DNA from: Candidatus Terraquivivens ruidianensis
GTDB taxonomy: Archaea > Thermoproteota > Nitrososphaeria_A > Caldarchaeales > Wolframiiraptoraceae
Assembly: GCA_023267975.1 (NCBI GenBank)
Contig: JALNLA010000001.1
Span: forward strand, 1 to 64,000
DNA length: 64,000 nt
Reading direction: 5' to 3'
Every line of letters starts with the position of its first letter. The first letter of the stretch is position 1. The notes under the pieces are model-generated. The model had not been told where the DNA came from, searched no databases, and saw only the letters and a list, made by a program, of their open reading frames with translations. Position numbers and translations under genes: made by a program. Shown one piece after another: positions 1 through 64,000 of the stretch.

Positions 1-709
1 GGGCCATCAAATACTCGGCCAGCTTTGTTAGCTCGTTGGTGGCGTTGCTTATTATCACACCTCCGCCAGCTATTATCACGGGCTTCTCGGCGTTCATCAG
101 AATCTCGGCAGCCTTCGATATGAGCTCCGGGTTTGGCTCTTGAACTTGTCCTGCCGGAGGGCATGATGCGTACTTTATCAGGCTCGGTTCATCCTTCCAG
201 TAAGGCTCGACGTCTGCCTGGAATACATCTCTGGGAACGTCGATGAGAACAGGACCGGGTCTACCAGTAGACGCGATGTGATACGAGTCTATGAAAGTTT
301 GAGCTAGCTTGGATGGGTCCTTGACGGTCACGGCGTACTTCGTAACGGGTAAGAGTATGCCCGTTATGTCTGTCTCCTGGAAGGCATCTGTTCCGAGTGA
401 ATCACGCGGAACCTGACCAGTGATCGCTATAACGGGCTGGCTGTCCATCATCGCATTAACTATGCCGGTCACGAGGTTCGTGGCACCTGGCCCCGAGGTT
501 GCTACGGCTATCCCGGGCCTGCCCTTCACCCTCGCATAACCCTCTGCCGCGTGCGCCGCCTGCTGCTCGTGTCTCATAAGTATGGTCCTTACATTGCTGT
601 CATGAAGCGTGTCGTAGAACGGTAGGATAGAGCCGCCAGGTATGCCGAAGACAACGTCTACGCCCTTGGATTCCATGGCCTTGACTAGAGCGTTGGCTGC
701 CCTTACCAT
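1..709 (-). CDS. ilvB: Acetolactate synthase large subunit (partial, C-terminus outside window)
   Basis: ThDP-dependent enzyme that condenses two pyruvates, or pyruvate with 2-oxobutyrate, at the first common step of valine, isoleucine and leucine synthesis. The visible 236 residues are the N-terminal ThDP-binding (PYR) domain and the start of the middle domain. They read MVRAANALVKAMESKGVDVV, then FGIPGG, RHEQQAAHAAEGYAR with the conserved Glu that activates ThDP, and SGPGATNLVTG. The frame is open to base 1, so the gene continues outside the window. ATG at 709 is the first start after an in-frame TGA at 716-718. It lies 178 bp downstream of leuA on the same strand. No regulatory subunit gene (ilvN) is seen in the visible part. 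Confidence 0.95.
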   Translation of the reverse strand, partial: MVRAANALVKAMESKGVDVVFGIPGGSILPFYDTLHDSNVRTILMRHEQQAAHAAEGYARVKGRPGIAVATSGPGATNLVTGIVNAMMDSQPVIAITGQVPRDSLGTDAFQETDITGILLPVTKYAVTVKDPSKLAQTFIDSYHIASTGRPGPVLIDVPRDVFQADVEPYWKDEPSLIKYASCPPAGQVQEPNPELISKAAEILMNAEKPVIIAGGGVIISNATNELTKLAEYLMA

Positions 710-887
710 ACGTCTTCACAGCTCCATAAAGAATCTAGAGATGATGGGGAAAGGTTGATATTAGAGGGTAGATGCTGGGCGAAGGCTTGTCCGCCCTTGT
801 TTAGAGAACTTGGCGCACCGTTATCACCCTCATGCTTCGAGGTAGAATGGTACATTCCCATATTATAAAAACGTTTCATGAAAGCCT

Positions 888-2426
888 TCATGTTGCACCG
901 CCTCCGACTGAGTACAGCATGGCCCTTTCGATGCCCGCTATTACGGCGGTTATTATAACGAAAGCTGGGTCATGTCCAACTGCCTCGCCAACGAACTCCG
1001 ATGAGTCGTCGATCGTTAGCACCACTTCTGCTTCGCATGTTAAATCCGGCGAGTAAGACGTTGCATCGATTCTAAAGTCGATTAACTTGACGTTCATCTT
1101 ACTCGATATGGCGTTCATAAGAGCTGAGAGGGATGCGATAGCCGGGCTATGTCCAAGGGACATAGCCGTAACGATCTCATCGCCTATTTCCAGAGATATA
1201 CGTGCCGTAGCACCATTTGTATTCGACGTTACTTCGAGTTCCTTCAGAGATATTAACCGATTACCTTTCGACTTCCCTATAACCTCCTCGGCTATAGTCT
1301 TGAGTTCGGCATCCGGAACCCTCACACCCATGTCGCCAAGGGACTTGACCTTCTCCAGAACCTCCTTAGCCTTCGCCCTGTCCATGTAAAGACCATGCTC
1401 TTTGAGTAGGAAGTCTATGCTGTGTATGCCCGAGTGCTTTCCGACCACTATCTTCCTCCTTCTCCCGACGAGTCCCGGCGCTATTGGTTCGTAGGTCTCG
1501 GGAGAGCCGAGTATACCGTGTACGTGTATACCGCTCTCGTGTGCGAAGGCGTTCTCGCCGACGATTGCCTTATTCTTAGGAATCCACACCCCAGTGAGCT
1601 TTGCGACGAGCTTTGACGTCTTGTATATCTCTTGGAGGTTTATGCCGGTTTTCACGCCGTAGAGCGTATGTAACGCGACGACTATCTCCTCTAGGCTTGC
1701 ATTGCCAGCCCTCTCGCCTATTCCGTTAACCGTCGCATGGATTATCTCTGCACCTGCTTCAACCGCTGAGAGTGAGTTTGCTACCGCCAGCCCCATGTCG
1801 TCGTGACAGTGGACCGCTATCGGCTTTCCCGTAAGCCTCTTTGCGGAGGATACAATCCTGCGAATCGCCGTCGGTACCGCGAAGCCAACGGTGTCAGGTA
1901 TGTCGAGGCTATCCGCTCCAGTGTCGGCCGCAGTCTTCAGCGCCCTCATCAAGAAGTCGTACCCCGTCCTCGTTGCATCTTCGGCTGAGTAGTGGACGAT
2001 GACCCCTCTCGACTTCGCATATTCTATGGCTTCAGATATCTTCTCTAAAGCCTGCTCTCTTGTCATTCTGAGCTTGTGCTTCAAGTGTATGTCAGAAGTT
2101 GCTAAGAATACATGGACCCACTCAACGCCCGCATCAACCGCAACGTCTATGTCGTTTTTCTCACACCTTGCCAAGGCGCATATCTTTGCCGAAAGACCGA
2201 GTTTGCATATCTCCGATACTGCCTTCCACTCGCCCCTTGAGGTTATCGGAAAGCCTGCCTCTATCACGTCAACGCCGAGCTTATCGAGCTGTATCGCTAT
2301 CTCCATTTTTTCTTCTGGCGTCAGGGCAACGCCTGGTGTCTGCTCGCCATCCCTTAGAGTTGTGTCGAATATGCTGACCCTTTCGGGAAGGTTATAGTCC
2401 TCTGAGAGAATTTTTCTCCAGGCCAC
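888..2426 (-). CDS. leuA: 2-isopropylmalate synthase
   Basis: Condenses acetyl-CoA with 2-oxoisovalerate in the first committed step of leucine synthesis. The protein has 512 residues, the usual LeuA length. The TIM-barrel domain begins with FDTTLRDGEQTPG (about residues 20-32) and contains the metal-binding HCHDDMGLAVANS near residue 205. The last 130 residues form the LeuA dimer/allosteric domain, so leucine feedback is likely. The GTG start is supported by a GAGGTG ribosome site 7 nt upstream. Citramalate synthase and homocitrate synthase are close relatives; the leuB, leuC and leuD genes in this window favour LeuA. The nearest good TATA box lies about 160 nt upstream, implying a leader of roughly 135 nt. 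Confidence 0.9.
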   Translation of the reverse strand: MAWRKILSEDYNLPERVSIFDTTLRDGEQTPGVALTPEEKMEIAIQLDKLGVDVIEAGFPITSRGEWKAVSEICKLGLSAKICALARCEKNDIDVAVDAGVEWVHVFLATSDIHLKHKLRMTREQALEKISEAIEYAKSRGVIVHYSAEDATRTGYDFLMRALKTAADTGADSLDIPDTVGFAVPTAIRRIVSSAKRLTGKPIAVHCHDDMGLAVANSLSAVEAGAEIIHATVNGIGERAGNASLEEIVVALHTLYGVKTGINLQEIYKTSKLVAKLTGVWIPKNKAIVGENAFAHESGIHVHGILGSPETYEPIAPGLVGRRRKIVVGKHSGIHSIDFLLKEHGLYMDRAKAKEVLEKVKSLGDMGVRVPDAELKTIAEEVIGKSKGNRLISLKELEVTSNTNGATARISLEIGDEIVTAMSLGHSPAIASLSALMNAISSKMNVKLIDFRIDATSYSPDLTCEAEVVLTIDDSSEFVGEAVGHDPAFVIITAVIAGIERAMLYSVGGGAT

Positions 2427-2613
2427 AGTCTAACACCTCAGAGAAGGAGTAAAACAAGATACAACTTGCAGGAGTTTCGAGAAGTTCTGATAGGCGTTGG
2501 CTCGAAAGTCTTTGTCAAGCTTATTCGAGTTGGCTCACTTTGCTCACCGACCGAGCTTTACGTTCTTTTGGTTAGATAATTGTATATAAACATTTTCTTG
2601 TCGAATTGGAAAG

Positions 2614-2662
2614 GGATTAGTTCGCTTCCTCCGAAAAAATTTCCTCGTAAGTGAACTAACCC
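2614..2662. repeat. Inverted repeat upstream of leuB
   Basis: The left arm GGATTAGTTCGCTT (2614-2627) and right arm AAGTGAACTAACCC (2649-2662) are inverted copies with two mismatches in 14, separated by 21 nt. The arm spacing is close to two helical turns, as expected for a dimeric regulator, but an RNA hairpin is also possible. No bound protein can be named from sequence. Confidence 0.5.
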
Positions 2663-2686
2663 ACAGTCAACTTCGGAAAAGTGCGA

Positions 2687-2700
2687 CCATGGTACCATGG
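2687..2700. promoter_or_regulatory. Perfect 14-bp palindrome, candidate operator of leuB
   Basis: CCATGGTACCATGG is its own reverse complement. It lies about 55-65 bp upstream of the leuB TATA box, a place where an archaeal activator could bind. The function is inferred from position only. Confidence 0.4.
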
Positions 2701-2751
2701 GACTATACTTTAAGGGAAAAATTCTCGCTAGCATGAACCTAACCGAAAATG

Positions 2752-2763
2752 CTTAAATTTATA
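2752..2763 (+). promoter_or_regulatory. TATA box of leuB
   Basis: CTTAAATTTATA is centred about 25 nt before ATG 2783. This predicts transcription starting at or next to the ATG, so a leaderless mRNA, and it supports ATG 2783 over the upstream in-frame GTG 2771. Confidence 0.6.
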
Positions 2764-2782
2764 GGAAAAAGTGAGGCAGAAC

Positions 2783-3811
2783 ATGGCGTATGTCATAAGC
2801 GTGATACCCGGCGACGGTATAGGTCCAGTTATCGTAAGGTCGGCAAGGAAGGTATTGGAGGCCGTCTCCGAGGCTTATGGCTTTAAGCTGAGCTTCGTGG
2901 AGGCTTTAGCTGGCGATTCGGCTAAGAGGGATTTCGGCGAGCCCTTACCGAAGGACTCGCTCGATAAGATAGTTTCTTCTGATGCGTGTTTGAAGGGCCC
3001 CGTCGGTGAGACGGCAAAGGACGTGGTAGTATTCCTTAGGCAGAAGTTAGACCTTTATGCCAACATAAGACCCTTCAAGACGCTCCCGGGTGTGAGCTCT
3101 AAGTGGAAGGATGTAGACCTAGTTATAGTCAGGGAAAATACAGAAGATTTGTACAAATGCGTCGAGGATGTCGGCGAGGAGTATGCCGTCGCTTTGATGG
3201 TGTTAACCAAGAAGGCGTGCACGAGGATAGCGAAGGTTGCGTTCCAGATGGCTGAGGTCAGGAGGAAAAAGGTGACAGTCGTCCATAAAATAAACGTGTT
3301 GAGAAGCTTTGAGCTCTTCAGAACGGCAGCGCTCGGGGTCGCGAGGTCTTATCCATCCGTGACCGTAGAGGAGATGCTCGTCGACAATATGGCGTATCAG
3401 CTCGTGCTTAATCCGCAGAAGTTCGATGTAATACTCACGACGAACATGTTCGGCGACATACTGAGCGACGAGGCGGCCGGCATAGTCGGTAGCTTGGGCT
3501 TAGCCTACTCGGCCAATGTAGGAGACAATTTTGGTCTGTTTGAGCCAGTACACGGAACGGCACCCGACATAGACCCATCCTACGCAAACCCTCTGGCCCA
3601 AGTCATGGCGTCGAAGATGATGCTGGAGTGGCTCGGTAGGACGAAGGGCAACGCAGCCATGCTGGAAGCAGCAAAAGGCTTAGAGGGTGCTGTGCTCTCC
3701 TTGCTACGAAGCTCAGAGAACCTGACGCCTGACTTAGGCGGCAAGGCAACTACAGAAAACTTAACTAAGAAACTCGTTAATGTCTTGCTGAAAGGAAAAA
3801 GCACGTCATGA
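2783..3811 (+). CDS. leuB: 3-isopropylmalate dehydrogenase (isocitrate/isopropylmalate dehydrogenase family)
   Basis: NAD-dependent oxidative decarboxylase of 3-isopropylmalate, third enzyme of leucine synthesis. The 342-residue protein starts [15 protein letters not shown]. It has the arginine-containing substrate segment [21 protein letters not shown], the catalytic-Lys region [30 protein letters not shown] and the cofactor region [10 protein letters not shown]. Isocitrate and homoisocitrate dehydrogenases share this fold; the facing leuA makes LeuB most likely. In-frame GTG 2771 would add four residues, but the TATA box places the transcript start near ATG 2783. The 3' end overlaps the convergent tbp gene by 6 bp. 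Confidence 0.85.
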
Positions 3812-4381
3812 TATTGTATCGTATATTAACAATTTTTTCTCTTCCAGTTTTTCCTTCAACTTCTGCACGGCCTCGTAGACCTCGCGCTCGTACTTGGCAC
3901 CGGTACAGACGAGCTTACCGCTGGCGAACATGAGTATGACTACCTTAGGCTGCTCCATCCTGTATATCAGGCCGGGGAACTGCTCTGGCTCGTACATAAC
4001 GTTCTCCAATTCTGCAGCAGCCTTCTCCAAGTCTATCCTGCCATGGAGGTCGACGCTTGCCACTATGTTCTGTATCTCTATCTGCGGCTCCTCCTTGATC
4101 AAGAAGCCCTCCTTCTTCAGAAGCTTAACGACCGTCTTGACGGCCTTGATGGACTCCTCCTCGCTCTCCGCTCCGGTGCAGACCATCTTACCGCTGCTGA
4201 ATATCAGCGTGGCGGTCTTCGGCTTCTGAAGCCTGAACACGAGACCAGGGAACTGGGCCGGCTTGTACTCCACGTCCGGGAAGCTCCTCTGTATTTGGGA
4301 CAGGTCAAGCCTCTGGAACAACGTCACGCTGGCCACAACGTTTTCTATCTTCACAGTTGGTTCGGGTCCCTTTAACATCAT
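3806..4381 (-). CDS. tbp: TATA-box-binding protein (TBP)
   Basis: General transcription factor that bends the TATA box and recruits TFB and RNA polymerase. The 191 residues form the two direct repeats of the TBP saddle. Each holds an [10 protein letters not shown]- or [10 protein letters not shown]-type strand followed by the DNA-intercalating phenylalanine motif (FPGLVFRL and FPGLIYRM) and the SGKMVCTGA or SGKLVCTGA strand. A short charged C-terminal tail follows. ATG 4381 has a TATA box about 22 nt upstream, so the message is probably leaderless. It is transcribed toward leuB. Confidence 0.98.
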
Positions 4382-4398
4382 GGTTCTCCGTAGGTTAT

Positions 4399-4408
4399 TA
4401 TTTAAATA
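4399..4408 (-). promoter_or_regulatory. TATA box of tbp
   Basis: TATTTAAATA is centred 22-23 nt before ATG 4381 on the minus strand, giving a predicted leaderless transcript. TBP may therefore bind its own promoter; that is inference. Confidence 0.55.
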
Positions 4409-4412
4409 CTAT

Positions 4413-5165
4413 TTAAAAGTTCGGCTTATAAGTGTTTACTATATCTTTTTTAACAGATTCCATGATACCCTTCCAGTAATCCGACGGGAACGGGCTTAAA
4501 TTCAGGCCGAATTCCGCCTCAAACTCCTTTATAAGGGCCTCCTTCACGGCCTCCATACTTGGAGACCTTTCCAACAGCTCCTCGATTGAAGTCATCACCT
4601 CAGGTTGCATGCCGCATGGTCTTATGCGTCTGAAATAACTCATGTCTGGGTTTACGTTTAAGGCAAAGCCGTGGAAGGTGACCCAGTTCCTGACGGCCAC
4701 ACCTATCGACGCTATCTTCTTTTCGCCGACCCAGACGCCCGGATAGCCTTCCTTGATGCCTGCCTCGACGCTGAACCTACGCAAGGTCTTGGTCAGAACG
4801 TTCTCCAGCTTGCGGACATACTGCTTGACTCCCAAACCCATGGCGCTCAAGTCTAATATCGGATAGCCGACGAGCTGACCGGGACCGTGGTAAGTAACAC
4901 CACCACCTCTTTCGACCCTGAACACTGGCGCTCTTACCTCGATTATGTCGTCTACCGAGCCTCTCCTGCCTAACGTGAACACGTGGTCATGCTCCACGAG
5001 TACCAGAGTATCCGGAATCGTGGAAGAGGACCTTAGCTCTACAAGCTTAAGCTGAAACTTCCAAACAGGCTCGTATTTGTAGAGACCAAGGTCAACGAGT
5101 AAGCCTTTCTTCCCCATAAGCCCGCACCGTCCCCTCAGCGCCGAGTATGTTGATTCTTTAGACAT
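4413..5165 (-). CDS. lipB: Octanoyl-[carrier protein]:protein N-octanoyltransferase (LipB)
   Basis: Transfers octanoate to the lysine of lipoyl domains, before sulfur insertion by LipA. The 250-residue protein has the LipB signature RGGGVTYHGPGQLVGYPI (about residues 86-103), KIASIGVAVRNWVTFHGFAL with the conserved Lys, and the PCG motif that carries the catalytic Cys (IRPCGMQPE). ATG 5165 overlaps the end of lpdA by 8 bp, typical of coupled translation. A second in-frame ATG at 5117 (MGKKGLLVDLG) matches the usual LipB N-terminus and could be the real start. Last gene of lipA-lpdA-lipB. Confidence 0.93.
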   Translation of the reverse strand: MSKESTYSALRGRCGLMGKKGLLVDLGLYKYEPVWKFQLKLVELRSSSTIPDTLVLVEHDHVFTLGRRGSVDDIIEVRAPVFRVERGGGVTYHGPGQLVGYPILDLSAMGLGVKQYVRKLENVLTKTLRRFSVEAGIKEGYPGVWVGEKKIASIGVAVRNWVTFHGFALNVNPDMSYFRRIRPCGMQPEVMTSIEELLERSPSMEAVKEALIKEFEAEFGLNLSPFPSDYWKGIMESVKKDIVNTYKPNF

Positions 5166-6552
5166 TTAGTATATGTATCGCTTTCTTATTCACGGCGCTC
5201 GCGGCCTCCCCTATCGCCTCTGAAAACGTCGGATGGGGATGGATCACGTTATCCAAGTCCTCGACAGTTATGCCCATGGATATCGCGAGGGCCGCTTCAC
5301 CAATGAGGTCCGTAGCTCCATGTCCAACTATCTGAACGCCAAGAACCTTGCCGCTGGACTTATCCGCCACAACCTTCACGAACCCTTCGGTATCGCCCGA
5401 TGCACTCGCCCTTCCCAAAGCCGTGAACGGAAACTTACCGACAGACGTGTCTATGCCAGATACCCTCGCTTCCTCTTCTGACATACCTGCAATCGCGACC
5501 TCAGGGTCCGTGAACAGCGCGAGAGGTACTGGTGGAAATTTGAGGGAGGTTTTCCGACCAGCCATGGTCTCGGCAGCTATCAAGCCTTGCTTCGATGCTC
5601 TATGGGCAAGGAATGGGGGGCCAGTAACGTCGCCAGCTGCGAATACGCTATCCACGGAAGTCTTCATGCTAGAGTCAACAAGTACGAAGCCCTTCTTATC
5701 TAGCTCCACACCAAGTTCTGCTAACTTACCATTCTGGTATGGTGCTTTCTTGCCGACGGCTACGAGTACGCACTCCGCATCGATTGTCAGTGTCTCACCA
5801 TTTCTGACAACATCTGCCGAGACATGCCCTTCACCGTGCCTGTACGCCGACACGTAGGAGTTTGTGTATGCTTCGATGCCAAACCTTTTCAGGTTCCTAT
5901 GCACGAGCGTGACCACATCTTTACTGATTCCAGGGAGCAGCTGGTCCATTATCTCGACCACGCTGACCTTCGTGCCCAGCTTCGCAAAAGCCGTCCCTAA
6001 CTCGAGACCTATCGCTCCGCCGCCGACTACTAGCATGCTCTTGGGTACAGTTTCCAAGTCGAGTAAGTCCTTTGGTCTGAGTATGCGCTTGCCATCGTAT
6101 GGCATGGTTGGAAGGCCTGCATCGTCAGCACCCACTGCCCAAAGTACGCTCTCGGTTTTAATCGTCGCATCAGAACCTTCCATTCTAACCACGACCTCCT
6201 TAGGTGACTTCAACTCCGCGAAACCTTTGACTGCCTGAACGCCGTTTCCCTTAAGCAGGTAGGCTATGCCGTCCCTCAGCTTCGTGACTACTTTCCTCTT
6301 CCACTCTTGTGTCTGCTTCAGCTCCATAGATAGTCCTTGAAACTTTATACCAAATTTCTCAAGCTTTCCAGCTTTCCAATAAAGGTCGGCCACAGCTATG
6401 AGAGCCTTCGAAGGTATGCAGCCGTAATTGAGGCACTCACCACCTAAGTTGTCCTTTTCTACCAAAACGGTCTTTTTGTGTAGCTGGCTGAGTCTTATCG
6501 CCGCAACGTAGCCAGCGGGACCTCCACCTATGACCACCACATCAGCCTCCAT
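5158..6552 (-). CDS. lpdA: Dihydrolipoyl dehydrogenase (E3)
   Basis: FAD enzyme that re-oxidises dihydrolipoyl groups with NAD in 2-oxoacid dehydrogenase or glycine cleavage complexes. The N-terminal GGGPAGYVAAIRL motif binds FAD and the redox-active disulfide is in GGECLNYGCIPSK. A second nucleotide site is VVGGGAIGLELG, and the C-terminal HPHPTFSEA supplies the catalytic His-Glu pair. I chose ATG 6552 over GTG 6561 because GGTGAT sits 4 nt before that ATG. The start overlaps lipA by 11 bp. Together with the downstream lipB this makes a lipoate synthesis and recycling operon. Confidence 0.93.
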   Translation of the reverse strand: MEADVVVIGGGPAGYVAAIRLSQLHKKTVLVEKDNLGGECLNYGCIPSKALIAVADLYWKAGKLEKFGIKFQGLSMELKQTQEWKRKVVTKLRDGIAYLLKGNGVQAVKGFAELKSPKEVVVRMEGSDATIKTESVLWAVGADDAGLPTMPYDGKRILRPKDLLDLETVPKSMLVVGGGAIGLELGTAFAKLGTKVSVVEIMDQLLPGISKDVVTLVHRNLKRFGIEAYTNSYVSAYRHGEGHVSADVVRNGETLTIDAECVLVAVGKKAPYQNGKLAELGVELDKKGFVLVDSSMKTSVDSVFAAGDVTGPPFLAHRASKQGLIAAETMAGRKTSLKFPPVPLALFTDPEVAIAGMSEEEARVSGIDTSVGKFPFTALGRASASGDTEGFVKVVADKSSGKVLGVQIVGHGATDLIGEAALAISMGITVEDLDNVIHPHPTFSEAIGEAASAVNKKAIHILNV

Positions 6553-7438
6553 AAGAATCACCTGCCAAGACCTTTTGGAAGAGCTCTGCGGCCATGTAAG
6601 AACTTCTTACGAGGGGGGCAGAGGCTACGCCCTTGAAGCCCAGCGAGAGGGCAACGTCCCTAAGCCTGTCGAAAGTTTCAGGACGAACGTACTCGACCAC
6701 TGGTGCATGTCGCTTAGTAGGCCTGAGGTACTGCCCCAGAGTTAGGATGTCGACCCCAACAGACCTTAGGCCCACCATGGCCTCCATGATTTCCTGCTCG
6801 CTCTCGCCGAGGCCGAGCATCAAGGACGACTTAGTGTATATGCTGTTGTCCAGCTCTTTGATGGTCTTTAGAACGTTCAGAGATAGATGGTAATTCGCCC
6901 TTCTATCCCTGATGACGGGCGTCAGCCTTTTGACCGTCTCCAGATTGTGGCCTATGACGTCGGGCTTCGAGTGAACTACTATTTCGATTGCTTTTCTGTC
7001 TCCCCTAAAATCGGGTATGAGTGCCTCAACCCTCGCCTTCGGTCTCGTCCTCTTAATCGCTTTGACGGCATCGGCGAATATCCCAGCACCTCCGTCTTGT
7101 AAGTCATCCCTGCAGACAGAAGTTAGAACGACGTAATCCAGACCCAGCTCGCTCACGGCCATCGCTACCCTCTCTGGCTCGGTTTTATCAACAAACCCCA
7201 TCGGGTTTCCTGCCTTGACTGCACAGAACCTGCACGAGCGCGTGCACACGTCGCCCAACAACATTATCGTTGCGGTCCCGCAACCCCAGCAGTCTGCGAC
7301 GTTAGGACAGAGCGCCTCCTCGCATACAGTACTAAGACCTTTGCTCCTTAAAACGTGCCTTACGCGGTTGTAAAGGGGGCCTGAGGGTATCTTAGCCCTT
7401 ATCCATCTGGGCTTGCCTTCTACTTGCATTCTTCTCAT
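6542..7438 (-). CDS. lipA: Lipoyl synthase (LipA), radical SAM
   Basis: Inserts two sulfurs into protein-bound octanoyl groups. The 298-residue protein has the auxiliary cluster cysteines of CEEALCPNVADCWG (about residues 38-51), the radical SAM motif CTRSCRFC (about 65-72) and the C-terminal RSSY motif whose Ser binds the auxiliary cluster. This is the single-protein LipA rather than the two-protein LipS1/LipS2 enzyme known from other archaea. ATG 7438 starts MRRMQVEGKPRWIR; ATG 7429 is an alternative. An AT-rich element 20-28 nt upstream suggests a near-leaderless first gene of the operon. Confidence 0.95.
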   Translation of the reverse strand: MRRMQVEGKPRWIRAKIPSGPLYNRVRHVLRSKGLSTVCEEALCPNVADCWGCGTATIMLLGDVCTRSCRFCAVKAGNPMGFVDKTEPERVAMAVSELGLDYVVLTSVCRDDLQDGGAGIFADAVKAIKRTRPKARVEALIPDFRGDRKAIEIVVHSKPDVIGHNLETVKRLTPVIRDRRANYHLSLNVLKTIKELDNSIYTKSSLMLGLGESEQEIMEAMVGLRSVGVDILTLGQYLRPTKRHAPVVEYVRPETFDRLRDVALSLGFKGVASAPLVRSSYMAAELFQKVLAGDSYGG

Positions 7439-7568
7439 AATCCATGATCTCGCATTATTAATACTTAGCTCGTGAAAGTTCCCTTGTCTTGCACTACGGT
7501 TAAACTTATATGTATTTATGTATGGTTTTTGGCCAAGTCCGCTGAGGTCGTGTCAGAGGTACGTATCC

Positions 7569-7997
7569 ATGCTCTATGAGAGGTCCGCGGGAGCCGTTGT
7601 GTTTTACTATGAGGACAAACATATCAAATATCTACTCTTACTTTACGGTGCTGGACATTGGGATTTTCCGAAGGGGAACATAGAGAAAGATGAGGAAGAG
7701 ATTGAGACCGTGAGGAGGGAAATTTTTGAGGAGACAGGTATAAAAAACCTTGCGTTTATACCTAACTTTAAGCACGAGATAAGGTACTTTTACAAGAAAA
7801 AGGGCGGGCTCGTTCACAAAGAGGTCGTATTCTACTTGGTCAGGTCTTATGAGAAGGAGGTCACGCTATCCAGTGAACATAAGGACTATGTATGGTTAGA
7901 TTATGAGGGGGCCCTGAGAAGGCTCACGTACAAGACTGCAAAGGATACGTTGATTAAGGCTCACAATTTCCTCATGTCTATGGATGAACGTCTATAA
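7569..7997 (+). CDS. Nudix hydrolase
   Basis: Hydrolyses a nucleoside diphosphate linked to another moiety. The full Nudix box runs from Gly of GNIEKDEEE to EETGI (GX5EX7REUXEEXGU) in the middle of a 142-residue single-domain protein. The GHWDFPKGNIEKDEE context resembles diadenosine tetraphosphate hydrolases, but the substrate cannot be assigned. The frame opens at ATG 7518, yet the TATA element at 7503-7511 puts the transcript start near 7530. ATG 7569, preceded by AGAGGT, is therefore the better start. Confidence 0.85.
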   Translation: MLYERSAGAVVFYYEDKHIKYLLLLYGAGHWDFPKGNIEKDEEEIETVRREIFEETGIKNLAFIPNFKHEIRYFYKKKGGLVHKEVVFYLVRSYEKEVTLSSEHKDYVWLDYEGALRRLTYKTAKDTLIKAHNFLMSMDERL

Positions 7998-8056
7998 AAT
8001 ATTATTAACCACTACATTTTTGAAAGCATGAGGTTAATTCCTTAAGGGGATGGTCT

Positions 8057-9778
8057 TTGAAAAAGCTGGCTTTGCTGGTCCTCCTAATCTTGCTTGTCAT
8101 CTCCTTAGTGCCAACGATTCATGCACAGCAAAACCTTTACGTCCACGTGGTGGATGCCGATGGTAGGCCGAGGGGCAACGTTGAGGTCAGGGTTATCAGA
8201 GAAGGGTTCAGTCGCATCTTCATAACGAACAGCACGGGTCATGCCGTATTCGTAGATTTGACAAGCGGCACGTATACCGTTGAAGCAATAATCAGGGATG
8301 TCGTGGTGGCACAAAAGGTTGTAGAGTTTCCGAGAGAATCGACAGTAGATCTCGTCCTTGCGATATCGTCCCTTGATGTAATCGTTCGAGATACAAAAGG
8401 AAATCCGGTTCAGGGTATAACGGTACGCATAAGGGATTCTGGTGGTCGCGTTAGCTTAAGCGAAGCTACCGATGATTTGGGTAGTGTAGCGTTCGCCGAT
8501 TTACCCTACTCTTCACTCGAGGGCATAGGCAATTATACGGCAGAGGCTTTCGTGGACGGCATATCCGTTGCGATGTCGCAGTTCTCCGTACCGCAACAAA
8601 CGCTGGTCAATCTCTCGGCGAAACTCGTGAACTTGAATGTCACGGTGACGAATATGGAGGGCAAAAGGGTCCAACAGGTAGACGTAACGATAAGGTCCGG
8701 GAACTTTAGCAGGAGCCTCACGGGAGCTGAGGGGTTCGTATCGTTCCAAAACATCCCATCGTCGGACTTGCTGCCTACGAATTCCTACACTATAGAGGTT
8801 ACGAGAACGGTCCTCACGACTCCGATAACCATATACAAGGAAAACAGAAGCGTTCCCCACGATATGGCTCTGGACTTGATCGCGAACTTAGGCACGTTGA
8901 AGCTCAAGGTCGTGGATGAGGATGGAAAGCCTATTGAGGGCATGAGCGTGATGATAAGTCACGGGCTTCTTGCTAACTTTACCGTTTTGGAGACTGGTGC
9001 AGACGGTATTGCCACACTCTTTAACGCGCCCTTCTCGACACCACCGAGCAACGCAGGCGATTACACCCTAATGCTATTCAGGGGCAAGTCATACGTAGGA
9101 AAGCTCGTTACTAAGATGATGTCAGCCCTTGTCGAAGAAACGTTCGTCATGAAACTTTCTAGGACGGTGCTTGTGATAACGGATTATGGCGGTACGCCGC
9201 TTGCCGGCGTGTCGCTGAAGGCTAAAGACGTTATCTCGGGCGCTGAATATGAAGGAACCACTGAAGATGACGGAAGCGCAGAGCTGAGAATTTTGCCTGG
9301 TCCTCATGAGGTTGTATTCAGCTACATGGGAAGAACGGTACGTTCCAGCATCATGAATTTGGACGAGGGCACTATCGACGTAAGGCTGAGCTCCGTCAAC
9401 TATCCCGTGACAGTTTCCATAGTTGACTCGCTCGGTACTTCGATAGGCGGTCTAAAGCTCCAGATGAGCTTTGACGGTAAAAACGTGTTCGACGATGTCG
9501 TTGATAGGGAGGGCGTAAAGTTGACCCTGCCATATCCCGGTGAGCTTGTCGTCTCTGTGTTCATGGAGGGGAGCCTCCTACAAAAACGCGTTTTCTCGTT
9601 AACAGGCCCCGAGGAGCTCAGGATAAGGATGAGCGACAAGGTCAACATAGGCGGGTTACTGGTAGATGCCGCGCCCATAGTTCAAGCCTTAACGCTCGCG
9701 GCCCTCGTCGCATCTTTGCTAGGTCTTTCGTACGTAGTGTTCAGCTGGCTGAGAGGCAAGACTCGGAAAGAGGCTTAG
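8057..9778 (+). CDS. Secreted, membrane-anchored protein with six Ig-like (carboxypeptidase-regulatory type) repeats
   Basis: The 573-residue protein has a Sec signal peptide (residues 1-23, ending in a hydrophobic run then HAQQ). About six beta-rich repeats of 75-95 residues follow. Each begins with a pattern such as LYVHVVDADGRPRGNVEVRV, LDVIVRDTKGNPVQGI or LKLKVVDEDGKPIEGM. One transmembrane helix (about 540-562) and a short RGKTRKEA tail end the chain. The repeats resemble CarboxypepD_reg/transthyretin-like domains that make rigid stalks outside the cell, and no catalytic domain is visible. N-glycosylation sequons such as NST and NLS are present. The start is TTG 8057; ATG 8050 is out of frame. 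A cell-surface structural or S-layer-associated role is inference. Confidence 0.75.
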   Translation: MKKLALLVLLILLVISLVPTIHAQQNLYVHVVDADGRPRGNVEVRVIREGFSRIFITNSTGHAVFVDLTSGTYTVEAIIRDVVVAQKVVEFPRESTVDLVLAISSLDVIVRDTKGNPVQGITVRIRDSGGRVSLSEATDDLGSVAFADLPYSSLEGIGNYTAEAFVDGISVAMSQFSVPQQTLVNLSAKLVNLNVTVTNMEGKRVQQVDVTIRSGNFSRSLTGAEGFVSFQNIPSSDLLPTNSYTIEVTRTVLTTPITIYKENRSVPHDMALDLIANLGTLKLKVVDEDGKPIEGMSVMISHGLLANFTVLETGADGIATLFNAPFSTPPSNAGDYTLMLFRGKSYVGKLVTKMMSALVEETFVMKLSRTVLVITDYGGTPLAGVSLKAKDVISGAEYEGTTEDDGSAELRILPGPHEVVFSYMGRTVRSSIMNLDEGTIDVRLSSVNYPVTVSIVDSLGTSIGGLKLQMSFDGKNVFDDVVDREGVKLTLPYPGELVVSVFMEGSLLQKRVFSLTGPEELRIRMSDKVNIGGLLVDAAPIVQALTLAALVASLLGLSYVVFSWLRGKTRKEA

Positions 9779-9846
9779 TTCTTCAGCAATACGCTGGAAG
9801 CTTGTTTGGAAACGTTATTAAGCCTGTGCTGTAAATTATTCCTACC

Positions 9847-12378
9847 GTGGCTCAAGGAATTTGTGAAACGCGTCAGACGTCTTTAGAAGATTGGGTGAGA
9901 GCTGTAGGAAAGACGCTATATCTGCTATCGTCGGCCTACGATGGCCAAGCGGGCAAAGCTTACCTTAAGATGCTTAACCCAGAAAAGGAAGAGGTGCTTA
10001 TTCTTTACGATGAAAGCGGCCATAAGCCGTACTGCTACTCAAAGCTGAGCATAGATGAGCTCTCCAATAATCAGGAGCTGAGGGTTAGAGGAGCCGTAGG
10101 GTTTGTGAATGAAAAGAAGTACGACCTTTTACACGACCAAGAGATAACGCTGGTGAAGATCATCGCTAATGACCCACTGGCCGTGGGAGGGAGGGCTAAC
10201 TCGATCAGGGAGCTCATTACAGCATGGGAGGCTGATATACCTTATCACCTCTGTTACCTCTACGACAAAGGCTTGATACCAGGCATGCCGTACACGGTTA
10301 CCGACGGAAAGCTTACGATGGTAACGGCTAGCGACGAAACAGTTAACCAAATAATGGCCAAACAGTTTACCAGCGTAAGGGATGAAGACACGGATGAGGT
10401 TCGCAGGTGGCTCTCGATTCTGGAGGCGCAATACCCGAAGATAAAGCACGTTTCCCTAGACATAGAGGTCTTGGCACCAGTAACTACTAGGGTTCCCTCA
10501 CCAACGAAGGCTGAAGACCCTGTCGTGGCAATCTCGTTCGTCGGCTCTGATGGTTTTAGAGCTGTCTTTTTGTTAAAGAAGGAAGGCTCTGTAGGCAACC
10601 CACATCATGAAGGCTTCGGAGTAAAGCTTTTCGAGGATGAAAAGGCGATGCTGGAAGAGGCATTCGGTATAATAGGCTCATACCCCTTAGTTGCCACGTT
10701 TAACGGTGACGATTTTGACCTGCCGTACTTGAGGAATAGGGGCGATAGGCTTGGCATACCCAAGGAGAAAAACCCAATAGTAATTAGCCGAGAGGGCGCA
10801 ACGTTACGTAAAGGAATACATGTGGACCTATACAGGTTGTTCTTGAACAAGTCCATACAGGTATACGCATTTGACAACAAATATCGGGAGAACACGCTGG
10901 AAGCCATAGCGAGGGCTCTGGTGGGAAAGGGCAAGGTGGAGATAGAGAAGCCGATAAGCGAGCTGAGCTTAGAGGAGTTAGCGAGATACAGTTTCTGGGA
11001 TGCTGCGCTGGTCCACGAGTTGCTGACAGCCAACGACTCGCTGCTGATTAAGTTGCTCATAATCTTGGCAAGGATAGGCAGGATGCCCATCGAGGACGTA
11101 TGTAGGCATGGAGTTTCGGGCTGGATAAAGAGCCTGCTCTACTTCGAGCACAGGAGGAGAGGTTACCTGATACCGAGGCAAGACGAGCTGCTCCAAGAAA
11201 AGGGAGCGACTACGACGAAGGCCGTCATCGAGGGCAAGAAGTACAGGGGCGCCTTGGTTGCTGAGCCGATGGCGGGTGTGCACTTTGGGGTCACGGTCTT
11301 AGACTTCGCTAGCCTTTACCCTTCAGCCCTTAAGGAGTGGAACCTGAGCTACGAGACGGTAAGGTGCGTCCACGATGAGTGTAGGGATAACATCATCCCA
11401 GAGACTGGCCACTGGGTTTGCAAGAAGAGGCGTGGGCTCCAGAGCCTCCTGATAGGGGCGTTAAGGGACATAAGAATTAACTGGTATAAGCCTAAGAGCA
11501 GCGACAAGACGCTCAGACCAGAGGTAAGGAGCTGGTATGAGGTCGTCCAGCGTGCCCTGAAAGTCTTGCTTAATGCCAGCTACGGCGTATTTGGCTTCTC
11601 CAACTTCCAGCTATATTGCCCACCCGTGGCCGAGAGCACGGCGGCGATAGGAAGGCATGCGTTCACTAGAACCTTGAAGAAGGCTAAGGAGTTAGGAATC
11701 CATGTCGTCTACGGCGACACGGACTCTCTGTTCTTGAAGACAGACGACCCTAAGCTTATAGAAGAGCTCATCTCTTGGGCAAAGAATACGCTAAGGCTGG
11801 ACCTCGAGGTTGACAAGGTTTACAGGTACGTGGTCTTCTCCACGAGGAAAAAGAACTATCTCGGCGTGACGACGAAAGAGGTCGTGGACGTCAAGGGCCT
11901 GACTGGAAAGAAGAGGCATATACCGATATTCATAAAGGAGGCATTCGACATGATGCTGGAAGAGTTCAAAAAGGTACAGAGCGAAGAGGATTTCGAGCAG
12001 GCGAGAGAGAATCTTCAGAATCTTTTGAGGGCTTGGTACTACAGGCTAAAAAACGGACAGTTCGAGTTAAAGGACCTGGCTTTCAGGGTCATGCTTTCTA
12101 GGATGCCCGAGAAGTACACGAAGACGACGCCTCAGCATGTGAAGGCTGCGAAGAAGTTAGAGGCCGTTGGTGTACAGCTGTCGGCCGGAGACATAATAAG
12201 CTTCGTTAAGACCAAGGATAAAGACGGCGTCAGGCCACTTCAGCTCGCGAGACCAGATCAAGTCGATGTTGATAAGTACATTGACTACATGAGGTCAACT
12301 TTCGAGCAGGTTCTGGACGCGCTGGGCATAGACTTCGATAAGATGGTTGGTGTCAGTAGTTTAGAGAGCTTTATGTAA
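9847..12378 (+). CDS. polB: DNA polymerase, family B
   Basis: Replicative or repair DNA polymerase with 3'-5' proofreading, 843 residues. Exo I is SLDIEVL (Asp205, Glu207), Exo II is in FNGDDFDLPYL and Exo III is YSFWDAALVHEL. Polymerase motif A is DFASLYPS (about 485), motif B is KVLLNASYGVFGF and motif C is YGDTDS (about 622), so all catalytic carboxylates are intact. The GTG start has a TATA-like GTTATTAAGC about 30 nt upstream. No PIP box is obvious at the extreme C-terminus (SSLESFM). The protein is full-length for archaeal PolB. It is followed by an eIF2B-like gene, an MBL hydrolase and a uracil-DNA glycosylase. Confidence 0.96.
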   Translation: MAQGICETRQTSLEDWVRAVGKTLYLLSSAYDGQAGKAYLKMLNPEKEEVLILYDESGHKPYCYSKLSIDELSNNQELRVRGAVGFVNEKKYDLLHDQEITLVKIIANDPLAVGGRANSIRELITAWEADIPYHLCYLYDKGLIPGMPYTVTDGKLTMVTASDETVNQIMAKQFTSVRDEDTDEVRRWLSILEAQYPKIKHVSLDIEVLAPVTTRVPSPTKAEDPVVAISFVGSDGFRAVFLLKKEGSVGNPHHEGFGVKLFEDEKAMLEEAFGIIGSYPLVATFNGDDFDLPYLRNRGDRLGIPKEKNPIVISREGATLRKGIHVDLYRLFLNKSIQVYAFDNKYRENTLEAIARALVGKGKVEIEKPISELSLEELARYSFWDAALVHELLTANDSLLIKLLIILARIGRMPIEDVCRHGVSGWIKSLLYFEHRRRGYLIPRQDELLQEKGATTTKAVIEGKKYRGALVAEPMAGVHFGVTVLDFASLYPSALKEWNLSYETVRCVHDECRDNIIPETGHWVCKKRRGLQSLLIGALRDIRINWYKPKSSDKTLRPEVRSWYEVVQRALKVLLNASYGVFGFSNFQLYCPPVAESTAAIGRHAFTRTLKKAKELGIHVVYGDTDSLFLKTDDPKLIEELISWAKNTLRLDLEVDKVYRYVVFSTRKKNYLGVTTKEVVDVKGLTGKKRHIPIFIKEAFDMMLEEFKKVQSEEDFEQARENLQNLLRAWYYRLKNGQFELKDLAFRVMLSRMPEKYTKTTPQHVKAAKKLEAVGVQLSAGDIISFVKTKDKDGVRPLQLARPDQVDVDKYIDYMRSTFEQVLDALGIDFDKMVGVSSLESFM

Positions 12379-12468
12379 CACGATAAGCATTTGACGTTGC
12401 CCGTAAGTTCAAAACGTTAGCTTTTAATCTAAGGTTGCAACTATTGATGGAATTGGGGTAGACAGTAT

Positions 12469-13416
12469 TTGGAGCGGGGGCCTGAGGACATAATCGAGGA
12501 AGTAAGGAACGACGTTGAGAGGGGCTCGGCAGAGCTTACGGCCAGGATAGTAGATGCCTTTATCGTCTTGGCTGATTCGAGGCGTGTAAACTCTGCCGAG
12601 GAGCTCAGGCATTCGGTCATCACGCTGGCACAGCAGATAGCAAGTTCTAGGCCTTCGATGTTCTCTTTGAGAAACATCTCGTTTGAGGTAGCGGCCAAGT
12701 TTGCAGAGGCTTCACGCTACACAGATAACCTTGATGTTCTCAAGGAACTCTTGAAGCAGATAGCTGCATCGGTGCTCGAGGAATACAGAGTTGCAACCGA
12801 AAGGCTTAGAAGGTTTGGGCGTGAGGTTCTTTCCAAGCTTAACAGCGTTGTAACGATAAGCTACAGCTCATCTGTGCTGGCGGTCATTAGGGAAGTTGGG
12901 AAAAAGGTTAAGGTTTGCGTAGCAGAGTCTAGACCTCTTTTCGAAGGTAGGAAGACTGTAGCCGTCCTAGCGGAGTTAGGAATAGATGTTGTGCTCACAA
13001 CCGATGCTGCTATCGGTTCTACACTAAAAGAGTCGGATGCTGCGCTCGTAGGAGCAGATGCGATACTTGCGGATGGTTCGTTCGCTAACAAAGTCGGTAC
13101 GTTCCAGTTGGCATGTACCTCCAAGTTCTTGGGAAAGCCGTTCTACGTCATCTCTACTACATGGAAAGCCCTCCCCACGTTGGAATATCCAGAGGAGGGG
13201 CACGACGTCGAAGAGGTCCTATCGCCCGTTACTCATCCTGACTTGCTTTCTACCTACAAGATAAGCGTGAGGAATCCATATTTCGAGGTAGTGCCCGCAG
13301 AACTTGTGACGGCTTACATAACGGAAGAAGGTATGTTGACGCCAAGCCAGATGGCCGAACTCATAGAGTCTAGATTCAGAAGATATAGGGAAATCGAAGA
13401 GGCAGTTTATGGGTGA
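12469..13416 (+). CDS. eIF2B alpha/beta/delta-family protein (aIF2B or ribose-1,5-bisphosphate isomerase)
   Basis: The 315-residue protein has the N-terminal helical bundle and C-terminal Rossmann-like half of the eIF2B/methylthioribose-1-phosphate isomerase superfamily. Conserved elements are VCVAESRPLFEGRK, VGADAILADGSFANKVGT and PFYVISTTWK. In archaea this family contains both aIF2B-like proteins and ribose-1,5-bisphosphate isomerase of the AMP/RuBisCO pathway. Neither RuBisCO nor AMP phosphorylase is in this window, so the choice stays open. The start is TTG 12469, and a TATA-like CTTTTAATC lies about 45 nt upstream. It is followed 21 bp later by an MBL gene in the same direction. Confidence 0.8.
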   Translation: MERGPEDIIEEVRNDVERGSAELTARIVDAFIVLADSRRVNSAEELRHSVITLAQQIASSRPSMFSLRNISFEVAAKFAEASRYTDNLDVLKELLKQIAASVLEEYRVATERLRRFGREVLSKLNSVVTISYSSSVLAVIREVGKKVKVCVAESRPLFEGRKTVAVLAELGIDVVLTTDAAIGSTLKESDAALVGADAILADGSFANKVGTFQLACTSKFLGKPFYVISTTWKALPTLEYPEEGHDVEEVLSPVTHPDLLSTYKISVRNPYFEVVPAELVTAYITEEGMLTPSQMAELIESRFRRYREIEEAVYG

Positions 13417-13437
13417 TGCGGGGGGCGTGTTGATTAG

Positions 13438-14076
13438 TTGATAAATGTCAAGAAGCTTGTCGTCGGGCCGCTATCGAGTAACGCATACGTTGTGTACGAT
13501 TCTGATGCGAACGCAGGAATCATAGTCGATGCTGGTGGTGATGGAACTAAGATAGTGGCGTTAGTAAAAAGGTTAGACGTTAAGATTAGCCACCTATGCG
13601 GGACGCATGCACATTTTGACCACATCTTAGCAGCCAAGCAGGTTAAGGACGTTCTTAGCTGCGAATTTTTAATCCACAAGGATGACGTCTGGTTATTAGA
13701 ACGAGCTCCTGAAAGTATAAAGAAGTACGTGGGAGACGATGTTCCGGAGATAGCCGAGCCGGACGGTTACCTGTACGAGGGTTATACACTGGAAGTCGGT
13801 CAGCATATCGTTAAGGTTCTGCACACTCCCGGACACACGCCGGGCAGCGTATCCATCGTGAGCGACGGGCTCGTGTTCACTGGCGACACACTCTTCGCTG
13901 GCACGGTGGGCAGGACGGATTTTCCCGGCGGCAACGCTGAACAACTAGCAGAGTCGTTATCCAAAAAGCTGATGTCGCTACCAGACGATTACGTGGTGTA
14001 TCCTGGACATGGAAGGCCGACCACGATAGGTGCCGAAATGAAGAGCAACCCGTTCATAAAGATAGCCAAACGTTGA
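13438..14076 (+). CDS. MBL-fold metallo-hydrolase (glyoxalase II-like)
   Basis: The 212-residue single-domain metallo-beta-lactamase fold has the dinuclear metal site THAHFDH, then the third-ligand region HTPGHTPGSVSI, the bridging Asp in FTGDTLF and the last His in YPGHGRPTTIG. The GRTDFPGG stretch after GDTLF is typical of hydroxyacylglutathione-hydrolase-like proteins. The true substrate is unknown, since archaea of this type generally lack glutathione. TTG 13438 is the only plausible start, because upstream GTG/TTG codons are out of frame. It is 6 bp before the UDG gene and probably cotranscribed. Confidence 0.85.
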   Translation: MINVKKLVVGPLSSNAYVVYDSDANAGIIVDAGGDGTKIVALVKRLDVKISHLCGTHAHFDHILAAKQVKDVLSCEFLIHKDDVWLLERAPESIKKYVGDDVPEIAEPDGYLYEGYTLEVGQHIVKVLHTPGHTPGSVSIVSDGLVFTGDTLFAGTVGRTDFPGGNAEQLAESLSKKLMSLPDDYVVYPGHGRPTTIGAEMKSNPFIKIAKR

Positions 14077-14082
14077 GCGGCT

Positions 14083-14787
14083 ATGTTAAGTAGCTTAGAG
14101 GAGCTGGCAACGACGATAATCTCGTGTAAGAAATGTCCTAGGCTCGTCTTCTACAGGCAGTACGTGGCTGAAAATAGACCGAAGAGGTTTCTGAACGATG
14201 AGTACTGGGCAAAACCCATACCCGGATTCGGTGATTTCCATGCTAGGCTCTTAGTCGTCGGCCTTGCGCCAGCCGCACACGGAGGTAACAGAACTGGAAG
14301 GATGTTCACTGGCGATGGTTCCGCCGAGACTTTGATGAGGGCATTACATTCTGCAGGATACGCATCCCAACCTTATAGCATTCGTAAAGACGACGGGCTT
14401 AGGCTCGAAGACGCCTACCTCACGGCCGTCGTTAGGTGCGTTCCACCTAAGAACATGCCCTCGAGAGAAGAAATCGAAAACTGCTCAACGTACCTAAAAA
14501 GCGAGCTCTTCCTTCTTAAGAATGTAAGGGCGATGGTTGCACTCGGTATGGTCGCATTCAAGACTTGTGTGAGAATCTTGTCGGAGCTCGGCGTTAGGAT
14601 ACCGAGGCCTACACCAGAGTTTTCGCACGGTGCCGTTTACAGATTGGAGGGGGAGTACTTCAGTAGAGCAGCGCCCGTACTCATAGCATCCTACCACCCC
14701 AGCAGGCAAAACACGCAGACGGGTAGGTTGACACAGAGCATGCTGAACAAAGTATTCAAGAAGGCTAGGCGGTTGACGCTTGTCTGA
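14083..14787 (+). CDS. Uracil-DNA glycosylase, family 5 (UDGb)
   Basis: Removes uracil, and in this family often hypoxanthine or other deaminated bases, from DNA to start base-excision repair. The 234-residue protein carries the family-5 motif GLAPAAHGGNRTGRMFTGD, in which the usual catalytic Asp/Asn of motif 1 is replaced by the AAHGG form. The second motif is SYHPSRQN. Four cysteines (about 15, 18, 119 and 134; CKKC, RCVPP, ENCS) fit the 4Fe-4S cluster of these enzymes. It starts 6 bp after the MBL gene, in the same run of genes as polB. Confidence 0.92.
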   Translation: MLSSLEELATTIISCKKCPRLVFYRQYVAENRPKRFLNDEYWAKPIPGFGDFHARLLVVGLAPAAHGGNRTGRMFTGDGSAETLMRALHSAGYASQPYSIRKDDGLRLEDAYLTAVVRCVPPKNMPSREEIENCSTYLKSELFLLKNVRAMVALGMVAFKTCVRILSELGVRIPRPTPEFSHGAVYRLEGEYFSRAAPVLIASYHPSRQNTQTGRLTQSMLNKVFKKARRLTLV

Positions 14788-14833
14788 ACGTTTTGTTTTT
14801 ATCATTGTTTATTTTAAATTGAAAACATTTTAA

Positions 14834-16048
14834 TTGTGGCACGCACTCAAGGGCAGCACGAAATTGAGTAAGCTTACGTCCAAAGAGCCTGCCGCATTCT
14901 TGCGGTTGCTCAGCATCTCCACTTTCGTCATAGGCCTTGGCATATCCTCTGGTCTATACTTCATCCCGATACAGGCTGAGATTCTTGGTGCGTCTTACTT
15001 AGAGATAGGAGCGCTCGGCTTTATTAGGGCCTTGCCATACGTCTTCCTGCCCGCCCTCGTCGGACACTTCTTAGCGAGCGCCAACAAGACTAGGCTGTAC
15101 TTGATTAGCCCTATAATGACTGTAATTTTTTACATGCTCGTCTCGCTGATTAGGAGCGTACATGAGATTATCGCCGCTCAGATTCTGATAGGTCTAGCGT
15201 TCGTCTTCTACTGGCCCGTGGGAGAAACGATGGTCGCTTCAAGTTCAACCGTTCAGAATAGAGTCAGAGCGTTTGCACTCTACAGTGTCTCGTGGAATGC
15301 TGGCTTTCTACTCGGACCAAGTATCGGAGGCTATGTGGCTGAGAAATTTGGCATACACGCTGCATTCTGGTTATCCTTAATCATATCAACGGTAGCGATA
15401 CCGATGGTCCTTATGTTGAGACAACCAACCGTCTTAGAGCAGAAGGATTCGGATGAAAGGAGGGGAAACGGGAAGTTTTCCCTTCTTAGACTCGCTCCAT
15501 TCTACAGCATGCTCGCCATCCAGTCGATGGTTTACGCAACGCTCCTAGTAATATTCCCTAACTATGCTTGGAGACTGGGAATAAGTGAGTTCTACGTCGG
15601 CACAATATTCACAGTCTTTTCTCTTGCTAGGTTATTGTCGTTTTTAGTAATAGGAAAGATGTTTAGGTCACCACCAAGGTTTGCCTTCACGATAGCATCA
15701 GTATTTTTTGCCATTCCTATGCTTCTGATAGCATACTTTCCGTCTTTGGTCGTTTTCTACGTCGCCGTTGCGATGTACGCTGCGATGCTGAGCTACTTCA
15801 CATCTATACTCTTTAATGCGCTAACCTACAACACGCCTGCTGAAAGATACGGCTTTGTCGTCGGCGTATACGAGGGCATCTTCGGTCTCGGCTTTGCCTC
15901 AGGTCCGTTGGTGGCCGGATATGTATCCGAGGTCGTAGGCCTACGGGAAAGCTTCCTCCTTCAAGCCGTCATGGCTGCTACGATGGCATGCGTTGCAATT
16001 GCCTCAAGGGTCGAGAAGAGAAGCAATATAGGGGCTAACGTGTTTTGA
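14834..16048 (+). CDS. Major facilitator superfamily transporter
   Basis: Integral membrane protein of 404 residues with about 12 hydrophobic segments in two sets of six, joined by a charged loop (RQPTVLEQKDSDERRGNGK, about residues 196-214). A helix-4/5 pattern SWNAGFLLGPSIGGYVAEKFG (split here for length as SWNAGFLLGPS and IGGYVAEKFG) is typical of drug/sugar MFS exporters, and the second half repeats it as GLGFASGPLVAGYVSE. The substrate cannot be deduced. Start codons are uncertain: TTG 14834 gives the listed length, and an in-frame TTG 11 codons later is possible. A TATA-like stretch TTTATTTTAAATT precedes it. Confidence 0.85.
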   Translation: MWHALKGSTKLSKLTSKEPAAFLRLLSISTFVIGLGISSGLYFIPIQAEILGASYLEIGALGFIRALPYVFLPALVGHFLASANKTRLYLISPIMTVIFYMLVSLIRSVHEIIAAQILIGLAFVFYWPVGETMVASSSTVQNRVRAFALYSVSWNAGFLLGPSIGGYVAEKFGIHAAFWLSLIISTVAIPMVLMLRQPTVLEQKDSDERRGNGKFSLLRLAPFYSMLAIQSMVYATLLVIFPNYAWRLGISEFYVGTIFTVFSLARLLSFLVIGKMFRSPPRFAFTIASVFFAIPMLLIAYFPSLVVFYVAVAMYAAMLSYFTSILFNALTYNTPAERYGFVVGVYEGIFGLGFASGPLVAGYVSEVVGLRESFLLQAVMAATMACVAIASRVEKRSNIGANVF

Positions 16049-16099
16049 GGTACAGAAAATCTTATTAATCGAATTAACAATTTTTTTCTTTGAGGTGCT

Positions 16100-17182
16100 A
16101 TGGTAAAATTTGGTCTGCACCTAACCGTTTTACCCGTAGCGGATTTGGTGCGTGCAGGTGTGCTTGCCGAAAAGTATGGCTTCACATCCGCATGGGTTCC
16201 GGACCACTATACAGACATGCCACCTTCGGGTGACAAAGTTGACCCTTGGGTAACCCTCACGGCCATAGGTGTACAGACAAAGAACATGAGACTCGCAACG
16301 GATGTGACGGATGTAATCAGGGCACACCCGACAAAGGTTGCGCATATTACGGCCACACTCGACGAATTAACTGGCGGTAGAGCAATACTCGGGCTTGGAG
16401 CTGGCGAGGCAATGAACATAGCGGCCTACGGTATGCCATGGGAGGACCCAGAAACGAGGGTTTCGAGGTTAAAGGAAGCTATCCAAGTAATCAGGCTCTC
16501 ATGGAAATCTAGCAGAGCTAGCCCGGTCAATTTTGAGGGAAGGTTCTACAGGCTTAAGAACGCTTGGATAGACCAAGTCCCAGTACAGAAGCCTGCCCCG
16601 CCTATCTACGTGGGCGCCTTAGGCTCTCCTAGGTCTCTCAGATTAGTAGGAGAAGTTGCTGATGGTTGGAAGCCTTGGCTTGCTACTCCGGAGCTCTACC
16701 AGAAAAGGCTGGAGATAATAAAGGATGCTGCAAAGAAAGCAGGAAGGGACTTCGAAGCTATAGATAAGATTGCCTTCATTTATACAGCAGTGACAGACGA
16801 CCCAAGCATGAGAAAGGCTGCAGTTGACGCCATAAAGCCAGAGATTATAATGCTGACGCATAGAAAGACTTTGAAGGAACTTGGGTTTGAGGTGCCGATA
16901 CCCGAGGTCGTAGATTACTCCTACCAGAGGGCACCACCTGTTGAGGAGGTTGTCGAGCAGCCGAGGAAGGCTGCCGAGGCCATGCCCGACAAAATAGCCG
17001 AGAAGTTCTTAGCCGTAGGCGCACCAGACGAGGTAATTGCTGGCATAGAGAAGTTCTTGAAGGCCGGAGCAAAGAACGTCGTCATAAAGGACCTAGTTGG
17101 CCTTTACGTAACGGGCGACGTCAGAAAGCTGGAAGAGCAGATAAAGCTCCTGGGCGAGAAAGTGCTACCTTACTTCAAGTAG
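16100..17182 (+). CDS. F420-dependent LLM-class oxidoreductase (Mer-like)
   Basis: The 360-residue TIM-barrel protein belongs to the luciferase-like monooxygenase/F420 reductase family. Signatures are the N-terminal FGLHL strand, AEKYGFTSAWVPDHY, TATLDELTGGRAILGLGAGE (the phosphate-binding loop of coenzyme F420 enzymes) and PPIYVGALG. It could be methylenetetrahydromethanopterin reductase, an F420-dependent alcohol or sugar dehydrogenase, or another member. GAGGTG lies 2 nt before ATG 16100, and an AT-rich promoter-like region lies 25-45 nt upstream. The 3' end faces the radical SAM gene with a 28-bp gap. Confidence 0.82.
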   Translation: MVKFGLHLTVLPVADLVRAGVLAEKYGFTSAWVPDHYTDMPPSGDKVDPWVTLTAIGVQTKNMRLATDVTDVIRAHPTKVAHITATLDELTGGRAILGLGAGEAMNIAAYGMPWEDPETRVSRLKEAIQVIRLSWKSSRASPVNFEGRFYRLKNAWIDQVPVQKPAPPIYVGALGSPRSLRLVGEVADGWKPWLATPELYQKRLEIIKDAAKKAGRDFEAIDKIAFIYTAVTDDPSMRKAAVDAIKPEIIMLTHRKTLKELGFEVPIPEVVDYSYQRAPPVEEVVEQPRKAAEAMPDKIAEKFLAVGAPDEVIAGIEKFLKAGAKNVVIKDLVGLYVTGDVRKLEEQIKLLGEKVLPYFK

Positions 17183-17210
17183 AGATATCAGACCGTTTCT
17201 CCACTATTTT

Positions 17211-18068
17211 TTATTTTTGTATACGCCTTAATGCAACGCTATCTGGAAGAGAGCAACATGCCTCGATGGTCGGTTCTGGGATTGACGTATAGGGTACGGT
17301 GATCCTGTCGACCAAACCCTTACGCATTAACTCGCTTTCAAGGGTCTGCGTATAATTCCCCCTAACCCTCATGCAACCCAGCGCAAGCTCCGTGTTATCT
17401 AGCTTTTTCCTAGCGGTAGCGAAAAGATTCAGTAAATCGCTTATGGGCGGCGGTTTAACATGGGCCATGGGCGTACCTTCCATCGGCACCAGTATCAGAA
17501 ATATTAAAACGTAAGGGTCGTACTCCCTCAGCACATCAATGGCCTCGTATTCCCAATAAACCTTACCGTAATCCGAGCCCACTGTTATGTGCGGCGAGAT
17601 GTAACGTGGACCGTAGGTGTAAATCGTATCGAGCGCTTTCACCACATCATCCCTGCCCAATTTGGTGTGCATGACGTTCCTCAGAACACCTTCACTGAGA
17701 ACGACATAGAATTCCGCTATATCTATCCCGGAGTCCCTTAGTTGGGTTGCACCGTCTTTATCTAAGATGCCGGGGTGTATACTGAGCGTTAGGCCTAATT
17801 CCTTCTTCACATACCTTATGACCTCAAGGTACGGCTCGAATGGCAGTTTACCGTCCTTGGTGAAGCCGCCGCTGAGCAGACATCCTACGCCGCCCCTTTC
17901 TTTTAACCTCTTACAGAAGGAAAGAAGCTTGTCGGGATTCTCTACTTGTACCATCGTCCTCAGGACAAGCCTGCGGCAGTAATCGCACTTCAGCTCACAC
18001 TTACTGCCAGTTATGGACACGGTAGGATACTTCGGGTGGGGTACGTATACCTTAAGCACGGCACGCAA
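17211..18068 (-). CDS. Radical SAM protein, biotin-synthase-like archaeal family
   Basis: The 285-residue protein has one radical SAM cluster motif, CELKCDYC (about residues 24-31), preceded by PTVSITGSK, and a TIM-barrel-like remainder with LSIHPGILDKD. A C-terminal pair of cysteines (EACCSLP) and CMRVRG could bind a second cluster. The overall pattern resembles the uncharacterised archaeal biotin-synthase homologue group that includes a partner of the two-protein lipoyl synthase. Because a canonical LipA is encoded here, that role is doubtful. It begins with GTG 9 bp downstream of a nitrilase-family gene and is surely cotranscribed with it. Confidence 0.75.
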   Translation of the reverse strand: MRAVLKVYVPHPKYPTVSITGSKCELKCDYCRRLVLRTMVQVENPDKLLSFCKRLKERGGVGCLLSGGFTKDGKLPFEPYLEVIRYVKKELGLTLSIHPGILDKDGATQLRDSGIDIAEFYVVLSEGVLRNVMHTKLGRDDVVKALDTIYTYGPRYISPHITVGSDYGKVYWEYEAIDVLREYDPYVLIFLILVPMEGTPMAHVKPPPISDLLNLFATARKKLDNTELALGCMRVRGNYTQTLESELMRKGLVDRITVPYTSIPEPTIEACCSLPDSVALRRIQK

Positions 18069-18077
18069 GCCTGCCTT

Positions 18078-18923
18078 CTATCTAAAAACCATTCCTAATG
18101 CGTTAAATTTTAACCTTCTATTCCTAAAGAAGACCTTCCACCTGAACTCGGAATATCGCTTCATGTCGATGTCCACAACTAGTATCTCTTCATCCTTACC
18201 TGCCTTCGCCCTTATCAGCCTTTCTTCCGTGAACATCTTTTCGCCGCTATAAGGCTTGACGATAAACTCGTCAATGCTCATGACGTCTTCGGGTATGACG
18301 ATGATGCTGTGTCCTCCGTACCTAGGCTCCAACTCAAACCCGGCATAAACCAATTGTGGCTTAACCCATTCGGCCGTGTTAACACCTACAACGGGCATCC
18401 AGTTCTCCCAAGAGCGGACTAAAATTATACGATGCCAAAGAGATATCACGTTTGCATTCCAGTTTGAAACGACGAATACGATATCGGCTCCCATCATGGT
18501 CAAAATTGACATGGGCTCGGGATAGATTATCTCGGAGCATCTCAGGATACCTAATTTGCCATGAGTCGTATCGTGTAACGGTAGAGAATCTACGGATTCA
18601 AAAAGCCCTTCCTCGAACACCCAAAGGAGCGTCGTCTTGCCTTGCCTACCTATCACCTCGCCCTCGGGGCTTATGAGTATACACGTACTTCCATACTTAC
18701 TGGCCTGAGTTTTTTGGAGCATCGTAGCTATGACGTAAGAATTTATCTCGCGGGCCTTTTTGCAGAGTTCCTTCTCGCCCGTTGAAGGGTATCCTTCCGG
18801 GAACGCAGCTATATCAACCTCCATCCTCGCTACATCATCAAGCAACTTTAGTGCCCTCGGCAGGTTCTTCTCGGTAAAGAGTCCATCAGAAGGCTTAGCC
18901 TGTATTGCGGCCACCCTAACCAA
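18078..18923 (-). CDS. Carbon-nitrogen hydrolase (nitrilase superfamily)
   Basis: The 281-residue nitrilase/amidase-fold protein carries a recognisable Glu-Lys-Cys triad: Glu in AAFPEGYPS, Lys in GRQGKTTLL and Cys in LGILRCSEIIYPE. The family cleaves amides or nitriles, or transfers ammonia or acyl groups. The residues around the Cys (RCSEIIYPE) differ from the common CYDxxFPE, so the substrate is probably unusual. The start is TTG 18923, with an AT-rich promoter-like region (18935-18960) just upstream. The close pairing with the downstream radical SAM gene suggests a shared pathway. Omega-amidase or N-carbamoyl hydrolase are alternatives I cannot separate. Confidence 0.8.
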   Translation of the reverse strand: MVRVAAIQAKPSDGLFTEKNLPRALKLLDDVARMEVDIAAFPEGYPSTGEKELCKKAREINSYVIATMLQKTQASKYGSTCILISPEGEVIGRQGKTTLLWVFEEGLFESVDSLPLHDTTHGKLGILRCSEIIYPEPMSILTMMGADIVFVVSNWNANVISLWHRIILVRSWENWMPVVGVNTAEWVKPQLVYAGFELEPRYGGHSIIVIPEDVMSIDEFIVKPYSGEKMFTEERLIRAKAGKDEEILVVDIDMKRYSEFRWKVFFRNRRLKFNALGMVFR

Positions 18924-19021
18924 GCAACATCAACTAATTTTATTTTTAAAAAAACACTTATAAAATTTGAGTAAATTTATTACGAAGTAAGGACATAATA
19001 CCAATAAACAGGTGTTGCATT

Positions 19022-19318
19022 ATGGGAGTTCTACCGGGTCAGAAATTCGTATGGCTTAAGGCAAAAGGCGACACCAACGTACCGTCTGACTCCGTCAAGA
19101 TAAACAACAAGTACTTGGCGTTACTTAAAGTGCCTGAAAAAGAGCTGGTAGAGATAGTGTACGAGGGCGAGCTTCTGTTCAAGGCCAGCGTCATATACAG
19201 CGCTGACGCGCAAAGGGGTTATGCATTTATAAACAAGAATAAAATGGTTGAGTTCAAAATACCAGAAGAAGAGGCACTCATTATAGCAGAGCCTAGGGAA
19301 AAAGCTGAGTCCGAGTGA
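19022..19318 (+). CDS. Conserved-looking hypothetical protein, 98 aa
   Basis: I do not recognise this protein. It begins MGVLPGQKFVWLKAKGDTN and is rich in charged and beta-forming residues. It has one Cys-free domain and ends in an acidic/basic tail (EPREKAESE). AGGTG lies 9 nt before ATG 19022, and an AT-rich region shared with the divergent nitrilase gene precedes it. It converges on the saccharopine-dehydrogenase-like gene with a 2-bp gap. Codon use and start signals make it likely real. Confidence 0.65.
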   Translation: MGVLPGQKFVWLKAKGDTNVPSDSVKINNKYLALLKVPEKELVEIVYEGELLFKASVIYSADAQRGYAFINKNKMVEFKIPEEEALIIAEPREKAESE

Positions 19319-19320
19319 CG

Positions 19321-20490
19321 TTAGAGCTCCATTGAGGTTTGATAAGATTCTTGTATAGTAACACCACTTTCTTTAATTTCTTTTAAGAAAATCTCCGGGT
19401 CTATGCAACCTTCTGGAGCGAAGACACCTTTTGCCTTCACCTGACCGCGTCCTAACATTATAGCACCTATTACGGCAGATATGGCCGTGGCGAACTCGTG
19501 TCCAACGTCGGAGAATTTGTATACATACTTCGTTAAATTTCCACCCTTCTTTCCGCTGACCGCTATCCTCATCTCGAAGAGAGGCTCCGCGGCATCAAAC
19601 TTGAAAAGCTCCATCGCAACATCCATCGGGAAAGATGCAAAGCGCGCCATGATGAAGTCCCTGGGCGATACCTTAAGGCCCTTAACGTTTATGGCCTCGA
19701 GCTGGGTTAGGCGTAACTTGTTGAGCATTCTGTAAATCTCGACAACTTCGCCGGGCACCATTCCGGCCTTGCATGTTACATTCTTTGCTTTTACGTATCT
19801 TGGAATCGTTACGGGCTCCGGATGTCCTATGTGGTAGACTTCCACGTTACCGAGCTCGAGAAAGTCCTGAACTTCCTTTCCGTCAAGCAAGGGCGTAACC
19901 TCCTTCCAATTTCCATTCTCGTAAGTCAGAACCTTTCCGCTGGTGACGTTGAACATGTGAGCGGTAACTGCTTCCGAGGCAACACCAGCGGCCGTCGTGA
20001 AAATCCAAGAGACATCTATATTTTCAACTTCATCAAGCTTCGATGCACCGTATCTCGCCAGAACGTTCGAAAGACCTGGTGTCGAGCCGAGGCCTATAAC
20101 AACGCTAATGTTCTTCCTCTTTGCCTCCTCAAACAACGCCTTGTCCTCGAGAACCTCTTTGGAGGGTAGCGGGTCGTCCATTATATCTACAAAATTAACA
20201 CCAGCATCAACCGCAGCCTTCACTATAGGCACGCCAAATTTGTAGTAGGGCCCTACGCAACCTACCACGACGTCTGCCTTCTGCATCTGGGCAATTAGCG
20301 ACGGTCGGTCTGTCACGTCAACCTTCAGGGCTTTGGCCTTCTTTACTTTACTGGCAATCTTCTCGGCCTTGTCTACGAGTATGTCTCCCAAGATTACTTC
20401 ATCCACGTCTGGGTATTTTACTAGGTGCTCAGCTACTTCAGAGCCGATTGTTCCTGCCCCACCCAGTATGAGTACGCGCATGGCCGTCAC
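19321..20490 (-). CDS. Saccharopine-dehydrogenase-family oxidoreductase
   Basis: The 389-residue protein has an N-terminal NAD(P) Rossmann site (MRVLILGGAGTIGSEVAEHL), DVTDRPSLIAQMQKADVVVG and a central catalytic domain with VGPYYKFGVPIVKAAVDAG and STPGLSNVLARYG. This is the saccharopine dehydrogenase/lysine 6-dehydrogenase group. It may oxidise or reduce a lysine-like amino acid. The upstream class III aminotransferase on the same strand supports an amino-acid role. GTG 20490 is placed at the predicted transcript start by a CTTTAAAAC box; ATG 20481 is an alternative start. The exact substrate is unknown. Confidence 0.75.
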   Translation of the reverse strand: MTAMRVLILGGAGTIGSEVAEHLVKYPDVDEVILGDILVDKAEKIASKVKKAKALKVDVTDRPSLIAQMQKADVVVGCVGPYYKFGVPIVKAAVDAGVNFVDIMDDPLPSKEVLEDKALFEEAKRKNISVVIGLGSTPGLSNVLARYGASKLDEVENIDVSWIFTTAAGVASEAVTAHMFNVTSGKVLTYENGNWKEVTPLLDGKEVQDFLELGNVEVYHIGHPEPVTIPRYVKAKNVTCKAGMVPGEVVEIYRMLNKLRLTQLEAINVKGLKVSPRDFIMARFASFPMDVAMELFKFDAAEPLFEMRIAVSGKKGGNLTKYVYKFSDVGHEFATAISAVIGAIMLGRGQVKAKGVFAPEGCIDPEIFLKEIKESGVTIQESYQTSMEL

Positions 20491-20520
20491 ATAAAAATAA
20501 GGGAGTTGTTTTAAAGCGTT

Positions 20521-21966
20521 TTATACCATTTTGTCGACTTCTTCGATGGCTTTATCCAATATGTCAATAGCCCTGTCCACTTCGTCTTCAGTCACGACGA
20601 GGGTTGGCATTAGCGTTATATTGTTGGCGGCGAACGTCGAGACCAACAACCTCCTCTCAATACACTTGACAGCCACGACCTTGCTCGGTATCTTGACTGC
20701 TTCCTCATGCCAGAAGTAGAACCTATCCTGCGGGAATATCGGCTCCTTCGTCTCCTTATTCTTTACCAGCTCTATGCCCCATATGAGTCCCATGCCGCTT
20801 ACGTTTCCTACGGATTTGTGCCTATCCTTGATACCTTTAAGCCCTTCCTCAAGCCTCTTGCCGATCTTCTTCGCATGGTCAGGTATGAGCTTCTCCTCCT
20901 TGTATACGGTCAGCGCAGCATAAGCTGCGGCCATGCCGAGCGGATGGGATGCGAACGTGCTCGCGTGCCACCACTTTCTCTCATCAAACCACTTGGCTAA
21001 CTCCGGGCTGATGGCGACACCTCCTACGGGTATGTGAGAACCTGTTACACCTTTAGCGAAGGTAACGATGTCGGGCTTGATGTCCCAGTTCTGGTATCCG
21101 AACCAAGGCCCTGTTCTTCCGAAGCCGCAGATGACTTCGTCGTCTATCCAAAGAACCCCGAGCTCCTTAGTTATCTGTCTTAATTGTGGGTTGTACTCGG
21201 GCGGCGGAGCGAATACACCACAACTTCCCTGCACAACTTCGGTTATGACCGCCGCGACGTAAGGTTGATGGGCAAGTATCAATTCCTTGAGTACATTAAT
21301 GCAGGCTAGCATTCCTTTCCTATCCTTGCAGTCAGGATATGTGTGTCCTATTGGACAACGATAGCAGTGGGGCGGCGGAGCTATTGCAGTATACGGAACT
21401 ATTCCACCGACCGGTGTCTTAATCTCCGGCACCTCACCCGGCTTAGTTGGTGTTATTGCCAAGTCCCTCAGATACGGTATTATCGTGTTAGCCACTGCAC
21501 CAGCAGTCCAACCGTGGTAGTCGTACCATCTGGTAACCACGTATGGTTTGCCTGTGTACACCCTAGCTATCATTAACGCATACTCGACGGCCTCGCTTCC
21601 GCTGTTCCCGAAGCCGACCCTGGCCATATCTCCCTTGAAGGCTTCCTCTATGAGGAATTTACAGACCTTTGGTCTCATCTGCTCTAAGAACCCACCCTCA
21701 TATAGATAGCCGAAGTGGTCAGCATATTCCTTTATCGCCTGGGCTATCTTAGGATGATAGGCGCCTGCGTTCGCGCAGTGCAGAACCGACATGAAGTCCA
21801 GAATCTTAACGTTCTCCGAAGTTATCAGATAGGGCCCTTCTGTTCTCGCTATGGGCAACGGGGAATATTCCTTCGCGGTCGATATCGGCCTCAAAAAGTA
21901 TTTCTTATCCAACTCTATTAACTCTTCCCAATTTACTTCTTCGGGTGGTGTTACAAATTTTGGCAT
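20521..21966 (-). CDS. Class III aminotransferase (PLP-dependent)
   Basis: The 481-residue fold-type I aminotransferase has the substrate/cofactor region GNSGSEAVEYALMIAR, WYDYHGW, ITEVVQG, WIDDEVICGFGRTG (the Asp that binds the pyridine nitrogen) and the PLP-lysine segment FAKGVTGSHIPVGG. It carries an unusual Cys/His-rich insertion PPHCYRCPIGHTYPDC around residues 213-228. The open frame begins far upstream at 22152 inside ilvD, but AGGAGG 8 nt before ATG 21966 fixes the start (MPKFVTPPEE). A TATA-like TTTTTATACG precedes it. The amino donor is unknown; the downstream saccharopine-dehydrogenase-like gene suggests a diamino acid or omega-amino acid. Confidence 0.85.
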   Translation of the reverse strand: MPKFVTPPEEVNWEELIELDKKYFLRPISTAKEYSPLPIARTEGPYLITSENVKILDFMSVLHCANAGAYHPKIAQAIKEYADHFGYLYEGGFLEQMRPKVCKFLIEEAFKGDMARVGFGNSGSEAVEYALMIARVYTGKPYVVTRWYDYHGWTAGAVANTIIPYLRDLAITPTKPGEVPEIKTPVGGIVPYTAIAPPPHCYRCPIGHTYPDCKDRKGMLACINVLKELILAHQPYVAAVITEVVQGSCGVFAPPPEYNPQLRQITKELGVLWIDDEVICGFGRTGPWFGYQNWDIKPDIVTFAKGVTGSHIPVGGVAISPELAKWFDERKWWHASTFASHPLGMAAAYAALTVYKEEKLIPDHAKKIGKRLEEGLKGIKDRHKSVGNVSGMGLIWGIELVKNKETKEPIFPQDRFYFWHEEAVKIPSKVVAVKCIERRLLVSTFAANNITLMPTLVVTEDEVDRAIDILDKAIEEVDKMV

Positions 21967-22051
21967 ACCACTCCTCCTCGGAATTATCATAAACCGTGAA
22001 CGTATAAAAATCTTACGGAAAATTATAAAACAAATTAAAATGAAGACTCTG

Positions 22052-23731
22052 CTATCTACACACCGCGCCCTCTGATGCCGATGATGTATACTTTGCGTAC
22101 CTTGCCAGCGCACCCTTCTTATACTTGGGCGCGGGCCTCTTCCAAGATGCAAGCCTTTTCTTTATCTCGTCTTCGTCGAGCTCGACATCCAACCTCTTCA
22201 GCTCCGCATCTACCTTTATCCAATCGCCGTCTCTAACTATCGCTATCGGTCCTCCCTCGAAAGCCTCAGGAGACACGTGTCCAACCATCAGACCTCTAGT
22301 AGCGCCCGAGAACCTACCGTCGGTCACTAAGGCCACGGATTCTCTCATGCCCCTACCCACTATCGCGGACGTAACGCTTAGCATCTCCCTCATGCCAGGA
22401 CCTCCTTTTGGTCCCTCGTACCTTATCACGATAGTATCTCCATCTTTGATGTCTCCTTGCTTAACCGCGATGTAAGCATCTTCCTCACAATCGAAAACCC
22501 TTGCAGGTCCTTCATGCTTAAGTTTCTTTATCCCAGAAATCTTTACTACCGCACCCTCCGGTGCCAAGTTTCCCCTGAGAATTACTATACCTCCAGTTGG
22601 ACGCACTGGATTCTCAATAGGCCTTATGATTCCTACGTTCTTAGGCTGGACAAACTCCCTCAGATTCTCCACCAAAGTCTTGCCCGTTATAGTGACGACA
22701 GAGCCATCGAGTAAGTCGGCATCGAGTAGCTTTTTCATTATGGCTGGAACACCGCCAGCGATATCTAAATCCTGCATTGCGTACTTTCCCCCTGGAATCA
22801 GCTCAACGAGTTGCGGCGTCCTGCTGCTTATTTCATCAAAGTCCTCGAGTGTCAGCTTCAGATCGAGTTCTTTGGCTATCGCCATTAAGTGTAGCACGGC
22901 ATTCGTCGAGCCGCCTATCGCCGCATCGACAGCTATTGCGTTCCTGAAGGCTTCATAGGTCATGATGTCGCTGGGTTTCAGGTCGGTCTCCAGAGCTCTC
23001 ATGACAACCTCACCGGTCTTCTCAGCCACGTATGCTCTCCTTACGTCAACAGCTGGTATCGTGGAGCTACCCGGTAGGCTCATTCCCAGGGCTTCTATCA
23101 GCACGGCCATGGTGTTAGCGGTGTAAAGGCCAGCGCAGGAGCCAGGTCCGGGACACGCGACGTTCTCAATCGCGCAAAGCTCTTCGAGCGTAAGCTGGCC
23201 TTTATGGTAAGCACCCAAAGCCTCGAAAACATTGCCTATCGCAAACCTTTTACCGTCACGCTCACCCATCAGCATAGGACCTCCATTTATGAAGACCGAC
23301 GGGAGATTTAGCCTTGCTAGGGCCATCATCATGCCTGGCTCTATCTTGTCGCAGCTGGCCATCGCCACAACAGCGTCGTACCGATGTGCCATGACCATTA
23401 GCTCTACGGAATCCGCTATCACATCACGGCTCGGAAGGGATGCTCTCATGCCCTCGTGCGCCATCGCTATGCCGTCGCATATCGCTATTGTGTTAAACTC
23501 GAAGGGCATACCGCCTGCGCGTCTCACGCCTACCTTCACCCTCTCAGCCAACTTGTTTAAGTGTACGTGTCCAGGCACTATCTCGTTCCAGCTGTTCACA
23601 ATAGCTACGAACGGTCTTGAGATTTCATCATCCGTTAAGCCCATGGCTTTAAGTAACGCCCTATGCGGTGCTCGCTCTACACCTTTTGATACTTGTTGGC
23701 TTCTGTGCTTTAACCTATCCCTGTCCAACAC
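22052..23731 (-). CDS. ilvD: Dihydroxy-acid dehydratase
   Basis: Dehydrates dihydroxyisovalerate and dihydroxymethylvalerate in valine, leucine and isoleucine synthesis, using an Fe-S cluster. The 559-residue protein has the cluster cysteines in MASCDKIEPGMMM and ACPGPGSCAGLYTANT, the substrate segment AICDGIAMAHEGM and the C-terminal TDGRFSGATRG. Start GTG 23731 (MLDRDRLKHRS); TTG 23728 is next to it. It lies 15 bp downstream of phoU on the same strand. It supplies the 2-oxoisovalerate used by leuA in this window. The related phosphogluconate and sugar-acid dehydratases are less likely given the length and motifs. Confidence 0.93.
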   Translation of the reverse strand: MLDRDRLKHRSQQVSKGVERAPHRALLKAMGLTDDEISRPFVAIVNSWNEIVPGHVHLNKLAERVKVGVRRAGGMPFEFNTIAICDGIAMAHEGMRASLPSRDVIADSVELMVMAHRYDAVVAMASCDKIEPGMMMALARLNLPSVFINGGPMLMGERDGKRFAIGNVFEALGAYHKGQLTLEELCAIENVACPGPGSCAGLYTANTMAVLIEALGMSLPGSSTIPAVDVRRAYVAEKTGEVVMRALETDLKPSDIMTYEAFRNAIAVDAAIGGSTNAVLHLMAIAKELDLKLTLEDFDEISSRTPQLVELIPGGKYAMQDLDIAGGVPAIMKKLLDADLLDGSVVTITGKTLVENLREFVQPKNVGIIRPIENPVRPTGGIVILRGNLAPEGAVVKISGIKKLKHEGPARVFDCEEDAYIAVKQGDIKDGDTIVIRYEGPKGGPGMREMLSVTSAIVGRGMRESVALVTDGRFSGATRGLMVGHVSPEAFEGGPIAIVRDGDWIKVDAELKRLDVELDEDEIKKRLASWKRPAPKYKKGALARYAKYTSSASEGAVCR

Positions 23732-23746
23732 AAAAACCCTTCAGAA

Positions 23747-24793
23747 CTAAGCTTTCTCAATTGATATAACGTTTGAGGGTGTTCTTGTAAGCCTGTTAAA
23801 GGCTACTTCGGCCATTATCTTACAACAACGTGCTATGAAACTGAAGCCCCAAACTATAGTCCTAAGGGACGATAGGAGTCTTCCATCATTTGCCATCAGC
23901 AGTATATCTTCAGCCAACCTGTTTTGGTGCTCTAACACGTGTAATATGCTCTTAAAGACGTCGTTTAACAGCTCTACATCGAGACTGAAGAGCGCCTTCA
24001 TGGTCTTGCCAAAGAGTGTCTGGACCATCGTACCGAGCTCCTCTATCCTTTTAGTAATCTCAGGACCTATCCTGGTGGATGACTTTCTTAGAGAACTTAA
24101 CTCTTTCGCAATATCCTCAATCATGTCACTTATATCTTCAAGTGCTTTTGCTATGAGCCTCGCACCTGCCGCATAGATTGGGCTGTCTATACCAAGACTC
24201 ATGCCGAGGTGCCATCTACGTAACGCTAGAAACAACTGTCTGATTATTAAGAAGTACAGCTCATCCACTTTGCTCTCTTGTCTGACTATCTCCTCAACGT
24301 TCCCGAACGTGCCTTCGGGTATTGAAGAAACAACTTGGTTAAGCATTGACGTCACCATTACCTGCAACCTTTTCAGCAGACCTTCGATAGGAAATTTTGA
24401 CGGGTCGATGAAGCTTTGGATGATTATCCTCCTGTAGGTCTGTTCTACTATCTCGAAGCCGGGTAACCTATCAACCGTTGCCTGCACTTCGTTAATAACG
24501 TTTGTCGTCAGGGCATTCGTCGAGGTTATCTTTACAACATCTGCTCCTTGCATGTATGCGCCTATTATCAGCCTCGTCAGCATGCCGTTAGAGCTACAAA
24601 GGTCGTAGTTGATGGTAAATTTGGTTTCTTCTGCCTTGACCTCGCCCACGTCTAGGCGCAAAGAGCCGTCCTCGTTCTCTATGAGCGTAACCCTATCTCC
24701 AACCTTTAAGCCCTTTTTTATCACCCACTTCTTAGGTAATGAGACTGTTAGGGTTGCGGCGCCTACCCTCTGTAGTTTCCTTATCTCAAGCAT
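23747..24793 (-). CDS. phoU: PhoU-like regulator with N-terminal AbrB/SpoVT DNA-binding domain
   Basis: The 348-residue protein begins with an AbrB-type swapped-hairpin DNA-binding domain (MLEIRKLQRVGAATLTVSLP, residues 1-50). Two all-helical PhoU domains follow, with the acidic metal-cluster pattern EDISDMIEDIAKE. This architecture is common in archaea and is linked to phosphate uptake control, but no pst or pho genes are seen here. ATG 24793 lies about 30 nt after a TATATAG element, so a leaderless start is likely. The ilvD gene follows 15 bp later and may share the transcript. Confidence 0.82.
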   Translation of the reverse strand: MLEIRKLQRVGAATLTVSLPKKWVIKKGLKVGDRVTLIENEDGSLRLDVGEVKAEETKFTINYDLCSSNGMLTRLIIGAYMQGADVVKITSTNALTTNVINEVQATVDRLPGFEIVEQTYRRIIIQSFIDPSKFPIEGLLKRLQVMVTSMLNQVVSSIPEGTFGNVEEIVRQESKVDELYFLIIRQLFLALRRWHLGMSLGIDSPIYAAGARLIAKALEDISDMIEDIAKELSSLRKSSTRIGPEITKRIEELGTMVQTLFGKTMKALFSLDVELLNDVFKSILHVLEHQNRLAEDILLMANDGRLLSSLRTIVWGFSFIARCCKIMAEVAFNRLTRTPSNVISIEKA

Positions 24794-24870
24794 ACCTTTT
24801 TTATATATACAAAAATTACTATATATAGATAATGTTTAATAATCGTAATTTTTACAATTTTTTGATAAAA
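24794..24870. promoter_or_regulatory. Very AT-rich divergent promoter (phoU / zinc-ribbon gene)
   Basis: This 77-bp gap is almost entirely A/T. It contains a leftward TATA element (CTATATATAG, about 24819-24828) placed about 25-30 nt from the phoU ATG, and a rightward TTTTTACAATTTT (about 24850-24862) placed near 20 nt from ATG 24871. Both genes would be leaderless. Confidence 0.5.
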
Positions 24871-25068
24871 ATGAGCGCGATGAAAAAAGTCAGGAGAAGT
24901 TACGCAAACGGTTACAAGTACTGCTCAAGGTGTAGGGTGTACCATCTTACGGATAAGGTCAGGTGTCCTTATTGCGGGACCCTGCTGAGGAACTCGCCGA
25001 GGAAGAAGAAGCAGAGCAGCAACGAGAAGTACGTTGAGGTACCTGCCGAGATACTCCTGACCGTCTAA
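24871..25068 (+). CDS. Small zinc-ribbon protein, 65 aa
   Basis: This small basic protein has a zinc ribbon of two knuckles, CSRC and CPYC, about 16 residues apart (YKYCSRCRVYHL ... VRCPYCGTLLR), followed by a Lys/Arg-rich tail. Such archaeal ribbons usually bind nucleic acid or act as ribosome- or RNA-polymerase-associated factors, but I cannot name the family. ATG 24871 fits a leaderless promoter; ATG 24880 is a second choice. The frame opens at 24832, which would add 13 residues lying upstream of the expected transcript start. Confidence 0.75.
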   Translation: MSAMKKVRRSYANGYKYCSRCRVYHLTDKVRCPYCGTLLRNSPRKKKQSSNEKYVEVPAEILLTV

Positions 25069-25126
25069 CCTTAAGGTGTTTTTGAGTAACTTTAAGGTTA
25101 TATCGCTGATGTTTCATCAAGCATCT

Positions 25127-26290
25127 ATGGATGCCCATATAGATAGAGAATTCCTGATAAGCTTGGCTTCTGCGCTCGTGAGAATAAACACGGAGAACCC
25201 GCCCGGAAGGGAACTGGAGGCCGCCAGCTTTCTGGCAGAGCGGCTTGCGGACCTTGGTATAAAATCCACGGTAGATAGGCTGGATGGTGTTCGGGCGAAC
25301 GCCGTCTGTATCTTAGAAGGTGGTGATGCAGGACCCACCCTGCTTTTCAATTCCCACCTCGATACCGTACCAGCCGGCGAGCGGGATGGGTGGCAGGTAG
25401 AACCTCTCGGCGGTTTTATTAAAGAAGATAGGTTATACGGCAGGGGTTCGGCCGATGCGAAGGGCTCAATCGCAGCTATGGCCGCAAGCCTGAAGGCCCT
25501 CATCGATGTTCGGGATAGGATAAGGGGTAAGGTTGTGCTGGCGGCAGTTGCTGACGAGGAGGTCGCTGGTATGGGTACTAAGGCACTCCTGTCAAAGTAC
25601 GGCAAGTTTGACTTTGCGGTTGTAGGCGAGCCGACGGGCTTAAGGGTCTGCACAGCCCACAAGGGCAGGCTGGAGATAAAAGTCAGGATAAGGGGCAGGC
25701 CAGCGCATGCCAGCATGCCCCAAGAGGGGGTTAACGCCATACTTGCTGCTGCTTCTTATTGTAACGAGTTAGAGCAAATGGCTGATTCGCTATCGAGAAC
25801 TAGGGGGCATCCTTTGGTTGGCAAGCCGACAGTGGCCGTTACCATGATAAGCGGTGGCATAAAGCCTAACGTTATCCCCGACGAGTGTGTGCTGACGGTA
25901 GATAGGAGGTTAATCCCTGGTGAGAGGCCTGATGCTGTGAAGATTTCTTTTGAGGAGCTGGCGTCTAAAGTGATGGCGACAAGACTTGGTACAGAGTTCT
26001 CGATCTCTATCGTGCAACACCACAGGGCTACCGAAGTCAGCACTTCTGAGCCAATAACACAGGTGGCCTTAGAGGCTGTTTCGAGGGTGCTTAAAGTTAA
26101 AGCGGAACCATATGGTCTTCCAGCCTACACAGACCTTGGGTGGATAGTCGCTGCTGGAACGCCTGGTGTTGTGCTAGGACCTGGTGAGCTTTCCCAAGCA
26201 CACTCATACAACGAGAACGTGCCAATCAGCGAACTCGGGGCGGCTGCTGAAATTTACTACGAGATAGCCCTCAGGCTTTTGGGCAGGTAG
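25127..26290 (+). CDS. M20-family peptidase/deacylase (ArgE/DapE-like)
   Basis: Two-metal amidohydrolase of about 387 residues. Metal ligands are seen in NSHLDTVPAG, YGRGSADAKG, the catalytic-Glu pair ADEEVAGMG, VGEPTGL and the final His of QAHSYNENVP. The lid (dimerisation) domain is the stretch KGRLEIKVRIRGRPAHASMP. Candidate substrates are N-acetyl- or N-succinyl-amino acids (acetylornithine, succinyl-diaminopimelate) or the LysW-bound intermediates of archaeal lysine/arginine synthesis. No LysW gene is in the window. The frame opens at GTG 25076; ATG 25127 is preferred because GTTATAT lies about 28 nt before it. Confidence 0.82.
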   Translation: MDAHIDREFLISLASALVRINTENPPGRELEAASFLAERLADLGIKSTVDRLDGVRANAVCILEGGDAGPTLLFNSHLDTVPAGERDGWQVEPLGGFIKEDRLYGRGSADAKGSIAAMAASLKALIDVRDRIRGKVVLAAVADEEVAGMGTKALLSKYGKFDFAVVGEPTGLRVCTAHKGRLEIKVRIRGRPAHASMPQEGVNAILAAASYCNELEQMADSLSRTRGHPLVGKPTVAVTMISGGIKPNVIPDECVLTVDRRLIPGERPDAVKISFEELASKVMATRLGTEFSISIVQHHRATEVSTSEPITQVALEAVSRVLKVKAEPYGLPAYTDLGWIVAAGTPGVVLGPGELSQAHSYNENVPISELGAAAEIYYEIALRLLGR

Positions 26291-26411
26291 GAACGGAATA
26301 TTTTTTAAGTCATATCTTGATAAGCTACGTTTAACAAACCGATGGATGAGTATGGTCATGCTTATCTTTTACCGTAGAGTATGTTATAGTAGTATGCCTG
26401 AAATCGATAGC

Positions 26412-26445
26412 GCAGGCGGGGTTGATGTGGGGTTATGCCCGCTGC
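26412..26445 (+). other. GC-rich hairpin in the DHH-gene leader
   Basis: GCAG-g-CGGG (26412-26420) pairs with CCCGCTGC (26438-26445), giving an 8-bp stem with one bulge and a 17-nt loop. It is located 29 nt before ATG 26474. The same stretch lies in a 27-codon ORF (26394-26477) whose TGA overlaps the ATG of the next gene. Whether it acts as an RNA structure or is just coding cannot be told. Confidence 0.3.
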
Positions 26446-26473
26446 TTTCAGTAAGGTCTATCGGGGCTCTCGT

Positions 26474-27640
26474 ATGAGTTTGATAGAATATTTCGACGAG
26501 CTTAAAAGGGCCAGCGAGCTCCTTAGGTCTTCAGCCAACAGGGTCCTCGTTATTCACCATGATGATGCCGATGGAATATGCTCGGCGGCGATTGCATTAT
26601 TGGCCTTTGAGTCTTTAGGTATTAAGACAGACAGGGTTTGTGTCGAGAAGCTACATCCTACGATAGTATCTAAGATTCATAGTAGCGACTATGATGCTTA
26701 CGTTTACACGGACATAGGCTCAGGAAAGGCCGAGCTAATAGAGAAATTAGCTGGAGATAAGCCCGTTGTAATCCTAGACCACCACGACCCCGTTATGGTT
26801 AGCAAGCCTAATGTTCTGAACCTAAACCCGGAACTTTACGGCTTTAGCGGTGAGAGGGACGTAAGCGGTGCGACCGCCACGTATCTTTTTGCGGATAAGC
26901 TTGCAGACGTTAAGCAACTTGCATGGGCAGCCGTCGTAGGTTCGGCGGAGCTTGGCGGAAGTTTAACGTCGTTGAACAGAATACCGCTCGAGCATGCAGT
27001 TAAGCTCGGCGATGTTGAGGTTAGAGAATCCGCAGGAAGGGAAAGGTATTATGTGATACCTTTCAGAGAGGTATGGGACAAATTATCGGCGAAGTTGACG
27101 ATACTCGGGAGCGTAGGCTATTACGCTGATGGTCCCAAGAAGGCAGTGGACTCCTGTATCAGAAAGGAGTTGAACGAGGGCGAAATAGAGAGGCTAGAAG
27201 AATACAGAAAGCAGGTTTTCAGCAAGGTCATGGCCGAATTAAGGAGACATGGCATTGCTCATAGTGAGAAGATTCAGTGGTTCTCCGTCGGCGATAGCTT
27301 TGCAGGCATGGGAACCAAGGTCTTAGGAACGTTCACATCCATCTTGGCCTACCGAGGATTCGTTGACCAAAGAAAGTATCTCGTTGGTTTCATGAATTTC
27401 CCGCGAACAATTCCTGGACTGGGCGAGATAGAGGGTAACTGGACTAAGCTCTCCGCGAGGGCACCGAAATTGCTGGCAGAACTCATAAGCAAGGAGGCGG
27501 CGTCTTCCGTATCAAGGTTGATCGTAGAGGCGACAAGCTATGTCGGAGGGTATGGTGATGGGCATTCGACCGCTGCCTCGGGCTTGATACCTAGCGGTAC
27601 TGAAGAGGATTTTTTGAAAAAAATGGAAGAACTTGCATAA
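26474..27640 (+). CDS. DHH-family phosphoesterase, archaeal RecJ/GAN-like
   Basis: The 388-residue protein has the DHH domain motifs IHHDDADGICSAA (motif I) and LDHHDP (motif III), and a C-terminal DHHA1 domain ending in GGYGDGHSTAASGLIP, the nucleic-acid-binding GGGH-type motif. This is the organisation of archaeal RecJ-like nucleases, some of which associate with GINS in the CMG helicase (GAN). A nanoRNase or oligonucleotidase role is an alternative. ATG 26474 (MSLIEYFDELKRAS) is chosen as the start; ATG 26435 would add 13 atypical residues. T-rich DNA after the stop looks like its terminator. Confidence 0.82.
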   Translation: MSLIEYFDELKRASELLRSSANRVLVIHHDDADGICSAAIALLAFESLGIKTDRVCVEKLHPTIVSKIHSSDYDAYVYTDIGSGKAELIEKLAGDKPVVILDHHDPVMVSKPNVLNLNPELYGFSGERDVSGATATYLFADKLADVKQLAWAAVVGSAELGGSLTSLNRIPLEHAVKLGDVEVRESAGRERYYVIPFREVWDKLSAKLTILGSVGYYADGPKKAVDSCIRKELNEGEIERLEEYRKQVFSKVMAELRRHGIAHSEKIQWFSVGDSFAGMGTKVLGTFTSILAYRGFVDQRKYLVGFMNFPRTIPGLGEIEGNWTKLSARAPKLLAELISKEAASSVSRLIVEATSYVGGYGDGHSTAASGLIPSGTEEDFLKKMEELA

Positions 27641-27653
27641 ATAAAAAGGTAAT

Positions 27654-27713
27654 TTACTTTTTCTTCCTACATCCCGAGCGCTTTTTCTTTGAGCGCTTTT
27701 TGGCCTTAACCAA
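27654..27713 (-). CDS. Possible 19-aa basic peptide (or short RNA)
   Basis: A tiny frame starting at TTG 27713 reads MVKAKKRSKKKRSGCRKKK, with an internal KKRSKKKRS repeat. A well-formed leftward TATA box (27743-27750) lies about 33 nt before the start, with no other gene between it and the end of the DHH gene. It could encode an ultra-small basic protein or produce a short RNA. The caution is that the lysine codons lie opposite T-runs that may simply terminate the DHH transcript. Confidence 0.25.
   Translation of the reverse strand: MVKAKKRSKKKRSGCRKKK
27655..27700 (+). terminator. T-rich termination region of the DHH gene
   Basis: Immediately after the DHH stop codon the plus strand runs through repeated T5 tracts (TTTACTTTTTC, GCGCTTTTTCTTTG and GCGCTTTTT), which is the usual archaeal intrinsic termination signal. 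The motif GAGCGCTTTTT occurs twice in direct repeat. Confidence 0.5.
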
Positions 27714-27742
27714 TTCTGTTCAAATATTCATAGTAGGAATAA

Positions 27743-27750
27743 GTATATAA
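27743..27750 (-). promoter_or_regulatory. Leftward TATA box without a normal-sized gene
   Basis: TTATATAC with an A-rich upstream element (TTAAAAG) sits after the zinc-finger gene stop and faces the 60-bp basic-peptide frame. It predicts a transcript starting near 27721. Confidence 0.4.
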
Positions 27751-27767
27751 CTTTTAACCATAGGTGA

Positions 27768-27896
27768 TTACCACTTTCTTCTATCACCCTCTAGCAATCC
27801 TTTGCCTATGTGAATTCTATCTATGTGCTTCGAGAGCTCTTCTTCCGTGTCGAAGGATTGCTCACAGTAAGGGCATCGGTACTTTTTCTGTACCAT
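27768..27896 (-). CDS. 42-aa C2H2 zinc-finger protein
   Basis: This frame encodes a single classical zinc finger: CPYC at residues 8-11 and HIDRIH at 24-29, with the hydrophobic Phe (QSFDTEEEL) in the right place. A basic start (MVQKKYR) and a short tail GKGLLEGDRRKW flank it. The spacing C-X2-C-X12-H-X4-H is canonical. A TATA box (CTTTATAG, minus strand, 27924-27931) lies about 30 nt before ATG 27896, giving a nearly leaderless message. Archaeal one-finger proteins of this kind are thought to bind DNA or RNA, but the target is unknown. It is shorter than usual gene-calling cut-offs and easily missed. Confidence 0.75.
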   Translation of the reverse strand: MVQKKYRCPYCEQSFDTEEELSKHIDRIHIGKGLLEGDRRKW

Positions 27897-27931
27897 ACAT
27901 TTTATTGCTATGCTTGAAGTGGTCTATAAAG

Positions 27932-28435
27932 CTATCTGCGTTTAAACATGAATATGCCACCAGCCTTGATTATCTCCATCACAAGCTCTGGTATGGGTCG
28001 CATGTTATAAACTTCAACCTTTGTCAGATTCCTAATAACACCTTTTAATACATCGACCTCTATTTCATCGTCGTCGGATAACTTCTCGTAAATTTTCTCA
28101 TCTATCTCGATAGGTATGAGGTGGCCTCCGTCGATGGCATTTCTGTAGAATATTCTGGCAAAAGATTTTGCTAAGACTGCCTTGATGCCAGAGTATCTAA
28201 GGGCGATTGGTGCGTGTTCTCTGCTAGAGCCGCAACCAAAGTTCTTACCTGCAACGACGAAGTCTCCTGGCTTGACCTTCGTGACGAAGTTTGGGTCTAT
28301 GCCCTCCATAGTGTGCTCGGCGAGCTTCTTTGGGTCCATCTCCTTTAGGAACCTTCCCGGTATTATACTGTCGGTATCCACATTATCGCCGTACTTATGG
28401 ACGCGACCTCTCAATATCCCTTCCAAACTACTCAC
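27932..28435 (-). CDS. leuD: 3-isopropylmalate dehydratase small subunit
   Basis: The swivel domain of isopropylmalate isomerase partners LeuC to interconvert 2- and 3-isopropylmalate. The 167-residue protein has RGRVHKYGDNVDTDSIIPGR, GKNFGCGSSREHAPIAL (substrate-binding) and SFARIFYRNAIDGG. GTG 28435 overlaps the leuC stop as GTGA. TTG 28426 with GGGTGA 5 nt upstream is an equally good start. A methanogen-type homoaconitase small subunit would look alike, but the window has leuA and leuB. Confidence 0.92.
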   Translation of the reverse strand: MSSLEGILRGRVHKYGDNVDTDSIIPGRFLKEMDPKKLAEHTMEGIDPNFVTKVKPGDFVVAGKNFGCGSSREHAPIALRYSGIKAVLAKSFARIFYRNAIDGGHLIPIEIDEKIYEKLSDDDEIEVDVLKGVIRNLTKVEVYNMRPIPELVMEIIKAGGIFMFKRR

Positions 28436-29712
28436 CCGCTTAGGTCTCTAGGGTCAGTTATCTTACCGGTTACGGCAGTTGCCGCAGCCGTTAAGGGCGA
28501 TGCCAAGTATGTCCTGGATTCTCTGTCGCCCATCCTACCAGGAAAGTTCCTGTTGGTCGTCGAGATGCAAACCTCACCCTTCCTAAGCACTCCCATATGA
28601 CCCCCGAAACAAAGACCACATGTCGGTGCGCCGACCAGGGCACCAGACTGTAGGAATATCTCTATCAGCCCTTCTCTTAGGGCTTGCATGTATATTCTTT
28701 GGGTTGCAGGAACTATCTCCGTCCTAACCTTCACCCTCCTCCCCTTCAGAACGCTTGCCGCCATCCTCAAATCCGTCAGTTTGCCTCCTGTACACGAGCC
28801 GATGTAGACCCTGTCAACTTCCACATCGCTGAGTTCCCTTGCAGATGATACGTTTCCAGGAGAATAAGGCTTTGCGACAAGAGGTTCGATGGTCATTGCA
28901 TTTATCTCGTAAATCTCAGAGAATTCGGCATTCTCATCGCCGTAAACGGGCTTTAGCGGTGAGTCTGTCCTGCTCCTGAGATATTGAAGCAGGCGCTCGT
29001 CTGGCTCGATTATGGCATTCTTGGCTCCGGCCTCCGTCGACATGTTGGTTAGGGTAGCCCTCTCGTCTATATCCATTGCCTTGATAGCTGAGCCGGAAAA
29101 CTGCATCGCCTTATAGTTGGCTCCGTCCGTTCCAATATCGCGTATTATGGCAAGCGACAAATCTTTAGCCGTAGAGTAAGACGGAAGCTCTCCGTCAACC
29201 CTGAACAACAGAGTTTCAGGGACTCTAAACCAAGTTTTTCCATGGACAAGCACGTATGCGATGTCTGTGTGGCCCAAGCCTGCGGCGAATGCGCCAACTA
29301 CTCCCGTCGTATTCGTGTGCGAGTCCGTGCCTACGTACACTTCACCGGGCAAGACCAACGCTTCCTCGTAAGAAAGAGTATGGCAGATGCCGTACTGACC
29401 TATGCCGTATCTGAAGTGCTTGCGTATTCCGTACTTTTTGGCAAAATCTTCTAGTATCTTTATGTTTTCGGAAGATTGCCTATCTATTGGGGGGACAAAG
29501 TGGTCCTCGGCCAGCCACACCCTATCTGGGTCCCATATCTTGTTAACCTCACCTATGATGGGTTTCAATTCCTGAAATACCGTCCAGACACCTGGACCTC
29601 CGACGTCGTGCATCATAACTTTGTCAACGTTAGCGAATACCACGTCGCCTGGGCTTACGATACGCTTCTCGCTTGCCCTAGCCAGTATCTTCTCAGTAAT
29701 CGTCATGCCCAT
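28432..29712 (-). CDS. leuC: 3-isopropylmalate dehydratase large subunit
   Basis: Aconitase-family Fe-S subunit of isopropylmalate isomerase, 426 residues. The three cluster cysteines are in YIGSCTGG (about residue 301) and APTCGLCFGG (about 360-366). Other conserved segments are HDVGGPGVW, EDHFVPP, GQYGICHTLSYEE and GTDSHTNTTG. AAAGGAGGT stands 8 nt before ATG 29712, one of the best ribosome sites in the window. A TATA-like GTAAAATTTAAC lies about 45-50 nt upstream. It is coupled to leuD by a 4-nt overlap. Homoaconitase is the main alternative. Confidence 0.93.
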   Translation of the reverse strand: MGMTITEKILARASEKRIVSPGDVVFANVDKVMMHDVGGPGVWTVFQELKPIIGEVNKIWDPDRVWLAEDHFVPPIDRQSSENIKILEDFAKKYGIRKHFRYGIGQYGICHTLSYEEALVLPGEVYVGTDSHTNTTGVVGAFAAGLGHTDIAYVLVHGKTWFRVPETLLFRVDGELPSYSTAKDLSLAIIRDIGTDGANYKAMQFSGSAIKAMDIDERATLTNMSTEAGAKNAIIEPDERLLQYLRSRTDSPLKPVYGDENAEFSEIYEINAMTIEPLVAKPYSPGNVSSARELSDVEVDRVYIGSCTGGKLTDLRMAASVLKGRRVKVRTEIVPATQRIYMQALREGLIEIFLQSGALVGAPTCGLCFGGHMGVLRKGEVCISTTNRNFPGRMGDRESRTYLASPLTAAATAVTGKITDPRDLSG

Positions 29713-29769
29713 CTTACAAACCTCCTTTTGAATGGTGAGCGTATGAACGACCTAGTTAAATTTTACCTT

Positions 29770-29816
29770 ATTTCAAAAAAATTGGATGTAATCCGTCCTT
29801 TATTAGGACGGACTTC
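29770..29816 (-). terminator. Hairpin plus T-run after mdh
   Basis: Directly after the mdh stop codon the minus strand has a perfect 8-bp stem, TCCGTCCT (29805-29812 read leftward) with AGGACGGA (29792-29799) and a 5-nt loop. About 12 nt later comes a T7 run. This is a bacterial-style intrinsic terminator shape, separating mdh from leuCD. Confidence 0.6.
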
Positions 29817-30731
29817 TCAGAACTTAAGCTGGGATATTGCCGACTTAACTGTTTCGACGCTCCTAAAGAATGCAGCCCTCTCTTCGTCATTTAAAGGAAG
29901 CTCTATGATTTTCTCAACACCGTTCTTACCGAGCATAGCTGGAACGACTAGGCAGACGTCTGATGCACCGTACTCTCCCTGCAAGTATGTTGAGACGGGC
30001 ATGACGGCCTTTGTATCCTTCATGACGGCGTCCGCCATCTCGGCTACGCCCGCGCCAACGGCATGAGATGCTGACCACTTTTTCAGCTTTATGATCTCGG
30101 CTCCCATCTTCTTCGTGCGCTCGATTATCTGTTGGATTTTCTCCTTCGGAATTAAGGATTCTAACGGAACACCGCCAACGGTCGTAAAGCGGGGTAGAAG
30201 GACCATCGTGTCTCCATGCTCACCGATTATAGTCGTGTAAATTGTTGAGGCTGCGACACCCAACTCTTTGGCTATCAGGCTCTTGTATCTTGCAGTATCA
30301 AGCAAGCCGCTGAACCCGAATACCCTATTCCTCTCAAAACCCGTGGTCTTATATGCAAGGTATGTCATAGCGTCGAGTGGGTTTGTTACTATGATAACTT
30401 TTGAGTTAGGCGCATACTCCTTAATACCTTTCGAGACAGCTTTTATAACCTCTGAGTTCTTATGAAGGAGGTCCAGCCTACTCATGTCGGCCGTTCTTAT
30501 GAATCCTGCGGGAACTATCACGAGTTCGGACCCGCTCATGTCCTTATAGTCATTCGAGCCCGAGACGTCTATGTCAATACCCATTGTGGTACACATGTGA
30601 GTTAGGTCTAAGGCCTCTCCTTGTGGCAAACCTTCAACTATGTCTATCAGCATGAGGTCGTCCAGTCCTTTGATAGCTAAATGAATCGCTATTGCGATGC
30701 CAACCCTTCCAGTACCTACTATCGTTATCAT
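29817..30731 (-). CDS. mdh: Malate dehydrogenase (LDH/MDH family)
   Basis: NAD(P)-dependent malate/oxaloacetate enzyme of the TCA cycle, 304 residues. It starts MITIVGTGRVGIAIAIHLAI (Rossmann motif) and has the catalytic-loop arginines in GFIRTADMSRLDLL, VTNPLDAMTYLAYK and the active His in IIGEHGDTMV. The substrate-loop Arg (IRTADM) favours malate over lactate. The frame extends upstream to 30785, but a strong TATA box (TTATATAAAAATT, 30742-30754) places the transcript start at ATG 30731. Confidence 0.9.
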   Translation of the reverse strand: MITIVGTGRVGIAIAIHLAIKGLDDLMLIDIVEGLPQGEALDLTHMCTTMGIDIDVSGSNDYKDMSGSELVIVPAGFIRTADMSRLDLLHKNSEVIKAVSKGIKEYAPNSKVIIVTNPLDAMTYLAYKTTGFERNRVFGFSGLLDTARYKSLIAKELGVAASTIYTTIIGEHGDTMVLLPRFTTVGGVPLESLIPKEKIQQIIERTKKMGAEIIKLKKWSASHAVGAGVAEMADAVMKDTKAVMPVSTYLQGEYGASDVCLVVPAMLGKNGVEKIIELPLNDEERAAFFRSVETVKSAISQLKF

Positions 30732-30741
30732 AGAGATGCAA

Positions 30742-30754
30742 ATTTTTATATAAC
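30742..30754 (-). promoter_or_regulatory. TATA box of mdh
   Basis: AATTTTTATATAA on the plus strand reads TTATATAAAAATT leftward and is centred about 20 nt from ATG 30731, predicting a leaderless message. Confidence 0.6.
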
Positions 30755-30827
30755 TATCTGTGTTAAAAAGTTTGCGTATTTGCATCGAGATTATTCATGG
30801 TTAAATAATCGCACTAAGTTTTTGAAG

Positions 30828-31751
30828 GTGGAAAAGGAATTGATAACGCAGGTTCAAAAAGGCGCGTACTTAATAGATACGATGGCGCTAGGTCTTAGGG
30901 AATTTGTCGCCGCATACCTTCTGGTTGATGAGAAGATAGCGTTAATCGATACGGGTTATGCCTCATCCCTCAATGTCATCTTATCCGACATCAGGAGAAT
31001 AGGTTTAGAACCATCAGGGCTTGATTACATCGTAGTTACGCACGTTCATCTGGACCATGCTGGCGCTGCTGGCTCATTGGTAAAAAAAGCTACGAACGTA
31101 AAGGTACTCGCTCACCCAAAAAGTGTAAAGCACCTTATCAACCCTGCGAGACTCGTTTCTAGCGTGGAGGAGGTTTATGGCCAGATAGCAGCGGCTTCTT
31201 TTGGAAAAACCGAGCCCATCCCTCCCGAGCGTATATCAGGTGTTGAAGATGGTGTATGCATACCCTTGGGAAATATGCGGCTTAGGTTCGTTCACACACA
31301 AGGCCACGCACCCCATCACCTTTGCGTTTACGAAGAGACCAACGCTCTCCTATTTACGGGCGATTCTGTCTCAGGAACCTATCCAGACTTTCCCGTATTC
31401 GTGCCACCTTCCGTCCCACCAAGCTTCGATTTCCTTGGTTCGGTTAACGACCTTAGGCGTTTGATGGAGCTGGAGCCAAGGCTTTTGATGACGTCGCACT
31501 TCGGCGTTAGGCAGGCATCGAGGAGTATCCTCGAAAAGGAAATCTTCTTGCTGAATTGGTGGAGAGATTTAATTTCTTTTGAAAAGGAAAAGGGTGGCGA
31601 CGTTGAGTCGATTACCGATACGGCCTGCGAGGCTTTAGCTAAAAGGTTCGGCGTAAACGTGAAGGAAGTACCGGGCTATGTGAGGTTGAACATAAAGTTG
31701 GCAGTCAAAGGTATGCTGGAGTATTTGGATAGGTTGGCTACTCAAGGCTGA
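30828..31751 (+). CDS. MBL-fold metallo-hydrolase
   Basis: The 307-residue metallo-beta-lactamase fold has metal ligands THVHLDHAG, HTQGHAPHHL, FTGDSVSG and the late SHFG histidine. A C-terminal helical extension of about 90 residues (ILEKEIFLLNWWRDL onward) is larger than in simple glyoxalase II proteins. GTG 30828 fits a leaderless start behind TTAAATAATC (30801-30810); TTG 30822 is possible. The frame extends further upstream into the mdh promoter, which is not credible coding. The substrate is unknown. The 3' end overlaps the convergent phosphatase gene by 14 bp. Confidence 0.8.
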   Translation: MEKELITQVQKGAYLIDTMALGLREFVAAYLLVDEKIALIDTGYASSLNVILSDIRRIGLEPSGLDYIVVTHVHLDHAGAAGSLVKKATNVKVLAHPKSVKHLINPARLVSSVEEVYGQIAAASFGKTEPIPPERISGVEDGVCIPLGNMRLRFVHTQGHAPHHLCVYEETNALLFTGDSVSGTYPDFPVFVPPSVPPSFDFLGSVNDLRRLMELEPRLLMTSHFGVRQASRSILEKEIFLLNWWRDLISFEKEKGGDVESITDTACEALAKRFGVNVKEVPGYVRLNIKLAVKGMLEYLDRLATQG

Positions 31752-32538
31752 GTATCTTGATGTCGCCTTCCTTCAAAAGGGCAGCGGCGGGCCTTATCCC
31801 ATAGTACCTGCAGGAGAAGAGCGAGAGTAGCTTATTCCTGAACATGAGCCTGAACCCTTCGGGCTGGGGCTCATGCGCCCTTACGAGCGTAGTTAGCCCA
31901 TTCTTCCTCAAGAAATTCTCCAAAACAGACGCGCCGAAAAACCTTATGCCCGGACCTCTGTAGCTAGGAGCAAAGGACTCGACGCTCTCGTCTGGGTCGT
32001 TCCATAGTACTTGAACGTATATGGGGTTTGTAGGGTCGTCATCGCCTTTGGGCAGTACCCTCAGCTGCTCTACGCTTTCCAAGCCCTCGGCTATACCTCC
32101 ATGGAGGCACAGAATTTTTCCGTTGAGTAGCGTGCAAACTGGCATGTTAGAGAAGGCCTCGACGAAAAGTTCGTAGAGAGCTTGCGAGTACCTACTGAGC
32201 ACTACGTCGTAGAATCCGTAGTATAGGTTAATGCTCCTTGACTCGTGGTTTCCCCTTAGTAAGACGAGTTTGGATGGGTTCTCCACCTTTGCGCTCAGTA
32301 GCATGGATATGCTTTCAAGCTGGTGAGGACCCCTGTCAACGTAGTCTCCTAAAAAAATTGAGGTTCTTACCTGACCGGATAGCTCCAGCGCCTTGACGAC
32401 CGATTCCTTGTCACCATGCACGTCACCCACGATGATGCACTCGCCCTCAACTTCTAACACTTGGGGTTCGCTCTCGAATATCTCTGATGCTCTCTTGACG
32501 AGTCTCATAAGTTCCCTTTCGTCGAGTAGCCCGCCCAT
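31738..32538 (-). CDS. PPP-family serine/threonine protein phosphatase (PP1-arch type)
   Basis: The 266-residue metallophosphatase has the four PPP signatures in order: GDVHGDKES, GDYVDRGPHQ, RGNHESRSINLYYGFYDVV and LHGGIAEG, with late RAHEPQ for the last metal ligand. The RSINLYYGFYDE-type stretch is specific to PP1/PP2A-like enzymes rather than general phosphoesterases. It removes phosphate from Ser/Thr (or Tyr) in proteins. ATG 32538 is chosen, 17 bp after sucD; the open frame from 32628 lies inside sucD. Cotranscription with sucCD could link it to central carbon metabolism, which is inference. Confidence 0.88.
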   Translation of the reverse strand: MGGLLDERELMRLVKRASEIFESEPQVLEVEGECIIVGDVHGDKESVVKALELSGQVRTSIFLGDYVDRGPHQLESISMLLSAKVENPSKLVLLRGNHESRSINLYYGFYDVVLSRYSQALYELFVEAFSNMPVCTLLNGKILCLHGGIAEGLESVEQLRVLPKGDDDPTNPIYVQVLWNDPDESVESFAPSYRGPGIRFFGASVLENFLRKNGLTTLVRAHEPQPEGFRLMFRNKLLSLFSCRYYGIRPAAALLKEGDIKILSLE

Positions 32539-32555
32539 TCCGCAACCTTTAAGCC

Positions 32556-33437
32556 CTAACCTATCCTCAACGCGCCCTTCAGCAATTTTACGACCTCTGC
32601 CGGCGTGGAGGCAACCTTTACGCCGCACGCCTCAAAGGCCCTTATCTTGCTCTCGGCGTCACCAGCGCCCATAGAGATTATCGCGCCCGCATGTCCCATC
32701 CTCTTTCCCGGCGGCGCAGTCCTGCCCGCGACAAATGCCACGACTGGTTTCTCGTAGCTACACCTCTTTATGTACTCGGCGGCCCTTTCCTCCATGTCAC
32801 CGCCTATCTCGCCTATGAGTACGACTGCTTTGGTCTCATCGTCTTCCCTGAACATCTCCAGCATGTCAATCATATTCATACCAGTGATTGGGTCGCCGCC
32901 GATGCCGACTGCTGTTGACTGGCCTAGCCCCGCCTTAGTTATAGCATGGGCCACTTCGTACGTCAAAGTACCACTCCTTGACGCTATCCCAACCTTACCC
33001 TTGGAGAACACATGGCCGGGCATTATGCCGACCTTTGACTCTCCCGGCGATATCACGCCCGGACAGTTGGGGCCGACTATGCAGACGCCCCTTAGCCTTG
33101 CGTACCTTATGAACTTCATGGAGTCGTGGATCGGTATGTGCTCCGTTATGAGCACCACAACCTCTATTCCTGCATCCACAGCTTCGTAAATCGCATCCGA
33201 GGCGAAAGCCGACGGTACGAATATGATTGAGGTATTAAGCTCGGGATGCTTGCTCACGGCGTCGTAGACCGAGTCGTAGACTGGGACGCCGTGGACGTTC
33301 TGGCCACCCTTTCCAGGGGTGACGCCGGCCAGCACCTTCGTACCGTAGTCCAGCATCGCCTTCGTGTGGAAGCTACCTTCCCTTCCAGTTATGCCCTGAA
33401 CTACGACGTATGTATTCTTGTTTACCAGCACGGCCAT
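32556..33437 (-). CDS. sucD: Succinyl-CoA synthetase alpha subunit
   Basis: Binds CoA and carries the phosphohistidine of the succinyl-CoA/succinate reaction with ADP or GDP. The 293-residue protein has [20 protein letters not shown], the CoA site [33 protein letters not shown] and the active His in [16 protein letters not shown] lies 6 nt before ATG 33437, and only 2 bp separate it from sucC. Confidence 0.97.
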
Positions 33438-33439
33438 CC

Positions 33440-34573
33440 CTACATCACCTTCGCAAGCTCGACGGCCTTCTTGGCCGCATCCTCCATGGAATCGAATGCG
33501 GATATGCCAGCGCTACTTAGTATCCTCTTTCCTTCCTCCTCGTTAGTTCCCATAAGCCTCACGACCAATCTCTTACCCTTACCGTAAGTTGCTAGAGCGT
33601 TCACGAGACCCTTGGCGACCTCATCGCACCTCGTTATCCCGCCTAGGACGTTGACAAACAGGACCTTCACGTTCGGGTGCTTTAAAAGTAAGGACGCGGC
33701 CTTCTCCACGATGTCGGCCCTAGCACCGCCGCCTATGTCCAAGAAGTTGGCCGGCCTTCCGCCGTATAGCTTAACGACGTCCATCGTCGCCATGGTCAGA
33801 CCTGCACCGTTTCCGATTATGCCAATGTCACCATCGAGCTCGACGTAGCTAAAGCCATGCTTCTTCGCCTCTGCCTCGAATTCGCTCAATTCTGCGGATG
33901 CGCGTTCAGCGAACTCCTTCCTTCTGAATAGAGCGTTATCGTCTATTATGACCTTTGCATCGACCGGGACGAGCTTACCTTCTTTGTCCACCGCCAAGGG
34001 GTTTATCTCTGCAAGCTCGCAGTCAAGCTCCACGAATAGCTTGTAGAGGTTCAGGGTAATGTCTTGGAGCACTTTCTTCTGCTCATCGAAGAGACCCATG
34101 GACTCGACTATCCTCCTAACGTGATGGGCTTTTAAACCTACCAGCGGGTCCACGTATACTTTCACGATCTTCTCCGGAGATTTGGCCGCAAGTTCCTCGA
34201 TGTCTATGCCTCCCTCCGAGGACGACAGTATCGATGCCGCACCGACCGACCTGTCTACTACGATGCTAAGGTAAAGCTCCCTCTCTATGTCCACGGCTCT
34301 GCTTACAAGCAAAGAGTTTACCTTCTCGCCCTTTATCTCCATGCCCAGTAGCTTCTTAGCAAGCTCGTATGCTTCTTGCGGGCTTTCGGCGAATTTTATG
34401 CCTCCTGCCTTACCCCTTCCTGCCACCAGCACCTGTGCCTTTAGGACGGCTTTGCCACCTAGTTTCTGGGCGATGTTCTTTGCGTCTTCCGGCGTTCTGG
34501 CTAAACCAAACTCCGGTACTGGGATGTTGTACAAGGAGAAGAGCTGCTTTGCCTCGTATTCGTATAGCTTCAA
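33440..34573 (-). CDS. sucC: Succinyl-CoA synthetase beta subunit
   Basis: ATP-grasp nucleotide-binding subunit of succinyl-CoA synthetase, 377 residues. Visible signatures are [54 protein letters not shown] and [13 protein letters not shown]. The start is TTG 34573, supported by GGTGA 6 nt upstream; nearby ATG codons are out of frame. A leftward GTTTATACC box lies about 35 nt upstream. First gene of sucC-sucD-phosphatase. Confidence 0.97.
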
Positions 34574-34724
34574 CTTTTCTCACCATGCCATCCATAAGGG
34601 ACGGTATAAACGTTATTTTTTAATGAATTTCTTTGAAATATGTCGCATTTTTGACGTAGTACTTATGGGGCGTGGAACGACCAAAGTTTAAAAACCATAC
34701 GATACACCTTTCTAGCGGAATCTA

Positions 34725-35036
34725 ATGAGCGAGTGGGGGAGGTTCTGGGTCAAGCTGCATTATTCCAGAACTGGCGAAGTAGTCGTGGCAGTCTGCGACG
34801 AGGAGCTTCTCGGTAAGAGAATAATTACGGACAAGGGTTTCGAGATAAAAGTTGACAACTCGTTTTACGGTGGTGTTCTGGTCGAGGGTGAGAGAGTTAT
34901 CCATTACATAGAGCAGGCTACGATAGTAAACCTTTTGGGCGATAGGATTGTCGGCATGTTGATGAGTAAGGGGCTCATTCGTGAAGGGTCTGCGCTCAGA
35001 GTCGGCGGCATAATGCACGTGCAAATGTTCTACTAA
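34725..35036 (+). CDS. DUF424 family protein
   Basis: The 103-residue protein matches the archaeal DUF424 pattern: FWVKLHYSRTGEVVVAVCDE, then ELLGKRI, a central beta region and ATIVNLLGDRIVGMLMSKGL. The family is widespread in archaea with no proven function; RNA- or ribosome-related roles have been suggested. A TATA element AAGTTTAAAAA (34684-34694) lies about 35 nt before ATG 34725. The gene converges on larC. Confidence 0.85.
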   Translation: MSEWGRFWVKLHYSRTGEVVVAVCDEELLGKRIITDKGFEIKVDNSFYGGVLVEGERVIHYIEQATIVNLLGDRIVGMLMSKGLIREGSALRVGGIMHVQMFY

Positions 35037-35080
35037 AGACCAGATACTCATCGCACCCATTATTCTATACAGCACGTATG

Positions 35081-36304
35081 CTAGCTTAGCTGCCTCTTTA
35101 CGGCCTCCTCCACTTCCCTTATGGACATGCCGGTTTCTCGTGCTATCATCCTGAGGTCCTCGAACTCCGGCTTCAAGACCAAGGGCTCGCCCCTACGAAG
35201 AAACGGCCTCTTAACCCTCACCTTAAAAGTTCTGCCGGCTACACGCACCTCAACCAAAGATTCTTCTCTCGTAGCCACAAACCTTCTAACGGTGTAGAAC
35301 CTAACGCCTAGCGTGCCGAGCTCCTTCATTAGTATGTGCGTAAATTCTGTTTCGCGACCCTTCTTGGCCAGAACCCTGACCACGCTGGTAGGCCTGCCCT
35401 TCTTGCCGATTGCTGGTACGATGCTCACGTCCAAAGCGCCCTCGGATAGCAGCCTCTCTACGGCGTAAGCAAGCGATTCACCAGAAACATCATCGACGTT
35501 CGTCTCGAGCATGGTTATTTCCTCTACGTCTCCGTAAACATCCTGTTCTTGACCAATCAAGACACGCAACACGGATAAGCTCCCACCGTGCAGCATCGAG
35601 CCCGCTCCATAACCTATTCTTTCCACACTCATCGAGGGGTAAAACTGGACAGTCCTGTTTGACATGGAGGCCAAGAGCGCTACGCCGGTAGGTGTGGCCA
35701 ACTCGCCCTCGACTGGGCCACCACTGAAAGGAATCCCAGAAGTCCTGAGGAGCTCTAAGGTAACTGGAGCAGGTATCGGGAAAACTCCATGGGACGACCT
35801 CAAGACTCCGCCACCTACGGCCACCCTAGTCGTTACTATCTTTTCCCTGCTCAAGCCAAGAGAATCTAAGGCCGCTGCCACGCCCACGATGTCCGCTACT
35901 GTGTCTGCCACTCCAAGCTCATGGAGATGTACGGATTCAAGAGGCTCGCCGTGGACGTTAGCCTCGGCCCTTGCTAGGAGGTCTATGGCGTTGATGGCGA
36001 CAGTGGTAGCATCCTTGGACATCCCCAAGCTGAATACGCAGTTCTTAACGGCATCGAGCAATATGATGGCTGGCCTCGAAATAGCGGCATCCTCTACCTC
36101 AACCTTAACCCCTCTCGCCCTTAACTCATCAACGTACACTTCTTCTGACCTGAACGTTATCTTCTTGCAGCCGTCTAGGAATTTGGGAATGCTCTCGATG
36201 GCATGCTTGACAACCTCCTCGTCCGCACCAGCATCCAGCAAAGCGGCTAGGAGCATATCACCAGATACGCCGGAAACTGAGCAGTCAACGAGCATGAGCT
36301 TCAA
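35081..36304 (-). CDS. larC: LarC-like nickel-pincer cofactor biosynthesis protein
   Basis: The family performs CTP-dependent nickel insertion into the pyridinium bis-thiocarboxylate cofactor of lactate racemase-like enzymes. The 407-residue protein has the N-terminal SGVSGDMLLAALLDAGAD, VHLHELG with GVADTVADIVG, the SHGVFPIPAPVTLELL segment and the family signature ETNVDDVSGE. I place the start at TTG 36304 (MKLMLVDCSVSGVSG), which matches the family N-terminus, has GGTTGA upstream and lies 5 bp after a 58-aa zinc-protein gene. ATG 36295 is an alternative. LarB, LarE and LarA are not in this window. Confidence 0.87.
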   Translation of the reverse strand: MKLMLVDCSVSGVSGDMLLAALLDAGADEEVVKHAIESIPKFLDGCKKITFRSEEVYVDELRARGVKVEVEDAAISRPAIILLDAVKNCVFSLGMSKDATTVAINAIDLLARAEANVHGEPLESVHLHELGVADTVADIVGVAAALDSLGLSREKIVTTRVAVGGGVLRSSHGVFPIPAPVTLELLRTSGIPFSGGPVEGELATPTGVALLASMSNRTVQFYPSMSVERIGYGAGSMLHGGSLSVLRVLIGQEQDVYGDVEEITMLETNVDDVSGESLAYAVERLLSEGALDVSIVPAIGKKGRPTSVVRVLAKKGRETEFTHILMKELGTLGVRFYTVRRFVATREESLVEVRVAGRTFKVRVKRPFLRRGEPLVLKPEFEDLRMIARETGMSIREVEEAVKRQLS

Positions 36305-36309
36305 GGCTC

Positions 36310-36486
36310 TCAACCTTCGAACTCTACCGCATTTCTCGTTATCTCGAGGTTGCAGGATTTGTGGTTTCTGCACCAATCCTCGCAACGCTCGGCGATGCTA
36401 ACTTCGGAATAAACGAGACCACACTCTTCGCATATATAGTACGTCCCGATTTTTCCTTTACGCTCAAGCATTACGATTTTTACCAT
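36310..36486 (-). CDS. 58-aa cysteine-rich zinc-binding protein
   Basis: This frame reads MVKIVMLERKGKIGTYYICE, then a compact domain with CEEC (residues 19-22), CEDWC (35-39), H42 and C45 (HKSCNLEI). This looks like a small zinc- or metal-binding module of a type seen as stand-alone archaeal proteins. ATG 36486 is preceded by GGTGTTGATGG, and an AAATTTATTAG box (36512-36522) is at promoter distance. The stop is 5 bp before the larC start, so the two genes are very probably cotranscribed. A role in metal handling with LarC is a reasonable guess only. The gene is shorter than common gene-calling limits. Confidence 0.75.
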   Translation of the reverse strand: MVKIVMLERKGKIGTYYICEECGLVYSEVSIAERCEDWCRNHKSCNLEITRNAVEFEG

Positions 36487-36539
36487 CCATCAACACCGAG
36501 CGCCACGCTTACTAATAAATTTCTATCATGTAGATAATG

Positions 36540-36797
36540 TCATGTATTCTTTAACTTAAAATCGACGATGGCGCCCTCCTCTGTCTCCTCGATGAGAGTT
36601 ATCTCCGTCTTCAACCCCATCTCTTCGAAGATTATTCTCAGGTCGTCAAAGTAGTCATAGAAGCCGCAAGACATGCAGAAAGGCCCGGTAAATTCTACTC
36701 GGATTACCAAGTTATCGAACGAGATCAGATTGGCCTTAGCTTCAGGCGCCCTGTATTTGTTAAACTCATCTATGGAATTAAGTATTTTCTCTTTCAC
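36540..36797 (-). CDS. Hypothetical protein with CxxC, 85 aa
   Basis: I do not recognise a named family. The protein has an amphipathic N-terminus (MKEKILNSIDEFNKYRAPEA), a central FTGPFCMSCGFYDYFDDLRI with a CMSC pair, and an acidic C-terminus. The CxxC could bind zinc or act in redox chemistry. GTG 36797 lies near the predicted start of a transcript from a TTTTAAA element around 36825-36832. It lies between the zinc-protein/larC pair and the dehydrogenase gene, all on the same strand. Confidence 0.65.
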   Translation of the reverse strand: MKEKILNSIDEFNKYRAPEAKANLISFDNLVIRVEFTGPFCMSCGFYDYFDDLRIIFEEMGLKTEITLIEETEEGAIVDFKLKNT

Positions 36798-36848
36798 AGG
36801 TATACGTTACATACGGCCTGCTTTAAAAATTTAAAGCGCGTCCCGCAT

Positions 36849-37865
36849 TCAAGGCTTCAGGAGTATCCTGCCGACCGATTCCTTCTGACGCATCCTTTCC
36901 ATCGCATCATGAATTTTCTCAAGTGGATAGACTGTTATGATGGGCTTTAGCTTTCCTTCTGCCGTGAGCCTGAGTGCCTCTTCTAGATCATTCTTTGTTG
37001 CGGCTATCGTACCGGCTATAGAGTTCGCCTTTAGGATTATCAGCCCGAGCGGAACCTCGACAGAAGATACCGTTACGTTACCCACCACGACCATCCTACC
37101 GCCCCATGCCAAGCATCTCAGGCTCTTGCCGAAGGTAGGCTGGCCAACCGCTTCCAGCACTACGTCCACACCATCGCCTCCAGTAAGCTGCTTTACCTCA
37201 TCGACCATCATATCGTCGGATAGTAGGACCTCGTCTGCTCCCGCATCCGATATCCGCTTGACCTTCTCCCTCGAGCTGGTTGCTGCCAATACTCTGCAGC
37301 CGAGGACCTTAGCGAGTTGAACCGCATGGATTCCTACGCCTCCCCCAGCTCCCGTTATCAGCACGGACTCGCCCTGCTTGACCCTTGCAACGTGTTTGAG
37401 GGCACGCAATAGCATACCCGTTACGCATGCCGCTATCGCCGCTCCCTCGGGCGTGACGCTGTCCGGTACCTTTATCAAGCTCCTCTCATGGGTCTTCACA
37501 ATATTGGCGAACGAGCCGTTGATGTCCTCGCCGAACGTGAGCCTCTGCTTACATAGATTCTCATTTCCGGATTCACAGTATCTACACTTGCCGCAAGGAA
37601 TGTACGTTAAGGACGCAACCCTGTCGCCGGGCTTGAAGCCCGTGACACCTTCGCCGATTGCGATTACCTTACCGGCTATCTCGTGGCCCAAGATTATCGG
37701 AAGCCTTGTCCTCGGAAAGTATCCCTCGACCGTTAGCAAGTCTCTGTAGCAGAGACCGGACATCTCGACCTCCAACAGAACCTCGCCAATGCTCAAAGAC
37801 CAATCGGGCTCGAAGTCGACGATTTCTGGTGGCTCCTTAAATTTCTTGAGAAAAACTGCCCTCAA
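36849..37865 (-). CDS. Zinc-type alcohol dehydrogenase family, acryloyl-CoA-reductase-like
   Basis: The 338-residue medium-chain dehydrogenase/reductase has the catalytic region SGLCYRDLLTVEGYFPR, the GHEIAGKV motif, four structural zinc cysteines (PCGKCRYCESGNENLC) and the NADPH loop GAGGGVGIHAVQLAK. The CYRDLL and CVTGMLLRALKHV segments and the GRMVVVGNV stretch closely resemble, from memory, acryloyl-CoA reductase of Sulfolobales 3-hydroxypropionate metabolism. The enzyme could also act on another enoyl-CoA, quinone or alcohol. The start is TTG 37865, about 8 nt after the transcript start predicted from a TATATA box. Confidence 0.78.
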   Translation of the reverse strand: MRAVFLKKFKEPPEIVDFEPDWSLSIGEVLLEVEMSGLCYRDLLTVEGYFPRTRLPIILGHEIAGKVIAIGEGVTGFKPGDRVASLTYIPCGKCRYCESGNENLCKQRLTFGEDINGSFANIVKTHERSLIKVPDSVTPEGAAIAACVTGMLLRALKHVARVKQGESVLITGAGGGVGIHAVQLAKVLGCRVLAATSSREKVKRISDAGADEVLLSDDMMVDEVKQLTGGDGVDVVLEAVGQPTFGKSLRCLAWGGRMVVVGNVTVSSVEVPLGLIILKANSIAGTIAATKNDLEEALRLTAEGKLKPIITVYPLEKIHDAMERMRQKESVGRILLKP

Positions 37866-37952
37866 TGACCATCGAGTAATTTTCTTAACGCGCTCGTATA
37901 TATGTTGACCGATTATAATGTATTTATAGTGGCATCCTACTAAAGTTATGAT

Positions 37953-38333
37953 ATGGAAGAAACGCCTGGCTTGGCGTTCGCTCTCTCATTGGCGGCTGCT
38001 GTGCTGCTACTCCTGTTTGGCTTTGTTAGCCTTGTCGGCTTCACGGCCTGGACAGCCACTCGATGGTGTATGGGTATGATGTGCATGTGGGGCTGGTCGT
38101 GGCCGTGGGGTGCGGGATGGTATTATATTGTATTAATAAACATCGTGTCTGGAATCGTCGTGCTAATTGGTGCGCTTATGCTGTATTCCAGACCAAAGCA
38201 AGCGCACATGTGGGGTACTTTGGTGCTCGTATTCTCCATAGTCAGCCTAGTCGGCATGGGAGGTTTCATGATAGGTGCCATCCTGGGAATAGTCGGTGGT
38301 GCCCTAGCGATAGCTTGGAAGCCTACCGCCTAG
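37953..38333 (+). CDS. Small membrane protein, about four TM segments
   Basis: This 126-residue hydrophobic protein has helices around residues 8-33, 57-80, 88-105 and 105-122. An unusual Met/Trp/Cys-rich loop CMGMMCMWGWSWPWG (about 39-53) lies between the first two. No family is recognised. The Met/Cys-rich loop could bind a soft metal such as copper, which is inference. A TATA box TGTATTTATAG (37918-37928) lies about 30 nt upstream, so ATG 37953 is close to leaderless. It overlaps the convergent DUF4443 gene by 11 bp. Confidence 0.65.
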   Translation: MEETPGLAFALSLAAAVLLLLFGFVSLVGFTAWTATRWCMGMMCMWGWSWPWGAGWYYIVLINIVSGIVVLIGALMLYSRPKQAHMWGTLVLVFSIVSLVGMGGFMIGAILGIVGGALAIAWKPTA

Positions 38334-38958
38334 CCGCCTTTCCCAAAAGTTCATAGGCAGCCGCTAAGACGCCATATAAGGCCTTAACCTTATCGTCCGA
38401 GCCTGCTATGAGTATGACATCGTCCTCTGACGGGTTAAAGGAGACCATAATCATCGAGGCAAAACCTGGTTGTTCCTTGCTAAGGTTACTAACGCCTGGC
38501 ATCAAGAGACATCCTCCTTGCATAACGATTGCCATGGCCGCATCGGCGCCTGCCCTCACGGCGGCATCCCTTTCCTCCAGACCTATTTTCAAGAGGCGGG
38601 CCATGCCTTTCACCTTCACGCCGACGCTATAACGGTAGCTCCACGGCAACTTTCCAGTAAGCTCTACGAATTCGCCTATTCTCTTTCTCAGGACCTCGTA
38701 AAGCCTCCTACCCTTCTCGGTTAGGTTACAGCCTGAGCGGCTTACCTTGATTAGGTAGCGCTTCCTAAGCCTGCCAACAATAGTCCTGACGGTGCCCTCG
38801 CCCAGCCCAAGCTCCTCAGCGAACCTTTTCCTGCCCAAGCTACCCTTATCCCCCAAAATAAGGAGTGCCATGATAATGTGCGATGTTGTGAAGGATGGCG
38901 ATGGGCCCGGTGCTTCTTCTTTAGCAAGCTGGCTTATCTGTTTGTGAACGCTCAGCAC
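38323..38958 (-). CDS. DUF4443-type winged-helix regulator
   Basis: The 211-residue protein has an N-terminal winged helix (about residues 25-85; GRKRFAEELGLGEGTVRTIV is the recognition-helix region, then KRYLIKVSRSGCNLTEKGR). The C-terminal alpha/beta ligand-binding domain contains DAAVRAGADAAMAIVMQGGC and NPSEDDVILIAGSD, matching the archaeal DUF4443 arrangement. A transcription regulator sensing a small molecule is likely. GTG 38958 lies just after the transcript start predicted from GCTTTAAATATC (about 38988-38999). Its target is unknown; the convergent membrane protein and the upstream dehydrogenase are nearby candidates. Confidence 0.75.
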   Translation of the reverse strand: MLSVHKQISQLAKEEAPGPSPSFTTSHIIMALLILGDKGSLGRKRFAEELGLGEGTVRTIVGRLRKRYLIKVSRSGCNLTEKGRRLYEVLRKRIGEFVELTGKLPWSYRYSVGVKVKGMARLLKIGLEERDAAVRAGADAAMAIVMQGGCLLMPGVSNLSKEQPGFASMIMVSFNPSEDDVILIAGSDDKVKALYGVLAAAYELLGKAARR

Positions 38959-39071
38959 GCTAAAGAATTATGCTGACCCTGAATATAGATATTTAAAGCC
39001 ACTAGTTCTTACGTTCAGACGGGATTTACTTCGTAACCCCATCCGCTGAAGCATGCATGCGATGCGCATCC

Positions 39072-39989
39072 CTAAGAGGCGTGGCCGAGTACTGTGCTGA
39101 TCAGTCTTTTTTTATCAAGAGGCTCGAGGTCGTCCAGTCCTTGTCCGGTGCCGACGAAGATTATAGGCTTCCCCGTCATATAGCTGACGGATATGGCAGA
39201 GCCTCCTTTCATGTCGGCGTCCAGCTTTGCTAAAATGACATAATCTATACCGACGTACTCGTTGAACCTCTTAACCTGCTCGACGACGACGTTGCCTGCG
39301 AGCGCATCGCCAACGTATATCACCACGTCCGGGTTTGACACCCTCTTAATTTTCCTCATCTCCTCGAGGAGGTTCCTGTCAACCTCGGTCCTGCCGGCCG
39401 TGTCTATTAGAACCGTGCTGATTTTTGCAGCTTTTGCAGCTTCTATGGCGTCCAAAGCGACGGCTGCAGGGTCTCCGCCATACTTATGGCTTACAACCCT
39501 TACCCCAACCCTTTCGGCAAGGCCCTTCAGCTGCTCGATCGCTCCAGCCCTGTACGTGTCGCTGCATGCTATTATCGAGCTCAGCCCTTTAGACTTTAAG
39601 TAGTTTGAAACCTTTACGACACTCGTCGTCTTTCCGCCACCGTTCGGACCGACGAAGAGTACGACCGTAGGCTTACCCGAGCTGTAGTTAGACTTAACCA
39701 AGTTTATGAAGGAACTGTCCGGGTCGACCTCTGAGATTACCGAGCTAAGGCTCTCTTCTAAAACCTGCATGACGGCTTCTCTGCGCTCCGAGAATCTCGG
39801 AACCTTTATAGTCTTCAGACGTTCCACAACTTCTGCCGCCAACTTCTCTGCAACATCCACGGCCACGTCGTTGGAAATCAGCTGGAGCTTAAAACTCTCG
39901 ACATGCTTCTCTATCTCGCTTTCCGAAAGCGTGGTCGTCTTTATCTTATCCGTAAGACTTGCAAATGCTTTCTTGATGCCCTCTAGCAT
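39072..39989 (-). CDS. ftsY: Signal recognition particle receptor FtsY
   Basis: GTPase that docks SRP-ribosome complexes at the membrane, 305 residues. A short N domain is followed by the SRP-type G domain: G1 GPNGGGKTTS, insertion-box region SDTYRAGAIEQLKGLAERVG, G3 DTAGRTEVD, G4 KLDADMKGG and G5 GTGQGLDDL. The acidic membrane-binding A domain is nearly absent, as in other archaea. ATG 39989 overlaps the pfdA stop codon (TAATG). The pfdA-ftsY pairing is a classic archaeal gene order. Confidence 0.96.
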   Translation of the reverse strand: MLEGIKKAFASLTDKIKTTTLSESEIEKHVESFKLQLISNDVAVDVAEKLAAEVVERLKTIKVPRFSERREAVMQVLEESLSSVISEVDPDSSFINLVKSNYSSGKPTVVLFVGPNGGGKTTSVVKVSNYLKSKGLSSIIACSDTYRAGAIEQLKGLAERVGVRVVSHKYGGDPAAVALDAIEAAKAAKISTVLIDTAGRTEVDRNLLEEMRKIKRVSNPDVVIYVGDALAGNVVVEQVKRFNEYVGIDYVILAKLDADMKGGSAISVSYMTGKPIIFVGTGQGLDDLEPLDKKRLISTVLGHAS

Positions 39990-40399
39990 TACTCAGTCCT
40001 CGCACTCTCTAAGAGCTTTCTCAGCTCTGCGGCCCTTGTTAGGTGTTCTTGTAGCCTTTGTATGTACGCTTCCCTCATGCGTATCAGATCATCCTTCCTC
40101 TTCAGTATTATCTGGTGGCCCTCTTCCACGGACTTGGTAACCACAACGCCAGCGCCCACACTCACCTCCATCTTCTCGGTTGAGGTTATAGTGCCGTGGA
40201 CGAAGTTGCCACCACCTATCGGTATCAGGACCTCCATGCCGCCTTCAGCCTTCTTCATTTCCTCTATGAGGGATATGGCACTCTCGTGCTCCTTAAGCGC
40301 GGCATCAAGCGTCGCTATTCTGAGCTGGAACTCATTAACTATCTGCTCTATTATCTGAAGTTCCGCGAGCGCCCTAGCGACCTGCTCCTTCGTCGCCAT
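39989..40399 (-). CDS. pfdA: Prefoldin alpha subunit
   Basis: Subunit of the jellyfish-shaped chaperone that delivers unfolded proteins to the thermosome. The 136-residue protein has two long coiled-coil arms flanking a beta-hairpin core with MEVLIPIGGGNFVHGTI, the conserved alpha-prefoldin motif. GGAGGT stands 7 nt before ATG 40399. Translation is coupled to ftsY by the TAATG overlap. Confidence 0.95.
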   Translation of the reverse strand: MATKEQVARALAELQIIEQIVNEFQLRIATLDAALKEHESAISLIEEMKKAEGGMEVLIPIGGGNFVHGTITSTEKMEVSVGAGVVVTKSVEEGHQIILKRKDDLIRMREAYIQRLQEHLTRAAELRKLLESARTE

Positions 40400-40478
40400 C
40401 GCTTAGACCTCCAACAACGACACATAATTCGATTTACTCCTTGTTTTTAAATGTGTGCGAGAAGTTTAATCCCCATGG

Positions 40479-41474
40479 CTACGCTATGTAATAGAGTTTC
40501 TGCCTTGCATCCCGGAGGAGCGGTTTCCTCTTCACCATACCCTTACCTATCAGCAACGTTAAGGCTTGCCTCATCGTCCTGTCAGGCAACATGGTCTTCC
40601 TCACAAGCTCCCTATGCGTAAGGGGTCCCTCGTACTCGAGCGTTTTCAGGATTAGCTTGGCGCTTGGTGGTATCTTCAGGAGTTCCTCGGCGAGTTGGAC
40701 TTTCTTCACCATCTTCTCTAAGACGTAGGAGCTACCCGGGAGCCTCACCAGTCGCGCTGGGACTTCGTGTTTCTCGACATCTACCTTGCTCTCGACTTTG
40801 AGTCTAATCGTGCCGTCTATGACCACCTCGCACCTTGCCCTCGAGTGTATGCCGTTTATGAGAACCCTAGAGTCGTCCGGCACTACGAGCGGCCTCCTCG
40901 TGACGTCTAAGGAGTTAACGGGCACTATCACGAACACCTTCGCCTTGTGAGCGACCATAGGTCCGCCGGCGGATAGCGCGTAGGCGCTCGAGCCCAGGGG
41001 TGTCGAGATCATCACGCCGTCGCTGTAATCCCTCCACACAATCTCGTTGTCTATCGTCAGCGTGTACTCCATTATGGTGGCGCTCTTCGAGGGGAAGATT
41101 GCGGCCTCATTCACGGCGGGCGGGACCTTTTTGCCGTCTACGGAGACGGAGAGCCTCGTGCTCTCCTCCACACTGTATCTCTTTTTTTGGATGCTCTCGA
41201 GCGCTTGCGGGAGGTCCTTTATGGATACCTCCGTTAAGAATCCCCTGGTCTCTGTTTCGCACACGCCGAGTACTGGCACATGCTTCGAACCGAGTTCATG
41301 GAAAGCCATTAGAACGTCGCTGTCCGTTCCTATGACGAGAGCGACGTCGTTGTTCGCATACTCAGCGTCGGCCAAGCTTTTTAGAGCTTTATACTCCATG
41401 TCGAGGGACTCTACGGTCGCGCAAACCTCCGCGGCCAACTTTTCTGACCTGCTGGGCATCCTAACGTAGAGCAA
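40479..41474 (-). CDS. NAD-kinase-like protein fused to a C-terminal winged helix
   Basis: The 331-residue protein has an NAD kinase fold: the NE motif in AVNEAAIFPS and the DGVMISTPLGSSAYALSAGG segment that is diagnostic of NadK. The usual GGDGT catalytic motif is changed to GTDSD (about residues 49-53), keeping one Asp but losing two glycines and Thr. Residues about 262-331 form a separate winged-helix domain (SAKLILKTLEYEGPLTHREL and DRTMRQALTLLIGKG). It may be a true kinase, or an NAD(P)-sensing regulator. The start is TTG 41474 (GGTG upstream); ATG 41459 is possible. It follows enolase on the same strand. Confidence 0.8.
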   Translation of the reverse strand: MLYVRMPSRSEKLAAEVCATVESLDMEYKALKSLADAEYANNDVALVIGTDSDVLMAFHELGSKHVPVLGVCETETRGFLTEVSIKDLPQALESIQKKRYSVEESTRLSVSVDGKKVPPAVNEAAIFPSKSATIMEYTLTIDNEIVWRDYSDGVMISTPLGSSAYALSAGGPMVAHKAKVFVIVPVNSLDVTRRPLVVPDDSRVLINGIHSRARCEVVIDGTIRLKVESKVDVEKHEVPARLVRLPGSSYVLEKMVKKVQLAEELLKIPPSAKLILKTLEYEGPLTHRELVRKTMLPDRTMRQALTLLIGKGMVKRKPLLRDARQKLYYIA

Positions 41475-41531
41475 AGGTGCACACCTGGTTTTCAGCCATA
41501 GACGACTCTTAGGCCAGTCGTTATAAAAGCC

Positions 41532-42833
41532 TTACATTGCATGACCCTTAAGTACCTGTATTCCTGCATACTTTGCAGCTCTACCAAGCTCTTCCTCTAT
41601 CCTGAGTAACTGATTATACTGGGCAGTCCTCTCGCTTCTGCATGGTGCACCAGTCTTTATTTGTCCTGCATTCAACCCAACCGCTATGTCCGCAAGCCAC
41701 GTGTCCTCCGTCTGACCTGACCTTTCGGAGACTTGGACGGCATAGTTGTTCCTGAAAGAGAGCTGGGCCGTATCCAAGGCTTCGCTGAGTGTACCAACTT
41801 GGTTGACCTTCAATAGGAGGGCGTTCGCGGCCTTCATCATGATTCCCTTCTCCAGCCTCTTCACGTTGGTAACGAACAAGTCATCACCAATTATCTGAAT
41901 CCCGAGCGTTCTCGTCAACTCGGCAAACCCTTCGAAGTCCTCCTGCTCCAGCGGGTCCTCGATAGACTTGAGTGGGTAAGCGGAGACCAGCTCCTCGTAA
42001 AAGTCCATGAGAGCCTCCCTGCTAACCTCCTTTCCCATCAACGTATATTTCTTCGTCTTTTCGTTGTAGAGATGGCTGGCGGCGATGTCCAACCCGAGTA
42101 CGAACTTGCTCCCGTACCCAAGCTCCTCTATGACCTTCAGTTCAACTTCAAGAGCCTCCCTCGGGTCCTTCATACCCGGCGGCGTATATCCGCCTTCGTC
42201 GGCGACGTTCAAGGAATGCCGGCCCCATTTCTCAGCCAGCACCTTTCCGAGCTCATAGTAGACTTCCGTGCCCATCCTTATCGCATCGGAGAAGGACTTG
42301 GCTCCCACGGGCACTACCATGTGCTCCTGAAAGTCGAGTTCGGTTGCAGCCAGCTTTCCGCCGTTTATAAGGTTCATAAACGGTATGGGAAGTATGCGGG
42401 CGTTAGGCCCACCTATGTACCGATAGAGGGGAATGCCCAGCGCCTCGGCCGCAGCCTTTGCCACGGCAAGGGATACGCCAACTATCGCGTTGGCCCCCAG
42501 TTTCGATTTGTTCTCAGTTCCGTCAAGCTCGATGAGTAGCTCGTCGATTTCCCTTTGGTTTCTCACGTCCCTTCCCTTCAACGCGGGAGCTACGATTTCG
42601 TTCACGTTTCGAATAGCCTTAAGGACTCCCCTTCCCAGATACCTGCGCTCTCCGTCCCTAAGCTCGAGAGCCTCATGTTTACCAGTTGACCGACCGCTTG
42701 GGACCGATGCTCGGCCCAGAAAACCTCCTAACGTCAATACGTCAACCTCGACAGTCGGCTCTCCTCTACAGTCAAGGATTTCCCTCGCCCTAACTTCCTT
42801 TATTTTAAAGCGCTCCGACCTATCCCGACTCAT
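41532..42833 (-). CDS. eno: Enolase
   Basis: Interconverts 2-phosphoglycerate and phosphoenolpyruvate. The 433-residue protein has AREILDCRGEPTVEVDV, the mobile loop VPSGRSTGKHEALELRDG, Mg ligands in LGLDIAASH, SIEDPLEQED and IIGDDLFVT, and the catalytic Lys in LLLKVNQVGT. The usual SGETEDT is SGQTEDT here, a mild change near the active site. ATG 42833 overlaps the stop of glycerate 2-kinase as ATGA, so the two enzymes are translationally coupled and share 2-phosphoglycerate. Confidence 0.96.
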   Translation of the reverse strand: MSRDRSERFKIKEVRAREILDCRGEPTVEVDVLTLGGFLGRASVPSGRSTGKHEALELRDGERRYLGRGVLKAIRNVNEIVAPALKGRDVRNQREIDELLIELDGTENKSKLGANAIVGVSLAVAKAAAEALGIPLYRYIGGPNARILPIPFMNLINGGKLAATELDFQEHMVVPVGAKSFSDAIRMGTEVYYELGKVLAEKWGRHSLNVADEGGYTPPGMKDPREALEVELKVIEELGYGSKFVLGLDIAASHLYNEKTKKYTLMGKEVSREALMDFYEELVSAYPLKSIEDPLEQEDFEGFAELTRTLGIQIIGDDLFVTNVKRLEKGIMMKAANALLLKVNQVGTLSEALDTAQLSFRNNYAVQVSERSGQTEDTWLADIAVGLNAGQIKTGAPCRSERTAQYNQLLRIEEELGRAAKYAGIQVLKGHAM

Positions 42834-44191
42834 AACCCATCGACCACTATCACGTTAAGGTCCGCAACGTTCGTTCCGGTCGGACCTGTGATAATGACAT
42901 CCCCAAGCTCCTTTAGCACGTAAGATGATGAGTGCTTCATTAGGTTTTCATAGACATCTATCCCTTTTTCCTCCGCCCTATCTAACGTGTAGCCGTCAAC
43001 TATTCCTCCAGCTACATCCGTTGGACCATCTGTACCATCAGTATCCATCGAGGCTAAGACTATTTTCTTGTTATTATGGATTTTTAGAGAGAAGCTTAGG
43101 GCGAGTTCTTGGCTCGGTCCTCCTTCACCAGATTGACTTGTAACCGTTACTGTCGTTTCACCGCCGGCGATAAGCACGCAAGGTGGTTTGATGGGTCTGT
43201 GCTTCTTCTCTACCTCTTTAGCGATGCTCGCCAAAACTATGCCAGCTTCCCGGCTCTCACCTTCCATCACGGTAGACAGAATGATGGAGTTAAGTCCCAG
43301 TTCCTCAGCCCTCCTCTTTGCGGCTTCACATGCAGTCTCGATGCTTGCCAACACCACGTCGTGAACCTTTAAGCGCTCAAAGTCTTTTGGCTTCGGTGTT
43401 TCCATGTTTTGAGTGTTCAACCCCATCTCGAGGTGCCTTCTTACGGAGTCAGGGACTTTTTCCCAAAGTCCATACTTCTTGAGAATACGTATGGAGTCAG
43501 GGAATGTCGTTGGGTCCGGAACTGTTGGACCCCATGGAAGACCAGCCACCTCATCGACAAGTATAAGGTTGATTACTTCGGCAGGGTGAGCGTAAATGGC
43601 GAGTCTCCCACCTTTTATGGCCGAGATGTGGTTTCTGACGGCGTTTATCTCGTCTATCGTAGCACCGCACTTCAGCAGCAAATCCGTCACCCTCTTTTTA
43701 TCATCCAAGCTTATACCGTCGGCTGGTAAGGGCATTAGCGCAGAGCAACCGCCGGTTACGCCAACGAACACAAGGTCCCCATCCTGAGCACCCTTCGCTA
43801 TCTCGACGACCTCCTTTGCTGCCTCCAATCCTGCCTCGTCGGGTATAGGATGACTTCCTTCCGCCACCTTTACCGTCTTGAGCTTGCGACCCTGTCCCCT
43901 CTTCTCTATCATCATCCCCGCGCTGATTCTGCTACCTAAGATGTCTTCTAAAGCTTCAGCTATCCTAACCGACCCCTTGCCAGCGCCCACCACGTATATG
44001 TTTCGAACCCTTGAGAGGTCGTACTTTAAGTGGCCGACGTTCAGCGTCTGACCCTCGACAAAAACAGTCCTTCTAACGAGTTCATAAGCATCTACGGCCA
44101 CAAGAGCGTATTCAATTATATCTAGCGCAATGCTTCTTCCTTCTACATTACCATGAGAGAGCAGCACCTGCTTGTTTTTAATAACCACCAT
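42830..44191 (-). CDS. Glycerate 2-kinase (MOFRL family)
   Basis: Phosphorylates D-glycerate to 2-phosphoglycerate, as in the branched or non-phosphorylative Entner-Doudoroff routes of archaea. The 453-residue protein has the N-terminal Rossmann-like domain with VVGAGKGSVRIAEALE, GSHPIPDEAG and VTGGCSALMPLP, and the C-terminal MOFRL domain with CVLIAGGETTVTV, GGPSQELALSF and MDTDGTDGPTDVAGGIVDG. ATG 44191 lies about 10 nt after the transcript start predicted from GTTTTTAAAGATAC. The direct overlap with enolase supports the 2-kinase assignment. Confidence 0.92.
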   Translation of the reverse strand: MVVIKNKQVLLSHGNVEGRSIALDIIEYALVAVDAYELVRRTVFVEGQTLNVGHLKYDLSRVRNIYVVGAGKGSVRIAEALEDILGSRISAGMMIEKRGQGRKLKTVKVAEGSHPIPDEAGLEAAKEVVEIAKGAQDGDLVFVGVTGGCSALMPLPADGISLDDKKRVTDLLLKCGATIDEINAVRNHISAIKGGRLAIYAHPAEVINLILVDEVAGLPWGPTVPDPTTFPDSIRILKKYGLWEKVPDSVRRHLEMGLNTQNMETPKPKDFERLKVHDVVLASIETACEAAKRRAEELGLNSIILSTVMEGESREAGIVLASIAKEVEKKHRPIKPPCVLIAGGETTVTVTSQSGEGGPSQELALSFSLKIHNNKKIVLASMDTDGTDGPTDVAGGIVDGYTLDRAEEKGIDVYENLMKHSSSYVLKELGDVIITGPTGTNVADLNVIVVDGL

Positions 44192-44257
44192 GCGTATTCC
44201 TTTTGACTTGGTTGCTGTATCTTTAAAAACGTTTTAGAGAAGTGGTAAATAGCGCAC

Positions 44258-44719
44258 TTATCTAACCTTTGCCGGCAAGGAGAGGTTTCTGTCGGAGACG
44301 ATTGACGGGTGATGGGGATCAACCATTATAACTTCGTACCATCTGTAGAGACCATCACTCGCCACCCAGTAAGCGCCGAGCGGGTAGAGGTTCGGATACC
44401 TCTTCTTAACCCTATTTATGGCCTCCTCCTTCATGGATACGTTGACCTTGTGCTTCACGACTCCGATGGCCTTCGGTCTTCTGCCAGACCTCGGCCTCAG
44501 CCTTGCAAACCCTCCCCTCCTCACCCTTACCCTAACGACCACGTAGCCCTGCTTGTCTCTGTAGCCGAGACTCCTCGCCCTATCGAGTCTCAACGGCTTG
44601 TCGACCCTTACGAGGGCAGGCTGCCTGCGCCACTCAATTACCCTCTTCTTCATGAGTTGCTTTAGCTCCTCCGGCTTCTCCCTCCAAAGCTTCGAGAGTT
44701 GTGCATACACGCCCGCCAT
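44258..44719 (-). CDS. rpl15e: Large ribosomal subunit protein eL15
   Basis: The 153-residue highly basic protein has the eL15 signatures MAGVYAQLSKLWREKPEELK, RLDRARSLGYRDKQGYVVVR and RVRRGGFARLRPRSGRRPKA. It ends NLSLPAKVR, somewhat shorter than eukaryotic forms, as usual for archaea. It is divergent from the RNase P cluster, an arrangement common in TACK archaea. Confidence 0.97.
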   Translation of the reverse strand: MAGVYAQLSKLWREKPEELKQLMKKRVIEWRRQPALVRVDKPLRLDRARSLGYRDKQGYVVVRVRVRRGGFARLRPRSGRRPKAIGVVKHKVNVSMKEEAINRVKKRYPNLYPLGAYWVASDGLYRWYEVIMVDPHHPSIVSDRNLSLPAKVR

Positions 44720-44810
44720 GTCCGTAAACCCTTACCCAATTGTTTGTACGTTCGATGCCGGCCCCATTTAATAAGCTTATCAGCCGCTTCTACCATCGCA
44801 TAGATTAGTT

Positions 44811-45224
44811 ATGAAGGTTCTGAGCGTAACTGCTAGGGTCATATGCCATGCCACGGAGGATGAGAGGAAGGTGCTCAAGGCTCTCGAGAACATCTTGGGT
44901 GGCATAGAGGGAGGGAGCCTTAAGAGGGAGGGGCTAAGCGGCCATTACGGAGACCCCATAGTCCTTTTAACCTTAGAGTTAAAGGATGAGAACAGGACGA
45001 GAACCGTGCTGGAGAATCTGAAGAAGGGCTTGAGTATCGCCGAGAAGCTTATGCTGGCATCTGAGGCGTTCGAGGAGAAAGGACAGGAGGGCGTGCTCTA
45101 CATAAGGCTTGACAAGCAAAGCGCATACCTCGGAAGGTTGAAGCTCTCGGAAAGGGACGCCGTAAGGCTTGAGCTTAGAATCGTCGGAAGCTTAGACGAT
45201 TTGAGGCATGAGATGGGTGTTTAG
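44811..45224 (+). CDS. Predicted RNA-binding protein (COG1325/exosome-associated type)
   Basis: The 137-residue protein fits the archaeal family found next to RNase P genes. It has an alpha/beta RNA-binding-like fold beginning MKVLSVTARVICHATEDERK, then GLSGHYGDPIVLLTLELKD, and IRLDKQSAYLGRLKLSE. The family is predicted to work in RNA processing with the exosome or RNase P; direct biochemistry is lacking. It is the first of three overlapping or abutting genes with rnp3 and rnp2; only 2 bp separate it from the next GTG. Confidence 0.8.
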   Translation: MKVLSVTARVICHATEDERKVLKALENILGGIEGGSLKREGLSGHYGDPIVLLTLELKDENRTRTVLENLKKGLSIAEKLMLASEAFEEKGQEGVLYIRLDKQSAYLGRLKLSERDAVRLELRIVGSLDDLRHEMGV

Positions 45225-45226
45225 TA

Positions 45227-45904
45227 GTGGGTAAAAGGGCGTTCGTTGACTTTTGGATAAGGCCTCGTGATGTCGATGTTGCAAAGAAGATGTGCGAAAG
45301 GGCGGTCAAGCTTGGATACTCGGCGTTAGTCGTCGAGGCGTCTAAACCAATGCTGGAAGAGTTAAAGAGCGACGTTAAGGGGTATGGTTTGGAGCTGTAT
45401 AGCAAAGCCGTTGTATCCGTGAGGGCCAGGAGTGACGTGCTCGAGGCGGCAGTTAAGTTCAGACACAATCATGACGTGCTAACGATGCAGTGCTTGACTA
45501 GGGATGCGGCCTTAGTGGCCTTAAGGGATGGAAGGGTTGACACGGTCGCACTCAGGCCGAGCGATCTCATGACCTTCGATAGGCATATGCTATCCGTAAC
45601 ACGAAACTCCATAGAGCTTATGCTCGTAGATGCAATTTCCGATGTGGCTGCGCTCCAAAAGATGAGGAGTCTCGTGCGGTTTATTGATATAAAAGGGCTA
45701 AGTGTTGTCTTTTCTTCCTCTGCTTCTAGTCCCGTGGAGCAAAGGGGACCTTTTGAGGCCGCATGCCTCATCAACGCACTCGGTCTTAACTTTGAGCGTT
45801 CGCTCGATGCACTCTCAACAGTACCGTTAAACATACTGTTCAGAAACAGGGCCAAGCTCTCCGGTAAGATGGTACAAGAGGGCGTATGGTTTGTTGAGGG
45901 CTAA
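45227..45904 (+). CDS. rnp3: RNase P protein component 3 (Rpp30)
   Basis: The 225-residue TIM-barrel protein is one of the archaeal RNase P subunits that, with Pop5, activates the catalytic RNA for tRNA 5'-end maturation. Conserved parts are AFVDFWIRP near the start, GYSALVVEAS, DVLTMQCLTRDAALVALRDG and DTVALRPSD. GTG 45227 follows the previous gene by 2 bp, and the 3' end overlaps rnp2 by 14 bp. Confidence 0.9.
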   Translation: MGKRAFVDFWIRPRDVDVAKKMCERAVKLGYSALVVEASKPMLEELKSDVKGYGLELYSKAVVSVRARSDVLEAAVKFRHNHDVLTMQCLTRDAALVALRDGRVDTVALRPSDLMTFDRHMLSVTRNSIELMLVDAISDVAALQKMRSLVRFIDIKGLSVVFSSSASSPVEQRGPFEAACLINALGLNFERSLDALSTVPLNILFRNRAKLSGKMVQEGVWFVEG

Positions 45905-46211
45905 GCATCGGTATATTTTCGTGAAACCTTTCCCAGAGGACGTTAGGCTTGATAAATCTGATGTCTGGAAGGCGATACAATCGAGCCTCAGGTCTCTTGT
46001 CGGCACGTTGGGCTATGCGGATGCTAACCCGTATCTGATAAGAGTGCAAAAAAATTTGAATGGCCTCGTGATAAGATGCGATTCAAAGCAAGTTAGGACG
46101 CTGGTAGCCGCCATCGCCCTCATCAAAGACATCGGAGGGGAAAACGTCTCTCTGGATGTCATAAGAGTTTCGGGTACATTAAAGGCCATGCTTAAAAAAT
46201 TAAAATACTAA
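45891..46211 (+). CDS. rnp2: RNase P protein component 2 (Pop5)
   Basis: The 106-residue protein has an RRM-like fold with the start LRAKHRYIFVKPFP and the conserved late block GLVIRCDSKQVRTLVAAIAL. It pairs with Rpp30. Two adjacent TTG codons (45891 and 45894) are possible starts, both inside the end of rnp3; coupled translation is likely. Confidence 0.9.
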   Translation: MLRAKHRYIFVKPFPEDVRLDKSDVWKAIQSSLRSLVGTLGYADANPYLIRVQKNLNGLVIRCDSKQVRTLVAAIALIKDIGGENVSLDVIRVSGTLKAMLKKLKY

Positions 46212-46239
46212 AACAGCTGATTCTATTTTAGATGGTGAT

Positions 46240-46689
46240 ATGAGAATAGCCGTAGGAAGTGACGAGAGGACCAAGCTGACAGACTTCGTGATTGAAGAAC
46301 TGAAGAGGCGGGGCCATACCGTTAAGCTTTGCGGCGCCCTTTCCAAGGACGTTGCTCCGTGGCCGGACGTTGCCATTGAGGTCGCTGAGAGCATTCTCAA
46401 GGGAGAGGTAGACGAAGGAATACTGTTCTGCTGGACTGGGACGGGTGTCACGATAGCGGCCAACAAGGTTCCAGGCATAAGGGCAGCCCTATGTAGCAGC
46501 AGCGAGATTGCTAAGGGCGCAAGGAAGTGGAACAAGCCTAATGTTCTGGCGATGAGTCTCTCTGAGACGACAGAGGAAGAGGCAAAAAAGATATTGGACG
46601 CATGGTTCTCGACAAACTTCGACCCTTCTGAGGAGGAGAATGTGAAGAAACTGGATGAGATAGAAAAGAAGTTTACAAGAAGGCCATGA
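46240..46689 (+). CDS. rpiB: RpiB/LacA-family sugar-phosphate isomerase
   Basis: The 149-residue protein matches ribose-5-phosphate isomerase B: MRIAVGSDERTKLTDFVIEE, LFCWTGTGVTIAANKVPGIR and the ALCSSSEIAKGARKWNKPNV loop. The usual catalytic Cys of the GTGIG-type loop appears as CWTGTG at the loop's entrance. It would interconvert ribulose-5-P and ribose-5-P, or related hexose phosphates. The gene follows rnp2 by 28 bp and converges on the prenyl synthase with a 3-bp gap. Confidence 0.88.
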   Translation: MRIAVGSDERTKLTDFVIEELKRRGHTVKLCGALSKDVAPWPDVAIEVAESILKGEVDEGILFCWTGTGVTIAANKVPGIRAALCSSSEIAKGARKWNKPNVLAMSLSETTEEEAKKILDAWFSTNFDPSEEENVKKLDEIEKKFTRRP

Positions 46690-46692
46690 AGG

Positions 46693-47622
46693 CTACCCCA
46701 GTTCTTTCAGCATAGAATCCACGCAGTATCTTGGAAACTCTGTCAGCATGGCCTTGTAGCGGGAATCGGGTATCAAGAGGCTGGATGCTATTTCTTTTGC
46801 CCTTGCTACATAATCTTTAATCTCTTTTATAAATACGCCATCCCTTTTTACGCTAAAGGAGACTTTTGGTAGGATTGCACGAAGATTGCCGGTCTTGGTC
46901 GCAACGTAAAGCTGTTTTACCGTCTCCTCGAATTGCCTGAGTATGAAGAGGGGAAGCTGTAGATGTCTCTTGCCCTTCATTATTTCAACATAATCGTCTG
47001 CCAGCTGGTAGGCCATACCAACCATCTCGCCGTACTCCTTCATCAGCTTCCTTACCTTCTCGTCAGAATGTGCAAGTACTGCGGCGCTCTCAGCCGCGGC
47101 TGCGAATAGCGCCGCGGTTTTCTCTCTAGCTATCCTCGTGTAAAGCTTTTTGGAGAACGGCTCTCCCGAAAATATCTCTTCCAGTACCCCGGTAGAGGCG
47201 TCGTTCCATGCTTTGAGGAATATCTTGGCAAGTTCGACTCCCTTATCGAGTGTCGTCTGGAATGCGAGGTTGATGATCCTATGTCCCTGTATGACAGCAT
47301 TCGCTATCCCTATCTGCCTCCAGAGTGCTGGTCTACCCCTTCTCTCTACGTCGCCGTCGATTATGTCGTCGTGAATCAAGCTTGCGTTGTGTGCCAGCTC
47401 TAAGGCACAGGCAACGTCAAGCGCCGCATCCCTATCTTTACCCCCAAGGGCATCGTAAACGAGCATAAGCAACGTAGGCCTTAATCTCTTCCCGCCCGAT
47501 AGTACATTGCTTATAACTATTCTGTCGCTCCTGTTCTTAATCTTCTCCAAGAGCTTCTTGTCTATCTCTGTCCTAGTTACTCTCATGTAATCGGTCAGGT
47601 CAGCCCATCCTAAGGCCTCCAA
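46693..47622 (-). CDS. Polyprenyl (geranylgeranyl-type) diphosphate synthase
   Basis: Makes the isoprenoid chains of archaeal lipids from IPP. The 309-residue all-helical protein has GGKRLRPTLLMLVY, the first Asp-rich motif HDDIIDGD and the second region YQLADDYVEI, where the last Asp of DDxxD is Glu. The residues before the first motif (LELAHNASLIHDD) do not include an obvious bulky block at positions -4/-5, consistent with a long-chain (C20 or more) product, but this is inference. Start TTG 47622; ATG 47586 is an alternative. Confidence 0.88.
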   Translation of the reverse strand: MEALGWADLTDYMRVTRTEIDKKLLEKIKNRSDRIVISNVLSGGKRLRPTLLMLVYDALGGKDRDAALDVACALELAHNASLIHDDIIDGDVERRGRPALWRQIGIANAVIQGHRIINLAFQTTLDKGVELAKIFLKAWNDASTGVLEEIFSGEPFSKKLYTRIAREKTAALFAAAAESAAVLAHSDEKVRKLMKEYGEMVGMAYQLADDYVEIMKGKRHLQLPLFILRQFEETVKQLYVATKTGNLRAILPKVSFSVKRDGVFIKEIKDYVARAKEIASSLLIPDSRYKAMLTEFPRYCVDSMLKELG

Positions 47623-47721
47623 ATTTTTGCAACCAGCCTTCTTCGATTCTAAATGCTGGAAGGCATAACTTCCTATTAAAGAATATTTCTAATCGCCGCT
47701 TATTTGGGGAGAAATACGGCT

Positions 47722-48138
47722 TTAAAGGTACTTGCTCAGCCTAGCCTCTATCTGCCTTTTCGGCACTGCGCCGATAATCACGTCAACCGGTTGCCCATCC
47801 TTGAAAATTATCAAAGTAGGTATGCTCATTATACCGAACTTTGCGGCAGTCGTCGGGTTCTCGTCCACGTTAAGCTTACCGAAGACTATCTTTCCTGCGT
47901 AATCCTTTGCGAGATCTTTGATGACTGGGGCGAGCATCCTACAAGGTGCACACCATTCTGCCCAGAAGTCTACAACAGCCAGCCTGTTGTTTGAGAGGAA
48001 GTCGCTAAAGTTTTCGTCAGTAAGCGTGACGGGTTCGGAGGGCACGGGTGCCCCAAAATCGCCCTTAGCTTCTGACACCCTCTTCATGAACTCAGCAAGC
48101 TTACGTTGCTTAATTTTTTCCAGCTCGTCTTCGTGCAT
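47722..48138 (-). CDS. trxA: Thioredoxin
   Basis: The 138-residue protein has a charged N-terminal extension of about 35 residues (MHEDELEKIKQRKLAEFMKR) followed by a thioredoxin fold: VVDFWAEWCAPCRMLAPVI with the active CAPC, the cis-Pro in MSIPTLIIF and GAVPKRQIEARL. A general cytosolic disulfide reductant is likely. The N-terminal helix is unusual for simple thioredoxins and resembles longer archaeal versions. ATG 48138 starts after a short promoter gap behind homoserine kinase. Confidence 0.93.
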   Translation of the reverse strand: MHEDELEKIKQRKLAEFMKRVSEAKGDFGAPVPSEPVTLTDENFSDFLSNNRLAVVDFWAEWCAPCRMLAPVIKDLAKDYAGKIVFGKLNVDENPTTAAKFGIMSIPTLIIFKDGQPVDVIIGAVPKRQIEARLSKYL

Positions 48139-48193
48139 GACAGTTTAACGCTAAATATCCCGTTAATAAACTATTCTCATTTCCACTGAAAAA

Positions 48194-49180
48194 TCACTCC
48201 GATAGTTTGTACGTACCCTTCTCGGACGGGCGTGTCTTGAAAGTCGCTTCCACGTCGTACCCTAGTTCCTTTATGCGGTCTACAACGTAACCCAAAGCAT
48301 TTTCTACTACCTGCGAGTGTCGTGATATGCTGTACCATAAAATTCTGGATGGTCCCGCACCGCTTATCGTCTCGGCGATGCCATATTTTTTAAATAAGTG
48401 AAGCTTCTCCTCTTCCAAGAATCGCCAATCTATGCCATTCCCGTACACTTGAGAATCAGCCCTGGCCTTCTCGACGACCGTATCCCATACTATGTTCTTC
48501 AGGATGCTTTCTACGTCACCCGTGACGAAGCCTGCGGACACTGCAGCGACTCTGGAAACGTTCCCGACCATATCGCTTTTATAGATGAGCGTAGGAACAG
48601 CCCTCCTCGCATCCTCCGTAGACTTCTTCTCTACGTTCGGAATTATAACGACAACGCCGAGGTCTGATGGTGGCTTAAAGCTATAAACATGCGGCATGCC
48701 GCTGACATAATCCCTCACCACAATGTTAAAACCTCCGCATACTGATGCAGATACGTTGTCCAAGTGCCCTTCTGGCTCACCGTACGATGCATAATGGACC
48801 AACTCGTCCTTTGATAGCGCTAGAGTAAGTAGCTCGTTCGCTGCAACGACAGCACCGGCAGCTTCTGCACCAGAAAGCCCAAGGCCCTTTCTCGGCGGTA
48901 TGTCGACATGTACGACCATCTCAAACCCTTCATCGACGCCGTACTTGGCCATGAGTGCCCTGAGGGCCTTGCAACCAGAGTGAGCCTCTGGATTAGCACG
49001 GATAGCTTCTCCATATTTGCCTTTTAGCGTGAGCTTGATACCATCCCCGCCATTAGTCGATAGGTTTATCCTTAAAGACGGTTCCTTGAGCGCTATGGAA
49101 AGTACGTCGAAGCCTGGCCCAAGATTGGCAGAGCTGGAGGGAGCCCATACCGTTACAGCGTTTCGCCTTCTCATGCGCAC
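48194..49180 (-). CDS. thrB: Homoserine kinase
   Basis: GHMP kinase that phosphorylates homoserine on the way to threonine (and isoleucine). The 328-residue protein has SSSANLGPGFDVLSIAL, the ATP loop PPRKGLGLSGAEAAGAV, HLDNVSASVCGGFNIV and the C-terminal ETISGAGPSRIL motif 3. The Gly-Leu-Gly-Leu-Ser loop and NVSASVCGG are typical of ThrB. Start GTG 49180 or ATG 49174. It is divergent from the trp operon. Confidence 0.92.
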   Translation of the reverse strand: MRMRRRNAVTVWAPSSSANLGPGFDVLSIALKEPSLRINLSTNGGDGIKLTLKGKYGEAIRANPEAHSGCKALRALMAKYGVDEGFEMVVHVDIPPRKGLGLSGAEAAGAVVAANELLTLALSKDELVHYASYGEPEGHLDNVSASVCGGFNIVVRDYVSGMPHVYSFKPPSDLGVVVIIPNVEKKSTEDARRAVPTLIYKSDMVGNVSRVAAVSAGFVTGDVESILKNIVWDTVVEKARADSQVYGNGIDWRFLEEEKLHLFKKYGIAETISGAGPSRILWYSISRHSQVVENALGYVVDRIKELGYDVEATFKTRPSEKGTYKLSE

Positions 49181-49336
49181 GCATAATTGCTTGTGAGCAG
49201 TATCTAAGCATAACTACGGAGGCGTTTTAATGTGACAACTTTGTGCATTCAAAAGGGAAGTTTAAATTTATTTTGACTTAGAACGTTTTTTCTGAGATAC
49301 GTTCCCAGTTTTGTGTTGAGCAAAAATGCGCACTAA

Positions 49337-49347
49337 TTATTAAATAC
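49337..49347 (+). promoter_or_regulatory. TATA box of the trp operon
   Basis: TTATTAAATAC predicts a transcript start near 49367, about 77 nt before the TTG start of trpE. This gives a leader that is long for this genome. Confidence 0.5.
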
Positions 49348-49443
49348 AATCAGTTTTTGTAACTACGCTAAGGTTGTGGGGTATGTGTCTTTGGCAGTAA
49401 GCAAACATACGAGTACCCGAGGTTCAAGAACGCATACACTAAT

Positions 49444-50760
49444 TTGTCGCCCATTGAAGTTTTCACAAATCTAAGCGAGCATTATGAGCATGCGTATCTT
49501 ATAGAGTTTGCAAATTCGAGGCATAGGACTGCTCGACAATGCTTAGTAGGCTTTGACCCTCTAAAGACTATCATACTCAAGGATGGCGAGTGCGTTATTA
49601 AATCGCCCGAAGATAGACTATACAAAATAACGTTTGAGCCTTTGCAAACCCTAAGAGAAGTCATAGGCCCAATACACCGCGATAATACGAGGCTAAGTTT
49701 TGCTGGGGGTGCTGTCGGCTACATATCCTATGATTTGGTCAGGTACTTAGAAAAGTTGCCTCAGAAAACCATCGACGATTATGAATTTCCAGATATGGAG
49801 TTCGGAGTATACCATGACGGATTATTATTCGATAAAAGGGACGGAAGGGTATACTACTATTATCTTGGAAAGGATAGGTTTGATGAGGTTGCACGTTTAC
49901 TCGTGAAAAGACCTGCCCAGCAATTCCTTTCGCATACAGAGCTTAAACCCGACGTCAAAAAGGAATGGTTCATGCATATGGTAGAGACTGCTAAAGAATA
50001 TATAACTAATGGTGATGTGTTCCAAGTTGTCCTGTCAAAGAAATATAGGTTTAACGTTGAAGGTAACGTTGTGGCGTTTTATTCGGTGTTACGTAGGCTC
50101 AACCCCTCTCCATATATGTACATCTTAAAGATGGGCAAGAGATACGTTGTTGGCTCTAGTCCAGAGGCGCTCGTTAAGGTCCATGACAATTTCGTCGAAA
50201 CTCTGCCTATCGCTGGCACGAGACCGCGAGGAAATGACAGAATGTTAAGAAAGGATTTGCTTAGCGACCCGAAGGAGCTCGCGGAGCACATGATGCTCGT
50301 CGACCTTGCGAGGAATGACTTGGGCAAGGTTTCAAAATTCGGTAGCGTGCGGGTCTCGGAGCTGAAGAGAGTCTACGAATACAGTCACGTGCTGCACATA
50401 GTTTCAAGGGTCGTCGGCGAACTAAGGGAAGGCTGTGATTGCTACGATGCGCTTAGGGCTGTGTTTCCAGCGGGCACGGTAACGGGAGCACCAAAGGTTA
50501 GGGCGATGGAAATCATAGAGGAGTTGGAGCCTACGAGGAGGGGGCCATACGCTGGCTCGATAGGCTATGTATCCTTCAACGGCGACTCTAGCTTTGCGAT
50601 AACGATTAGGACAATGTTCGTTAATGATGGTAGAGCTTGCATTCAAGCAGGTGCAGGTATAGTCGCAGAGTCGAAAGCGGAAAACGAATGGATGGAAACT
50701 GAGTACAAGCTTGCTCCGCTTATGGATGCATTGAAGATATCCAGCGGTGAAGGAAGATGA
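49444..50760 (+). CDS. trpE: Anthranilate synthase component I
   Basis: Converts chorismate and ammonia/glutamine to anthranilate. The 438-residue protein has the chorismate-binding fold: [60 protein letters not shown] and [20 protein letters not shown] with [17 protein letters not shown]. The first in-frame standard start is TTG 49444. The frame is open for 26 codons further upstream without ATG, GTG or TTG, and that stretch (YEYPRFKNAYTN) looks protein-like, so the N-terminus is uncertain. First gene of trpEGDCFA. Confidence 0.93.
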
Positions 50761-51338
50761 AGGTTCTTATCATAGATAACTACGATTCATTCGTTTACAA
50801 CCTGGTCCAGTACATCGGCGAATTGGGCAGCAGACCCATTGTGTACAGAAACGATGAAATAACTTTAGAGCGTGCTAGAATGCTGGAGCCTGATAGGATA
50901 ATCGTATCACCAGGCCCTGGACATCCCCAAGACCCGAAGTACGTCGGTTCATGTATCAAGATAATCAAAGAGCTAGGCCCTAAGATACCTACGCTCGGCG
51001 TTTGCTTAGGACATCAGAGCATAATCTACGCTTTTGGTGGTAAAATCGTAAGGGCAAAAAGGCTCATGCATGGAAAGACCAGCCTTATCAAGCACGATGG
51101 CATGGGTCTGTTCAGAAACGTCAGTAACCCTCTAAAGGTTGCCCGATACCACTCCCTCTGCGGGGATAAAGAGTCCCTGCCCCCATGCCTCATAATTACG
51201 GCTGAATCGATTGATGACTATGAAATCATGGGCGTTCGTCACGTAGAGTATCCCATAGAGGGCGTGCAGTTCCATCCCGAGTCTGTGATGAGTGAGGAAG
51301 GCAAGAAGATTCTGAAGAACTTCTTGGATGGTTTTTGA
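50757..51338 (+). CDS. trpG: Anthranilate synthase component II (glutamine amidotransferase)
   Basis: Class I glutaminase that supplies ammonia to TrpE. The 193-residue protein has IDNYDSFVYNLVQYIGELG, VSPGPGHPQDP, the nucleophile Cys in LGVCLGHQSI and the His-Glu pair in VQFHPESVMSEEG. ATG 50757 overlaps the trpE stop as ATGA. PabA-type p-aminobenzoate use is possible in principle, but the trp context decides. Confidence 0.95.
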   Translation: MKVLIIDNYDSFVYNLVQYIGELGSRPIVYRNDEITLERARMLEPDRIIVSPGPGHPQDPKYVGSCIKIIKELGPKIPTLGVCLGHQSIIYAFGGKIVRAKRLMHGKTSLIKHDGMGLFRNVSNPLKVARYHSLCGDKESLPPCLIITAESIDDYEIMGVRHVEYPIEGVQFHPESVMSEEGKKILKNFLDGF

Positions 51339-51339
51339 T

Positions 51340-52389
51340 ATGTTTGTAGAAATTCTTAGGAAGCTCGTTGAAGGTTACGACTTACGCTACGATGAAGCTG
51401 AGGGCGCTATGAGGTACATAATGGAGGGCAACGTTACTAACGCTCAGCTCGCAAGCTTTTTGACCGCCTTAAGGATAAAGGGTGAGACGACCATAGAGCT
51501 TACGGCTTTCGTAAAGGTTATGAAAGAATACTGTTGTAAGGTTAGACCTAAGATAAATGGAAGGCTTATAGATGTATGCGGAACTGGTAGCGATAGAATC
51601 AAAACCTTCAACATAAGCACGCTTGCGGCATTCGTGGTTGCTGGAGCAGGCGTCAAGGTAGCGAAGCATGGGAACAGGGCAGTATCTGGAAAGTGCGGCA
51701 GCGCCGATCTGCTCGAAATGTTTGGCTTAAGACTTGAGCAGGAGCCCAAATCGGTCGAAAGGGCTATCGAGGAGGTTGGCATAGGCTTCATGTATGCCCC
51801 GTATTTCCACCCGGCCATGAAGAACGCTCAGCAGGTAAGGAAGGAGATAGGGATAGGGACCGTGTTCAACCTTATCGGGCCGCTCGCTAACCCAGCTGAC
51901 GTAAATGCTCAGCTCTTGGGTATGTACGATGGTAAGATGGTAAGCACGTTGGTATATGTGATGATGAACTTAGGATGCGAGGAGGCCTTTGTCGTACACG
52001 GTCTTGACGGTTTGGATGAGGTATCAATAATAGGTAAAACAAGGGTCGCATGGTTAAGGGATAAGGATGTCAGGATGCTCGAGTTGATGCCAAGAGATTT
52101 CGGTGTCGAGTCCTGCAGACAGGAAGACCTAGAAATCAAAACACGGGAGGAGGCGGTACAGGTAGCTTTCATGGTTCTAAACGGCAACAGCGGTCCTAAA
52201 AAGAATGCTGTTTTAGTTAACGCTGCTTTGGGCATGATCTTAGGAGGGCTGGCGGACAACTTTCTGGAAGGTATGGAGCAGGCGAAGGAATCTTTGGACA
52301 GTGGTAGGGCATACAAAAAGTTAAAAGAGTTAGTGAAGCTCAGCGGTGACCCATCCAAGCTCGAAAGTGTGGAGGAGATGTATGGCTAA
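51340..52389 (+). CDS. trpD: Anthranilate phosphoribosyltransferase
   Basis: Joins PRPP to anthranilate. The 349-residue protein has the signature DVCGTGSDRIKTFNISTLAA with the PRPP glycine loop, VAKHGNRAVSGKCGSADLLE, and IGPLANPADVNAQLLGMYD. ATG 51340 is 1 bp after the trpG stop. ATG 51328 inside trpG would add four residues. Confidence 0.95.
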   Translation: MFVEILRKLVEGYDLRYDEAEGAMRYIMEGNVTNAQLASFLTALRIKGETTIELTAFVKVMKEYCCKVRPKINGRLIDVCGTGSDRIKTFNISTLAAFVVAGAGVKVAKHGNRAVSGKCGSADLLEMFGLRLEQEPKSVERAIEEVGIGFMYAPYFHPAMKNAQQVRKEIGIGTVFNLIGPLANPADVNAQLLGMYDGKMVSTLVYVMMNLGCEEAFVVHGLDGLDEVSIIGKTRVAWLRDKDVRMLELMPRDFGVESCRQEDLEIKTREEAVQVAFMVLNGNSGPKKNAVLVNAALGMILGGLADNFLEGMEQAKESLDSGRAYKKLKELVKLSGDPSKLESVEEMYG

Positions 52390-53176
52390 CTTCCTTAAAG
52401 TTTTGGTCGAAAAGGCTATCGACCATGCGAAGAGTGGTTACTATGATGTATCTTCTTCGGCAATATTTTCAAGATCTCAGAGTTTGAAGGATGCGATACT
52501 CGCTTGCAAGACCGTTCCCATCATAGCTGAACTGAAGCAGGCATCACCGACCATGGGAAAGCATGTTCATGGAGATGTCAAAGCCATGGCTAAGGCTATG
52601 GAACGCGGTGGAGCCATAGGCATATCGGTTTTGACGGAGCGTGAGTTCTTTGATGGCTCGTTAGAGAAGTTAAGGGTTGTCAGAGAAACCGTCAGCATAC
52701 CTATACTTATGAAAGACATAATTGTTAGCGTCGTGCAACTGGAGGCGGCATCGAAGCTAGGAGCGAGCGCGGTCCTCTTAATCAAGAAAGTTTACGACCA
52801 AAGAATGTGTGAGGAAAATTTAGATGACATGATAAAAACGGCTCACTCGTTAGGTCTCGAGGTACTTTTAGAGACGCATACCGAAGAAGAGTTTCTTTCG
52901 GGCATGGATACGGAGGCGGACGTTCTAGGGATAAACAACCGTGACTTGGAGACGCTAAAGGTCGACCTTGGTGTTTCTGAACGCATACTTACAAACGTAA
53001 AAGTCAAGCGTAAACCGATTGTATGCGAGAGTGGCATAAACAGCCCTGCCCAGGTTATTCTCCTGAAAAATCTTGGCGCGGACGCTTTCTTGGTCGGGAC
53101 GTTCATAATGACGTCCACGGATATCGAGGGAAGCGTAAGGGAGCTTGTGAGGGCTTATGACGTATGTCAGGGTTAA
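52382..53176 (+). CDS. trpC: Indole-3-glycerol phosphate synthase
   Basis: Ring closure to indole-3-glycerol phosphate by a TIM-barrel enzyme, 264 residues. Motifs are IIAELKQASPTMG (catalytic Glu-Leu-Lys), LMKDIIVSVVQLEAA, AVLLIKKV, EVLLETHTEEE, GINNRDLETLKVDL and ESGINSPAQV. The frame opens at 52346, but GGAGG 6 nt before ATG 52382 fixes the start. It overlaps trpD by 8 bp and trpF by 20 bp. Confidence 0.95.
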   Translation: MANFLKVLVEKAIDHAKSGYYDVSSSAIFSRSQSLKDAILACKTVPIIAELKQASPTMGKHVHGDVKAMAKAMERGGAIGISVLTEREFFDGSLEKLRVVRETVSIPILMKDIIVSVVQLEAASKLGASAVLLIKKVYDQRMCEENLDDMIKTAHSLGLEVLLETHTEEEFLSGMDTEADVLGINNRDLETLKVDLGVSERILTNVKVKRKPIVCESGINSPAQVILLKNLGADAFLVGTFIMTSTDIEGSVRELVRAYDVCQG

Positions 53177-53801
53177 AATCTGCGGCATAACGCGCGAGCA
53201 AGACTTAGCGGATGCTGTTGATGCTGGTGCTGATGCTGTGGGGTTCGTCGTGGCCTCGCCACTCTCGCCGAGAAATTTGACCTATGAAAGGGCTAAGGAG
53301 TTAATAAAGAAGGTGCCCGTGTTCGTGGATAGCGTGGTAGTAACTGTTATGGCGGATGTTGACGAGCTACTCAGAGTTTGTAATCTGCTTAGACCTTCTG
53401 CGCTACAGATACACAGTAACAATCTTTTGAATGCTGAAAAATTGCGGGATACGTTCCCTGACATTAAGTTAATAAAGGCGATTAACGTCCGTGAAGTCTC
53501 TGATGTTGAATATTTGAAGGGTTCGCTCAACGAATTCGACGCCTTACTGCTCGATTCTCTCGCCGGAGGATACGGTGGTCAAGGTAAGGTCCACGACTGG
53601 AAGATAAGCAGAAGGGCCGTTGAGTATCTTTACCCTAAGCCCGTGATACTCGCTGGCGGTCTAACACCTGAAAATGTGGAGGATGCTGTACGGAGCGTGA
53701 GGCCTTATGCCGTCGACGTATCATCTGGCGTAGAAACTAGTCCGGGGATAAAGGACAAAAAGAAGATTTTTGAATTCGTAAAGAATGCAAGGTGGCGTTG
53801 A
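53157..53801 (+). CDS. trpF: Phosphoribosylanthranilate isomerase
   Basis: Amadori rearrangement preceding TrpC. The 214-residue TIM barrel has VKICGITREQDL with the catalytic Cys, ADAVGFVVASPLSPR, LQIHSNN, ALLLDSLAGGYGGQGKVHDW with the catalytic Asp, and LAGGLTPENV. ATG 53157 lies within the end of trpC. Confidence 0.94.
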   Translation: MTYVRVKICGITREQDLADAVDAGADAVGFVVASPLSPRNLTYERAKELIKKVPVFVDSVVVTVMADVDELLRVCNLLRPSALQIHSNNLLNAEKLRDTFPDIKLIKAINVREVSDVEYLKGSLNEFDALLLDSLAGGYGGQGKVHDWKISRRAVEYLYPKPVILAGGLTPENVEDAVRSVRPYAVDVSSGVETSPGIKDKKKIFEFVKNARWR

Positions 53802-53807
53802 GGTCTG

Positions 53808-54575
53808 TTGAACATACAGGAAGTTACGAGAAAGAAGAAGTTTCTGATTGCTTACATGACTTTGGGGTATCCGACGCCTGACGCATTCATGGAATATTCT
53901 GACATACTAAAAAGTTCTGGTGCTGATATACTAGAGCTTGGCATACCACCGAAGATTGCTATCTATGATGGTACGAGCATAAGGCTATCTTACTGGAGGG
54001 TGAGGGAGCAGGGCATAGACAGGGATACGATGCTAGAAATCGCTGAAAGTGTTAGTGCAACAAAGATTCTTTTGTGCTATCTAAACACCGCCGGACGGTT
54101 GGCGGAGTTCATACACTCAGTCGCAAAGACTGGAGCTTCAGGTGCGCTCATACCGGATTTAGGCATGGTAGGTCCTGCGGCTTTAGAGGAATATACGAAA
54201 GCTTGCGATGCTGTACGTCTTGAAACGCTGTTCTTCGCAAACTATAATTATCCAGATAGCACGATCAAGATTATGGCGAGCTATAACCCTGCGTTCATCT
54301 ATATCGGGCTATCCTCGATTACAGGCGAGGTAGCTTACATAGAGCCAGTTAAGTCCATTACGAGGGCTAGGGGGTTAATCGGCGGCATACCTTTGGCGGC
54401 TGGTTTCGGTATAAGGGACTCATCCTATGCGAAGACGTTAGCAAGTATGGTTGACGGAATAGTCGTAGGCAGCGAGCTCGTCAACATAATAGAAGAGAAC
54501 GTCGCTACCGTCGCAAAGAGAAAGGTATCAGACTTTGTGATGTCGCTCAGGTCAGTTTTAGAGGATACATCCTAA
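53808..54575 (+). CDS. trpA: Tryptophan synthase alpha subunit, divergent
   Basis: Cleaves indole-3-glycerol phosphate to indole, normally passed to TrpB. The 255-residue TIM barrel keeps the catalytic Glu (LELGIPP) and, 11 residues later, the catalytic Asp (IYDGTSI). The loop between them, usually PFSDPLAD, is PPKIAIYD. That loop contacts the beta subunit in well-studied TrpAB. The phosphate-binding end AAGFGIRDSSYAKTL and DGIVVGSELV is normal. TTG 53808 follows GAGGT by 3 nt. No trpB lies in the operon or anywhere in this window. Confidence 0.85.
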   Translation: MNIQEVTRKKKFLIAYMTLGYPTPDAFMEYSDILKSSGADILELGIPPKIAIYDGTSIRLSYWRVREQGIDRDTMLEIAESVSATKILLCYLNTAGRLAEFIHSVAKTGASGALIPDLGMVGPAALEEYTKACDAVRLETLFFANYNYPDSTIKIMASYNPAFIYIGLSSITGEVAYIEPVKSITRARGLIGGIPLAAGFGIRDSSYAKTLASMVDGIVVGSELVNIIEENVATVAKRKVSDFVMSLRSVLEDTS

Positions 54576-55291
54576 AGCCTGATTCTCAAGAGCGCTTTGA
54601 GGGCCGCTCTTCCTGCCTTTTCAACATACGGCTTAAGGTACTCGGCATTTACCATAGGCGTCATCTCTGCCAAGTTATCGCTTATGAGAAGCACCGCACC
54701 CGTCTTGACACCGCGCAGCATGCCTAAGCCGAACAATGTAGCACATTCCATCTCGACGGATATGTAGCCTTTGCTTGACCATCTCTTGACGAACTCGGGG
54801 TCCTCGGCGTAGAATGCATCGCTGGAGAACACGGGGCCGATGTGGTACGTCAGCCCCTCCTCCTTCGCGGTGTTCACCAGCTCATTCATCACATCAAAGC
54901 TAGGAACGGGCGTTATATGAGCGTCGGGTATGTACTGCATGAGTGTTCCTCCTAGGTATGCTGCTCCCGTTGGTATGACGACTTCGCCGACTTTCATTTG
55001 TTTTAGAAAAGCCCCTGTCGTGCCAAGCCTAACGACGACCTTTGCGCCCAGCATGACGAGCTCCTCGAACACTATCGCAGACGACGGACCACCAACCCCA
55101 TGACAAGAAATCGTTACTGGCGTGCCGTTGAAATAACCCGTGTATGTCAAGAAACCACGGTTCTCGTTGACGAGCTTTGCCCTTTCTAACATTCTAGAGA
55201 GCTGAACGACCCTGGCCGGGTCTCCTGCGACCACGACTCTCTCCGCTACCTCGCCCTTCATGGTTTTAATATGCTGCGGCTGACCTATCAT
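54572..55291 (-). CDS. Purine-nucleoside/methylthioadenosine phosphorylase
   Basis: Releases the base from nucleosides by phosphorolysis. The 239-residue protein has the PNP/UDP family motifs VAGDPARVVQLSRML, NENRGFLTYTGYFNG, SCHGVGGPSSAIVFEEL, VVRLGTTGAFL and the substrate site VEMECATLFGLGMLRG with SDNLAEM. It resembles Sulfolobus MTA/purine nucleoside phosphorylase closely in pattern; a 5'-methylthioadenosine salvage role is likely. A TATA box (TTTTTTATATA, around 55314) gives a leaderless start at ATG 55291. It overlaps trpA by 4 bp, end to end. Confidence 0.88.
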   Translation of the reverse strand: MIGQPQHIKTMKGEVAERVVVAGDPARVVQLSRMLERAKLVNENRGFLTYTGYFNGTPVTISCHGVGGPSSAIVFEELVMLGAKVVVRLGTTGAFLKQMKVGEVVIPTGAAYLGGTLMQYIPDAHITPVPSFDVMNELVNTAKEEGLTYHIGPVFSSDAFYAEDPEFVKRWSSKGYISVEMECATLFGLGMLRGVKTGAVLLISDNLAEMTPMVNAEYLKPYVEKAGRAALKALLRIRL

Positions 55292-55354
55292 GTCTATGTT
55301 TAATTGGATGGGTATATAAAAAATTCACTCGCGCATTTAACGTTGAGACGGAAC

Positions 55355-55415
55355 GGTTTATAAAAGCTTTTGCGATGCGGCCATGATTTTTCTGCCTTGG
55401 AAGGAAACTCTTTAA
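55355..55415 (+). promoter_or_regulatory. Strong TATA box with only a 10-codon frame behind it
   Basis: GGTTTATAAAAG (55355-55366) is a near-consensus rightward TATA box whose predicted start coincides with ATG 55383. That frame ends after ten codons (MIFLPWKETL) at TAA 55413-55415. It may serve a longer leader for the 89-aa gene at 55461, a small RNA, or be fortuitous. Confidence 0.3.
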
Positions 55416-55460
55416 TAGACACATTTTTAGAGTTAATATTTAGGAGACGGGTTAACCTAC

Positions 55461-55730
55461 ATGAGCATGATGCTGGCTGACATTGAAGAGGAACTAAAGT
55501 TCTGCCAAGCCTCCGTGGAGAGTGGGAGTAGGCTTGAACTCGTGGTAGAGGTTCTCCAAGAGATAAGCTCAAAGCTGGAGGACTTGATGTTCAAGCAAAA
55601 GCTTACGGAAAGCGAGCTCGAGTTGGCTAAGAGCCTTTATCAAAAAGCAAGGCTGCTGTTGCATAGGGCTCAGGCCGTACTTAGCATGAGGGACAAAGAG
55701 CAGGAGAAGTTTCTCCCGAAAAGGGTTTAA
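55461..55730 (+). CDS. Helical coiled-coil hypothetical protein, 89 aa
   Basis: I do not recognise the family. The sequence is almost entirely helical and charged: MSMMLADIEEELKFCQASVE, then two long amphipathic segments (LELVVEVLQEISSKLEDLM and ESELELAKSLYQKARLLL). It is therefore probably a helical hairpin or coiled coil. AGTTAATATTTAG about 25 nt upstream suggests a leaderless ATG 55461. It lies 33 bp before tldD in the same direction. Confidence 0.65.
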   Translation: MSMMLADIEEELKFCQASVESGSRLELVVEVLQEISSKLEDLMFKQKLTESELELAKSLYQKARLLLHRAQAVLSMRDKEQEKFLPKRV

Positions 55731-55763
55731 AAATTTAATAAAGATTTTTTGGGATGCTGAGTG

Positions 55764-57212
55764 ATGGCCATGGAGGACCTTCTAAATTATGCCGTTGATT
55801 ATGCCATGAGGATGGGCGCTTCTTACGCAGAGGTAAGATATCAGTCGGATTCTTTCGAGGAATTCACGCTAAGGAACGGCGTGTCCGAGGCGCCCGCTTT
55901 CGGTACGAGTAGGGGTCTATCCGTACGGGTCATCGTTTCTGGCTCTATGGGGTTTGCGTCAACAAACTTGACCAAAAAAGCAGACGTAAGGGACATCGTT
56001 GGTAGGGCCATCACAGTCGCAAAAGCCTCATCAAAAGTTGTCAAGAACGCTATCAGAATGGTTGACGCGAAGTCCACGAGGGCAGAGTGTATAGTTAAAC
56101 CCAGAGTAAAGCCCGAGTTCGTCGACCCCGATTCGAAGGTCGAGCTGCTTAAGGAGGTTGACGGGAGAAGCATCGCATCGGCTTCCCGCGGCGACGTAAA
56201 GTTTCCCATGAGGATGCTCAGCGTCGGCCACTGGATAGCCGAGAAGCATATAGTTACGTCTGAGGGGTCGAACGTCCATAGCCGCATACCAAGGGTCATG
56301 TTCTCCTACATGTTGACGGTGGCAAAGGCTGGAAAGGGAACGACTCAAAGATTCGAGAACATGGGCGAGTCCGGAGGCTGGGAAAGGGTTGAGAGATGGG
56401 TCCTTGATGAAAGGGTTCCGGAGGAGGTGGGCAAGCTCGCTAAAATTCTGACGGAGGCTGTAGAGCCACCTACGGACACGCTCGACGTCGTGCTAGGGCC
56501 TGAGCTTGTGGGAATAATATGTCACGAGTCTGCTGGACATCCTTTAGAAGCTGATAGGGTCTTAGGAAGGGAGGCAGCGCAGGGTGGCGAGACCTACGTA
56601 ACCCGGGAGCTTATTGGCGAATACATAGGTTCGGAGCACGTTACCATCGTAGACGATCCGAGACTGCCGAACTCCTTTGGCTACTACCTTTATGATGACG
56701 AGTGCGTCGAGGCTAGGGAGAGGGTACTCATCGATAGGGGGAAGATAAACGAGCTACTGCATAACAGGGAGACCGCCGCTGAGTTTGACACGTTAAGCAA
56801 CGGTTCCTCGAGGGCGAGCTTTTACGGCGTCGAGCCCATAGTACGTATGGCTAATACTTACATGAGACCTGGTGACTACTCGCTCGAGGAGTTGATAGAA
56901 GGTGTAAGGTACGGCGTCTACATAAGCTCTTACATGGAGTGGAACATCGATGATAGGAGATGGAACCAAAGGTACGTCGGGTTGGAGGCATACCTGATAA
57001 AGAACGGCAGACTCGAGTCCATGCTAAGAAACCCAACCATCGAGCTGACGACGAAGGGCCTTTATTCGTCCGTCGACGCCGTCGGTAAGGATATTAGGTT
57101 TTACGCAGGGTATTGTGGCAAGAGCGAGCCCATGCAGAGCATGCCGGTTTGGTTCGGCGGTCCGGCCATAAGGCTCAGGGGCATAAGGCTCGGCAGATCG
57201 CCCGTTTCTTAA
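55764..57212 (+). CDS. tldD: TldD-family metalloprotease
   Basis: Zinc protease subunit that, with TldE, degrades unfolded peptides or trims modified peptides. The 482-residue protein carries the metal motif HESAGHPLEADRVLGREA (HExxxH), the third-ligand region, and the conserved blocks GTSRGLSVRVI, NRETAAEF and MRPGDYSLEELIEGVRYGVY. TATA element AAATTTAATAAAG lies about 25 nt before ATG 55764; GTG 55761 and ATG 55770 are alternatives. The inactive partner TldE is not seen in the window. Confidence 0.92.
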   Translation: MAMEDLLNYAVDYAMRMGASYAEVRYQSDSFEEFTLRNGVSEAPAFGTSRGLSVRVIVSGSMGFASTNLTKKADVRDIVGRAITVAKASSKVVKNAIRMVDAKSTRAECIVKPRVKPEFVDPDSKVELLKEVDGRSIASASRGDVKFPMRMLSVGHWIAEKHIVTSEGSNVHSRIPRVMFSYMLTVAKAGKGTTQRFENMGESGGWERVERWVLDERVPEEVGKLAKILTEAVEPPTDTLDVVLGPELVGIICHESAGHPLEADRVLGREAAQGGETYVTRELIGEYIGSEHVTIVDDPRLPNSFGYYLYDDECVEARERVLIDRGKINELLHNRETAAEFDTLSNGSSRASFYGVEPIVRMANTYMRPGDYSLEELIEGVRYGVYISSYMEWNIDDRRWNQRYVGLEAYLIKNGRLESMLRNPTIELTTKGLYSSVDAVGKDIRFYAGYCGKSEPMQSMPVWFGGPAIRLRGIRLGRSPVS

Positions 57213-57213
57213 G

Positions 57214-57223
57214 GTTTAAATAA
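57214..57223 (+). promoter_or_regulatory. TATA box of the AsnRS-like gene
   Basis: GTTTAAATAA directly after the tldD stop predicts transcription from about 57243. This supports translation from a non-standard codon just downstream (CTG 57252) rather than from the first GTG at 57423. Confidence 0.5.
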
Positions 57224-57251
57224 CGCCCGAGCATATATTGGAAAGGGTTCT

Positions 57252-58277
57252 CTGACAGAAAAAACAAAGTCCAGAGCCTCGGATAAGAGCCTACTTAAGA
57301 CTCTTAAAAATCGTTGGCTTCTTTTCAAAAGACCCGAGTTTACTGCTCTGGCCAAGGTAGAGGCCGCGCTGCTAAGGGGCGCTAGGAGATACTTTGAGAG
57401 CCAAGGCTTCAACGAGGTCGTCGTGCCCCACATAACGAAAGCAACCGGCGCTTGCGAGAACATGGCGACGATGTTTGAGCTCGACTACTTTGGCAGGAAG
57501 GCGTACCTTTCCCAGACTGGTCAACTGTATTTAGAGGCTTTAGTGCCCTCCTTAGAGAAGGTTTGGTGCGTGATACATAGCTTCAGGGCTGAGCCAGACG
57601 TTGACGAGAGACATTTGACGGAGTTCACACTGGTGGAGTTCGAGTTTCTCGGAAACCTTGAGCGGCTCCTCGAACACATCGAAAACACGATAGCAAGCAT
57701 GGTAAGCGAGGTCAAGCTTAGGTGTAGCGATTCGTTGGACATGCTCGGCATAGATGACGATGCGTTCGAGAAGGCCAAACCTCCGTACGTCAGGTTAACC
57801 TACACGAAAGCCGTCGAGCTACTCGGAGACCTTGGAGTTAAATGGGGCGACGACTTGAAGAGCTGGCACGAGAAGGAGCTCGTCAGAATGCTCGGCGATA
57901 GGCCTGTGTTAGTGACGCACTATCCCAAGGCCATAAAGTTCTTCAACATGCGGCAGAACGATTATGACCCCTATATCGTAAACAGCGTGGACCTACTCCT
58001 TCCGCACAGCGGTGAGGCTGTTGGTGGTGCAGAAAGGGAACATGAGTACGAGAGGCTGAGGCAAAGGTTGATGGAGTCGACGATGCTCAAGCAGTTATTA
58101 GAAAAGGGTGGCGACGTGAGCGACTTCGATTGGTACCTCGAGGTGTACAGGAATCAAGGAGGCAAACTTCACTCCGGAGCCGGTATAGGCCTTAATAGGG
58201 TGACGCAGTTCGTCCTCAGCGTAGACGATATAAGGGCCTCGACTCTGTATCCTATGAACAAAGAGATGGTGTACTGA
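57252..58277 (+). CDS. AsnRS-like class II synthetase core without anticodon-binding domain
   Basis: Class II catalytic domain of the Asp/Asn-tRNA synthetase group. Motif 1 region: RYFESQGFNEVVVPHITKAT; then GACENMATMF; motif 2: HSFRAEPDVDERHLTEFTL; motif 3: GAGIGLNRVTQFVL. The N-terminal OB-fold that recognises the tRNA anticodon is absent: only about 20 residues precede the core. Comparable archaeal proteins act as asparagine synthetase (AS-AR). The first standard start is GTG 57423, which would delete half of motif 1. In the same frame a homologous stretch of 57 codons runs back to CTG 57252, about 9 nt after the predicted transcript start, so I suggest CTG (or ATT 57237) initiation. The gene overlaps the following one by 1 bp. 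Confidence 0.78.
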   Translation: MTEKTKSRASDKSLLKTLKNRWLLFKRPEFTALAKVEAALLRGARRYFESQGFNEVVVPHITKATGACENMATMFELDYFGRKAYLSQTGQLYLEALVPSLEKVWCVIHSFRAEPDVDERHLTEFTLVEFEFLGNLERLLEHIENTIASMVSEVKLRCSDSLDMLGIDDDAFEKAKPPYVRLTYTKAVELLGDLGVKWGDDLKSWHEKELVRMLGDRPVLVTHYPKAIKFFNMRQNDYDPYIVNSVDLLLPHSGEAVGGAEREHEYERLRQRLMESTMLKQLLEKGGDVSDFDWYLEVYRNQGGKLHSGAGIGLNRVTQFVLSVDDIRASTLYPMNKEMVY

Positions 58278-59620
58278 TGTCGTTCTTGAGAAGGTATGCC
58301 GAGCTTAGGAGACAAAAGGGTAGCATAATGTGCATCTCGCTGGATGTGAAGAGGAAAGGGGAATCAAGGAGGGAGTATGTTGAGAGGTTGGAGCAGCTCG
58401 TGAAGCGGACGGCGCCGTATGCCGTAGCCTTCAAAGTGAACGAGAACTACACCAGACACCTAAGCATAGAAGACCACCAAGAGATGACGCAACTTTGTAG
58501 GTCGCTCGGAACGTTGACCATATACGACTGCAAGCTTTCAGATATAACGAGTACGGTTACGACGGGTATCGGCATAGTTAAGGACATGGGCTACGACGGT
58601 CTCACGGTAAACCCGATATTCGGGAACCTCTACCAAATGACAGATGCAGCTCACGGCTTGGGACTTGCCGTGTTCTCTGTTACCCTGCCATCAAGCCCCG
58701 AGTCCATAAGGCTGTTCAAGTTAAACATCAACGGTAGAAGGCTTTTTGAAATCCTTGCTGAGGATGCAAGGGCTTCGAGAACGGACGGCCTCGTCGTCAG
58801 CGCAACGGAAACGGCTTCGGCAGACGACATAAGCACCATAAGGAACGCTGTTGGTGAGGAGCCCGTAATCCTTTTCCCAGGTATAGGTGCACAGAGCGGC
58901 GACTTGGAGAAGGCAATCGTTTATGGCGGCTGGAACGTATTATTAAATGTTGGCAGGTCCATAGTCGAGTCTCCTGAGCCAGAAAAAGCCGCTGCTGAAT
59001 ACAGAGGCACCTTAACCGATGCCTGGATACGCATAAACGCTGCCCAAGAGATGCTCAATACTCCCGGCGTCTATCGCTACTCGCCAGACAAGCCCTTCGT
59101 ACTCTCGAGCGGAAAGGAAAGCGACTACTACGTAGACGTCAGAGCCCTTTATTCGTATCCAGAGCCGAGAGGCAGGATAGCCGAACTGATGCTGGTGAAG
59201 ATAAGCTTGGAGGGAAACGTGGATGCTGACAAAGTGGCCACGACGGAGACGGCTGGCATACCCATAGCATCGATAGTCGCCGACAGGTTATGCAAGGGTC
59301 TAGTGTACGTCAGGCATAAGGAGAAGGGCTATGGTACTGGAAAAAGGGTCGAGGGCGTGGTGCAGCATGGCGAAAGTATAATTTGCATCGACGACCTAAC
59401 TACGACGGGCGAGACCGCGGAGGCTTGTGTCAGAGCTGTGTCGGAGCTAGGTGGGAAAGTACTTACGTACTATGTCGTGTTCGACAGGGAAGAAGGTGCG
59501 GCGGAGAGGCTAAGGAGCGTCGGCGTGAGGTTGTGCTACCTTGCCAACACGTCCACGCTCAGAGGTCTCATGAGAAAAAAGACGCTTAAAGGCATAGATG
59601 ACCGGAAAACCTATATGTAG
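58277..59620 (+). CDS. pyrFE: Bifunctional OMP decarboxylase - orotate phosphoribosyltransferase (PyrF-PyrE fusion)
   Basis: Last two steps of UMP synthesis in one chain of 447 residues. Residues 1 to about 245 are OMP decarboxylase: ISLDVKRKG, AFKVNENY and the catalytic DCKLSDITST. From about residue 255 follows orotate phosphoribosyltransferase: VLSSGKESDYYVDVR, TTETAGIPIASIVAD, YVRHKEKGYGTGKRVEG and the PRPP loop IICIDDLTTTGETAEA. The order is the reverse of the animal/plant UMP synthase. The decarboxylase sequence also departs from typical archaeal PyrF. ATG 58277 overlaps the previous stop as TGATG. Confidence 0.9.
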   Translation: MSFLRRYAELRRQKGSIMCISLDVKRKGESRREYVERLEQLVKRTAPYAVAFKVNENYTRHLSIEDHQEMTQLCRSLGTLTIYDCKLSDITSTVTTGIGIVKDMGYDGLTVNPIFGNLYQMTDAAHGLGLAVFSVTLPSSPESIRLFKLNINGRRLFEILAEDARASRTDGLVVSATETASADDISTIRNAVGEEPVILFPGIGAQSGDLEKAIVYGGWNVLLNVGRSIVESPEPEKAAAEYRGTLTDAWIRINAAQEMLNTPGVYRYSPDKPFVLSSGKESDYYVDVRALYSYPEPRGRIAELMLVKISLEGNVDADKVATTETAGIPIASIVADRLCKGLVYVRHKEKGYGTGKRVEGVVQHGESIICIDDLTTTGETAEACVRAVSELGGKVLTYYVVFDREEGAAERLRSVGVRLCYLANTSTLRGLMRKKTLKGIDDRKTYM

Positions 59621-59637
59621 ACTCGGACACCGTCACC

Positions 59638-60009
59638 TTGGACATGTCTGGAGAGGACTTAGAACTCAAGAGAATACAGATGAGAAAGTTACGTCAATTG
59701 ATGCAGGGCGTTCAGGAGGGTGAACAGCTTAAGAGGGTCGAGAAAGACCCGATGGAGAGGCTTAAGCCTTTCCTCGGCGATAGGGCGGAGGAGGTGCTTA
59801 ACGCTGCCCTAGAGCAGTACCCTGAGCAAGCAAGGGGCATAATTAAAAAGCTGGTCGAGCTGGCAGAGAAGGGTGCCCTGCAGGGGAAGATTGATGGCGG
59901 GACGCTCTTCCAGCTATTCAGGAGGCTTGGCATGCGCGTGAGGCTTGAGACAGAAGTCCTGTTTTACAAGGAGGGCGAGTATAAAAGGCTCAGCGAGATG
60001 CTAAAATGA
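59638..60009 (+). CDS. PDCD5-family DNA-binding protein
   Basis: The 123-residue protein matches the archaeal PDCD5-related double-stranded DNA-binding family: a charged N-terminal helix (EDLELKRIQMRKLRQLM), the triple-helix core with VLNAALEQYPEQARGIIKKL, and the conserved IDGGTLFQLFRRLGMRVRLE. The role in archaea is not settled (chromatin or proteasome-linked). A CCTATATG box (about 59608-59615) fits a leaderless TTG 59638; ATG 59644 is an alternative. Confidence 0.9.
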   Translation: MDMSGEDLELKRIQMRKLRQLMQGVQEGEQLKRVEKDPMERLKPFLGDRAEEVLNAALEQYPEQARGIIKKLVELAEKGALQGKIDGGTLFQLFRRLGMRVRLETEVLFYKEGEYKRLSEMLK

Positions 60010-60066
60010 AGTTTAGGAAATTTTTAAATATAAGATTTGATTGCGGGCGCTTTAGGTGCACAACAA

Positions 60067-60492
60067 GTGTCTGAGAGTTTTGAAATACCCGAAGACCTAC
60101 TCTATAGTAAGGACCATCAATGGATTAAGGTTATTAAGAAAAAGATTGCCGTAATAGGAATAACGGATTATGCGCAAAAGAAGCTGCGCGATATAATCTA
60201 CCTTGAGCTGCCCACCACTAACCAGAAGCTGAAGCAAAAGGACACGCTCTGCACGATAGAATCCGTGAAAGTGGTATCGGAAATCTACACACCAGTTACC
60301 GGAAAGGTAGTCGAGGTGAATAGCAACCTGCTCAACAAGCCTGAGCTGATAAATGACTCGCCCTATGAAGAGGGTTGGATAGTGAAGATGGAGATTTCTG
60401 ACCCGAGTGAGTTGGAAAAGCTAATGGACGCTGAAGAGTATAGGCGCTACATCGAGAGCTTGGAGGAAGAGGTAGAAAAGTCAGAAGAGTAA
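60067..60492 (+). CDS. gcvH: Glycine cleavage system H protein (lipoyl carrier)
   Basis: Carries the lipoyl arm between enzymes of glycine cleavage or a related pathway. The 141-residue protein has YSKDHQWIKV, GITDYAQKKLRDIIYLELP and the lipoyl-Lys motif in TIESVKVVSEIYTPVTG, then NKPELINDSPYEEGW. GTG 60067 with AGGTG 9 nt upstream is the start. The longer frame from TTG 60037 begins before the transcript start predicted from TTTTTAAATATAAG (60018-60031). No P- or T-protein gene is nearby. LipA, LipB and Lpd in this window would load and recycle it. Confidence 0.92.
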   Translation: MSESFEIPEDLLYSKDHQWIKVIKKKIAVIGITDYAQKKLRDIIYLELPTTNQKLKQKDTLCTIESVKVVSEIYTPVTGKVVEVNSNLLNKPELINDSPYEEGWIVKMEISDPSELEKLMDAEEYRRYIESLEEEVEKSEE

Positions 60493-60533
60493 TTCTTAAG
60501 AAGCTTTTATAGTCGGAAAGCGCCTAAGTTTTT

Positions 60534-62642
60534 GTGGAAGGGATAGAGCACCTTGTAAGGCCCCGTACCGTAGCCGTTGTGGGAGCTTCGAGGGAGTCGA
60601 CGAAGATTGGCCACGTGATACTCAAGAATATAATCGAGAACGGTTTCCCGAGAGAGCGTGTCTTCCCAATCAACCCGAACGTCGATGAGGTACTTGGCCT
60701 CAAGTGTTACCCGAGCCTGAATGATGTTCCATCCAAGATCGACTTAGCGGTAATCGCAGTACCTGCTAACGTCGTCCCAAGAGTTATCGAGGATTGCGTC
60801 AGGAAGGGCGTGAAAGTTGCGGCCATCATATCTTCAGGCTTCAGAGAAGTCGGGAACGTCGAGGCCGAGATGAAGATTCTAGAAATCGCTAAGAGGGGCG
60901 GCGTGAGGATTTTAGGGCCTAACATAGTGGGCTTAATCGATACGGTAGTTAGTCTAAACGCAAGCTTCCTACCATACCTTCCAGACAAGGGAGAGATCGT
61001 CATGATATCCCAAAGCGGCGCCTTAGCGGCAGCTCTACTCACTTGGACGAAGTTAAAGAGCATAGGCCTCTTGGACATCATAAACTTAGGAAACAGGGCT
61101 GACGTGGACGAGTCCGACCTTATGGATTTCTTCTCTAAAGACCCCCACGCTAAGGCCATAGTGCTTTACTTGGAAGGGGTTGAGAACGGGAAGAAGTTTA
61201 TGGAGGTTGCCAAGAGGGTTAGCAAGGAAAGGCCTATAGTCGTTCTAAAGGCGGGAAAGGGTGCGAGGGCTGCTGAGGCTGTAAAATCGCATACTGGCTC
61301 GCTGGCAGGCTCGGACGTCGCTTACGATGCCGTGTTCAAGCAGTGCGGTATCGTAAGGGCAAGTGACATACGGACGCTTTTCGACTATGCGCTGTCTTTG
61401 GCCATGCTACCAGACCCAAAAGGTGAGAACGTCGTGATACTGACGAACGGCGGTGGTGCGGGCGTTATGTGTGCTGACGCATGTGAGGAGCTAAAACTCC
61501 GTCTGATGGAAATTCCTGAGGACTTAGCGTCGGCTCTAAGGAAATGGATGCCGAGCTTCGGCTCAGTCTTCAACCCGATAGACCTAACAGGGATGGCCAC
61601 GGAGAAGGAATACTACGGGTCCATCTCGGTTTTGCTGAACGACGAAAGGGTCCATGCGCTCATAACGCTTTTCTCGCATCCAGCCACCCTCAACCCCATG
61701 AACGTCGCCGAGGCCATAGCGAGCTGCGTAAGCGAAGTGGGAAAAAACAAGCCGGTCGTGGCCGCATTCATCGGCGGCAAGGAGTGCGATGACGCTATGA
61801 AGTTTCTCATAAAAAACGGCATACCTACCTTCGACACACCAGAAAGGGCGGTAGCGGCTCTCGCAACAAAGTATAGGTACATTTACTATAAAAATAGGCC
61901 AGCGGGCAAGCATCTTGAGATTAAGAGGGAAAAGGACAGCGCATACGAAATCATAGTAAGGGCCCTCAAGGAAGGGAGGAACCTTACGCAGTCCGAGTCG
62001 TGCGAGGTCGCAAGCTTCTACGGAATACCCACTCCAAAGAAATTTGTTGCAAAAAATTTAGAGGAAGCCCTCAGATTGGCAGATGACTTAGGATACCCGC
62101 TCGTCCTCGAGGTTGAATCTCCGGACATAGTTCACAAGACCGATGTGGGAGCGATAAAGCTCAACATAAGAGACAGGAGAGAGTTGGAGGATGCCTACGA
62201 TGGGATTCTTAAATCCGTTAAGGAGAAAGCTCCAAATGCTAAGATAGAGGGCGTCGTGGTTAGGCCGTTCGTTAAAGAGGGAACGCAGGTTGCTGTGGGC
62301 ATGCATAGGGACGAGGCTTTTGGGCCACTCGTTATGTTCGGCTCCGGAGGCGTTCTGGTAGAATTGTACAGAGACGTGTCCTTCAGGGTTGCTCCGCTCA
62401 CGGATGTCGACATAGAGGAGATGATGAGAGAGACGAAAGTCTATCGGGTGCTGGAAGGTTTCAGAGGCGCTCCGAAGGACGCGAACTCCGTGAAGAATGT
62501 TTTGGCGGCGGTGAGCCAACTCGCGCTGGACTTTGACATTATAAGCGACGTCGATATAAACCCGCTATTCGTCTATGAGAGCGGCTGCATGGCCTTTGAC
62601 GTAAAGATGCTGTTGAAGGGTGTCAAGCGGCATAGCAATTAG
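60534..62642 (+). CDS. ADP-forming acyl-CoA synthetase (acetate/hydroxyacid-CoA ligase)
   Basis: The 702-residue fused alpha-beta NDP-forming ligase activates or releases acyl-CoA with ADP/ATP. The CoA-binding half has VGASRESTKIGHVILKN and ISQSGALAAALLTW, the phosphohistidine KSHTGSLAGSD (about residue 253) and NGGGAGVMCADACEE. The ATP-grasp half has PLVLEVESPDIVHKTDVGAI and GVVVRPFVKEGTQVAVGM, ending DVDINPLFVYE. Related enzymes in Thaumarchaeota activate 3-hydroxypropionate or 4-hydroxybutyrate; here acetate, aryl or branched acids are equally possible. A CTTTTATAG box (60507-60515) fits leaderless GTG 60534. Confidence 0.88.
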   Translation: MEGIEHLVRPRTVAVVGASRESTKIGHVILKNIIENGFPRERVFPINPNVDEVLGLKCYPSLNDVPSKIDLAVIAVPANVVPRVIEDCVRKGVKVAAIISSGFREVGNVEAEMKILEIAKRGGVRILGPNIVGLIDTVVSLNASFLPYLPDKGEIVMISQSGALAAALLTWTKLKSIGLLDIINLGNRADVDESDLMDFFSKDPHAKAIVLYLEGVENGKKFMEVAKRVSKERPIVVLKAGKGARAAEAVKSHTGSLAGSDVAYDAVFKQCGIVRASDIRTLFDYALSLAMLPDPKGENVVILTNGGGAGVMCADACEELKLRLMEIPEDLASALRKWMPSFGSVFNPIDLTGMATEKEYYGSISVLLNDERVHALITLFSHPATLNPMNVAEAIASCVSEVGKNKPVVAAFIGGKECDDAMKFLIKNGIPTFDTPERAVAALATKYRYIYYKNRPAGKHLEIKREKDSAYEIIVRALKEGRNLTQSESCEVASFYGIPTPKKFVAKNLEEALRLADDLGYPLVLEVESPDIVHKTDVGAIKLNIRDRRELEDAYDGILKSVKEKAPNAKIEGVVVRPFVKEGTQVAVGMHRDEAFGPLVMFGSGGVLVELYRDVSFRVAPLTDVDIEEMMRETKVYRVLEGFRGAPKDANSVKNVLAAVSQLALDFDIISDVDINPLFVYESGCMAFDVKMLLKGVKRHSN

Positions 62643-62696
62643 ATTTTCATACGCTCTCGACAAACTAATATACTTCTGTCTCCCTCCTATTGTCAA

Positions 62697-63029
62697 ATGG
62701 TTCTGGTGAAGGTTTACAGGATTTCCAGCACCAACGACCCTGAGACTGGTAGACCTGGAAGGATTGTGGAGCTGGTCGAGGTCAGACGACACGGTGATAG
62801 GACTAGTGCGCTCGCTGAGGATACTCTGATGTTGCAAAAGCTCATGCAGGGCGTGTTCCTTCAGATGCAGTCCATGGGCTTGCTACCCCACATGAGAGAG
62901 GTCGTTATACCAAAGATGACGTTGTTCCTTACAGAGGAGGAGTACGAGATGCTCAACGTGAAGCTCGAGGTGAACTATGTTTATGAGCTCCAATTCAAGG
63001 ATGGAAAAATAACGTTCATTCCAGCCTAG
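62697..63029 (+). CDS. Small conserved protein, possibly arcadin-1-like, 110 aa
   Basis: The protein starts MVLVKVYRISSTNDPETGRP, continues GRIVELVEV, and ends with a LFLTEEEYEMLNVKLEVNYV block. This order of a beta-rich DPETG start and a late EEEYE segment reminds me of arcadin-1, a partner of the archaeal actin crenactin, but I cannot confirm it. No crenactin gene is visible. ATG 62697 has AT-rich DNA at promoter distance. It overlaps the convergent phospholipid synthase gene by 14 bp. Confidence 0.6.
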   Translation: MVLVKVYRISSTNDPETGRPGRIVELVEVRRHGDRTSALAEDTLMLQKLMQGVFLQMQSMGLLPHMREVVIPKMTLFLTEEEYEMLNVKLEVNYVYELQFKDGKITFIPA

Positions 63030-63651
63030 AGTTGGCGTTTCTTCCTTTCAACCTAGACCTCACGTGTAAAACTCTTTGAATTATTACTAAGACGTTTATT
63101 GCTATCAACGCGGCGGAGAGGAGCATTATGGCGCGGGGAAGGAAGTATTCGGCTATGGATGCGGCGAAGAGTACGAGAATCCTCTCTGCCCTCTCGAAGA
63201 GCCCTACACCCTTCATCTCGACGCCAAGGCCCTCAGCCCTCGCCCTCGAGTAGCTCACCAAGTATGAAGATAACAGCAGGAGCATACCAAGCAGGACATC
63301 CATGAAGCCAGCAAGGGTCATACCGACGATTATCGCAGCATCCTCTATCCTGTCGAGCATGGAGTCAGTGAATGCACCAAAGGCGGTAACCTTACCCGAT
63401 GCCCTCGCAACAGCACCGTCTATGGCGTCGAAGAACCCGGACACTAGTAGAACGACTGCGGCTAAGATTATCAGCTCGGGTACGTTGGCGGCTGCAAGGT
63501 AAAGGCCGGCCGATACTATGGCGAAGACGAGTCCAGACAAGCTTAGCGTGATAGGTTTTACACTGTGGCTAACCATGTAGCTGACAAGCCTGCCTGTCAC
63601 CGCCTCGAAGAGTTTCCTTCCCTTTCCTCCCAACAGTGAGGCGTTTCCCAA
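63016..63651 (-). CDS. CDP-alcohol phosphatidyltransferase (archaetidylinositol-phosphate synthase-like)
   Basis: Membrane enzyme that joins a CDP-archaeol-type lipid to an alcohol phosphate. The 211-residue protein has about six TM helices and the full signature DGAVARASGKVTAFGAFTD with the downstream SMLD (DGxxARx8Gx3Dx3D). In archaea this group often makes archaetidylinositol phosphate. The start is TTG 63651. A 6-bp hairpin (63655-63669) overlaps its GTGAT ribosome site. A leftward TTTTAAACC box (63688-63696) lies about 40 nt upstream. Confidence 0.85.
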   Translation of the reverse strand: MGNASLLGGKGRKLFEAVTGRLVSYMVSHSVKPITLSLSGLVFAIVSAGLYLAAANVPELIILAAVVLLVSGFFDAIDGAVARASGKVTAFGAFTDSMLDRIEDAAIIVGMTLAGFMDVLLGMLLLLSSYLVSYSRARAEGLGVEMKGVGLFERAERILVLFAASIAEYFLPRAIMLLSAALIAINVLVIIQRVLHVRSRLKGRNANSRLE

Positions 63652-63654
63652 AAC

Positions 63655-63669
63655 GCATCACGTTGATGC
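63655..63669 (-). promoter_or_regulatory. Hairpin over the ribosome site of the phospholipid synthase
   Basis: GCATCA and TGATGC are a perfect 6-bp inverted repeat with a 3-nt gap, ending 3 nt before the TTG start. In RNA it would cover the GTGAT ribosome site, so it could lower translation. It could equally be a protein operator. Confidence 0.3.
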
Positions 63670-63825
63670 CGTGTGTATCTTCTAATGGTTTAAAAGCTTG
63701 ATTCGCACTACGTAAACTTTCATGCGCAAACGTACCCTAGGCTAATAATTACGCGTTATGTATTCTCTTGACTAATCTGAGTTCGGATTCAAACATGGGT
63801 AAAAGTTAGAATAGCAGAAACGATA

Positions 63826-63836
63826 CATTTATATTT
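63826..63836 (+). promoter_or_regulatory. TATA box of the ribonucleotide reductase gene
   Basis: CATTTATATTT ends 25 nt before ATG 63862 and predicts a start around 63857-63860, nearly leaderless. It overlaps the palindrome at 63832-63858. Confidence 0.6.
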
Positions 63837-63858
63837 GGATGGATTATCCATCCAAATA
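63832..63858 (+). promoter_or_regulatory. Perfect 27-bp palindromic operator at the ribonucleotide reductase promoter
   Basis: TATTTGGATGGAT and ATCCATCCAAATA flank one central T: 13 bp of perfect inverted repeat. It begins inside the TATA box and reaches the predicted transcript start, 3 nt before the ATG. A protein bound here would block TBP/TFB or RNA polymerase. It does not resemble the bacterial NrdR box that I know. A repressor of nucleotide synthesis is the natural inference. Confidence 0.7.
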
Positions 63859-63861
63859 CCT

Positions 63862-64000
63862 ATGCTGAAAAGGATAATCAAAAGAGATGGAAGAACCGTA
63901 GAGTTCGAAGAGACGAAGATAGTAGAGGCGATATGGAAGGCTATGCGCTCTACGGGTGAACGGGATAGGACTTTGGCTGAAAACGTTGCCAAGAAGGTTG
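63862..64000 (+). CDS. Ribonucleoside reductase, N-terminal ATP-cone (partial)
   Basis: The first 46 residues read MLKRIIKRDGRTVEFEETKI, then VEAIWKAMRSTG. This is the ATP-cone domain that gives allosteric control in ribonucleotide reductases. The gene runs off the window, so class II (B12-dependent NrdJ) and class III (NrdD) cannot be separated. NrdR also has an ATP-cone but begins with a zinc ribbon, which is absent here. Confidence 0.75.
   Translation, partial: MLKRIIKRDGRTVEFEETKIVEAIWKAMRSTGERDRTLAENVAKKV

Follow-up and report, generated by a model that had tools for sequence, protein, structure and literature searches.

A scattered archaeal family of stand-alone AsnRS-type cores with an apparently non-canonical start in some members and a recurrent pyrimidine-gene neighbourhood

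Introduction

Among aminoacyl-tRNA synthetase (aaRS) cores that lack a tRNA domain, some have proved to act in biosynthesis (AsnA), others in regulation (HisZ) or in protein modification (EpmA). The locus described here raises the question of what such a core, of AsnRS-like type, does directly in front of a pyrF-pyrE fusion in Candidatus Terraquivivens ruidianensis, and how it is translated from a frame in which ATG, GTG and TTG are missing before the conserved region. A further archaeal Asx lineage, with invariant active-site changes of its own and with pyrimidine operons around it, points to a reaction or a mode of control that has not been described. That canonical starts are missing from several unrelated assemblies offers a concrete case in which non-canonical initiation by archaea can be tested, and pipelines that begin a gene at the first ATG/GTG/TTG would remove motif 1 from this AsnRS-like gene.

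Results

Position and domain content of the AsnRS-like gene

The AsnRS-like frame lies on the + strand at 57213-58277 of the window, the whole 64,000-nt stretch of DNA that was analysed, between tldD and the pyrF-pyrE fusion (Table 1). It opens at the codon behind the tldD stop (TAA, 57210-57212) and runs for 354 codons to TGA 58275-58277 with no internal stop. The same frame is present in the genome assembly (G000:C1:57294-58274, 100%), and it is thus no artefact of the window. Tryptophan biosynthesis genes (trpD, trpC, trpF and trpA), named from their translated sequences, are located upstream at 51328-54575.

Table 1. Coordinates of the AsnRS-like gene, its conserved segments and its neighbours in the window
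Feature	Position	Strand	Remark
tldD, upstream neighbour	55761..57212	+	ORF list and profile searches
TATA-like box TTTAAAT	57215..57221	+	directly 3' of the tldD stop; TATA-like boxes at corresponding distances in homologues
GGG of the TATA-anchored element	57245..57247	+	AAGGGTTCT in the window, GCGCGGGTTCAT or GTGTGGGTC in relatives; just 5' of the start candidate
OB-less AsnRS-like gene	57252..58277	+	341 aa from the best start candidate, CTG57252; the open frame itself from 57213
TGACEN, flipping-loop region	57444..57461	+	Glu69 kept, Asn70 family-specific; E and N in 32/32
QTGQLYLE, side-chain pocket	57513..57536	+	Leu94 (32/32); Lys there in AspRS 3/4 and AS-AR 5/5
Motif 2, SFRAEPDVDERHLTEFTLVEFE	57579..57644	+	Asp118 and Leu127 family-specific (family alignment)
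KFFNM	57936..57950	+	Asn232 in 32/32; Tyr in 15/15 AsnRS/AspRS/AS-AR
GEAVGGAERE	58011..58040	+	Glu255 (Mg site by analogy) and Arg262 invariant
Motif 3, HSGAGIGLNR	58170..58199	+	Arg316 invariant; Asn315 in place of Glu
3' end of the gene	58216..58276	+	counterpart of relics in four sister species with the rest deleted
pyrF-pyrE fusion	58277..59620	+	ATG 58277 overlaps the stop of the AsnRS-like gene (TGATG)

When the 341-aa protein was compared with Pfam, PF00152 matched residues 17-337 at 3e-49, covering profile positions 5-308 of 308; it was the sole Pfam match, and neither an OB-fold nor any other Pfam family was matched. Class II motifs 1-3 are present together with the motif-2 Arg and the motif-3 Arg. 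An earlier sequence-only reading had described an Asx-type core with motifs 1-3 and no OB-fold, which the full-profile match and the alignment confirm, and a fused OB-fold looked for in the homologues was not found. While an AsnRS has an N-terminal OB-fold anticodon domain, the 354 available codons hold PF00152 only. Against NCBIfam, the protein reached 231 bits with NF003037 (cut-off 414) and 225 with TIGR00457 (342.6) for AsnRS, 147.6 bits with NF005052 (cut-off 368) for asparagine synthetase A, and a score far below the cut-off for nondiscriminating AspRS.

The AlphaFold model (pLDDT 85.9, with residues 1-7 disordered) found its best fold match in AsnRS with Asn-adenylate (1x54, TM 0.84). 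This archaeal AsnRS from Pyrococcus horikoshii is the best match by sequence as well as by fold, and the core fold, the catalytic residues and the absence of the Lys that marks Asp binding are common to both. However, the AsnRS-like protein lacks the OB-fold, falls in a separate clade, has VDx in the motif-2 loop where AsnRS has RTR, carries Asn in place of Tyr232 and contains an insertion of about 9 residues before the WYL helix. The AS-ARs (3p8t/1nnh; NF005052, PRK06462) are likewise archaeal proteins of about 330 aa whose class II Asx core has no anticodon domain, and in this architecture the AsnRS-like protein agrees with them. In contrast, it lies in another clade and far below the family cut-off, with Leu94 and TGACEN at the places where AS-AR has Lys and TDPGIRG; the AS-AR of the same genome (L003) clusters with other AS-ARs. 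HisZ, EpmA/PoxA and other aaRS paralogues without a tRNA domain followed the same evolutionary route, in which the core was kept, although HisZ and EpmA/PoxA derive from HisRS or LysRS and have other substrate pockets.

A rare archaeal family of its own

The genome (1.3 Mb, 8 contigs, 97% complete) encodes four Asx-type proteins, namely the AsnRS-like core, a full AsnRS of 439 aa, an AspRS of 441 aa and an AS-AR-like protein of 328 aa. The genome search that had been proposed for AsnRS and AspRS thus found both, plus the AS-AR-like protein, and with these three in place translation and Asn synthesis should not need a fourth copy. OB-less relatives with 43-64% identity occur in Bathyarchaeota, Thaumarchaeota, Thermoproteota, Aenigmarchaeota, Micrarchaeota and Woesearchaeota. 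The family is rare, being found in one of 44 genomes of the window's class, in 9 of 257 of the Bathyarchaeota class and in 7 of 300 of one Thaumarchaeota class. Thirty-two members form one tight clade (SH-aLRT 100) apart from AsnRS, AspRS and AS-AR, in a quick tree with a midpoint root that does not settle the sister group. Viral contigs held no relative of the gene, and viral carriage was rejected on this ground. Open-access papers cover AS-A/AS-AR, HisZ, EpmA and other aaRS paralogues (PMC9437257, PMC3532385), and no description of the present family was found among them. Judged by its sequence, the AsnRS-like gene is a member of a previously unnamed, scattered archaeal family of stand-alone AsnRS-type cores.

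Active site and likely substrate

In the alignment, R112, E114 and H121 of motif 2, E255, R262, R316 of motif 3 and E69 of the flipping loop are conserved in 32/32 members; by their roles in AspRS and AsnRS, these residues are expected to serve ATP and the adenylate. Position 94 is Leu in all 32, while AspRS has Lys in 3/4 (Arg in the fourth), AS-AR has Lys in 5/5, as is also visible in the AS-AR/AspRS alignments, and AsnRSs vary between Leu, Gln, Val and Ala. This makes the pocket similar to that of AsnRS, and by this analogy an Asn-like substrate appears the likelier one. The AERE motif is common to the family and AS-AR. The residues N70, D118, L127, F230, N232 (where all 15 sequences used for comparison have Tyr) and Q319 are invariant in this family only, which marks it as an enzyme in its own right and not a shortened AsnRS. 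Asparagine synthesis, which had been suggested for this core from the letters, is left without support by the replacement of the Asp-marking Lys with Leu in 32/32, by the different clade and by the AS-AR already in the genome.

Translation start and the TATA-anchored element

The first in-frame ATG/GTG/TTG of the gene, GTG57423, is placed inside motif 1, 57 codons past CTG57252. Since homologues align with the codons on its 5' side, which encode the motif-1 helix and RRYFESQGFNEVVVPHITKATGACEN, these codons are coding sequence and GTG57423 cannot be the start; a homologue starting at this position was looked for, and none was found. ORF reading and homologue alignment thus bear out that coding extends 5' of GTG57423 with no standard start behind the tldD stop, and the TATA box lies where the sequence-only reading had implied it. 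CTG57252 is located 37 nt behind this box, and Bathyarchaeota and others have an NTG there at 33-39 nt, which is GTG in L038, L039, L040 and L090, TTG in L035, L036, L042, L043 and L092, and ATG in L091. An ATG or TTG stands just 5' of that site in L084 and L085, a GTG stands on it in L156, and some DPANN members have an ordinary ATG directly before the core. The Thaumarchaeota L041, L045, L086 and L158 have no in-frame ATG/GTG/TTG from the predicted transcription start to the core. The Thaumarchaeal leader behind the element shows 15-37% amino acid identity versus 73-81% in the core and no clear codon periodicity; with conservation this poor, translation may leave out part of the leader and start nearer the core. 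Based on these observations, non-canonical initiation of some kind is probable for the window gene. For the proposed CTG initiation, CTG57252 is the best candidate and slightly favoured, with the exact start left uncertain by the leader. A +1/-1 frameshift from an out-of-frame NTG near the transcription start was rejected, because the offsets vary between members and L041 and L045 have no such codon.

All the members named above carry a short element, GYGYGGGTY, and in most of them 31-33 nt separate its GGG from the first TATA-box base (spacing counted by eye). The window has its most divergent version, with GGG at 30-32 and otherwise only GGGTT matching. The element reads GCGCGGGTTCAT in L041, L045, L085 and L086, GCGCGGGTTCAC in L158, GTGCGGGTTCTC in L156 and GCGTGGGTTTTT in L084. 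Its third codon positions are conserved while the first and second vary by transitions, indicating that it is constrained as nucleotides. In four genomes the 12-mer GCGCGGGTTCAT occurs once per genome, before the AsnRS-like gene, which led us to reject a regulon; a fifth match (G420) lies within an unrelated frame. Some Bathyarchaeota can fold a GGGUC-loop-GACCC hairpin around the start, but a conserved RNA hairpin was rejected, since z-scores range from -1.9 to +1.1 and the window and Thaumarchaeota do not have this fold in common.

Loss of the gene in sister species

In four sister species the AsnRS-like gene is absent from an otherwise conserved gene order, tldD-pyrFE-pdcd5, with about 79-87% identity. 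What remains of the gene in their short tldD-pyrFE gaps is its final 45-60 nt (L136-L139), and none of 500 shuffles matched as well; G003 has a possible, weak trace of its 5' side. These relics indicate that the genus ancestor most likely had the gene and that the sisters lost it, and a new insertion in the window species was accordingly rejected. The 283-nt gap of G004 contains a frame ending IRASTLYPTNWEERV, with unexplained sequence before it. Third codon positions of pyrFE differ by 40-42% between the window species and its sisters. The window copy nevertheless has no stop and no frameshift, keeps 61/61 family invariants, and has an end branch in the tree similar to those of its relatives.

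Pyrimidine-gene neighbourhood

Linkage to pyrimidine genes, either abutting or near pyrE, pyrF, pyrK or pyrD, recurs in four classes. In the window the stop of the AsnRS-like gene overlaps the start of pyrFE. The gene is first in a cluster with pyrE, pyrD and pyrF, in this order, in Thaumarchaeota L041 and L161, and is divergent and adjoins pyrE in L094, L095, L096 and L162 (Thaumarchaeota). L104 has pyrF first, then a 257-aa protein with no Pfam match that is read as PyrK by sequence resemblance, and then the AsnRS-like gene. In Bathyarchaeota, pyrF is about two genes away in L038 and L100 and close by in L039 and L040. No pyrimidine gene was found among the neighbours probed in L042, L043, L045, L097-L099, L101-L103, L105 and L106. 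Most DPANN holders gave no pyrC match and have regulators, including TrmB or HTH-like ones, beside the gene in place of pyrimidine genes, and the pyrimidine link is therefore not universal. L051-L053 have a TrmB regulator family member beside the gene, and in L046, L047, L049, L050 and L055 it adjoins a conserved protein of about 280 aa that looks TrmB-like by eye and is HTH-like in its N-terminal region. HTH_3 and DUF72 proteins are found 3' of the gene in five Bathyarchaeal loci (L038:7097-7861, L039, L040, L043 and L100).

The window genome has pyrB, pyrI and pyrC, and pyrF and pyrE lie within the window, so that no tested pyrimidine step is missing and the AsnRS-like gene replaces none of them. 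Replacement of ATCase was rejected, as pyrB and pyrI are present and 86-89% identical to those of a sister genome, and so was replacement of dihydroorotase through activation of the beta-carboxyl of carbamoyl-Asp, as pyrC is present in this genome and in most non-DPANN holders.

Discussion

The family combines an intact, conserved class II core without a tRNA domain, a clade of its own, retained adenylation residues and clustering with orotate-to-UMP genes in several lineages. Our leading interpretation, held tentatively and with slightly less than even confidence, is a functional gene for a tRNA-independent adenylate-forming enzyme, which is predicted to act on an Asn-like substrate and to be linked to pyrimidine synthesis. 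The strongest rival, although we consider it unlikely, is a non-catalytic or sensing subunit that binds Asn or Asn-adenylate and controls one of the pyrimidine enzymes, for example the phosphoribosyltransferase PyrE. The pairing of the gene directly with pyrE in the window and in Thaumarchaeota, the absence of a tRNA domain and the presence of all tested pyrimidine steps agree with such a role. HisZ, the corresponding HisRS paralogue, regulates the phosphoribosyltransferase HisG and has no adenylation activity (PMC9437257), whereas the AsnRS-like family keeps the full set of adenylation residues, and its DPANN members lack pyrimidine neighbours and mostly pyrC. An asparagine synthetase of AS-A/AS-AR type, using Asp, NH3 and ATP, is less likely still: the common architecture, the AERE motif and the weak NF005052 match speak for it, but the clade and Leu94 argue against it, as does the AS-AR-like protein that the window genome, like several other holders, already has.

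The remaining two explanations concern the start of the window gene. An ordinary gene whose start only looks odd through an assembly indel would need one extra base before 57253, which would put TTG57238 in frame, 23 nt behind the TATA box and near the in-frame ATG/TTG of L084 and L085. However, the longest run before 57253 is at most three, and four other homologues from separate assemblies also have no canonical start, which makes sequencing error alone improbable, about as doubtful as the synthetase. A start codon lost by mutation, as in an early pseudogene, would parallel the gene loss in the four sisters and fit the missing canonical start, but 354 intact codons, no broken invariant among 61 and an ordinary end branch argue against decay and leave this explanation very improbable. 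Both forms of the earlier suggestion, a start codon lost by mutation and one missing through sequencing error, are therefore weakened.

If the gene encodes the predicted adenylate-forming enzyme, it would bind ATP and asparagine, or an Asn-like amide, and form an acyl-adenylate. The acyl group might then be passed to an acceptor other than tRNA, or the adenylate be released as a signal, and either would serve pyrimidine metabolism and UMP synthesis in Thermoproteota-type archaea. Two features suggest that expression is kept low or regulated: start codons are repeatedly weak or absent, and an element specific to this gene sits where the mRNA is predicted to begin. A more specific proposal, which we regard as unlikely in its entirety, is that some members are translated without any canonical start under the conserved TATA-anchored 5'-terminal element, from CTG in the window and with no in-frame ATG/GTG/TTG behind the promoter in the four Thaumarchaeota, whose predicted mRNA 5' ends have GCGCGGGTTCA in common. 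On this proposal the family would encode a new Asn-type adenylating enzyme, independent of tRNA, through which amino acid supply is coupled to pyrimidine synthesis. On the leading interpretation, the window mRNA would begin near 57242, downstream of the TATA box, and translation would probably start at CTG57252, about 10 nt in, and be coupled to that of pyrFE via the TGATG overlap. This genus has PyrF and PyrE as a fusion, while outside it relatives carry two separate genes or a distant fusion.
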